Virus record (IMG/VR): IMGVR_UViG_3300010354_000592 | Coordinates: 1-25,111 of that record | DNA: 25,111 nucleotides | Strand: one strand, 5' to 3' | Origin: a virus | Shown here: in pieces, positions 1 to 25,111 of the stretch | How positions within the stretch are numbered: position 1 is the first letter of the stretch | Layout: the number at the start of each line of letters is the position of its first letter | Translations under genes and position numbers: made by a program | The notes under the pieces: model-generated | Database searches by the model: none | Seen by the model: only the letters and a program-made list of their open reading frames with translations | Told to the model about the DNA's origin: nothing

Positions 1-1162
1 CTTCGGCACGAGTAAGCACCGTACCAGGACTTGCCCAAGTATAGATACCGTTTCTAGCAGCGTTTGCTTCATTCTTAACTAACACTCTGTTGTTTGACGA
101 TGTTAGACTGAATCCATCAATAACGCTAATCGGACTACTCAGAGTAAGCGTAGCACCTACACCATTTGCTCCGTTATTATATGTTACCGTACCGCCTGTT
201 AAAGTTGCCAAGTTTGCCGTAGTAGCGACATCAACCGGAGCATTAATGCTAAGTCCAGCAGCAAGATTATCAACGTATTCTTTTGTAGCAGCATCATGAG
301 GGTCGGTAGGAGCAGCAACATTACTAATCTTGCTATTACTAACCATGACCACACCGTTACCAAACGGATCTAAAACAACGTTGCTATTACCAGCACTAGC
401 AGCAATAGTGATTGCTCCAGTTCTACTTACTACACGATCAGTGATTACGTTGCTCTTAAAAAGAGCGTTACCATCAACCGTTAATGATACTAAGTTACCA
501 AGACTGGTTACGTTGGGCTGAGCATTAGCATTAACGGTAAACGTACCTGTAATATTAACCAAATCAGCATTTAGCGCTCCGATATTAGCAGTATATACTT
601 GACCATTAGCATAAGCATTAAGTTGTGCATTAGCAAAACGAATAGCACCATCTATAAACAGGTTTCGCCAACTTGAGTTTGCTTGTCCAATGTCGTATGA
701 GTTATCAACTCTTGGAATGATATTAGCACCAAGTAACAGATTGCTGTTGGGATTGTCAAATTGAAAGTTAATGCTACTTGCTAGTTGTCCAGCATTAGCA
801 TATTGAACATAGTAGTTAGCACCAGCAGGAGTAGCGCCACCGTTAGCCCAATAAGCATTACCAACGCCGTCAGTTGTTAAAATCTGACCAGTCGTGCCTC
901 TATTGGTAGGATAACGAACATTGCTTAACGTTGCTCGTGTAAGAACGGTAAGATTACCCATGGTCACATTGGCATTGCTAATATTGACGTTACCATCAAC
1001 GTTTAGCAAATCTCGACGAGCCATTTCTACGCCGCCTGTTGTAATACCATCATGTACTCGTAAAGCAATGTTAGACAAATTGATAGTCAATTCGCCTACA
1101 GCACCTGTAAAGGTTACGTGCTGTGTTGTAGTGCCTCGTCTAAACTGTACTTGTGTTGCCAT
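1..1162 (-). CDS. Tail fibre / virion structural protein, 3'-truncated by window edge
   Basis: The reverse strand is open from an ATG at 1162 to the left edge (about 387 codons), so the C-terminus is missing. The first ~45 residues (starting MATQVQFRRGTTTQH, then GAVGELTINL and LRVHDG) match the N-terminal module seen on many phage fibres and on the major tropism determinant. Further on come a YDIG...SWRNL motif, one QPNVTSLGNL repeat like those in the neighbouring fibre, and a PTDPHDAATKEYVDN motif, which commonly joins fibre shafts to distal domains. An AAGGA ribosome-binding site lies about 10 bases before the ATG, and a late promoter element sits at 1185-1192, just past the stop of the upstream fibre gene. 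It probably acts at the tail tip or baseplate in host recognition. The fibre assignment is strong; the exact T4 counterpart is unknown. Confidence 0.8.
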   Translation of the reverse strand, partial: MATQVQFRRGTTTQHVTFTGAVGELTINLSNIALRVHDGITTGGVEMARRDLLNVDGNVNISNANVTMGNLTVLTRATLSNVRYPTNRGTTGQILTTDGVGNAYWANGGATPAGANYYVQYANAGQLASSINFQFDNPNSNLLLGANIIPRVDNSYDIGQANSSWRNLFIDGAIRFANAQLNAYANGQVYTANIGALNADLVNITGTFTVNANAQPNVTSLGNLVSLTVDGNALFKSNVITDRVVSRTGAITIAASAGNSNVVLDPFGNGVVMVSNSKISNVAAPTDPHDAATKEYVDNLAAGLSINAPVDVATTANLATLTGGTVTYNNGANGVGATLTLSSPISVIDGFSLTSSNNRVLVKNEANAARNGIYTWASPGTVLTRAE

Positions 1163-1184
1163 GTTCTAATCCTTGTTTTCTTAA

Positions 1185-1192
1185 TATTTAGT
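1185..1192 (-). promoter_or_regulatory. Late promoter -10 element (ACTAAATA)
   Basis: The reverse strand reads ACTAAATA, 6 of 8 matches to the T4 late consensus TATAAATA. It lies about 23 bases before the fibre ATG at 1162, with an AAGGA site in between. Its placement directly beyond the preceding stop codon supports the call; the sequence alone is weak. Confidence 0.5.
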
Positions 1193-1195
1193 GCT

Positions 1196-4100
1196 TTACG
1201 TCAGCGTTCCCAAATCATGATCTATTCGACCTGCAGTTGGGTTCAAACTTAAATCCCATAACCAATTCGTATCGTGCTCCAACGTATTATCTAAAGTTGG
1301 ATAATCACTCAGTAGTGTGTTGCCCGATGTGCTCATATCCATGTTAGCATAGAATGGACTGTCAATGAAAATACCAGTAGGGGTTACTCTAACTTCTAAT
1401 CTATGAGTATCACTATTAGAGGTTGCTACATAGGTGTTGATGCCAACTGTTTGTACAGTATGATTAAAGAATTGAACATTGGGTGTGCCGAATATAATCG
1501 TATTACTCAGCATCGGTGTCATAGTGTTACCGTTTGCTGTGATATTACTAAAACCACCAATAGTGTAGCCTGGAACCCACTGAACAGATCCGTTACCCAC
1601 GGTTGTTAGAACATCATTTACATTACCGCCTGATATTCTTAGATTAGCAACAGAACCAAGATCTGCTATACCGCTAACCGTCAAGTTAGTTATGTTAGCA
1701 TTACCTGTAAAGTCACCTGAAATGTTAGCGCTAATCTTACCCATACGAAGATTAGCATAATCGTTTGGCACTAGAGTTAAGTTAGCATTACGAGTGATAT
1801 CAGTGCTAAGAACAAACTCTTTAGCACTAGTGTCCCAAATAAGACCAGCCATTTGATTTTTAGAACCAGCAGTATTGGCTACGTTGTTCCAATAATGAAA
1901 TAACACTGCTCTATCAGGTACGCTATAACCAGTAAAGTCGCCGCCATTAGCATTAGCACCAATATCAAGATGAGGAATCTGAACATTAAATCTAGTTAAG
2001 AGATTGCCCGTGTTTAGATTGATGTTACCAGGATAATCAACCGTAAAACTTCCGTTTAACACGGTGTTACCGATAACACCTAATTTACCTATGATGTTAG
2101 CATTACCGCCAGTTATTCTGAGAACATCTCCATTAGCAGTATTACTATTACCAGTGAGAAGTAAGAAATTAGCAACACTTAGCGTATTCAGTGTTCCAAC
2201 ACGAGTTATGTTGCTTTGATTAGCAGCATTAGCAGTTAAAATACCGTCAATATACCCAACAGTAAGTGTGCTATTCACACCATTCATGTAAAGATTGCTA
2301 CCCTGAACCATGAATAGATTAGCATTACCCGAAATGTATTCGCCAGGACCACTAAACTGAATTGCTCCTAAACCACCAACAGCACGAACATTACCTGAGA
2401 TTGAAGTTACTGATAGATTACCAATGTTTGCTGATCCAGCACTGAGTGAAGTAAATGATCCGTTAGTAGCAGTAAAGTTAGAAAGATTTGTATTCCCTCG
2501 TACTGTAAGATCGCCTACATTTGCTTCACCAACAACATATAATTCCCATAGATTGCCAACTTGAGTGATATCTTTTTGTACAGGGTATCTAATCAATCCC
2601 CACAGATTACCAGCATTCACGGTATCTACATCTAGATTACCATTACTCGTAATGTTGTTAGCAACGATGTTACCAGTTACATTCAAATGAGTAAGAGTAC
2701 CAACAGTGGTAATGTTAGGCTGATTAGCAGTTACCAACGATCCACCAAGATAGTTAGCATATACTCCATTGCTTAACACATTACCTGCTACCGTGAGATT
2801 ACTCAGCGTACCAACTCGTGTTATATTAGGTTGATTAGGGTTAGTTACTTGATCTGCTAGACTAGCATTATTAGCCCAGTCAGCATAATTTGCTACATAA
2901 GCGCGTCCTGTAATATTACCTGTGATCGTATTGCTAACAGTTAAATCAATCAGCGTACCAACTGAGGTGATATTAGGTTGAGCAGCATCAACAACCTTAT
3001 TAGCAGTAATAGCATGATTAGCATGAACGGCATTAGTAGCGGTGCCTGTTAAATTACCAATAAACGATGGAGCAGTAATTTGTAAATTAGCAACTACTGC
3101 ATAAGCACGAAGCACACTGTCAATAACAATATTTGAGTTAGCAGCAACTGTAATATTACTTCCAACAAATGTGGTATTGCCCTGAATAGTAGTATCACCG
3201 ACTACTGATAATCTAGTTAGCGTACCGGTGCTAGTAATATTTGGTTGATCAGCATTGACAACGGTATTAGCAGTGTTAGCATGATCACTATTAACACTGT
3301 GAATGGCGTTAGTTGCTGTACCTGTTAAATTAGCACGAATAGCATTGGCAACAGTAAGATCAGTTAGCGTACCAACACTAGTAATGTTTGGTTGATGACT
3401 GCTATTAGCACTGAATACGCCTGTGATAACACCTTGAATTAGAATCTCAGCACCAAATACAGCACCTTGATTGATCATTATGGTATCAAATTCAGCATTT
3501 GGAGCGTAAATCGTGTTAGAAACAAGATGATTGCTAACCGTTACATTATAAGCAGCAAGCGTGTTTGAAACTGATAAATTCGAAATCGTACCTGTGTTAG
3601 ATTGAAATACCGTTGAACTAAGATTCAGTATGTTGCCTGTATTAGCAGTAATCGAATCATAACTAGCAGATGAACCTTGAATAGTATTAGCACTAATCGT
3701 ATCAACGCCTGAGATATCAGTGATATTAGCAGATTGTGAATTGATAGAGATAAAGTTACCAGTGTTCGCTCCGAAGTTTTTTAAGATACTAGTATCTTGA
3801 CTATCAGTGATACGAACACTATTAGCATTACTTGTGATAGCAATACCATTACCAAGTTGAAACGATGATCCATAAACATTACGCCAACGTAGTTCAGTTT
3901 CACCAATGTCGTATGTTATATCTTGTTGAGGAGTGATATCAGTGGCAGCGAATACTCGTCCAAGTTCTTCTTGATAAACAAGATTGGCGCTACCATCAAA
4001 TGTACCAGACATTGTGCTATCAGTAAATTGCGTTTGATTACTGTATGCTCCAATGCTTAATATCGTGCCATTCTGGCCCGAGATTATCCAACTACCAATA

Positions 4101-5086
4101 GTTTGCGGACTATTGTTAGCATCAACAGCACTTGTATTACCAGCAAACGATATTGAGTAAAGATTGCTAGTGCTAGCAGTTGATAATGCTGTCCATGTTG
4201 TAGCACTAGTTCCCGTACTACGATATACTGTACCGTTTGACCCTACTACATAGTTGATACGAGTGTTAGCAGTACCATCATTGATGTTAGCACTAACTAC
4301 TTTATTGAATGTTGAAGTAGCATTAGCAGGGCTACGATCAGTCCATGAAACCAAACTGTTTGTGTAAATGATTTTACCCTGATCACCCGCTGCTAGATAA
4401 CCTGTTCCTGTAAATGTAACTGAACGAAGCGTTACATTAGATAACCCTGTATTACTAACTGCCCAACCTGTACCGTTTTGACTGATAATGGCAGTTGAAT
4501 TAGAACCAACAATCACCCAACCGGTTGTGCTACCTAATTCACCGTTCCATACAATATCATGTAGTGTTTGACTGCTACCAACATTCACCGTATTCCACGT
4601 ATTCAAATTGGTGGAGTTGATAACTGTACCAGCATCACCTACTGCCCAATAAGTTGAATTAGCAGTATCATAAGTAATACCGCGAATAGCGTGAGAAGTG
4701 CCTGTATTGAATGTTTGCCAAGTATTACCGTCAGTGGAAATAGCAATATTACCTGATTGTCCTAAAGCAATAACACGATCATTTACAACTGCTAATTTAG
4801 TAAATCTATCTGTAAGCGTTTGACGTTGTTGAAGACCTGCTGTGGATGCACCTGAAAAAACGGTACCACTTTGTGTTATCCCAACCCAGGTGTTAGCAAA
4901 ATAAACAACATTCAGTAGATTGTTTACTCGTTTGAACTGAATACTTGCTTCAGGATCTGCAGCACCAGAACCACCAGTGAAGTTAGCAAAATTGTTGTTG
5001 ATCTTTTCAAATGCTACACGAAGAGGATCCCCGCTACCATCATTTGGCAACACACCGATATTAATTGGTTCATAAAGATAGGTCAT
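1196..5086 (-). CDS. Large repetitive tail fibre with N-terminal propeller-like region
   Basis: This 1296-residue protein starts with a motif common in T4-like fibres (INIGVLPNDGSGDPLRVAF, about residues 8-26, then NNNF). Residues ~55-350 hold repeated segments such as VGDAGTVINSTNLNTW, VGSNGTVYRSTG and SGQNGTILS. They look like blades of a YCF48/BNR-type beta-propeller, which could bind a surface ligand. A YDIG..ELRWRNVY motif follows at ~392. From ~565 to ~970 there are seven copies of a QPNITSVGTLTDLTV-like repeat (near residues 565, 614, 703, 752, 789, 837 and 957), typical of a beta-structured fibre shaft. Composition is rich in Asn, Thr, Ser and Gly, with almost no Cys. The gene is followed directly by the second fibre gene. 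Virion fibre is the likely role; which fibre position it occupies is unknown. Confidence 0.82.
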   Translation of the reverse strand: MTYLYEPINIGVLPNDGSGDPLRVAFEKINNNFANFTGGSGAADPEASIQFKRVNNLLNVVYFANTWVGITQSGTVFSGASTAGLQQRQTLTDRFTKLAVVNDRVIALGQSGNIAISTDGNTWQTFNTGTSHAIRGITYDTANSTYWAVGDAGTVINSTNLNTWNTVNVGSSQTLHDIVWNGELGSTTGWVIVGSNSTAIISQNGTGWAVSNTGLSNVTLRSVTFTGTGYLAAGDQGKIIYTNSLVSWTDRSPANATSTFNKVVSANINDGTANTRINYVVGSNGTVYRSTGTSATTWTALSTASTSNLYSISFAGNTSAVDANNSPQTIGSWIISGQNGTILSIGAYSNQTQFTDSTMSGTFDGSANLVYQEELGRVFAATDITPQQDITYDIGETELRWRNVYGSSFQLGNGIAITSNANSVRITDSQDTSILKNFGANTGNFISINSQSANITDISGVDTISANTIQGSSASYDSITANTGNILNLSSTVFQSNTGTISNLSVSNTLAAYNVTVSNHLVSNTIYAPNAEFDTIMINQGAVFGAEILIQGVITGVFSANSSHQPNITSVGTLTDLTVANAIRANLTGTATNAIHSVNSDHANTANTVVNADQPNITSTGTLTRLSVVGDTTIQGNTTFVGSNITVAANSNIVIDSVLRAYAVVANLQITAPSFIGNLTGTATNAVHANHAITANKVVDAAQPNITSVGTLIDLTVSNTITGNITGRAYVANYADWANNASLADQVTNPNQPNITRVGTLSNLTVAGNVLSNGVYANYLGGSLVTANQPNITTVGTLTHLNVTGNIVANNITSNGNLDVDTVNAGNLWGLIRYPVQKDITQVGNLWELYVVGEANVGDLTVRGNTNLSNFTATNGSFTSLSAGSANIGNLSVTSISGNVRAVGGLGAIQFSGPGEYISGNANLFMVQGSNLYMNGVNSTLTVGYIDGILTANAANQSNITRVGTLNTLSVANFLLLTGNSNTANGDVLRITGGNANIIGKLGVIGNTVLNGSFTVDYPGNINLNTGNLLTRFNVQIPHLDIGANANGGDFTGYSVPDRAVLFHYWNNVANTAGSKNQMAGLIWDTSAKEFVLSTDITRNANLTLVPNDYANLRMGKISANISGDFTGNANITNLTVSGIADLGSVANLRISGGNVNDVLTTVGNGSVQWVPGYTIGGFSNITANGNTMTPMLSNTIIFGTPNVQFFNHTVQTVGINTYVATSNSDTHRLEVRVTPTGIFIDSPFYANMDMSTSGNTLLSDYPTLDNTLEHDTNWLWDLSLNPTAGRIDHDLGTLT

Positions 5087-5108
5087 AAGAACATTCTCGC
5101 TATTGATA

Positions 5109-5116
5109 TATTTAGT
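5109..5116 (-). promoter_or_regulatory. Late promoter -10 element for large fibre gene (ACTAAATA)
   Basis: The reverse strand reads ACTAAATA, 23 bases before the fibre ATG at 5086. It abuts a rightward TCTAAATA, so the two form a back-to-back pair between divergent genes. Confidence 0.55.
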
Positions 5117-5123
5117 CTAAATA
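5116..5123 (+). promoter_or_regulatory. Late promoter -10 element for Cys-rich ORF (TCTAAATA)
   Basis: The forward strand reads TCTAAATA, 30 bases before the ATG at 5153. It shares one base with the leftward element at 5109-5116. Confidence 0.45.
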
Positions 5124-5152
5124 ATTAGAAGTTCAGTGATGGACACACGATT

Positions 5153-5476
5153 ATGATCAACTCTCAACAAATAAGACCCCTGTGTAAACAATGCCTTAAA
5201 CTACCGGCAAGATTAAACGGCAAGAGTGTTTTAGGATTTCAACGATGGCATAAGTTTTGTAATAGTTGTGCTAATGCAAGATATAGACGACGAGAAGAAC
5301 GATCATCAGAATGCAATCGTTGTGGGTTTCGTTGTGAAGATTTATGTCAAATGTGCTTGATTGACGATGTTACCTTGTGTCAAAACTGTAATGCTCTACG
5401 ATTAAAGCATAACAAGCCTAAAAGTCAACTCACGGTGGATGCTACTGTTTTAGATTACGACTTGATAATAAGATAA
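5153..5476 (+). CDS. Small cysteine-rich (zinc-binding type) protein, unknown function
   Basis: This is a 107-residue protein with 11 cysteines. Five CxxC pairs are visible: C11/C14, C36/C39, C54/C57, C65/C68 and C76/C79, plus C61. The spacing suggests at least two zinc ribbons or knuckles, the second within CNRCGFRCEDLCQMC. A basic stretch (RYRRREER, residues 43-50) separates the modules and could contact nucleic acid. The C-terminus is unremarkable. No clear Shine-Dalgarno is visible; an upstream ATG at 5139 runs quickly into a stop. The gene lies alone on the forward strand, divergent from the fibre gene, with the HNH gene downstream. I do not recognise the family. Cysteines this regular in an AT-rich phage argue for a real gene. 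Nucleic-acid binding or a mobile-element accessory role is a guess. Confidence 0.65.
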   Translation: MINSQQIRPLCKQCLKLPARLNGKSVLGFQRWHKFCNSCANARYRRREERSSECNRCGFRCEDLCQMCLIDDVTLCQNCNALRLKHNKPKSQLTVDATVLDYDLIIR

Positions 5477-5479
5477 ATA
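5472..5479 (+). promoter_or_regulatory. Late promoter -10 element for HNH gene (GATAAATA)
   Basis: The forward strand reads GATAAATA, 7 of 8 to TATAAATA. It overlaps the stop codon of the Cys-rich ORF and gives a leader of about 55 bases before the HNH ATG at 5540. Confidence 0.5.
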
Positions 5480-5484
5480 AAGGT

Positions 5485-5512
5485 GTAGTTCGCGGCTGGC
5501 AGGCCCAACTAC
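5485..5512 (+). other. Leader hairpin before HNH gene
   Basis: GTAGTT (5485-5490) pairs with AACTAC (5507-5512). Inside it, GGC (5494-5496) pairs with GCC (5503-5505) around a six-base loop. It ends about 12 bases before the GAGGAG ribosome-binding site at 5525-5530, so it lies in the leader. No T-run follows, so it is not an obvious terminator. Confidence 0.4.
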
Positions 5513-5539
5513 TCTAACGCTTTTGAGGAGCAATCAGCA

Positions 5540-6301
5540 ATGTTATTTAGTAAAAACAGAACACCGTCGGACGTTTATCGTAAAATTTACGAACAACATC
5601 ATGGCCCTATTCCAAAAGATGAATTTGGTAGAACGTTCGAAATTCATCACATCGACAATAATTCGGAAAATAATGACCCATCTAATTTAGTTGCCTTGTC
5701 GATACAAGAACATTATCAAGTTCATTACGAACAAGGAGACTGGGTAGCTTGTTTGGCGATGTCACATAGAATGAATCTATCACCAGAAGAAACATCACGA
5801 TTAGCCAGAAATAACGCCCTAAAACAAATAGAAAATGGCATTAACGCATTTGCCAATTTCACATTCGAAGAGCGAAGTAAGTTAGCCAAAAAAACTAATG
5901 CTGATAGAGTCGCCAATGGCTCACATCATTGGTTAGGCCCTAAGGGCAATAAAGAACGAGTTATGAATGGCACTCATAATTTTTTAGGGAACAACAATCC
6001 ATCTCATCGCCGCATGGCAGATGGCACTCATAATTTTTTAGGATTATCAGCAAAACGTGTTCAGGATGGTACTCACAACTTTTTGAAGGCAACTGGTGCC
6101 AATAATGTAAATTACGATCATACAATTTATCATTTCCTAAATGTCAACACTGGCGAAGAATTGCACACAACTCAACTCGATCTTAGAACAAGATACAATC
6201 TACTTCAAGGCAATTTAAGTGCAGTATGTAGAGGAGTTAAGAAATCATATAAGGGATGGGTAGTAAAAAATAACCCAAGAACGAAAAAAGAATCCGAATA
6301 A
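5540..6301 (+). CDS. HNH homing-type endonuclease
   Basis: This 253-residue protein has an N-terminal HNH nuclease core: PIPKDEFG, then IHHIDNNSENNDPSNLVAL (residues ~35-53), then EHYQVHY. The His pair, the Asn and the following His supply the expected catalytic and metal-binding pattern. The middle carries at least four copies of a short NGTHNFLG-like repeat (residues ~125-180), resembling the small DNA-binding modules of phage HNH enzymes. The C-terminus (DHTIYHFLNVNTGEEL...GWVVKN) matches the C-terminus of the second HNH protein at 10516-11118, so the two are paralogues. A good GAGGAG site precedes the ATG at 5540. The gene sits between the fibre and capsid genes against the local late-gene direction, as expected of an intergenic mobile endonuclease. 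The cleavage site is unknown; gene 23 or its flanks is a candidate. Confidence 0.85.
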   Translation: MLFSKNRTPSDVYRKIYEQHHGPIPKDEFGRTFEIHHIDNNSENNDPSNLVALSIQEHYQVHYEQGDWVACLAMSHRMNLSPEETSRLARNNALKQIENGINAFANFTFEERSKLAKKTNADRVANGSHHWLGPKGNKERVMNGTHNFLGNNNPSHRRMADGTHNFLGLSAKRVQDGTHNFLKATGANNVNYDHTIYHFLNVNTGEELHTTQLDLRTRYNLLQGNLSAVCRGVKKSYKGWVVKNNPRTKKESE

Positions 6302-6330
6302 AAAGGAGCCCGAAGGCTCCTTTTTGTTTT
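6301..6330. terminator. Bidirectional terminator between HNH gene and gene 23
   Basis: A six-bp stem GGAGCC/GGCTCC (6305-6310 with 6315-6320) has A-rich and T-rich flanks, so it can terminate from both directions. On the reverse strand the loop is C(TTCG)G, the very stable tetraloop common in T4 terminators. Confidence 0.85.
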
Positions 6331-6331
6331 G

Positions 6332-6351
6332 TGAGGGATCTAAGTCCCTCA
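6332..6351. terminator. Second hairpin just past gene 23 stop
   Basis: TGAGGGA (6332-6338) pairs with TCCCTCA (6345-6351) around a six-base loop. It lies 17 bases beyond the gene 23 stop and before the TTCG terminator on that strand. There is no T-run of its own, so it is more likely a 3'-end stabiliser than an independent terminator. Confidence 0.5.
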
Positions 6352-6368
6352 GAACTTTCAATTTCAAA

Positions 6369-7559
6369 TCACTGAAAACTTACATTCTGTACATTGATCT
6401 CACCGAGGTAATCCGCCGCATTCCCGAACGAACTTGCAGTGTTGGTAAGCTCGATGTAACCATAACGTGTGAGGAAGCTAACTACTGGCTCGAACGTTGA
6501 TGGATCAAGAACAACACCGCTGCTCATCAATGGGATGTATGGGCAGTAGAATGCTGCTGCATCTGTTTCGCTTGAACCTTTGTAACCAACGAGAACAGGT
6601 GTACCGCTGGCAGCGTAGCTATCAACGAAAACACGCATTGCGTTGTTGAGTGTACCAACGAACTTGGTGTTTGTTGGGGCCTCAAATGTGCCTTCTGTTG
6701 TACGAGCAAATGCTGATGTAGTTGCGCTTTGTAGAATTGTCAGAGCTTCAGCACTAACAACAGCCCAGTTACCAGCGCCACGACGTGTACGCTGAGCGAT
6801 AAGGTTAGCAACACGGTTGATAAGAACAGCAAGAGCAGCATGTTCATCACCAACGAATGTAGCAGTACCGCTAACGGTAGCTTGGTTGTATGTGAATTCA
6901 GTAGCAGCAAGACTACGAAGACTTAGCAGGATCTCTTGATCGATTTCAGCAGTGATTTCTTGTGCAAGAGCAGCCATGATTTCGGCTTCAACGTCGATAC
7001 CATGCTGTGACTGTGCATCTTGTGCTGCTTCGAACGTCCAACGAGCCTGGAGTCTACGACTCTTGGCTTCAACTGCTTGACGCAGAATCTGAACGCTGAT
7101 CTGACGACCACCTTGACCTTCAAGAGCGGCTGTGTTAGCGGCATTGAAGCTAGCTTGTGTAGCGCCTGTGCCTGCTGAGTAAGCCTGAGCGATCTTGAAT
7201 GGGCTAAGTGCTTCTTCGCCAGCAACTGTGCTTGTAGCAGCAGCACTGTTGTCTGTCATGCTGTTAGCATAACGAACACGAAGTGTATGGATCTGACCAA
7301 CTGGACCACTCATTGGCTGAACACCGATAAGTTCGTTGGCAATAACAGTTGGCATTACACGGCGGATAACAGGCAGAATAACACGGTTAAGTGTAGCGAT
7401 GTTACCAGCGGTTGTTGTACCAGCTGAACTTTCTGCAAGGAGTGCCTTGCGTGTGTTTTCGAGGATAACACCCATGGTTGAGTGCTTTGTTCCCTTTAGG
7501 CCTTCTAACAGGGCTTGTTTAGTTTCGCCCCAACGGCTCTCTAGTAATACTGTAGACAT
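6369..7559 (-). CDS. 23: Major capsid protein gp23
   Basis: This 396-residue protein forms the hexameric prohead shell lattice. Recognisable gp23 features are the LNRVILPVIRRVMPTVIANE segment (~residues 57-76), followed by LIGVQPMSGPVGQ, then the LQARWTFEAAQDAQSQHG segment, EIDQEILLSLR, and the C-terminal TRYGYIELTN. A likely prohead-protease site, L-A-E|S at residues 41-44, fits the (L/I)xE rule of gp21, so about 43 N-terminal residues would be removed on maturation. T4 gp23 is 521 residues, so this is a short version. The start is supported by AGGAG about 9 bases upstream. It ends the head operon, downstream of scaffold gp22, and is closed by a TTCG terminator. There is no clean late element directly upstream, so it may be read from upstream promoters. 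Confidence 0.97.
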   Translation of the reverse strand: MSTVLLESRWGETKQALLEGLKGTKHSTMGVILENTRKALLAESSAGTTTAGNIATLNRVILPVIRRVMPTVIANELIGVQPMSGPVGQIHTLRVRYANSMTDNSAAATSTVAGEEALSPFKIAQAYSAGTGATQASFNAANTAALEGQGGRQISVQILRQAVEAKSRRLQARWTFEAAQDAQSQHGIDVEAEIMAALAQEITAEIDQEILLSLRSLAATEFTYNQATVSGTATFVGDEHAALAVLINRVANLIAQRTRRGAGNWAVVSAEALTILQSATTSAFARTTEGTFEAPTNTKFVGTLNNAMRVFVDSYAASGTPVLVGYKGSSETDAAAFYCPYIPLMSSGVVLDPSTFEPVVSFLTRYGYIELTNTASSFGNAADYLGEINVQNVSFQ

Positions 7560-7589
7560 TTGTTATAATCTCCTATATGATAATGTCGT

Positions 7590-8699
7590 TTATAGCCCTG
7601 CCAGACGCTTGAGTGCAATAACGTTGTCACGTCCTTCGGCTTGCTCATCCTGCACCATGGCAGTTTTATCACCTGTCACTGCTCTGCTTTCAGCGATCAC
7701 CTGTTTCTGAGCTTTTTTCTCAGTAGCAGATGTGCTATTATGACTGAGCACTGATGGTAGATACTTTTCGAAAGCTGTCTTCAACTTTGGAGTTTGAACG
7801 CTTTCAAGTAAGCTCTTCATTACCTGAGCCTTTTCTTCATTTAGCGTAGCGAGAAGTTCTCCCATTACGGTTTCACGTTGATTTTGCTCTTTGATAATAC
7901 GAACTTCACGATTCTTACTTTCAACTAGCTGCTTGGCTTTCTGAACAACTTCCTTGCTCTCAGCCAATTGTTGATCCTTAGTAGCCAATGCCTGCATTAG
8001 TTTACGAGTTTCTGCTTTCTCATTGAGATGAGTGGCACTAAACTCTGCAGCAAAGGCTTCAAACAGACGACGACCAAATTGACTCTCACGAGCTTGCTTG
8101 ATGTCCTCTTTAAGTTGACTAATTTCACCCTTTAGATGCTTGGTAACAGCAGTATTAATACGCTCAGCACTTTCTTTGATGAACTTGGCTTTGAGTGAGT
8201 CTAGTTGTTGACGAGCTTCAGCAACAAGTTTAACTTTTGTCTCTACCAGATCACGCTTATCTTGAGCGAATTCACGAATTTCACGAGCAAGAGCTTCAAT
8301 AACAAATTGCTCTAGCTTTTCACGACCTTCGAGTTGAGCCTTACGATCAGAACGAAGTTCACGAATCTCTTCGGCTAATTTGGTCGTCATGAAACTGTTG
8401 AATTTATTGGCATTCTCTGTAAGCTTGAGTTGAGCACGTACACGATCTTCGTTCATAAGCTTACGCTCATCACGAAACTCTACGATTTCTTGCTCAAGAC
8501 CAGATGTTACCATTCTATCAAGTGCTTCAACCATTACAGTCTTATCGTGCTCATATTTACGAGCAAATTCTTCTCGTAGTTCAGCACGTACTTGTTCACG
8601 AGCCTCGGTCAACTTTGATTCCCATGCCTCGTTGATAGCGCGACTGGTATCTTCGTTGATGATTCCGTTTTCAAGCAATGGTTTGATTACTTCAAACAT
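7590..8699 (-). CDS. 22: Prohead core scaffolding protein gp22
   Basis: A 369-residue, highly charged, almost wholly helical protein lies between the protease and capsid genes, the T4 position of gene 22. It is rich in Glu, Lys, Arg and Ala with long heptad-like stretches (about residues 20-300) and without Cys or Trp, as expected of an internal core scaffold that is degraded by gp21. A typical tail segment near residues 305-320 (TPKLKTAFEKYLPSVL) resembles the C-terminal part of other gp22 proteins. AAGGGG lies about 10 bases before the ATG, and the gap from gene 21 is only 15 bases, so both are probably on one transcript. It is longer than T4 gp22 (269 residues). Confidence 0.88.
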   Translation of the reverse strand: MFEVIKPLLENGIINEDTSRAINEAWESKLTEAREQVRAELREEFARKYEHDKTVMVEALDRMVTSGLEQEIVEFRDERKLMNEDRVRAQLKLTENANKFNSFMTTKLAEEIRELRSDRKAQLEGREKLEQFVIEALAREIREFAQDKRDLVETKVKLVAEARQQLDSLKAKFIKESAERINTAVTKHLKGEISQLKEDIKQARESQFGRRLFEAFAAEFSATHLNEKAETRKLMQALATKDQQLAESKEVVQKAKQLVESKNREVRIIKEQNQRETVMGELLATLNEEKAQVMKSLLESVQTPKLKTAFEKYLPSVLSHNSTSATEKKAQKQVIAESRAVTGDKTAMVQDEQAEGRDNVIALKRLAGL

Positions 8700-8714
8700 G
8701 TCTTGATATCCCCT

Positions 8715-9374
8715 TTATTTTAATTTGAGTTCTTTGATAAGACGAATTGCTTCGTCTTTCAAGTATCTTTGAACCGCAGCATTCTTGTCTAATTGCTCAC
8801 CTCGTAATGCTTCAAACAATTTAGAACCATGTTTCATATTCATCATGCTTTCATAAATTGCTTTGGGATAAGCGTTTGGAGCACTTGGCTGTGCTACGAT
8901 ATCAACAGTGACGATCTCAAAATCACTGACCCGTCCGTTAGTGTCGTCTACATTTCCTGATCCACGACTACTAACACCTAATTTTACTCCTGACTCTAAC
9001 ATGGTTTGTACTAACTGACCCATTGGAGTGGGAAGAATTTTTAGTTTGCCAAAGCCATTGGGTCCGTCCATCCACATTTTATTGATCATATGACTAACAC
9101 GATCTAAGTTAATTTTTAGATCGTCCGGATGATCTACTTCTCCTAGAACAGAACTTCCCTCTGATATTTGACGATTTAGTGTTTCTACGGCTCTTTCTAT
9201 TTCATGGATAGGATAAACACGCTCGTTAGCGTTTTTAACTCCTCCTTGAATGAAAATTCCCTTCATGTATAATGCCTTGGTTCCAGCATCATCTTCTTTA
9301 ACACTTTCAACCACGATATTAGCGCGGTCGAAAGTTAAGTTTTCACGAAGGGGTTTACGAATTAAACTAGCCAT
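8715..9374 (-). CDS. 21: Prohead core protease gp21
   Basis: This 219-residue serine protease cleaves core and capsid proteins during head maturation. The U9/S77-type fold is recognisable from GEVDHPDD with the probable catalytic His82, and KLGVSSRGSGNV with the nucleophilic Ser at 135 or 136. It also shows NANERVYP (residues 48-55) and an FEIVTVDIVAQPSAPNA segment (152-168) that carries the likely acidic partner. Length matches T4 gp21 (212). A GGTGAG site precedes the ATG at 9374. It follows the gp67-like gene by 11 bases, which suggests co-transcription and coupled translation. Substrates here would include the gp67-like protein, gp22 and gp23. Confidence 0.95.
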   Translation of the reverse strand: MASLIRKPLRENLTFDRANIVVESVKEDDAGTKALYMKGIFIQGGVKNANERVYPIHEIERAVETLNRQISEGSSVLGEVDHPDDLKINLDRVSHMINKMWMDGPNGFGKLKILPTPMGQLVQTMLESGVKLGVSSRGSGNVDDTNGRVSDFEIVTVDIVAQPSAPNAYPKAIYESMMNMKHGSKLFEALRGEQLDKNAAVQRYLKDEAIRLIKELKLK

Positions 9375-9385
9375 TGACTCACCGA

Positions 9386-10171
9386 TTACATCTTCTTACC
9401 GCTGATTGGACCATGTGACGTATGCTTCTCTGTCTTGGCCTTGGGAGCAGCACCGTCACCTTTACCGCCGTGACTTGCATTGCCACCTACCTTGTTGACG
9501 TTCCCACCATCATGCTCTTTAGCAGCAGGAGCGGGACGACCTTTTTCAGCAGTGTCTTTTGATTGATTTGGCTTGGCAGACATTCCTGCTTTACCAGAAT
9601 TAGCAGCAACTGGACTCTTGGCATGAGCGCCATCATCGCCATGCTTGGGCTTTGGTACAGCCTTCATAGCAACGCTTTCCATGACTTCATCTTCTTCTGA
9701 ATCTTCTTCTGAATCTTCGTCTGAATCGTCGCCCATTTCACGCTCAAAACGAGCAATGATATCGTCTAGCTTATCTTCAAGATCAACAACACGATCTTCT
9801 AGATCATCTTCACTGCTATCCATGTCTTCCATGTCGTCAGCAGCATCGTCCATATCATCTGAATCCATGTCCATATCATCGTCGGAGTCCATGTCCATGT
9901 GATCATCTGAATCCATGTCCACTGGCTCATCTGAGTCCATGTCCACTGGCTCATCTGAGTCCATGTCGTCCTCGGCAAGTTCTCCGGACTCTTCCATGCT
10001 GATTTCGTCATGAAGGTCAGAAACACCCTCTTCGATGGCTTCTTCTTCCATCATGTTCTCGTAAAGTTCACGAGACTTCTCAACTACAATCTCGTGAAAT
10101 AATTGTTTGGCACGCTCTTCGTCTTCATTGATAATAAGATCGAAAAGTTTTTCGAATTTGGCAGTAGACAT
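9386..10171 (-). CDS. 67: Acidic prohead core protein, gp67-like with long extension
   Basis: The first ~45 residues (FDLIINEDEERAKQLFHEIV, then a Glu-rich stretch) resemble the helical start of T4 gp67, the precursor of internal peptides, and the gene holds the same position before gene 21. Residues ~60-160 are almost continuous Asp/Glu/Met/Ser, with tandem VDMDSDEP-type units. Residues ~165-261 are a low-complexity Lys/Gly/Ala/His/Pro tail (KPKHGDDGAHAKSP...HTSHGPISGKKM). T4 gp67 is 80 residues, so this version is about three times longer, and its basic tail is unusual. AAGGAG and a late element lie upstream. A core role is inferred from position and N-terminus; homology over the rest cannot be shown by eye. 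Confidence 0.7.
   Translation of the reverse strand: MSTAKFEKLFDLIINEDEERAKQLFHEIVVEKSRELYENMMEEEAIEEGVSDLHDEISMEESGELAEDDMDSDEPVDMDSDEPVDMDSDDHMDMDSDDDMDMDSDDMDDAADDMEDMDSSEDDLEDRVVDLEDKLDDIIARFEREMGDDSDEDSEEDSEEDEVMESVAMKAVPKPKHGDDGAHAKSPVAANSGKAGMSAKPNQSKDTAEKGRPAPAAKEHDGGNVNKVGGNASHGGKGDGAAPKAKTEKHTSHGPISGKKM
9692..9727. repeat. 12-bp tandem repeat inside gp67-like gene
   Basis: Three copies of TTCTTCTGAATC (the third with a single G change) encode the acidic SEED-type units. This is a minor, slippage-prone low-complexity tract. Confidence 0.7.
9904..9967. repeat. 24-bp tandem repeat inside gp67-like gene
   Basis: About 2.7 copies of a 24-bp unit (CATCTGAGTCCATG followed by TCCACTGGCT) encode VDMDSDEP repeats. 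The first two copies differ at a single base, so the expansion looks recent. More diverged copies continue to about 9843. Confidence 0.8.
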
Positions 10172-10210
10172 TTAGATTTATCTCCTTGTGGTAAATGACT
10201 AGTAGTATAG

Positions 10211-10218
10211 TATTTACA
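10211..10218 (-). promoter_or_regulatory. Late promoter -10 element for gp67-like gene (TGTAAATA)
   Basis: The reverse strand reads TGTAAATACTATAC, sharing the TAAATACTAT block with the elements at 12906-12913 and 16168-16175. It lies 40 bases before the ATG at 10171, with AAGGAG in between. Confidence 0.55.
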
Positions 10219-10264
10219 TCATATCACAAAAAAGAGCGTAAAATAGCGTATTTTTTACGTTTTT

Positions 10265-10489
10265 TTATAAACCTGATCCCTGGGAGGGCGGAGCGTACTG
10301 TTTTCTGATTTGTTTTAGATTTTTTGCCTGTTCAAAAGCACGAACATCTCTCATTTTACGAAGCTTACTAATCATACCCAGAGTGAGCTTTTTTGTTTTT
10401 CTAGAGCTACCCCAAGTCAAACGACTGTTATCGTCTTTGACATCTTGTATGCCTTCTTGTGCCGCTTCATAAAATTCTCTTAGTATCAA
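10265..10489 (-). CDS. Small basic head-cluster protein (gp68 position)
   Basis: This is a 74-residue protein with a TTG start; AAGGA lies about 8 bases upstream, and the nearby ATG runs into an immediate stop. The conserved-looking core is KLTLGMISKLRKMRDVRAFE, then KNLKQIRKQYAPP (residues ~34-68), strongly basic and helical. I recall similar short proteins next to portal genes in marine T4-like phages. It sits between portal and gp67-like genes, so it may be a prohead core or vertex component, perhaps a shortened counterpart of T4 gp68 (141 residues). An exact TATAAATA late element lies upstream on the same strand at 10521-10528. Function is inferred from position only. Confidence 0.65.
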   Translation of the reverse strand: MILREFYEAAQEGIQDVKDDNSRLTWGSSRKTKKLTLGMISKLRKMRDVRAFEQAKNLKQIRKQYAPPSQGSGL

Positions 10490-10502
10490 GACATTTTCCT
10501 TG

Positions 10503-10510
10503 TATAAATA
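10503..10510 (+). promoter_or_regulatory. Exact T4-type late promoter TATAAATA for HNH gene
   Basis: This is a perfect match to the T4 late consensus. It lies 13 bases from the ATG at 10516, so transcription would start at or next to the start codon. It forms one arm of an inverted repeat with 10520-10528. Confidence 0.6.
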
Positions 10511-10515
10511 GGTAT

Positions 10516-11118
10516 ATGACTATTTATATCAAAAGACCAAGAAGTCCGATTTATAGAAAAATTTACGAGGAACACTACGGACCTATACCCAAAGATGACC
10601 AGGGTGTGTCATACGACATACATCATATTGACGGGAACCCAATGAACAATGATATTTCCAACTTGGTTGCCGTGTCTAGACAGGAACATTACGATATACA
10701 TTATCACCAAAGAGACTTCTCATCATGTTTTTCAATAGCAAAAAGATTAAATTTATCCAAAGAAGAACTATCCAAGTTAGCATCATTTGCTGGAAAAATA
10801 GGTGGTAGCAAGTCTAGAGAGCGAGTCAAAAATGGAACTCATAATTTGCTACGTAGACCTGACGGTAGTTCATCATCAGGTGACCGTTATAAAAAAGGAA
10901 ATCATCCTTTTCTAAAAATGAAATTTGATGGGCGCAACAATCCTAGATATGATGACACGATCTATATTTTTAGCAATATAGACACAGGTGAAACCGTTGA
11001 AATGACTCAATACGACTTCGTGAAACATTTTTCCCTAGAAAATTACAAAGGAAACATCAACTCAATGATAAAACATGGCAAGTTTAGGCACGTTAAACGA
11101 TGGACCGTGTTAAAATAA
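10516..11118 (+). CDS. HNH homing-type endonuclease, paralogue of the 5540-6301 gene
   Basis: Starting at the ATG at 10516 gives 200 residues beginning MTIYIKRPRSPIYRKIYEEH. The longer reading from 10459 adds 19 residues unlike the paralogue and would cross the promoter. The HNH core is IHHIDGNPMNNDISNLVAV (residues 35-53) followed by EHYDIHY. A single NGTHNLL unit is present, where the paralogue has at least four. The C-terminus (DDTIYIFSNIDTGETVEM...) aligns with that of the paralogue. The gene sits on the opposite strand inside the head cluster, between the portal and the 74-aa gene, and ends only four bases from the portal stop. No Shine-Dalgarno is visible. It is probably an intergenic homing endonuclease that arose from the same source as the other HNH gene. 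Confidence 0.83.
   Translation: MTIYIKRPRSPIYRKIYEEHYGPIPKDDQGVSYDIHHIDGNPMNNDISNLVAVSRQEHYDIHYHQRDFSSCFSIAKRLNLSKEELSKLASFAGKIGGSKSRERVKNGTHNLLRRPDGSSSSGDRYKKGNHPFLKMKFDGRNNPRYDDTIYIFSNIDTGETVEMTQYDFVKHFSLENYKGNINSMIKHGKFRHVKRWTVLK
10521..10528 (-). promoter_or_regulatory. Exact T4-type late promoter TATAAATA for 74-aa gene
   Basis: The reverse strand reads TATAAATA, 32 bases before the TTG start at 10489. It lies inside the first codons of the HNH gene on the other strand. Confidence 0.6.
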
Positions 11119-11122
11119 CCAA

Positions 11123-12889
11123 TCACATTTGAGGTGGAGGAGCTGGAGCCACTGGCGCTGGTGCTGTCATATCTGGTGACTGTGGTATGGCTCCCAAATC
11201 AGGTGGCATTGCTCCTTCTGGTGGAGATCCTTCTGATGGAATCTGATCTGCCATTTCTAAATCAGATTCTATATCACTTGTGCTAATTCCAATACTACGA
11301 AGTTCGCTGCCGTCAACATCTTCTGCTTCGGGCTCATCACGCTCTTCATGCCACATTTTTTCGTTTCGCTTAATCTCTTCTTGAGTGAGTCCAAGAAATC
11401 TTTCTAAAGCAAAACGAACACTCATATAGGGTAATTGACTGATACTAGTAAACAAATTCACTCGCTGAGCATCTATTTCTACTTGACGATAAGCAGCAAA
11501 GTTTTGAGGCTCATTAAATTTTAGATCAAATAGACCGCTATCAATATTAAACCCTCTCCAACGAAGAAACAGTTTGAATTCTTCGTTTAGCTTTCTAATA
11601 ATATAGTTTTGTAATCTCTTACAGTATTCGTTAAATCTGTTTTCCTGAATTAGAGCGTTACCTACTTTGCCATCAACAAATGCTCGTTCACTATCTTCTG
11701 GTCCTGTTGGCAGATAACTACTAGGTATACGAAGACCACGAGCTAGTTTATTATTAAAATATCTAAGATCGTCTATTTCGCCAAGATTTTGACCACCAGG
11801 TAGCACATCAACTGAGCTTCCACGACCATCAGCAGTCACAGGAAAGAAGTAATCTTCATTTATACTCAATGGATTGTAAGTAGCATCTAGAGTAGATTGA
11901 CCTCCATGTACTGAGGGAATACGTCGCTGATGAATTTCATCTTTGATACGATTTACAAAACTCATAGCCATATGACTTGGCATGTTGCCTACATCAATCT
12001 TAAACACTCGTCGTTCGGGAGCACGCTGAACTCTATAAATTAAGATAGCGTCTTCTAGAAGTTCTTTTTGCTTATAAGTTTTGAATATATTTTCTAAAAC
12101 ACTTTGTCCAAATGGCCAATAATGATCTAGACCTTCAGTTAGTCCTAGATGAACAACATGCTTAGCATCAATAGCGCTCTCATGAAGTCCCAAACTAAAA
12201 CGAGTACCACTTGATCCATAGGGTTGATTGGGGGCTGTATAACTATACTGAGCACTATATCCCGCTGTTGGGGGTTGACTTTGAAAATCTGTTGTAGTTT
12301 TTTCAGCAACCGTTAGATTTTGTAAATTGAAGTTAAGATCTCGAACGATATACTGTTCAGGTTCTTTACCTTCGCTTTCATTCACAATGACCTTGACTAC
12401 CTTGGTCATATCTACCCAGTTGAGCTTAAATGTTTCAGGATCTCTAATGAATACTTGATCGCCATATTTTAGAACATTTCTGAACATTTTGAACATTCTG
12501 CTGTCAAACTCATTGAGCTTGCACCATTGAACGAGCTGCTTTTTGATAAGATTTACTTCGGTTTCAGTTGGGTCTTCATTAAATTTTATTTCAAATGCTG
12601 TACCGTTCTGTTCATTTTTCTGAGTACTAAACTCTGAAAGAATATCAAGTGAAGCGTTGATCTCGGGATCAACGTCCATAATTTCATATTGATTATATCG
12701 TTCTATTCTGTTTGGATGACCAGTATATACTTCGGGCAGACGACTTTGATAGTTTCTAAAGGCAAAGTCGTTAGAATAGCCTCCAGTTGACGGTTTTTGA
12801 GTAGCAACCGGAGCTCCAGGATTAGTAGCCCATCCAGAGATAGGGCTCATCATTCCATCTTTGTTTCTAAAGTTTTTAGTATATGCCAT
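11123..12889 (-). CDS. 20: Portal protein gp20
   Basis: This 588-residue protein forms the dodecameric head vertex through which DNA is packaged and to which the tail joins. Gp20-type signatures seen are RIERYNQYEIMDVDPEINAS (residues ~61-80), VFIRDPETFKLNWVDM, HVVHLGLTEG, YRVQRAPERRVFKIDVGNMP (~288-307), HGGQSTLDATYNPLSINEDYFFP, GGQNLGEIDDLRYFNNKL and SYLPTGPEDSERAF. T4 gp20 is 524 residues. The extra length is largely a Pro/Ala/Met-rich, probably disordered C-terminus (last ~45 residues). The start is supported by a late element just upstream at 12906-12913; the leader is short and the Shine-Dalgarno weak (GGA). It follows the tape-measure gene by 26 bases. Confidence 0.97.
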   Translation of the reverse strand: MAYTKNFRNKDGMMSPISGWATNPGAPVATQKPSTGGYSNDFAFRNYQSRLPEVYTGHPNRIERYNQYEIMDVDPEINASLDILSEFSTQKNEQNGTAFEIKFNEDPTETEVNLIKKQLVQWCKLNEFDSRMFKMFRNVLKYGDQVFIRDPETFKLNWVDMTKVVKVIVNESEGKEPEQYIVRDLNFNLQNLTVAEKTTTDFQSQPPTAGYSAQYSYTAPNQPYGSSGTRFSLGLHESAIDAKHVVHLGLTEGLDHYWPFGQSVLENIFKTYKQKELLEDAILIYRVQRAPERRVFKIDVGNMPSHMAMSFVNRIKDEIHQRRIPSVHGGQSTLDATYNPLSINEDYFFPVTADGRGSSVDVLPGGQNLGEIDDLRYFNNKLARGLRIPSSYLPTGPEDSERAFVDGKVGNALIQENRFNEYCKRLQNYIIRKLNEEFKLFLRWRGFNIDSGLFDLKFNEPQNFAAYRQVEIDAQRVNLFTSISQLPYMSVRFALERFLGLTQEEIKRNEKMWHEERDEPEAEDVDGSELRSIGISTSDIESDLEMADQIPSEGSPPEGAMPPDLGAIPQSPDMTAPAPVAPAPPPQM

Positions 12890-12905
12890 GTTTAGTCCAG
12901 TATAG

Positions 12906-12913
12906 TATTTAGA
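12906..12913 (-). promoter_or_regulatory. Late promoter -10 element for portal gene (TCTAAATA)
   Basis: The reverse strand reads TCTAAATACTATAC, in the gap between tape-measure stop and portal start. It would give a leader of about 11 bases. Confidence 0.55.
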
Positions 12914-12915
12914 CT

Positions 12916-15900
12916 TTATGCGTAACCATTCTGAACAATTTCTCCAGTATTAGTGGCTACAGAATTCATATGATTTTCTACGATTCTCAGTCTCTCATCT
13001 AAAATTTCTGTCATTCTGGTAATTGCTGAAACAATAGGACTTGTGTCTACTGATAACATACCATCGATGCTAACTGGAACTGTTCTTCCATCTGCTAGTG
13101 GAATAACTGCTTCTGGTCCATTCTCACCTGCCACCGACACTCCTGATGTAATACCACCCTTGGCTAACATTTCAATGTGCCACGGATCTCGGTCGCTGAG
13201 ATTTTTACTAAGTTGCTTAAGTCCGGCTCTTTCTAAAATGCCCATTTCTGCCAACTTCGCCGCTTGTTGTATATCAACTGCTAATCCATGTTCATGTTTG
13301 CTTTTACCTGGTTCGGCTACGACAGCATTGGGATCTTTAGATTTAAGCTCTTTATTCAGTCGTTCTTGTTCCTGAGCTGTTCTAAAAGCACTATTGATCT
13401 GTAGCTTATCTTTACCATCCGATAAACGATTGAACTCTTCAGCAGCGGTTAGCACACGTTCAATAAGTTGAGGTTCTAATTTCTTAAAGGAATCTTTATT
13501 TCCAGTACCCCCACCAAATTTAAGCAAGCGCTCAATTCTAGCATCTAGATTCTCATCGTTAGAATCTCTCGATTTTTCTTCATATAACCTTTTAATGCCA
13601 GTATTGATTACCTTACTACTTGTTCGAGGGCCACCAGACATAGACCTAGTCGCTGGACCCGAGGGCTCAGTCTCTATACTATATCCTTGTTTTTCAAGAA
13701 ATGCCTTATATTTCTGAATTTTACCTTGTTCTTGTTCGCGAATCCGGTTAGGTGCGTTTCTAGATCGATTCTCACTGTCATGCAGTCTAGCAATAACATC
13801 ATGAACAGTGGCACCATCTTTAAGTCCCAATTCTTTAACATCTTCAGCGCTGAGTTTGAATTTTTTAGCCTGTTCCAGAGTCTGTGTAAGCAGAAGATTC
13901 TCGTGCTTTTTAAGATCTATGTTATTAACGTCAATATCATTTTGTATAGCATTTAGTTTTTCACTATGTTTTTGCTTTTTGGCTTCGTAACTCAGAATAT
14001 TTTGTCGTTTTTCAAGCAACTGCTTATCGATAATATTCATCTGATCAGCAATCTTTTTTCGTTCTTCGTCAGTTTTGCTTTGGGCTGCTTGAGTCTGAAG
14101 TTTTTGACGTTCGGCTTCAAGCTTCTTTTGATTGTCGATCTCAATTTGCTTCTGCTGTTCTAAATTTTTTATAGATATGTTTTCAATGTCTTGTTTGTTT
14201 TTTAGATCGCTCTGAGTTTTTCTCATTGTACCGATATCTTCAGGATTCGGTGACTTTTTATCGTCCAAGTCGATTCCAAATCCCTTAAAAAATTTAACAA
14301 TAGCCTCAGTTGCAGAATTCATAACCTTACCCAAATACTCACTGATTTTGGCTAATCGTTCAAACACCGGTGCTAAACCGTTAGCAGCAGATCCGATTGT
14401 TTTTTCTAGTGCCTGAGCGTTATTTCTAGTAGCTCGGGCATCAGCAACAGCAGCATCTCTCTGAGCGCCACTACCTTCTTTCATCGCTTTAGTAGTATCT
14501 TCGATTGCTTTCATGCCTGCTTCCTGAGACTGTCTAGCAACAATGTTTGCTCGTCTTATGTCTTCAGTTGTCAAGCCTAGTGCTGCTGTATCAACTCCAC
14601 CCAAAATACCAGCCATTTGACTTCCATATCGTTGGCTGTATTTTATAGTCTCATCAGCATATCTCTTTTGAGCACGATGTATTTCATCAACATTTTTACC
14701 GCTTACCATGCCTTGAATAGCGTCCATGCTTTCTTTGCCACGCATAGCAATATATTGTAAAGCGTCTCCAGAAATAACATCACCTACTGTTACAATTTCT
14801 TGAGCGGCTTTATAAGCCATGGGACCAAACTGCCGGGCAGCGGCAAGGCCTGCCATCATTGCGTCTGCTTGTGTTTGTTGGCCTGCTGCTACCAGTTCCT
14901 GATATTTGAGCTGTATTGACTGCTCTCTCATCATGGCTTCGCGCTCTTCTAATAGTTTATCTCTGTTTTGACCAGTTAGCTCGCTAAGCTCTTGAAGATT
15001 CTTCATATAGTTAGTGGTTATATTTCCTACCTGTTGATTAGTTTTTCCATAACCAGCACCAAAGTCAATCATTTGTTTTGCAACACGAGTATAAGTCTTT
15101 GCTAGAGATTCTGAATTGTAGCCAATATTTCTAAACATCGTCTCAAGTTCGGTATTGACTAAGTCAGACTTGAACATGTTTGCTAGATTTTTAGCACCAT
15201 CTCCTGCTGTTGAACCAAACGCTCCTAAAGACTCGCTCGTCGATTGAATGATCTGTTGATATACTCCAGCGTGATCTTTAAGAGTCAAGCCAAAACCATG
15301 AATGTTTTCTTGAACACCCATAATGCCACGACTTGTTATCTGTCCATATTCAGCAACTTGCTCAAATACTTCATTGAGCTTTTGCATGTGCTCGCTAGCG
15401 GCTACAAATAACTTTCCAAGCACAGTTACAACAGCAGCAAGAACTTTGACTATCGGACCTCCAAATACAAACATAAGTCCTGATATGATTGTGGTAATAC
15501 CTTCTAGAGCGTCACCGTATTTCTTCATTCCAGAAGTGGCACTAAACGCTCCCCGAGTAAAGTTAGCGACTACATCAATAGCACTGTTCATTGCACGTTC
15601 ATATTCGAATGCTCGCCGTTTTCTTGTCTCTAACTCTTCTTTAGTAAATTTACCAGATTTCTCTTGTGCTTTAACTCCGTCAAGTGTTGCCTTAGTAGAT
15701 GATTGAATAGATTGTGAATACTCAGCGTTGGCTTTTTGCTGTACCTTATTAGCAGCAGCCTGACTAGCGTTCATGCCTGATAATGTAGCGTTAAGACTTT
15801 GATTAATGTTAGCAGTGCTTGCTGTCAAATTCTTTTCGACACTCTTAAGATCAATACCGCCAGAAATTGTTTTGTTTAATATATCAAATGATCGGGTTAG

Positions 15901-16134
15901 TGCATCCGAACTTTGTGTTAGAGATTTAAACGAACTAGAACTTTTTTCTGTATTAGCCGTATTAGTCCTAACGGCTTTTGTATTATCCTTAACGGCTTCT
16001 GTATTAGTCTTAACGGCCGTGCTGGATTTACCAAGATTTGCCGTAAATCCCGAACTCTGATTGCCGATCAATTTGTTCAAATCATCGATAGCTTTAACCA
16101 GATCTTCGAATTTTTTAGGATCAATATCAGCCAT
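12916..16134 (-). CDS. Tail tape-measure protein with C-terminal M15-type peptidase domain
   Basis: This 1072-residue protein has long helical and coiled-coil regions (~30-180 and ~640-790, the latter rich in Gln, Lys and Glu). A hydrophobic stretch at ~210-246 fits tape-measure proteins that enter the host membrane. Near the C-terminus, residues ~915-990 carry a metallopeptidase signature: NSAFRT, then SKHEHGLAVD (S945, H947, D954), then DPWHIE (H986). This is the zinc-binding pattern of VanY/M15 L,D- or D,D-peptidases, which cut peptidoglycan cross-bridges or stems. Directly after it, GENGPEAVIPLADG is a motif widespread at the ends of tape-measure proteins. A 21-bp tandem repeat encodes TNTEAVK-like heptads near residue 45. 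Likely roles are to set tail length and open the cell wall during DNA entry. It lies immediately upstream of the portal gene and divergent from the gp26-like gene. An AAGGTG site precedes the ATG. Confidence 0.83.
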   Translation of the reverse strand: MADIDPKKFEDLVKAIDDLNKLIGNQSSGFTANLGKSSTAVKTNTEAVKDNTKAVRTNTANTEKSSSSFKSLTQSSDALTRSFDILNKTISGGIDLKSVEKNLTASTANINQSLNATLSGMNASQAAANKVQQKANAEYSQSIQSSTKATLDGVKAQEKSGKFTKEELETRKRRAFEYERAMNSAIDVVANFTRGAFSATSGMKKYGDALEGITTIISGLMFVFGGPIVKVLAAVVTVLGKLFVAASEHMQKLNEVFEQVAEYGQITSRGIMGVQENIHGFGLTLKDHAGVYQQIIQSTSESLGAFGSTAGDGAKNLANMFKSDLVNTELETMFRNIGYNSESLAKTYTRVAKQMIDFGAGYGKTNQQVGNITTNYMKNLQELSELTGQNRDKLLEEREAMMREQSIQLKYQELVAAGQQTQADAMMAGLAAARQFGPMAYKAAQEIVTVGDVISGDALQYIAMRGKESMDAIQGMVSGKNVDEIHRAQKRYADETIKYSQRYGSQMAGILGGVDTAALGLTTEDIRRANIVARQSQEAGMKAIEDTTKAMKEGSGAQRDAAVADARATRNNAQALEKTIGSAANGLAPVFERLAKISEYLGKVMNSATEAIVKFFKGFGIDLDDKKSPNPEDIGTMRKTQSDLKNKQDIENISIKNLEQQKQIEIDNQKKLEAERQKLQTQAAQSKTDEERKKIADQMNIIDKQLLEKRQNILSYEAKKQKHSEKLNAIQNDIDVNNIDLKKHENLLLTQTLEQAKKFKLSAEDVKELGLKDGATVHDVIARLHDSENRSRNAPNRIREQEQGKIQKYKAFLEKQGYSIETEPSGPATRSMSGGPRTSSKVINTGIKRLYEEKSRDSNDENLDARIERLLKFGGGTGNKDSFKKLEPQLIERVLTAAEEFNRLSDGKDKLQINSAFRTAQEQERLNKELKSKDPNAVVAEPGKSKHEHGLAVDIQQAAKLAEMGILERAGLKQLSKNLSDRDPWHIEMLAKGGITSGVSVAGENGPEAVIPLADGRTVPVSIDGMLSVDTSPIVSAITRMTEILDERLRIVENHMNSVATNTGEIVQNGYA

Positions 16135-16158
16135 TTTATTTTCGTCACCTTTGTTCCA

Positions 16159-16166
16159 CTTAAATA
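16159..16166 (+). promoter_or_regulatory. Late promoter -10 element for gp26-like gene (CTTAAATA)
   Basis: The forward strand reads CTTAAATA, 6 of 8 to consensus, 40 bases before the ATG at 16199. An AGGAG site lies about 9 bases before that ATG. It is paired back-to-back with 16168-16175. Confidence 0.5.
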
Positions 16167-16167
16167 G

Positions 16168-16175
16168 TATTTAGT
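16168..16175 (-). promoter_or_regulatory. Late promoter -10 element for tape-measure gene (ACTAAATA)
   Basis: The reverse strand reads ACTAAATACTATTTAAG, sharing TAAATACTAT with other late elements here. It lies 34 bases before the ATG at 16134. Confidence 0.55.
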
Positions 16176-16198
16176 GTTAATAATTAGGAGCATTTTCA

Positions 16199-17023
16199 AT
16201 GAATCAAAACCCTCTGAAGCAATATTTTCGTCGTCCCAGCATTCATGTAACGATTCCCACTGGCGGAAAGCATTATTCTGCTCAGGTTTTAGAAGTTACC
16301 GAAACCGGTCAACTTCCGATCTATCCCATGACTGCCAATGACGAAATCATTTCCAGAACTCCTGATGCTCTGTTTAATGGATCAGCAGTAGCATCAGTCA
16401 TTCAGAGTTGTGTTCCTGCTGTAAAGAATGCTTGGGCGTTGGATGCTGCTGATGTTGAAGCACTAATGATCGCTATTAGAATTGCTACCAACGGCGAAGA
16501 AATGGATATCGAAACCACTTGCCCAGAATGTCGTGAAGAAAGTGCTTATGGAGTCAATCTTTCTGGAGTGCTAACACAGGTTCGTAATCCTGATTTTAAC
16601 ATTATCATGGAACTTGGCGATCTTCAAATCAAGTTTAGAAGTCTGACTTTCAAAGAAATGAATAATAACGGTGACGAACAGTTTGAAATTCAAAAACTAA
16701 CTCGTGAAGTTACTCAAATGGAAGACGGTCCTGAAAAGAATCGACTAGCTGGTCAATTACTAACACGAATGAACGAATTACAGTTCAAAATCATTGCTCG
16801 TTCTATTGAATATATCAAGACCCCTGAAGTTAGAGTCAATCAACAAGACTTTATCGTGGATTTCTTGAAGAACTGTGACAAGCGCATGTTTGAGAACATT
16901 CGTAATCGTAGTATGGAACTTAGAGAACAGGCTCAGAGCAAACAGTTAAAGATAGTGTGCCAACATTGTCAGCATAATTACGAACAGAAAATAGAGTTTA
17001 ACATTACAGATTTTTTCGTCTAA
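16199..17023 (+). CDS. 26: gp26-like baseplate hub / tail assembly protein
   Basis: This 274-residue protein resembles the T4-type baseplate hub gp26 family. Recognisable stretches include HVTIPTGGKHYSAQVLEVTETGQLPIYPM (residues ~16-44, given here only as a landmark), the DALFNGSAVASVIQSCVP segment, and RSIEYIKTPE...FLKNCDKRMFENIRN. Two CxxC pairs, C108/C111 and C254/C257, probably form one zinc ribbon. The start is fixed by AGGAG and a late element upstream. The stop at 17021 comes directly after a TTTTTTC slippery heptamer, and a strong hairpin begins two bases into the stop codon, so part of translation probably shifts into the -1 frame. Its position beside, but divergent from, the tape-measure gene recalls tail assembly chaperones. 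Identity to gp26 is by motif memory. Confidence 0.85.
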   Translation: MNQNPLKQYFRRPSIHVTIPTGGKHYSAQVLEVTETGQLPIYPMTANDEIISRTPDALFNGSAVASVIQSCVPAVKNAWALDAADVEALMIAIRIATNGEEMDIETTCPECREESAYGVNLSGVLTQVRNPDFNIIMELGDLQIKFRSLTFKEMNNNGDEQFEIQKLTREVTQMEDGPEKNRLAGQLLTRMNELQFKIIARSIEYIKTPEVRVNQQDFIVDFLKNCDKRMFENIRNRSMELREQAQSKQLKIVCQHCQHNYEQKIEFNITDFFV

Positions 17024-17061
17024 AGCTTCTCTATCTGTCTGTTGAAGACATAGAGAAGCTT
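17011..17061 (+). promoter_or_regulatory. Programmed -1 ribosomal frameshift signal
   Basis: The heptamer T TTT TTC (17011-17017) is in the correct register of the gp26-like frame (GAT TTT TTC GTC TAA), the standard X XXY YYZ form. After a five-base spacer, AAGCTTCTCTAT (17023-17034) pairs perfectly with ATAGAGAAGCTT (17050-17061). The helix can continue with GTCT/AGAC (17037-17040 with 17046-17049) past a two-base bulge. No T-run follows, so it is not a terminator. Confidence 0.82.
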
Positions 17062-17247
17062 GTACAATCAATGGAAACTGAATGTCGTTCTATTGAAAGA
17101 AACGCACTGAGACTTGCTTGGTATATGAGAGGTGGTATTCTCTATGAGGACGTACTTAACATGAGTCCTCAACAACGAGAAGAAATAGGCAATATCATAG
17201 ACGAGAACATGGAAACTACAAAGAAAACCGGGCTCTCATTTTTTTAA
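17017..17247 (+). CDS. -1 frame extension of gp26-like gene (frameshift product, ~76 codons)
   Basis: In the -1 frame the sequence stays open from the slippery site to TAA at 17245-17247. It encodes RLKLLYLSVEDIEKLVQS, then METECRSIERNALRLAWYM, RGGILYEDVLNMSPQQREE, and a KKTGLSFF end. It is clearly protein-like (helical, SVEDIEKL, WYMRGG, KTGLSFF) and, from memory, resembles the small ORF next to gp26 in marine T4-like phages and gp51-type hub assembly factors. There is no ATG, GTG or TTG in this frame before 17071, and that ATG has no good ribosome-binding site and would discard the SVEDIEKLV part. Translation as a fusion of about 349 residues with the gp26-like protein is therefore the simplest reading. 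This mirrors gpG/gpGT tail chaperones. Confidence 0.78.
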   Translation, partial: RLKLLYLSVEDIEKLVQSMETECRSIERNALRLAWYMRGGILYEDVLNMSPQQREEIGNIIDENMETTKKTGLSFF

Positions 17248-17274
17248 TAGAACAGTAATTTTTATTCTTTATGA

Positions 17275-17282
17275 AATAAATA
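17275..17282 (+). promoter_or_regulatory. Late promoter -10 element for GIY-YIG gene (AATAAATA)
   Basis: The forward strand reads AATAAATA, 7 of 8 to consensus. It lies 14 bases before the ATG at 17289, so the transcript would begin at about the start codon. Confidence 0.45.
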
Positions 17283-17288
17283 AAAACT

Positions 17289-17954
17289 ATGCTTTTACCT
17301 TCAGACTTTGTTCCTACATGGTTATACATCAAGCAACACAATAAAACAGGCTTGAAATACTTTGGAAAGACGATCCGCAAAGATCCTATAAGATACCTAG
17401 GATCAGGAACTTATTGGACCAATCATCTAAATATACACGGTACCGATGTGACAACTATCTGGTGTAGATTATTTACCGATAAAGAAGAATTGACAGAGTA
17501 CGCATTGAATTTTTCCAAAAACAATAACATAGTTGAATCCAAAGAATGGGCCAACCTAGAATATGAAGATGGATTATCTGGATCAGGGCTCAGAAGAAAA
17601 AATTCAATAGAAACTATTGAAAAGAGAAGAATAAAAAATACAGGTAAAAAAAGAACAGATGCCCAACGCAAAAGAATGAGCGATGCACAAAAGAACAGAA
17701 CTCCTCATGTTTATACAGATAATGAAATAGAGGTTATAGGTAATAAGATATCAACTGCTCTTAAAGGAAGAGTAATGTCAGATGACCATAAACAAAAATT
17801 ATCAGAAAGTCTCAAGGGTAAAATGTTAGGAATTGCTAAAACAGAAGAAACAAAACAAAAAATGCGAAAGCCTAAATCACTCGAACATCGTAAGGCTATT
17901 TCAGACGCAAGAAAAGCAAAATATGCGGCATTACGACAATCTAATAACTCATAG
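17289..17954 (+). CDS. GIY-YIG-type homing endonuclease with NUMOD3-like repeats
   Basis: This 221-residue protein has an N-terminal variant GIY-YIG nuclease: WLYIKQHNKTGLKYFGKT (residues 11-28), PIRYLGSGTYWTNHL (33-47) containing the probable catalytic Arg35, and a later EWANLEY segment. The first half of the motif is degenerate (WLYI rather than GIY). Residues ~115-215 contain repeated basic units such as TGKKRTDAQRKRMSDAQK and LKGRVMSDDHKQKLSESLKG. These are typical NUMOD3 DNA-binding modules of homing endonucleases. It lies between the frameshift gene and the non-coding block. No Shine-Dalgarno is visible; a late-type AATAAATA lies 14 bases before the ATG. It is probably a free-standing mobile endonuclease rather than a phage core gene. 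Confidence 0.83.
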   Translation: MLLPSDFVPTWLYIKQHNKTGLKYFGKTIRKDPIRYLGSGTYWTNHLNIHGTDVTTIWCRLFTDKEELTEYALNFSKNNNIVESKEWANLEYEDGLSGSGLRRKNSIETIEKRRIKNTGKKRTDAQRKRMSDAQKNRTPHVYTDNEIEVIGNKISTALKGRVMSDDHKQKLSESLKGKMLGIAKTEETKQKMRKPKSLEHRKAISDARKAKYAALRQSNNS

Positions 17955-18031
17955 TTAGTCATTTATCGTTTTTTAACAATTCTATTTCAAAAAACGCGCG
18001 CATAACTAATAACATTAGATCTGACAGATAA

Positions 18032-18052
18032 GGATGAGACCGAGTCTCATCC
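18032..18052 (+). terminator. Strong hairpin after GIY-YIG gene
   Basis: A nine-bp perfect stem GGATGAGAC/GTCTCATCC has a CGA loop. No T-run follows directly, so termination is less sure than for the next hairpin. Confidence 0.4.
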
Positions 18053-18056
18053 GCTC

Positions 18057-18076
18057 AAAGCGGCTAAGCCGCTTTT
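18057..18076. terminator. Possible bidirectional terminator
   Basis: An eight-bp stem AAAGCGGC/GCCGCTTT with a TAA loop is followed by TTTT on the forward strand and TTT on the reverse. It is compatible with stopping the GIY-YIG transcript, or it may be part of the structured region. Confidence 0.5.
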
Positions 18077-18641
18077 CGCTTGTTTATATCAGAGAAATCT
18101 CTTTTCTGCCAAGACAAAAGATAGAAAAGACAACTCAGACGAGGCATTTAAGTGAGGGCTTTAGCCCGAGCTATGCCGAAGTCTGGTAGCAGCAGGGCTG
18201 CTACCGCTGTTATCCGACTATTATTCTCTTTATAACTCAGATACTTGTTTTCTATCTCATTTCGGGTTTTACGTCAAGAACACAGAGATGTCTTCTCGTC
18301 GTACTCAAAGACACCTCATCTGCTCTCCCCCCTTGTTTTCCTTCATTTCGACTAACTATTTTTCGTTAGTCAGAGTAGAACGTTCGTTATAGCTCACACC
18401 GATAGACTCTATGTACTTCTTCACCTGTTGATCTGTCAGGCACAGTAATCTCCTTCCGAGAGGAATTTTGCGTTTAGAGACTTGTTGTGGTTAGTATTGA
18501 TCCCACTTTGGTCTTGCTCCACGGGCAGTGTCGGCTTGCCACGAGTACGTTTCTATTTTTTAGAACAGAGTGTTGTTTCTCTGTGTTCAGCGTGTCGCTT
18601 TCACACGCTGCTGATTATTGTATCCTGTAGTGTAGTAAAGT

Positions 18642-19196
18642 CTAGGGTATAAGTGTAGTTGAGATATCAGAAATGTCGGATGAACAATAACGTTGAAACT
18701 CTGCTTGATTGGTCATAAAAAACTGATCAATATCAAGAATGCTCCACGAGCCAAAAGAATCACTAATATATTTGATATAAGAACCAGATAGGTTCCATGA
18801 TTTATTTGACTCTACCGCGACCCATTCTGACTTTCGTGTAATTTTGAAAAATAGAACATTACAATCGTCAGGATCGCTAGCCTCTAAGAGTTGCTCAATC
18901 CACTGATCAAGTTGATTACACTTACCTGATAGTAGTTGATGATAGCTAAAATCACTATAACTCTTACATTCAGCATTAAGTAATTTAAAAGACTCTGGGG
19001 GAGTGATATCTCCCTTAGCACTACGAATTTGTTGTTCAGTGAGCACATGCTTACGATAGCGATTAGTTCCACCCACATATGCTCCTGAACCTGTGATGTT
19101 TCTAATAAACTGCTCGTTGTAAATAGCAGTCAATCTTGCTGCAACAGTTCGTTCGTAGTTTGATCCCTTTATCTTACTTTTGCTTGGCATAAACAT
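18642..19196 (-). CDS. PD-(D/E)XK-type nuclease, Holliday-junction-resolvase-like
   Basis: From the ATG at 19196 this is 184 residues. A GTG at 19214 would add six residues but falls inside an inverted repeat, while AGAG lies six bases before 19196; the ATG at 19190 is also possible. The pattern KGSNYER (E15), then KGDI (D63), then NAECKSY (E76, K78) is the PD-(D/E)XK nuclease core as found in archaeal Hjc and phage resolvase-like enzymes. An early GSGAYVGGTNRYRKH segment is likely DNA-contacting. It follows gp46 by 30 bases, downstream of the gp47-gp46 recombination nuclease, so a role in resolving or trimming recombination and replication intermediates is plausible. A restriction-like or host-DNA-degrading nuclease is an alternative. 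Confidence 0.7.
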   Translation of the reverse strand: MFMPSKSKIKGSNYERTVAARLTAIYNEQFIRNITGSGAYVGGTNRYRKHVLTEQQIRSAKGDITPPESFKLLNAECKSYSDFSYHQLLSGKCNQLDQWIEQLLEASDPDDCNVLFFKITRKSEWVAVESNKSWNLSGSYIKYISDSFGSWSILDIDQFFMTNQAEFQRYCSSDISDISTTLIP

Positions 19197-19207
19197 ACTT
19201 ATCTCTA

Positions 19208-19248
19208 TTATCACTGTGCTAAAAATTTATTCTTCAGCACAGTGATAA
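19208..19248 (-). repeat. 13-bp perfect inverted repeat at the end of gp46
   Basis: TTATCACTGTGCT (19208-19220) and AGCACAGTGATAA (19236-19248) flank a 15-base loop that contains the gp46 stop codon. On the mRNA the hairpin ends just before the AGAG site of the downstream nuclease. There is no T-run. It may be a processing, stability or translational-control element. Confidence 0.7.
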
Positions 19249-22200
19249 CTACTATACCCTCCTTCTTTTACTACTCGTAGAATACTACTAACTCGACTGC
19301 TAAGTTCATCACGATGACTTACAAGCCAAATGCTCTTACTTCTACGTCGAGTCATATCTTTGAGCAAAGCAATACTTGACTCTACTCCTGCTGTATCAAG
19401 TCCATTGTCTATGAGTTCATCAACAAATAGAACATTGATAGGAGCATATAAACTTTCCCATACATCACGAAAAGCAAAACTCAATCCAATGATCAGTCTA
19501 GTACGCTCACCACGACTAAGATTATCAAAGTCAAGATCACGACCAAGTTCAGTGATTTCAACCGTTAGATCGTTCTGAAATACTACTTGATGAGGCAAGC
19601 CCATTTTATCTAGATAGTGAGTCAAACGATTGTTAAGATAACTGAGATTCTGTTCAATGATTCGCTTTCTAACAAAACTACGCTTGTTTGTTAAGAGATC
19701 AAGTAAGAAATCTTGATGTTGAAGCACTCGATTAAGTCGATTGATTTCTTCGTAGTCCACTGTTTGAACAGCGTTTTGCTCCATATCTTCAATCTGTTCA
19801 TGATATGGATCTTGATCTGCAAGTCGTCGTTCTAAATCATCGGCTAGTTTGGTTACTTGACTTTGATGCTTCAGTGCTAACTCTAGTGTATCGTAATGAA
19901 CTCGTGGAACTTGTCCCAACTCGCCCACTGCTGCTAGATCTTGTGCATGCTGCTTATCAGTATTAGTTCGTTCGGTCTCATACTCTGAAATGGTAGTTTC
20001 TAGATACTGTACTAGTTCTAGATGTTTAGTTCTAGCAGTGTCTAGTTTGTTCTTGTGCCCAAGAGCCAACTCTAGTGATTCGTAATGTACTCTAGGCGCA
20101 GTGCCCAGTTTGCCCAACGATTTAATATGCTCATCATGTTCTAAAAACTGCGATTCAGCGCTAAGATAACTTAAACTGACTTCTTGTAGTTGTTTGTGCT
20201 TGCCACGTAAGATAGTTTCATGCTGATCATCATGTAGAGCTTGACCACAAGCATAACACTGATGATTCTCTAACTTGGCTATCTCTGCTTCTAGCTTATG
20301 ACGATTGTTATTAAGTTCAGTCATATGCTTTCGAGCACTGTCTCTCCATTTTTTAGCTTCGATAAGCGTCTTGTTGTTATCGTTCCAAGTTTGTAGTAGT
20401 CTGTGATTCTCTACTTCTTGCTCGATAACAATACTCTCTAAACTGGTTATAATATCTAACTGTGATTTAATATCTTTCTTAATCGCTGCTACTGAGCGAA
20501 CATGCTTGCTATCCAGTGTAGCACGAGTGCTCGTATATCTGGCTGTAATGTTAGCTATCTCAGATCGCTTGTTATTATAAGTTTCAAGATCACGATGTGA
20601 GATAATCTCTTGATCGATATCAATTTTAGTAAGAGCAGTTAGTTCTTCAGTAAGATTCATGACATCCTGATCGCGAGTAGCAGTCCACAGTCGCTGACGT
20701 TTCTTTAAGTTGTCGATCTGTTCTACAATACGACGATTGGCTTCTTCTAGACCCTTGATACGATACTGTTCGCTCTGAATATTATCACGAGTTTGTTTGT
20801 TTAGCTCTTTGATCTTTTCTGCTCGCTCACTCAATAACGTAATACCCAGTAACTGCTCAATGATCTTTCGCTGATCAGCAGCACGAAGCGCTAAGAAGGG
20901 TTCATTATAAGTATTAAGAGCAATAATTTGCTTGAACATCTCGGGTTCCATTTGTAACAAACGTTCTATTTGCTCTTGAGTTTCACGACTATCGCCCTGA
21001 CTGTCATCCACAATCTGTTGTTCTTGATTGTTGATAAAGAACTTTAACACATTTGGCTTACGACCACGAATGATTTTATAATCAACTCCATTAACTTCGA
21101 ACTCTACTGTACTAAGCATGTTCTTTTGATTGGTTCTATTAATTAGATTGTCTTTACGAATATTATTAATAGCAGTGCCAAACAGCGCATAACTGAGTCC
21201 CTGTATAATCGATGTATTGTGTGTTACTACATAGTTATCAGTAACATACAAATGATCGGGATGATCGATATAAATACACTGACATTCACTATCTTCTATT
21301 CTATCAATGGCAGTTATTTGTAATCTAAGTTGATTTTTATACTGATATGATTCTGATATTTTGTTCTTTTTTCTGTTTAAGTAAAACAGATCTCGTGGGT
21401 TATGATATCTAATTCTAACGATATATGCTGTTTTGCCCTGTCTAACTTCCCCTAGATATGAGAATCTTGGGGCTTTTTCTGTGATTCTTGCTAAGCCTCC
21501 AATACTTCGAACTAGATCTGCTACATCTAATGCCAGTTGTTTACTAGTAGTGCAATAAGATATAGAACCAGTTCTATCAACAGTTCCGTCAGTATCTAAT
21601 AATCCTTGAAGCAGTTCTATTTTCTGTCTAACACTGATGTTTTTGTACTGATTCGGAATGAACTTGTCTTCGCTATTGACATTCAAGTTCAAATCCGCGA
21701 TATATTTTCTAAAAGGATGAAGAATCTTTTTAGGATGGTGTTGCTTCTCGTTCATGACAACACGATACGAAATTTTTTCACGAGTAGTTGTATGAACCTG
21801 TTTTAGAGAACAGTTGATCAACTGAAGTTCTTTGTCTACTCTAGAAACTATCTCAGAATCACAAGACGTTATTCCCGGAGACGATCTAAGATTTCCGTCC
21901 CCTATCATAGCACCTAGTGTGTAGGGTGCTATTGAAACAACAGAATCTAGTGATTCGGTAGGTGTAAATAATGGAACATACAGATAATGTAACTGTTTAC
22001 TCTTCTTGTTACGATTACTATCAAGTAAATCACCGATCTCTTTAGTTGTTAAGATTCGTGTATGATTCTTATCATTCTTGTTTCTAAACTGATGACTATA
22101 GATGTTCCATAAATGTTCTTCGCTGGCCTCACATGTTCTTCCATCCTTAAATGTAAGACGATATACAGGAATTTTACCTTGAGGATAAATTCCTAGAACA

Positions 22201-22454
22201 GTAGATGATTGACCGTCATGTGCTATCACTCGATCCCCAACTTGTATATCTTTCATCAGAGTCCATCCTGATTCTGTAAGAATTTTACTAGTCAGAGGTT
22301 GAGCTTTCCCGGTACCATTCCTAGCACCTTCTCCGCCCAAGTCTAAGTTCTCGCCAAGAATCAATGTTAGATCCTGACGATCAAAATCAATAGTCTGTGT
22401 TACTTGTCCAATGCTTAAAAAGTTGCGCAAACTAAGTGTTTTAATTTTAATCAT
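19227..22454 (-). CDS. 46: Recombination endonuclease subunit gp46 (Rad50/SbcC-like), intein-interrupted
   Basis: The 1075-residue precursor is about 712 residues once residues 51-413 (the intein) are removed. The SMC/Rad50-type ATPase is clear. It shows LSLRNFLSIG at the start, the Walker A loop GARNGTGK|TS split by the intein after Lys50, a coiled coil with a zinc hook CYAC (C733/C736), signature LSRGE (979-983), Walker B VLFVDE (1008-1013), and VSHRDE. With gp47 it resects DNA ends for recombination-dependent replication and host DNA breakdown. The start overlaps the gp47 stop as ATGA, and with no Shine-Dalgarno this implies translational coupling. The host part is longer than T4 gp46 (560). 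Residues ~780-800 and ~843-863 repeat the same PRVHY..LELAL block. Confidence 0.95.
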   Translation of the reverse strand: MIKIKTLSLRNFLSIGQVTQTIDFDRQDLTLILGENLDLGGEGARNGTGKAQPLTSKILTESGWTLMKDIQVGDRVIAHDGQSSTVLGIYPQGKIPVYRLTFKDGRTCEASEEHLWNIYSHQFRNKNDKNHTRILTTKEIGDLLDSNRNKKSKQLHYLYVPLFTPTESLDSVVSIAPYTLGAMIGDGNLRSSPGITSCDSEIVSRVDKELQLINCSLKQVHTTTREKISYRVVMNEKQHHPKKILHPFRKYIADLNLNVNSEDKFIPNQYKNISVRQKIELLQGLLDTDGTVDRTGSISYCTTSKQLALDVADLVRSIGGLARITEKAPRFSYLGEVRQGKTAYIVRIRYHNPRDLFYLNRKKNKISESYQYKNQLRLQITAIDRIEDSECQCIYIDHPDHLYVTDNYVVTHNTSIIQGLSYALFGTAINNIRKDNLINRTNQKNMLSTVEFEVNGVDYKIIRGRKPNVLKFFINNQEQQIVDDSQGDSRETQEQIERLLQMEPEMFKQIIALNTYNEPFLALRAADQRKIIEQLLGITLLSERAEKIKELNKQTRDNIQSEQYRIKGLEEANRRIVEQIDNLKKRQRLWTATRDQDVMNLTEELTALTKIDIDQEIISHRDLETYNNKRSEIANITARYTSTRATLDSKHVRSVAAIKKDIKSQLDIITSLESIVIEQEVENHRLLQTWNDNNKTLIEAKKWRDSARKHMTELNNNRHKLEAEIAKLENHQCYACGQALHDDQHETILRGKHKQLQEVSLSYLSAESQFLEHDEHIKSLGKLGTAPRVHYESLELALGHKNKLDTARTKHLELVQYLETTISEYETERTNTDKQHAQDLAAVGELGQVPRVHYDTLELALKHQSQVTKLADDLERRLADQDPYHEQIEDMEQNAVQTVDYEEINRLNRVLQHQDFLLDLLTNKRSFVRKRIIEQNLSYLNNRLTHYLDKMGLPHQVVFQNDLTVEITELGRDLDFDNLSRGERTRLIIGLSFAFRDVWESLYAPINVLFVDELIDNGLDTAGVESSIALLKDMTRRRSKSIWLVSHRDELSSRVSSILRVVKEGGYSSYHCAEE
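21216..22304 (-). mobile_element. Class-3-like intein with LAGLIDADG homing endonuclease in gp46
   Basis: 363 residues interrupt gp46 between Lys50 and the Thr that completes Walker A. The insert starts AQPLTSKILTESGW, so residue 1 is Ala, not Cys or Ser, and it ends VVTHN before Thr. Hint-domain blocks are visible: VGDRV (22-26), EEHLW with His64 and Trp66 in block B, and the CQC-containing block F near 341-343. Trp66, Cys343 and Thr361 match the W-C-T triad that defines class 3 inteins, which splice without an N-terminal nucleophile. LGAMIGDG (130-137) and LLQGLLDTDG (231-240) are the two LAGLIDADG motifs, both keeping the acidic residue, so the endonuclease looks intact. ATP binding by gp46 requires splicing. 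Confidence 0.9.
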
Positions 22455-23467
22455 AGATTTTTATAAATTTCAAGTAGTAATCGTTTGTCAAAATTGCCCT
22501 CTTGTAAACTTTCAATTTGACTTTGTACTATACTATCTACGCTTTCAAATGTCAAGTCACCAAGCTCACTTTCAATAGATTCTATATTCTGTTTGACAGG
22601 TATCAACTGCATTTCTCTAACCGAGTACTCGGGCATAAGCTTTTCTTTAATGAATACTGACTCTTCGAATGAGATATCAATATCCAAGTTAACTCTACAA
22701 TGTAGTTTTGATCTTAGCAAACGTTCGGGCTGATCTAAAATTTGGCTAAGAGTAAACACCCGATATCGTGGCTGCTCTTCCCATGTAATGTATTCAGGAT
22801 CTTCGTCCCATTCTAATACCATCATGCCACGAGCATCATCGCCAGCGTCTCCGTAGTTATGAGGAAACGCATTGCCAATGTACGTAACGTTCTTTTTGTG
22901 CTGTCTAAAGTGAAAATGTCCGCTAAACACTCGTTCGAATCCTACTAAATGCTCACTATTGACTTCACCGTGATCTGGCATTTCTATGTTAGCATTCATT
23001 CTAAAACTTGGCAGTTCAAAGTGTCCAAACAGATACTTACCGCTTAGTCTTTGTAATCGCTTGTAATCATCGCCCACCAACCAGGGAGCAATGACCACGT
23101 CGCCGAACTCAATCCAATCATTACAAATCCTAACTCTATCCAAGTGCTTTGCCCATTCAACACTCTGTACATCACGACGATCGCGATAGTACAAATCATG
23201 ATTACCGACAATAAAAATAACTTGATCGAACGCTTCATTTAACTTTTCCAATGCTCTTATACTATAGTGTAATGTGTGAATACTAAGACTACTACGATTG
23301 TGATGCCAATCCCCAAGAAAGAAACAAGTTTCACAATTTCGTGTCTTAGCAGTTTTTATAAACCAATCAATGAAGTCCATACAGTCGTTATTGTGGGTAA
23401 CACTGTTGTTCTTAAGCCCCCAATGAATGTCCGTGAATACTGCTGCTCGTTTGAATAAATTAGTCAT
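22451..23467 (-). CDS. 47: Recombination endonuclease subunit gp47 (Mre11/SbcD-like)
   Basis: From the ATG at 23467 this is 338 residues; an in-frame TTG three codons upstream would lie inside the promoter. Metallophosphoesterase motifs occur in order: TDIHWG, LGDWHHNRSS, VGNHDLY, FGHFE and SGHFHFR. These bind two Mn ions in the active site. The protein pairs with gp46 to make the Mre11-Rad50-type nuclease complex that processes DNA ends. Length is close to T4 gp47 (339). Its stop overlaps the gp46 start (ATGA), so equimolar production by coupling is likely. Upstream is a host-type promoter whose predicted start is within a few bases of the ATG, implying a leaderless or near-leaderless message. 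Confidence 0.96.
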   Translation of the reverse strand: MTNLFKRAAVFTDIHWGLKNNSVTHNNDCMDFIDWFIKTAKTRNCETCFFLGDWHHNRSSLSIHTLHYSIRALEKLNEAFDQVIFIVGNHDLYYRDRRDVQSVEWAKHLDRVRICNDWIEFGDVVIAPWLVGDDYKRLQRLSGKYLFGHFELPSFRMNANIEMPDHGEVNSEHLVGFERVFSGHFHFRQHKKNVTYIGNAFPHNYGDAGDDARGMMVLEWDEDPEYITWEEQPRYRVFTLSQILDQPERLLRSKLHCRVNLDIDISFEESVFIKEKLMPEYSVREMQLIPVKQNIESIESELGDLTFESVDSIVQSQIESLQEGNFDKRLLLEIYKNL

Positions 23468-23504
23468 AGCATACAAATATACAGTATGCTATAGAAAAAG
23501 TCAA
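23465..23504 (-). promoter_or_regulatory. Host-type (sigma70) promoter for gp47-gp46 with inverted repeat
   Basis: On the reverse strand TTGACT (23499-23504), a 17-base spacer and TATATT (23476-23481) form a good sigma70 promoter. A perfect nine-bp inverted repeat (ATAGCATAC, 23466-23474; GTATGCTAT, 23484-23492) brackets the -10 element, as a repressor operator would. One arm overlaps the start codon. Confidence 0.75.
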
Positions 23505-23518
23505 TGAATTTTGGACAA

Positions 23519-24421
23519 CTAGTCGTCAATACTTGCTGTATTAGTTGATGAAAATTGACGAGACCAACTGGGATTAAGACCATTAAGTTCCAAAATATCG
23601 TCTCTGATGTTTTGGTTTCGTTTTTCCGAATTTAGAACTCTACAAAAACTATTATTGATGGCTGCTGTATAATAAGCAAATGGATTGGATGATTTAGCTT
23701 CATTGAATCTAAGTCCAACATAAGTCAATTGAAGAATAGCCGATCCTCTCATTTCGTCATTATAGGTGTACCCCCGCCAATTAAATCTCATGGCATATCG
23801 CTCACAGAGCATTAGATACATTCGTGCTAACTTATTGGTAATTTGACCCGAGTCCTTGCTAAACTCACCTGTATTCACGTCTCCTTCCCAATGACTCTTG
23901 CCAACACATCGCCATTCTTTTTCTTTGTTATTGTATTTGAAGTGTTGAAACGGTGGGAAATTAACTCTAACATGAACCATATCGTTCATGCCCATCTCTT
24001 TACTAAGTGTTGTGTCTTCTAGATCGTCAAATGAACTCTCATCAGTATTTTCAGAGAGAAACATTTCCATAGCGCTCTTTTTCTTATCTGTTTTTCTAGC
24101 GGGTTTTGGTGCTAGAGGAATATGATCCCATGTCATAACTCTGAAAACAAGATCTTCGACTTTGATTGATTTGGGCTCAATCTTATTCTCGGGAGTGCTA
24201 AGTCTAGCAGCACGAACTTCTCGTGCGCGAGTAATCTGCTCACGCTTGGCAGCATACTTTAGACTTTTTGCTAAATCGTTATTATTTTCAAGATCAATAA
24301 TTAAATCATATTGATGATCGTCGGGATCGAGAAAACTACAATAACTGTTCTTAGACAGATGTATTTCTTTAAGCATATCTCGATTGTTTAGATAGTTTAC
24401 TGGTTTTTTGGCTATACTCAT
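23519..24421 (-). CDS. 55: Late-transcription sigma factor gp55, enlarged
   Basis: Gp55 is the T4-type sigma factor that directs host RNA polymerase to the TATAAATA-like late promoters seen throughout this window. The N-terminus (KPVNYLNNRDMLKEI) parallels T4 gp55. Residues ~195-275 are the sigma region-2-like core (LARMYLMLCERYAMRFN, GYTYNDEMRGSAILQ, NPFAYYTAAINNSFCRVLNSEKRN). Between them lies an extra ~150-residue segment, including a FPPFQHF..NNKEKEWRC part, that makes this protein 300 residues against 185 in T4. The C-terminus (SSTNTASIDD) shows no obvious hydrophobic clamp-binding motif such as T4's SLDFLYE. A strong host-type promoter lies upstream, and gp47 follows 52 bases downstream with its own promoter. 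Confidence 0.85.
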   Translation of the reverse strand: MSIAKKPVNYLNNRDMLKEIHLSKNSYCSFLDPDDHQYDLIIDLENNNDLAKSLKYAAKREQITRAREVRAARLSTPENKIEPKSIKVEDLVFRVMTWDHIPLAPKPARKTDKKKSAMEMFLSENTDESSFDDLEDTTLSKEMGMNDMVHVRVNFPPFQHFKYNNKEKEWRCVGKSHWEGDVNTGEFSKDSGQITNKLARMYLMLCERYAMRFNWRGYTYNDEMRGSAILQLTYVGLRFNEAKSSNPFAYYTAAINNSFCRVLNSEKRNQNIRDDILELNGLNPSWSRQFSSTNTASIDD

Positions 24422-24447
24422 ATAAGTTGTTTGTTAATGTAACATTT

Positions 24448-24475
24448 ATTATAACACAACATGTTATAAAGTCAA
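24448..24475 (-). promoter_or_regulatory. Host-type (sigma70) promoter for gp55 with inverted repeat
   Basis: The reverse strand has TTGACT (24470-24475), a 16-base spacer and a perfect TATAAT (24448-24453), 27 bases before the ATG at 24421. TTATAACA (24449-24456) and TGTTATAA (24462-24469) form an eight-bp inverted repeat overlapping the -10 and spacer, a possible operator. The promoter fits early or middle expression of the late sigma factor. Confidence 0.78.
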
Positions 24476-24553
24476 GAGTTTTTTGTAAAAATGGATGGAT
24501 TCAGCAGCATAGTATTTAGTCAAATTCTCATTAAAACTCATGATTTTTGATAT

Positions 24554-24561
24554 GATAAATA
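24554..24561 (+). promoter_or_regulatory. Late promoter -10 element (GATAAATA)
   Basis: The forward strand reads GATAAATA, 7 of 8 to TATAAATA, 27 bases before the ATG at 24581. AAGGG lies about 8 bases before that ATG. Confidence 0.6.
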
Positions 24562-24580
24562 TAAAAACAAGGGTAGATCC

Positions 24581-25111
24581 ATGGCAACACAAATATATTC
24601 AATAAGTGAATTAGAATCTTTTAGAAATGCGGTTCAAAAGGATAGTACTAATTTAGCAAAACTCAGAGATAAAGCATTGGCTAGCGGCGCCACGGGCACT
24701 GCTAATGAGTATCAGAGAATGATTGATGAAAACAGTGTAAAAATTAATAATTACAATGCTAATATTAATAACTATCCCGATTATGTTAAACAAGAAACTG
24801 AGTTGACTGCTCTTGAGCAAAAATTACAAGGACAATCTACTGCAGGAATCCCAATATCATCAAGTACCCTAAGTCAAAGCACGACGGTTAATACTGAATC
24901 AGGTGGTGGTTCAACCACCGTAACCAGAGCAAAAGACACTCCAAATGCCACTAGTCAATCTATACAATCAACAGCAGATCAATTAAAAGCTCAGTCAGAA
25001 TTGTATTTGCAAGATCCTAATACGGCAGAGGGAAAAAGATTATTAGAACAAGGCGTTACGAATGGAACTATCACACAAGCGCAGTTCAACGAAATTAAAT
25101 CGTTATCACAA
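24581..25111 (+). CDS. Unknown, probably virion-associated protein, 3'-truncated by window edge
   Basis: The forward strand is open from the ATG at 24581 to the right edge (177 codons), so the C-terminus is missing. The protein is hydrophilic, without Cys or Trp. A helical, probably coiled-coil start (SISELESFRNAVQKDSTNLA and on to ~residue 90, rich in Asn, Gln and Lys) is followed by a Ser/Thr/Gly-rich linker (~95-125), then a second helical part (STADQLKAQSELYLQDP). I do not recognise the family. A GATAAATA late promoter element and an AAGGG ribosome-binding site show it is a late gene, so a structural or assembly role is likely. It is divergent from gp55. Confidence 0.75.
   Translation, partial: MATQIYSISELESFRNAVQKDSTNLAKLRDKALASGATGTANEYQRMIDENSVKINNYNANINNYPDYVKQETELTALEQKLQGQSTAGIPISSSTLSQSTTVNTESGGGSTTVTRAKDTPNATSQSIQSTADQLKAQSELYLQDPNTAEGKRLLEQGVTNGTITQAQFNEIKSLSQ

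Follow-up and report, generated by a model that had tools for sequence, protein, structure and literature searches.

The locus examined here raises the question of whether a single tail gene of an uncultivated phage encodes one protein or two. The window, i.e., the whole stretch of DNA that was analyzed, comprises 25,111 nucleotides (IMG/VR record IMGVR_UViG_3300010354_000592, positions 1 to 25,111) of a fragment from an uncultivated T4-related phage, and carries T4-type genes for a gp20-like portal protein, a major head protein, a prohead protease, gp46/gp47-like proteins and a late sigma factor. The gene in question occupies positions 16199..17023 on the plus strand, with an SD-like AGGAG read at 16186-16190, and encodes a gp26-like short chaperone (TAC-N) of 274 aa. 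Its product matched the PF12322 T4_baseplate profile (E 2.9e-22, 79.9 bits against a curated cutoff of 24.5) and phrog_150 (E 2.1e-23), and homologues were found in 62 phage records. The sequence-only reading of the locus had proposed a programmed −1 frameshift that joins this protein to a gp51-like part, and the proposal is supported by register, conservation, selection, start absence, structure and homology, as detailed below. We conclude with high confidence that the gene is a tail assembly chaperone gene of a T4-related jumbo myovirus and is expressed in two forms by a programmed −1 frameshift.

The divergent neighbor, at 12916..16134 on the minus strand, encodes a 1072-aa protein with a VanY-type peptidase domain (PF02557, E 2.4e-8). 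No tape-measure match was obtained for this product among the PHROG profiles; its length, position and domain suggest that it is a candidate tape-measure protein. The window also contains three free-standing homing endonuclease-like genes amid the virion genes, two of the HNH_3 type and one of the NUMOD3 type, at 5540-6301, 10459-11118 and 17289-17954, all on the plus strand; the last of these begins shortly past the −1 frame stop described below. In addition, the gp46-like recombination nuclease subunit gene (19227-22454, minus strand) carries an apparent intein with a LAGLIDADG domain (PF14528, E 1e-7) that interrupts the Walker A motif (...NGTGK/AQPLTS...VVTHN/TSII...).

The chaperone ORF ends in GA T_TTT_TTC GTC TAA. 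The heptamer T_TTT_TTC (17011..17017, plus strand) is in the X_XXY_YYZ register, is read as Phe-Phe in the 0 frame and lies one codon ahead of the stop at 17021-17023, which is overlapped by the spacer GTCTA (17018..17022, plus strand). No other of the 16 main ORFs of the window has an in-register T6 or A6 heptamer near its stop. The −1 frame extension, which resembles the C-terminus of gp51 and is here called the T domain, runs on the plus strand from 17017 to 17247 with a TAA stop at 17245-17247, so that the predicted fusion product is 349 aa long. Beyond the 0-frame stop, 73 codons of the −1 frame are open. When the stretch downstream was subjected to 20,000 dinucleotide shuffles, this length was reached in 34 of them; in the unshuffled sequence, the 0 and +1 frames contain many stops.

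The junction was compared across relatives that had been retrieved by similarity to the 0-frame protein and not by the slippery site. The set consisted of 197 complete related genes, 84 of them non-redundant at <80% identity, from jumbo phages, cyanophages, Pelagibacter phages, Caulobacter phages and KVP40. An in-register TTTTTT[C/T] near the stop was present in all of them (197/197 genes, 84/84 non-redundant), in the exact form TTTTTTC in 192/197, and the −1 extension was likewise found in all 197, including Atu_ph07 and Phosso. Elsewhere in the same genes, a T6 heptamer occupied 12 of 21,463 in-register positions. The first Phe codon of the site is always TTT, and TTC makes up 34% of the other Phe codons. 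The codon before these two Phe codons has T as its last base in every gene, whichever residue it encodes (Ser, Asp, Asn, His, Ala, Thr, Tyr, Arg); protein function gives no explanation for this invariant T. The same site was also found in three further lineages, represented by Aeromonas phage AS-zj, Stenotrophomonas phage YB07 and Agrobacterium phage OLIVR6. In AS-zj (L222), the T domain lies unannotated in the −1 frame at 2193-2400, and it may bear on the reported absence of gp51 in Aeromonas phage Aeh1. A separate observation was made for Rhodothermus phage RM378 (L032, 2010-2200), where a T7 run stands at the end of a gp26-like gene and the next open frame is +1 (or −2). The +1-frame ORF of RM378 gave no match to the T-domain profile, and the shift there might be of another kind.

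Downstream of the heptamer, the 5' arm AAGCTTCTCTAT (17023..17034, plus strand) of a putative stimulatory stem is perfectly complementary to the 3' arm ATAGAGAAGCTT (17050..17061, plus strand). The predicted perfect stem of 12 bp begins 5 nt past the heptamer and has an RNAfold energy of −21.5 kcal/mol (z −4.6); none of 200 shuffles was as stable. Covariation in the stem of the window clade did not rise above shuffles, and RNAalifold predicted no consensus pairs for it, so the support for the stem comes from its energy and position. In all groups of the related genes, predicted structure was enriched directly behind the heptamer, and no such enrichment was seen in the neighboring stretches. 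Compact stems were seen in window-like genes (mean z −3.3 over 45 nt, with 0.0 for control stretches; p 2.6e-7) and in cyanophage-type genes (mean z −3.4 over 45 nt, p 2.4e-11). In two further jumbo groups the folds were larger, with clear enrichment only over 80-130 nt (p about 3e-6), and a compact hairpin was absent from the first 45-55 nt in the subclade L152-L206. The heptamer in register one codon ahead of the stop, the five-base spacer and the perfect 12-bp hairpin were all as the sequence-only reading had described them; aligned across relatives, the heptamer and the −1 frame proved conserved and the form of the hairpin lineage-specific. Cyanophage-type genes have a further element about 10-15 nt upstream of the heptamer, where GAG is preferred over GAA in a Glu-Gly pair, giving GAGG(G) (GAG in 17/24 at this site against 171/654 elsewhere, Fisher p 1e-5). 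This SD-like element, present in L026, L027, L030 and other cyanophage-type loci and missing from the jumbo phages, is likely an upstream stimulator.

The fusion could also arise if the RNA polymerase, and not the ribosome, slipped on the T run. The site is indeed a homopolymer of six to seven T, as such a mechanism would have it. Transcriptional slippage is, however, normally efficient on longer runs, and the run here is held by selection at T6C (192/197) and has not been lengthened. Moreover, the structure 5-8 nt downstream and the upstream GAGG(G) of the cyanophage group fit ribosomal slippage. We therefore regard slippage during transcription as improbable.

If the T domain were instead encoded by a short gene of its own with an independent start, or were translated by re-initiation past the stop, a usable start would be expected in the −1 frame. 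Many records do annotate a separate short ORF (GenBank entries for cyanophage gp51 and for several jumbo phages), and 14 of 29 cyanophage-type genes have an ATG 4-5 codons past the slip that overlaps or adjoins the stop. In the window, however, the first ATG, GTG or TTG of the −1 frame comes 20 codons past the slip and is not accompanied by an SD-like site. The position of the first in-frame ATG varies among 55 jumbo representatives (at 20 codons in 22, at 38 codons in 5), none has an SD-like site there, and its use would lose conserved residues. An independent start also gives no reason for the invariant T_TTT_TT[C/T] with its preceding T, and the same domain is fused in frame in T4. An independent gene for the T ORF was rejected because no starts with an SD were found, and this explanation appears slightly less probable still than slippage of the polymerase.

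To assess whether the −1 frame is under selection as a protein, dN/dS was calculated over 49 independent pairs for the region downstream of the 0-frame stop. The value was 0.088 in the −1 frame, compared with 0.100 in the body of the chaperone and more than 1 in the 0 and +1 frames, and the −1 frame substitutions numbered 1099 at third and 211 at second codon positions. By these substitution patterns, the −1 region evolves as a protein under strong purifying selection. The earlier description of this frame as open, protein-like and devoid of a usable start is borne out. A chance ORF, a sequencing error or a decayed gene is practically out of the question, as the heptamer is conserved in 197/197 related genes (84 non-redundant), which excludes chance, the layout recurs in isolates and metagenome contigs that were sequenced independently, and this selection acts on the −1 frame.

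With a programmed −1 frameshift as the preferred reading, expression of the gene can be outlined as follows. Most ribosomes would terminate at 17021 and release the 274-aa short form, which is gp26-like and would correspond to lambda gpG. A fraction would slip back by one base on T_TTT_TTC, with the tRNA-Phe in the P and A sites re-pairing in tandem, and the stem beginning 5 nt downstream would aid the slip. The slipped ribosomes would produce the 349-aa fusion with the T domain (TAC-NC), comparable to gpGT. On the lambda model, the short form may coat the tape-measure protein and the fusion may recruit tail-tube subunits, the two being made in a fixed ratio. We infer that the slippage is ribosomal, and the same applies to its efficiency and to the binding partners of the two products.

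To get an idea of the fold, the short protein was modeled (pLDDT 88). Residues 1-99 of the model aligned with the HK97 chaperone gp13 (PDB 2OB9) with Z 6.4 over 83 residues and an rmsd of 5.0, which is below the trust level, and the fold likeness is therefore suggestive only. The window protein also differs from HK97 gp13 in being much longer and in having conserved Cys pairs and long helices. To represent the fusion, T4-type gp51 was modeled as its natural in-frame form (pLDDT 81, in the T region just 53-64). Foldseek gave no match in the PDB at E<=0.001 for either model, the structural matches of the gp51 model included no TAC, and a sequence search of solved structures gave nothing credible. 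The strong BFVD matches of the window model were T4-type baseplate hub proteins. Weaker BFVD matches with the same fold were uncharacterized proteins of the Ralstonia phages phiRSL1 and RP12, Erwinia phage Special G and Tenacibaculum phage pT24; going by the predicted fold, they are candidates for unrecognized tail chaperones of large phages.

How does this gene relate to the two T4 genes whose products it resembles? Both T4 gp26 and T4 gp51 exceed the PF12322 cutoff, and when compared pairwise they match (E 8e-6); T4-type gp51 was found in 1,339 phage records. An extra C-terminal domain is present in T4 gp51 alone and not in gp26. Matches between this domain and the T domain of the frameshift phages were obtained with hmmsearch (E 1.7e-7) and hhalign (probability 97%), and phrog_150 spans both. 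The homology chain runs from the jumbo T domain to that of KVP40 and the cyanophages (E 2.5e-9) and on to T4 gp51 (E 1.7e-7); the jumbo T-domain profile matched T4 gp51 directly only weakly, so the link passes via the KVP40 and cyanophage forms. The gp51-like label of the sequence-only reading thus holds for the extension, by its homology to the T4 gp51 C-terminus, and not beyond it. On sequence grounds, T4 gp26 and gp51 are paralogues, gp26 being the short and gp51 the long form, and hence the T4 lineage exchanged frameshifting for two genes. No slippery heptamer was found near the stop of T4 gene 26. The slippery site is missing only in the T4 branch, where gp51 is a full-length gp26 paralogue, and none of the frameshift-type relatives combines a normal start codon and ribosome-binding site for the second ORF with a lack of the site. 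The T4 branch would make the same two products from its two paralogues, the short one from gene 26 and the long one, with its frame fixed, from gene 51, and the simplest history is that a frameshift gene was duplicated and the shift was then lost in both copies. The gp51 proteins of cyanophages and vibriophages lack the first ~200 residues and look truncated (Sullivan et al. 2010, PMC3037559), and the frameshift offers the explanation. T4 gp51 is essential and not found in the particle, and it is classed, together with gp26, as a hub assembly chaperone (PMC3004832).

Among the closest known arrangements is that of cyanophage gp26 with a short gp51 (P-SSM2, S-PM2), which shares the T_TTT_TTC and the −1 frame T domain and differs in its upstream SD-like element, same-strand downstream tail-gene cluster and two-gene annotation. 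The TAC of Vandenendeviridae/Andersonviridae (phage Adele, PMC12846349) is also a myovirus chaperone gene with a conserved −1 shift on a poly-T signal, but the motif is GTTTTT and the phage lineage is another. With T4-type gp26/gp51, the window gene shares the family (PF12322, phrog_150) and the pairing of a short form with a longer form that has the same C-terminal domain; T4 and its close relatives have two paralogous genes, whereas here there is one gene and a −1 shift. As in lambda gpG/gpGT, a shift to the −1 frame late in a chaperone gene would give a rare long form close to the tape-measure gene (a candidate here), although no sequence similarity between the systems is shown and the tape-measure candidate is divergent here and downstream in lambda. 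The lambda heptamer is G_GGA_AAG and the one found here T_TTT_TTC. In lambda, the tape-measure protein is bound by gpG and the tube protein by the additional T domain of the rare gpGT; the gpG:gpGT ratio matters, and neither protein stays in the virion (PMC5009743). These properties, and those given above for T4 gp51 and gp26, agree with the role proposed for the window gene.

The novelty that had been suggested for gp26/gp51 as equivalents of gpG/gpGT did not survive. Vladimirov, Gautam & Davidson (Virology 2022) had already described them as the tail assembly chaperones of T4-type phages, as evident from its title and from the papers citing it (PMC10885494, PMC12846349). A passage in PMC10885494 describes separate short and long chaperone genes in some T4-like phages, and one in PMC12846349 mentions poly-T slippery signals in T4-like TAC-N genes. 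Since the chaperone identity and the two-gene state are already published, the frameshift chaperone described here belongs to the known gpG/gpGT kind; relative to the 2022 paper as represented by these sources, the present work adds the jumbo-phage branch and systematic statistics.

Taken across the T4 superfamily including the jumbo phages, the −1 frameshift is probably the ancestral and usual route to the two chaperones. The T4 two-gene state would then be a derived exception that arose by duplication, with one copy losing the slippery site and the other fixing the in-frame fusion, and the stimulators (compact stem, larger fold, upstream SD-like site) would have been swapped around an invariant heptamer. 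T4 was still named as the exception to the conserved G-T frameshift in a 2016 review (PMC5009743). The finding corrects the annotation of many T4-type and jumbo phage records, in which the T domain now stands as a separate hypothetical gene, as 'gp51' or unlabelled, and the comparison of frameshift-type with two-gene relatives makes the ratio requirement testable.

Follow-up and report, generated by a model that had tools for sequence, protein, structure and literature searches.

A conserved structured RNA in the gap between recombination and baseplate genes of a T4-related phage

An intergenic gap in a T4-type phage genome very probably holds a conserved structured RNA read from the minus strand. 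The DNA analyzed, hereafter the window, is 25,111 bases long, and the gap occupies its positions 17955-18641. We treat as demonstrated the conservation, the covariation, the strand, the synteny, and the absence of coding; the best explanation as a whole, a minus-strand structured RNA with a conserved core and a variable hairpin cluster, we consider likely, with its action in trans a tentative part. The slot in which this RNA lies is occupied by other RNAs, or candidates for them, in related phages, some of them cultured.

The gap and its gene neighborhood

The window encodes T4-type head, baseplate, and recombination functions, among them the major capsid protein, prohead protease, portal, gp26, the late sigma factor gp55, gp47, and gp46. 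Its capsid protein has its best matches, at 66-68%, in jumbo phages (e.g., Vibrio phage 2.275.O, Phosso, and PA5oct). The gap separates two convergent gene arrays. The plus-strand array comprises gp26, a gp51-like gene, and a GIY-YIG endonuclease gene; the minus-strand array comprises gp55, gp47, gp46, and a PDDEXK/RusA-like resolvase gene. It spans 687 bases between the GIY-YIG stop at 17954 (+) and the resolvase stop at 18642 (-) and, as the preliminary description held, contains no plausible gene. The PDDEXK_15/RusA-like resolvase gene (18642..19214, -) is immediately upstream of the RNA and on the same strand, and beyond it lies the SbcC-like gp46 gene (19227..22454, -) with its LAGLIDADG-type intein. 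The other boundary of the slot is formed by the convergent gp26 baseplate gene and the gp51-like gene that overlaps it (16199..17247, +), and a GIY-YIG/NUMOD3 homing endonuclease gene (17289..17954, +) is inserted between gp51 and the RNA. In the related loci examined, the GIY-YIG gene has no match at the slot position; its placement in the slot is seen only in the window.

Several other features of the window deserve mention. The LAGLIDADG-type domain of the gp46 intein interrupts the ATP-binding motif (GTGK/AQPLTS...VVTHN/TS), and relatives L002-L004 lack the intein. Three free-standing homing-endonuclease-like genes, two of them HNH_3 and one GIY-YIG/NUMOD3, lie on the plus strand (5540-6301, 10459-11118, and 17289-17954). 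No tRNA genes were found in the 25-kb window.

The preliminary description counted at least six perfect stems of 7-9 bp in the gap, and we find these at 18032-18052 (9 bp), 18057-18075 (9), 18185-18205 (9), 18588-18610 (8), 18350-18371 (7), and 17967-17996 (8). The comparison with shuffled controls that it proposed also came out in its favor: on both strands the whole gap folds better than 100 of 100 dinucleotide shuffles (minus strand, -215.4 kcal/mol, z -6.2; plus strand, -196.9, z -4.5). The excess sits in a cluster of hairpins at 17955-18322 (z -6.6 minus, -5.4 plus); the conserved region, 18323-18584, has a z of only -1.1 and is thus no more stable than shuffled sequence. Because the excess comes from the variable cluster, fold energy is a poor guide in this gap and by itself misses the conserved part, and the case for an RNA therefore rests on sequence comparison.

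On the minus strand the variable cluster (17955..18322) is 3' of the conserved core. It includes stems at 18285-18317, 18185-18205, 18057-18075, and 18032-18052, the last of which, read 18052-18032, is a strong, terminator-like hairpin, and it has no sequence match in relatives. A three-tier stem noted earlier at 18136-18185 belongs to this variable minus-strand cluster and lies outside the homologous core. An 8-bp hairpin at 18588..18610 (strand not assigned), 5' of the first conserved helix, is not kept in relatives either. A pattern search with one palindrome of the gap (GGTAGCAGC) returned only an unrelated phage, a chance match. We rejected a mere pair of Rho-independent terminators as an account of the gap, given that a 240-nt core is conserved beyond the hairpins and the T-run.

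Conservation and covariation of the type-B RNA

We define type B as the RNA of the window plus its homologues at the gp46-resolvase/gp51-gp26 slot. The type-B core, recognized by blastn and CM R2, comprises about 237 nt on the minus strand (18323..18559; model R2 spans 18325-18555), and the conserved part overall extends over 18323-18584 (~240-260 nt). By blastn, the core matches L273 (77% over 237 nt, 1e-44), L274 (81% over 237 nt, 1e-55), and L276 (91% over 128 nt). R2 scores 229 bits at the slot of the window, a value reached by construction, as the window is one of its 7 training sequences, so that blastn is the independent support. Core homologues are present in L272-L277 and in the mosaics L235 and L240, all with the same slot order of gp46, resolvase, gap, gp51, and gp26. 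The two mosaics, from a gp26-based scan, share WIN 256-318 (WIN position p equals window 18642 - p), a single hairpin with compensatory changes, and L240 also shares WIN 85-142; L272-L277 were retrieved with a motif of the WIN 256-318 hairpin and with an 18-mer taken from the relatives found next. The resolvase-based relatives yielded no useful match to the window RNA.

Among relatives at the same locus, nucleotide identity in the core is 79-86% (71% for L271), compared with 56-63% in the adjacent resolvase gene. This bears on the idea that the gap is degenerate coding sequence, such as a decayed endonuclease gene, with structure arising by chance. On the minus strand, a stretch of 44 open codons (18356-18490) that ends in LTDQQVKKYIESIGVSYNERSTLTNEK could be taken for such a remnant, and the slots of some relatives do hold inserted genes. 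We nevertheless regard decay as extremely unlikely: the stretch has no Pfam or PHROG match, stops and indels not in threes break it in relatives, and the core is more conserved than the genuine gene beside it. Across the type-B homologues, stops occur in all six frames, and no ORF survives.

The locus also varies in content. The slots of L235 and of L272/L276 are nearly identical in the 3' halves of the RNA and differ in the 5' halves, a sequence pattern that suggests recombination inside the RNA locus. Enlarged slots of 0.8-1.2 kb occur in L240/L271, L209, L211, L225, L246, and L263. In L240, the insert is an ORF of ~90 codons (MAKLDYQRISREK...) on the 5' side of the RNA core; the slot therefore accepts cargo genes.

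Read on the minus strand, the conserved region contains a series of short helices. Helix b0 (18565..18584), directly 5' of the core, is ACAGAG-AAACAACA-CTCTGT in the window; relatives have AGTC/GACT, CAGGTC/GACCTG, or CAGGT/ACCTG as the stem and keep the loop AAACAA. Helix b1 (18524..18540; GGCA/TGCC) encloses an invariant CCGACAC, and two of its pairs have changed on both sides. At 18479..18513, helix b3 (GAC/GTC) surrounds helix b2 (GTGG/CCAC) with its invariant CAATACTAA loop; b2 reads GAGT/GCTC or GCGT/GCGC in relatives, and one pair of the b2/b3 unit occurs as U-A, A-U, and C-G. Helix b4 (18450..18465; TTCC/GGAG) has a conserved TCGGA loop, with two pairs changed on both sides and one more on one side, and helix b5 (18424..18440; CCTG/CAGG, or GCCCG/CGGGC in relatives) has the loop ACAGAYYAA. 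The stem of helix b7 (18350..18371), GACTAAC-GAAAAATA-GTTAGTC in the window, depends on lineage (GACTAAC/GTTAGTC, GGTTGT/GCAACC, CCAGT/ACTGG, or AATAGT/ATTATT), and its loop GAAAAATA is kept in most members. Throughout b0-b7, then, the stems vary yet remain paired, and the loops AAACAA, CCGACAC, CAATACTAA, TCGGA, and ACAGAYYAA are fixed or almost fixed.

The curated arms, in the minus-strand reading, contain 128 Watson-Crick, 13 G-U, and 1 mismatched cell, and 0 A-C cells. In alignment A8 of the core, which has only 6 distinct rows, 100% of cells are paired, 6 of 15 pairs show two-sided change, and covariation is 0.431, against 0.210 in shuffled and at most 0.116 in slid alignments. Covariation among homologues, a check that the preliminary description had named, is thus found in the form of compensated stems, and with homologues and covarying stems in hand its proposal of a large structured phage RNA in the gap is upheld. 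Its argument about strand is reversed: it took G-U pairs to favor the forward strand, but the homologue alignment has 13 G-U and 0 A-C cells on the minus strand, and for this reason the minus strand is favored.

The same counts weigh on a reading of the gap as a DNA-level element beside SbcCD-like genes, that is, a replication origin or a recombination or packaging site whose palindromes act as DNA. Perfect palindromes that fold on both strands, and neighbors that are recombination genes, are in keeping with such a site. However, on the gp46 strand G-U cells outnumber A-C cells in type B (13:0), in type A (53:27), and in the cultured phages (50:20; both described below), and fixed loops within changing stems are an RNA pattern; a DNA element is accordingly very improbable.

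RNAs and RNA candidates at the same slot in other phages

Scores of uncultured phages with the order gp46-(resolvase)-[gap]-gp51-gp26 carry a second RNA type, type A, in the slot. A gap of 407-676 nt, from resolvase stop to gp51-like stop, is present in all 73 of the 73 relatives in the resolvase-based set with both ends placed; most of the rest of that set end before gp51. An alignment of 39 non-redundant type-A gaps reveals invariant blocks that include CTCCTTGAG, TCTGGAG, ACCGA, ATGCGTTGC, ACTACAG, and TTTACAGGGCAACCGGTAGCG. Type-A helices are recovered by unbiased mutual information, with two-sided change in 28 of 32 modeled pairs. They include a pseudoknot in which a hairpin loop pairs with a stretch ~120 nt downstream (paired in 39/39 sequences, with change at 5/5 pairs). 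An exact type-A 21-mer occurs in at least 78 IMG/VR contigs, and the type-A model, R1, matches 81 of the 83 loci searched and most loci of another set too. Membership of the window in type A was considered and rejected, as the type-A model and a nucleotide HMM both failed on the window: R1 returned only noise on the window gap. R2 in turn found no type-A match. Because R1 and R2 miss each other's members, common descent of the slot RNAs can only be conjectured.

In a tree of resolvase and gp26, type B groups with L192/L193 (type C), beside the type-A clade, and the divergent L068, L072, L074, and L003 (type D) fall outside. L074 has the type-A 5' domain (nhmmer E 2e-11). Type C (slots of 618-623 nt in L192 and L193) has no Rfam match; it shows a possible long-range helix, GACTAYCCC / GGGGTKGATATAGTC, the 3' strand of which resembles group I P7. 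The hairpins GAACGAAGTGAG / CGCTTCGCTC recur near the gp51 stop, at the 3' ends of type-A and type-B gaps (e.g., L041 and L272) and in cultured gaps. They are possibly bidirectional terminators; similar short motifs occur across many lineages. In L087 (PA5oct), ~1.5 kb at the equivalent place (1479-2990) has only tiny annotated ORFs, and neither RNA model matches. A 17-mer present in 21 bacterial contigs was dismissed, its count being near chance by our estimate and the best model score 21 bits (E 0.018) among loci picked by motif.

An unannotated gap of 683-836 nt is also present in five cultured jumbo phages, PBECO4, Munch, Erwinia SNUABM_19, Pectobacterium CBB, and Xanthomonas XaC1 (via gp26), the hosts of which are E. 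coli, Salmonella, Pectobacterium, Erwinia, and Xanthomonas. It lies between gp51 and gp46, where an endonuclease VII-type gene, oriented opposite to the RNA, replaces the resolvase. These gaps, taken as a conserved RNA candidate of ~700-840 nt, align with one another (69-77% over 200 to 800 nt; pairwise blastn E 1e-19 to 1e-157), with two-sided change in 42 of 128 predicted pairs. Directly upstream of the conserved region stands a TATAAT or TATACT box, and in four of the five phages the gap contains a covarying hairpin with a T-run after it. By blastn there is no useful match between the window gap and the cultured phages, nor with types A and B as queries, and nhmmer comparisons between the groups gave nothing convincing. 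By eye, CGTTGC...ACAGAGCAACCCG in the cultured gaps is arranged like CGTTGC...ACAGGGCAACCGG of type A, a resemblance with no statistical match.

The main rival reading assigns the RNA to the 3' untranslated part of the gp46-resolvase mRNA as a cis-acting element, whose folded 3' end and hairpins terminate transcription and block 3' exonucleases with no separate RNA being made. In the window the RNA does follow the resolvase stop immediately and on that gene's strand, with the terminator-like minus-strand hairpin at 18052-18032; its relatives have variable hairpins 3' of the core, and the search for a promoter in types A and B gave nothing above background. Independent transcription is thus supported in the cultured group only. 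There, an endonuclease VII gene of opposite orientation precedes the RNA, which also has a TATAAT-like box immediately upstream and is therefore no simple 3' UTR in these phages. Moreover, one hairpin suffices for a terminator, which contrasts with a 240-nt core with invariant loops and with the pseudoknots of type A. Taken together, we find the untranslated element somewhat unlikely.

Possibly all the slot RNAs, in types A to D and in the cultured phages, form a single RNA class of great age and very rapid evolution that acts in trans during infection; the recurring CGTTGN...NCAACCG element, which would link types A and D to the cultured type, points to a pseudoknotted core common to the class. 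We put the chances of this reading at slightly short of even.

Relation to known RNAs and proposed mode of action

The preliminary description cited GOLLD as a precedent in size, without claiming a match, and proposed Rfam searches that included GOLLD, HEARO, and IMES. No link to these emerged: the whole window has no Rfam match at gathering thresholds, and the gap alone gives only meaningless E values of 2.7-9.4. Searches of the window and related slot RNAs against Rfam 15 at gathering and permissive thresholds likewise returned nothing useful. The large phage RNAs GOLLD and ROOL frequently lie near tRNAs (PMC12286853). GOLLD, with a conserved 3' part and a variable 5' part, resembles the slot RNA in being phage-encoded, elaborate, hundreds of nucleotides long, and divided into one conserved and one variable part (PMC12286853); the window RNA, in contrast, is shorter, has no Rfam match and no tRNA in the window, and is conserved 5' and variable 3'. 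ROOL is likewise phage-encoded and highly structured, with pseudoknots (here seen in type A), and its partner is not known (PMC12286853); the window RNA differs in having no Rfam match and no tRNA nearby and in its locus among the recombination and baseplate genes of T4-like phages. The structured RNAs manA and wcaG of T4-like cyanophages (PMC2864571) are associated with metabolic genes, which they presumably regulate, whereas the slot RNA is much larger, lies between convergent arrays, and has no Rfam match. A jumbo-phage review mentions non-coding RNAs for PhiKZ only (PMC13282480), and our literature search, with most subscription papers outside its scope, found no description of the slot RNA. 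It is probably a new class of phage RNA.

Group I introns also call for comparison, as the RNA might be a ribozyme or the persisting core of a former self-splicing intron that carried an endonuclease. The window is rich in homing endonuclease genes, one of them next to the gap, type A has interleaved long-range helices, type C carries GACTA...GATATAGTC, and in our reading the short UAAACG-CGCA..UGYG arrangement of type B recalls group I P3-P4. Against this, no Rfam group I or II match (Intron_gpI included) appears at gathering thresholds or at E<=1, and P7 and the G-site were not found in types A and B. Nor is there a split gene: the upstream resolvase gene is complete, no exon follows the RNA, and the downstream genes are convergent. 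The GIY-YIG gene, for its part, is on the opposite strand and missing from the slot in relatives. Rfam and the missing exons thus exclude assignment to the group I family, and an intron derivative is improbable.

We favor instead a structured RNA made as a discrete transcript. It lies at the 3' end of the gp55-gp47-gp46-resolvase array, and in its core, from 18584 to 18323, short helices present invariant unpaired loops, which may bind a protein or a host RNA. The strong, variable hairpins after the core probably end the transcript, protecting or terminating the RNA. Discrete transcription is proposed from the cultured relatives, with their TATAAT box and covarying hairpin with a T-run (4/5); in that group a separate RNA may be made early in infection from the TATAAT box. 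That the RNA acts in trans, serving as a stable scaffold or decoy, is a tentative proposal, which we judge ahead of a 3' untranslated element, a ribozyme or intron derivative, and a DNA element, in that order. A very large set of jumbo-type phages related to T4 keeps in this slot a large RNA, or a candidate for one, of a type specific to the lineage.

Few large structured phage RNAs have been described, and their function is not known; the slot RNA or RNAs add a case with a fixed place in a wide T4-related group. As an unannotated counterpart exists in phages grown on laboratory E. coli, its expression, structure, and role are directly testable. Among the Asteriusviruses (121Q- or PBECO4-like), the Sharanji record gives K-12 MG1655 as host. 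The slot would also be a striking example of an RNA locus whose position is fixed and whose sequence turns over from one lineage to the next.

Follow-up and report, generated by a model that had tools for sequence, protein, structure and literature searches.

The gp46 gene in the stretch of viral DNA analysed here (the window, 25,111 nucleotides, from a source record that is a viral fragment of 25 kb) carries in its Walker A motif, between Lys50 and Thr51, what is very probably a mobile class 3 intein that includes a LAGLIDADG homing endonuclease. The set of splicing residues, the predicted fold, the LAGLIDADG aspartates and the signal of purifying selection together argue that the intein belongs to class 3 and that its endonuclease is apparently intact. 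As a kind, the class 3 intein is known, and the window adds another member. A mild surprise is how frequent class 3 inteins are in the P-loop of gp46; a gp46 intein is not described in PMC5259590, PMC2988022 or PMC7824862, within a partial, open-access literature search.

The gp46 gene and the boundaries of the insert

The gp46 precursor gene (19227..22454, minus strand) encodes an SbcC/Rad50-like recombination nuclease ATPase of 1075 aa (phrog_77, E 3.7e-91). Directly upstream, with an overlap of 4 nt, lies the gene of gp47, the SbcD/Mre11-like nuclease subunit (22451..23476, minus strand; phrog_100, E 8.1e-65), and it was as an ABC-type ATPase adjoining a gp47/SbcD-like nuclease gene that the protein was assigned to the gp46 family. 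A gene for a late sigma factor (phrog_12791) comes before that of gp47. Directly downstream of gp46 there is a PDDEXK_15 / RusA-like resolvase gene (window 18642-19214, minus strand), perhaps the Holliday junction resolvase of the recombination operon. Elsewhere in the window, a protein of 1296 aa (1196-5086, minus strand) contains many repeats like 'NQPNITSVGTLTDLTV' and has no PHROG match; it is probably tail-fibre-like.

The insert (21216..22304, minus strand) extends from Ala1 to Asn363 and makes up residues 51-413 of the precursor, in frame and without a stop codon. It separates an N-extein of 50 aa (22305..22454, minus strand), ending in the first part of Walker A (...RNGTGK), from a C-extein of 662 aa (19230..21215, minus strand, excluding the stop codon at 19227-19229), the first residue of which is the Walker A threonine, Thr(+1). 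The insertion point thus falls between the Lys and Thr of the motif (GTGK|T), which are Lys50 and Thr51 in the numbering of the spliced protein, predicted to be 712 aa long. The first-pass annotation had proposed that empty gp46 alleles of related phages be examined for the insertion site, and GK|T was uninterrupted in every one of the 78 gp46 relatives from IMG/VR that could be read at this point. The boundaries of the insert can be considered exact because its two sides are contiguous in these homologues, for example in GARNGTGKTSLIQGLSYALFG. A tblastn search with the insert retrieved 761 phage records (best match 40% identity, E 8e-76), and a chance origin of the pattern is excluded. The Pfam profile Intein_splicing (PF14890) did not match the window's own record, although other lines of evidence identify the intein clearly.

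Splicing residues, fold and endonuclease

The N-terminal splicing blocks A-B (22089..22304, minus strand) cover intein residues 1-72 with His64 and Trp66, and the C-terminal blocks F-G (21216..21329, minus strand) cover residues 326-363 with Cys343, Thr361, His362 and Asn363. Instead of a Cys, Ser or Thr nucleophile, the first residue is Ala, as it is in 23 of the 24 phage inteins that were aligned. In a phmmer search against PDB sequences, DnaBi1 of Mycobacterium smegmatis (6bs8, E 7e-10) came first and the engineered gp41-1 (6riz) second, followed by DnaB1 of M. chimaera (6rix, 6riy). The mycobacterial inteins share the class 3 splicing domain with the window intein: His64, Trp66, Cys343 and Thr361 align with His65, Trp67, Cys118 and Thr137 of DnaBi1 (6bs8) and with His65, Trp67, Cys124 and Thr143 of MchDnaB1 (6rix), residues that form the WCT motif and the catalytic triad of these proteins (PMC6195587; PMC7664689). 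The block B Trp is found in His64-Leu-Trp66, which lies on His65-x-Trp67 of DnaBi1 and MchDnaB1, the catalytic Cys343 occupies position 4 of block F, and Thr361 occupies position 5 of block G, just before His362-Asn363. A placement of Cys343 outside block F position 4, which would have spoken against class 3, was therefore not seen. None of the 24 inteins departs from His64, Cys343, Thr361, His362 or Asn363, and 23 of them have Trp66. Cys343 is taken as the block F cysteine because the neighbouring Cys341, two residues away, is a Cys in only 9 of the 24. Position 61 of block B is Ser; DnaBi1 has there the Asp of the DxxH motif, and the position varies widely among relatives.

The intein was also modelled with AlphaFold2 from the 24-intein alignment and without extein residues (pLDDT 91.3, pTM 0.90). 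In VIA-align comparisons the model matched PI-SceI (1jva) over its full length (Z 28.0, 3.5 Å over 332 residues), and its splicing domain matched the class 3 intein DnaBi1 (6bs8_C) with Z 19.6 and 1.4 Å over 123 residues at 32% identity. Among matches to the splicing domain only, 6bs8 was the best, the next rows being less than 1 Z unit away. The predicted model has the horseshoe beta fold of the HINT domain, superposing on solved inteins. Taken together, the alignment, the structure prediction and the relatives support both the Walker A loop insertion in gp46 and the class 3 assignment made in the first-pass annotation, and its coordinates, W66, C343 and T361-H362-N363 were all correct.

A LAGLIDADG homing endonuclease region (21405..21944, minus strand; intein residues about 121-300) matches LAGLIDADG_3 (PF14528, E 1.1e-7) above the Pfam cut-off. 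Block C reads LGAMIGDGN with D136 and block E reads LLQGLLDTDGT with D239. In the model, two LAGLIDADG helices (H127-136 and H225-239) end at these acidic residues, which are kept in 23 (D136) and 22 (D239) of the 24 aligned phage inteins. The earlier statement that both motifs retain their acidic residues thus holds, and judging from the motifs and the model, the homing endonuclease is apparently intact.

Other endonuclease genes were seen in the window. Two free-standing HNH_3 genes (5540-6301 and 10459-11118, both plus strand), with similar N-termini, are opposite in strand to the neighbouring head genes and are likely further mobile elements. An ORF containing NUMOD3 (17289-17954, plus strand) is probably a third free-standing homing endonuclease.

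Occupancy and origins of the P-loop site

The nearest annotated phage inteins, with 36-40% identity over the full intein, are inserted at GK|T in P-loop proteins other than gp46, namely DarB-like/SNF2 helicases (PhiPA3, phiLBG22), terminases (TerL of N1M2 and TaPaz) and further helicases (LucasX), including replicative ones. They have the insertion point, the WCT set and the LAGLIDADG domain in common with the window intein and differ from it in the host protein. The TerL1-a inteins of mycobacteriophages, the only phages covered by PMC5050341, likewise separate the Lys and Thr that are invariant in the P-loop, an arrangement that has been called a 'classic' P-loop insertion, and here the host is a terminase. 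DnaBi1 is also a P-loop insertion, but it is a mini-intein without an endonuclease (PMC6195587), whereas the window intein has a LAGLIDADG domain.

The first-pass annotation implied that an intein at this place is rare, which proved wrong. When IMG/VR was scanned for NGxGK|AQP, 52 stretches were obtained and a complete intein could be excised from 27; in 26 of the 27 the exteins matched the window's gp46, although several are duplicates and one (L148) is the Lactobacillus phage LfeInf itself. Class 3 inteins were thus found at the GK|T site of gp46 in more than 20 IMG/VR contigs as well as in Salicola phage SCTP-2 and phage LfeInf, so the gp46 P-loop is a populated site and not a unique find. 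One of them (L155) has the same host, site and class and is about 67% identical to the window intein. The other gp46/SbcC inteins, from about 20 loci, are mostly 39-46% and in a few cases less than 30% identical to it, and some have, unlike the window intein, a decayed or shortened endonuclease. LfeInf (KP054477, annotated as 'putative intein') and SCTP-2 gp46 (MF360958) carry their inteins at the GK|T/S site of an SbcC-like protein, as in the window, with 28-29% identity. In LfeInf, however, Phe and Ser replace the class 3 Trp and Thr, giving F-C-S where the window has W-C-T, and the SCTP-2 intein is without the LAGLIDADG Asp residues, both of which are kept in the window.

Departures from WCT were observed in the LfeInf SbcC intein (L148 / L002) and in the gp46-site intein L145, in which Phe replaces Trp; neither has lost the block F Cys or Ala1. 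In L110, L130, L146, L150 and SCTP-2 (L001) the acidic LAGLIDADG residues are lost or changed or the endonuclease is shortened, and a decayed homing endonuclease stands beside an intact WCT Trp, Cys and Thr. A related phage intein (L083:3501-4571) has one in-frame stop soon after block B, which reflects either decay of this copy or an error in sequencing.

The comparison with L155 (67.5% amino acid identity; dN 0.26, synonymous sites saturated) indicates purifying selection on the intein at the sequence level, and the gp46 extein is likewise under purifying selection. Identity is 71% and 79% in the splicing blocks, 68% in the endonuclease and 56-57% in the linkers. In the intein tree these two inteins are sisters with a support of 100/100. 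Their gp46 hosts are only 53% identical, while the window host and an empty allele (L033) are 55% identical, and in the host tree empty alleles fall between the window and L155 with modest support. This discordance fits horizontal spread or repeated loss, and the distribution of inteins among gp46 genes is sporadic. The gp46 inteins did not form one clade in the intein tree, where well-supported branches force at least four changes; the tree has long branches, and L121 is labelled gp46-like from its motif only. A test on the tree rejected a single-clade origin for the gp46 inteins as a whole (p-AU 0.001), and because of this rejection the gp46 P-loop was probably colonised more than once. In the flanks, a comparison of 19 distinct filled with 51 distinct empty gp46 alleles detected no co-conversion tract or extended DNA target beyond coding constraint; synonymous positions of the flanks vary.

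Splicing, homing and regulation

From the class 3 pathway (PMC7664689, PMC6195587) we infer how the gp46 intein would splice; DNA cleavage and homing are likewise predictions. After translation, Cys343 would attack the Lys50-Ala1 bond and take over the N-extein, and the acyl group would then move to Thr(+1) of the C-extein. Cyclisation of Asn363, assisted by His362, would follow, and ligation of the exteins to ...GTGKTS... would give back the ATPase. In homing, the endonuclease would cut within the P-loop codons of gp46 genes without the insert, and recombination would then spread the element.

The insert has to be removed to restore the P-loop, and its position makes gp46 activity dependent on splicing. 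It was from this that the earlier annotation concluded that splicing controls the recombination nuclease. In a domesticated intein of this kind, conditional splicing, sensitive for example to redox state or DNA damage, would set the timing of gp46/gp47 activity. In M. smegmatis, oxidation of the catalytic Cys indeed inhibits the class 3 intein DnaBi1 (PMC6195587), and the window intein has a second cysteine, Cys341, near Cys343. Nevertheless, the redox partner Cys48 of DnaBi1 is replaced by Val47, Cys341 is not conserved, close gp46 relatives carry no intein, and the endonuclease has been kept as expected of a mobile selfish element. The claim of control is unsupported, and we consider domestication very unlikely; a selfish passenger is the better description of the gp46 intein.

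A pseudo-intein that no longer splices and leaves gp46 dead in the window phage is more improbable still. Splicing of the window intein is a prediction, and the endonuclease motifs have decayed in some of the relatives described above, but here all catalytic residues are intact in an open frame, conservation against L155 is highest in the splicing blocks, and selection maintains the extein as well. A class 1 or class 2 route with an incidental W-C-T set can practically be dismissed: Thr(+1) and the block G His-Asn are common to other classes, but Ala1 cannot act as a nucleophile, each of W, C and T has its counterpart in the solved class 3 inteins, C343, T361 and H64 are invariant among the 24 relatives, and the best structural match to the splicing domain only is class 3 DnaBi1.

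A further and rather doubtful idea is that class 3 inteins residing in the terminase and helicase P-loops of phages have moved several times from there into that of gp46, and that homing is coupled to itself. The endonuclease would break the recipient gp46, and the resection would need gp46/gp47, which could be donor-derived only after the intein splices out.

The class 3 intein added by these results is well preserved and probably mobile, and its host is a DNA-recombination ATPase; the results also point to the P-loop of gp46 as a frequent and probably repeatedly colonised site. They speak for a spread of class 3 inteins from one phage ATPase to another via the conserved P-loop, and the sets of filled and empty gp46 alleles offer a test bed for homing and P-loop hopping.
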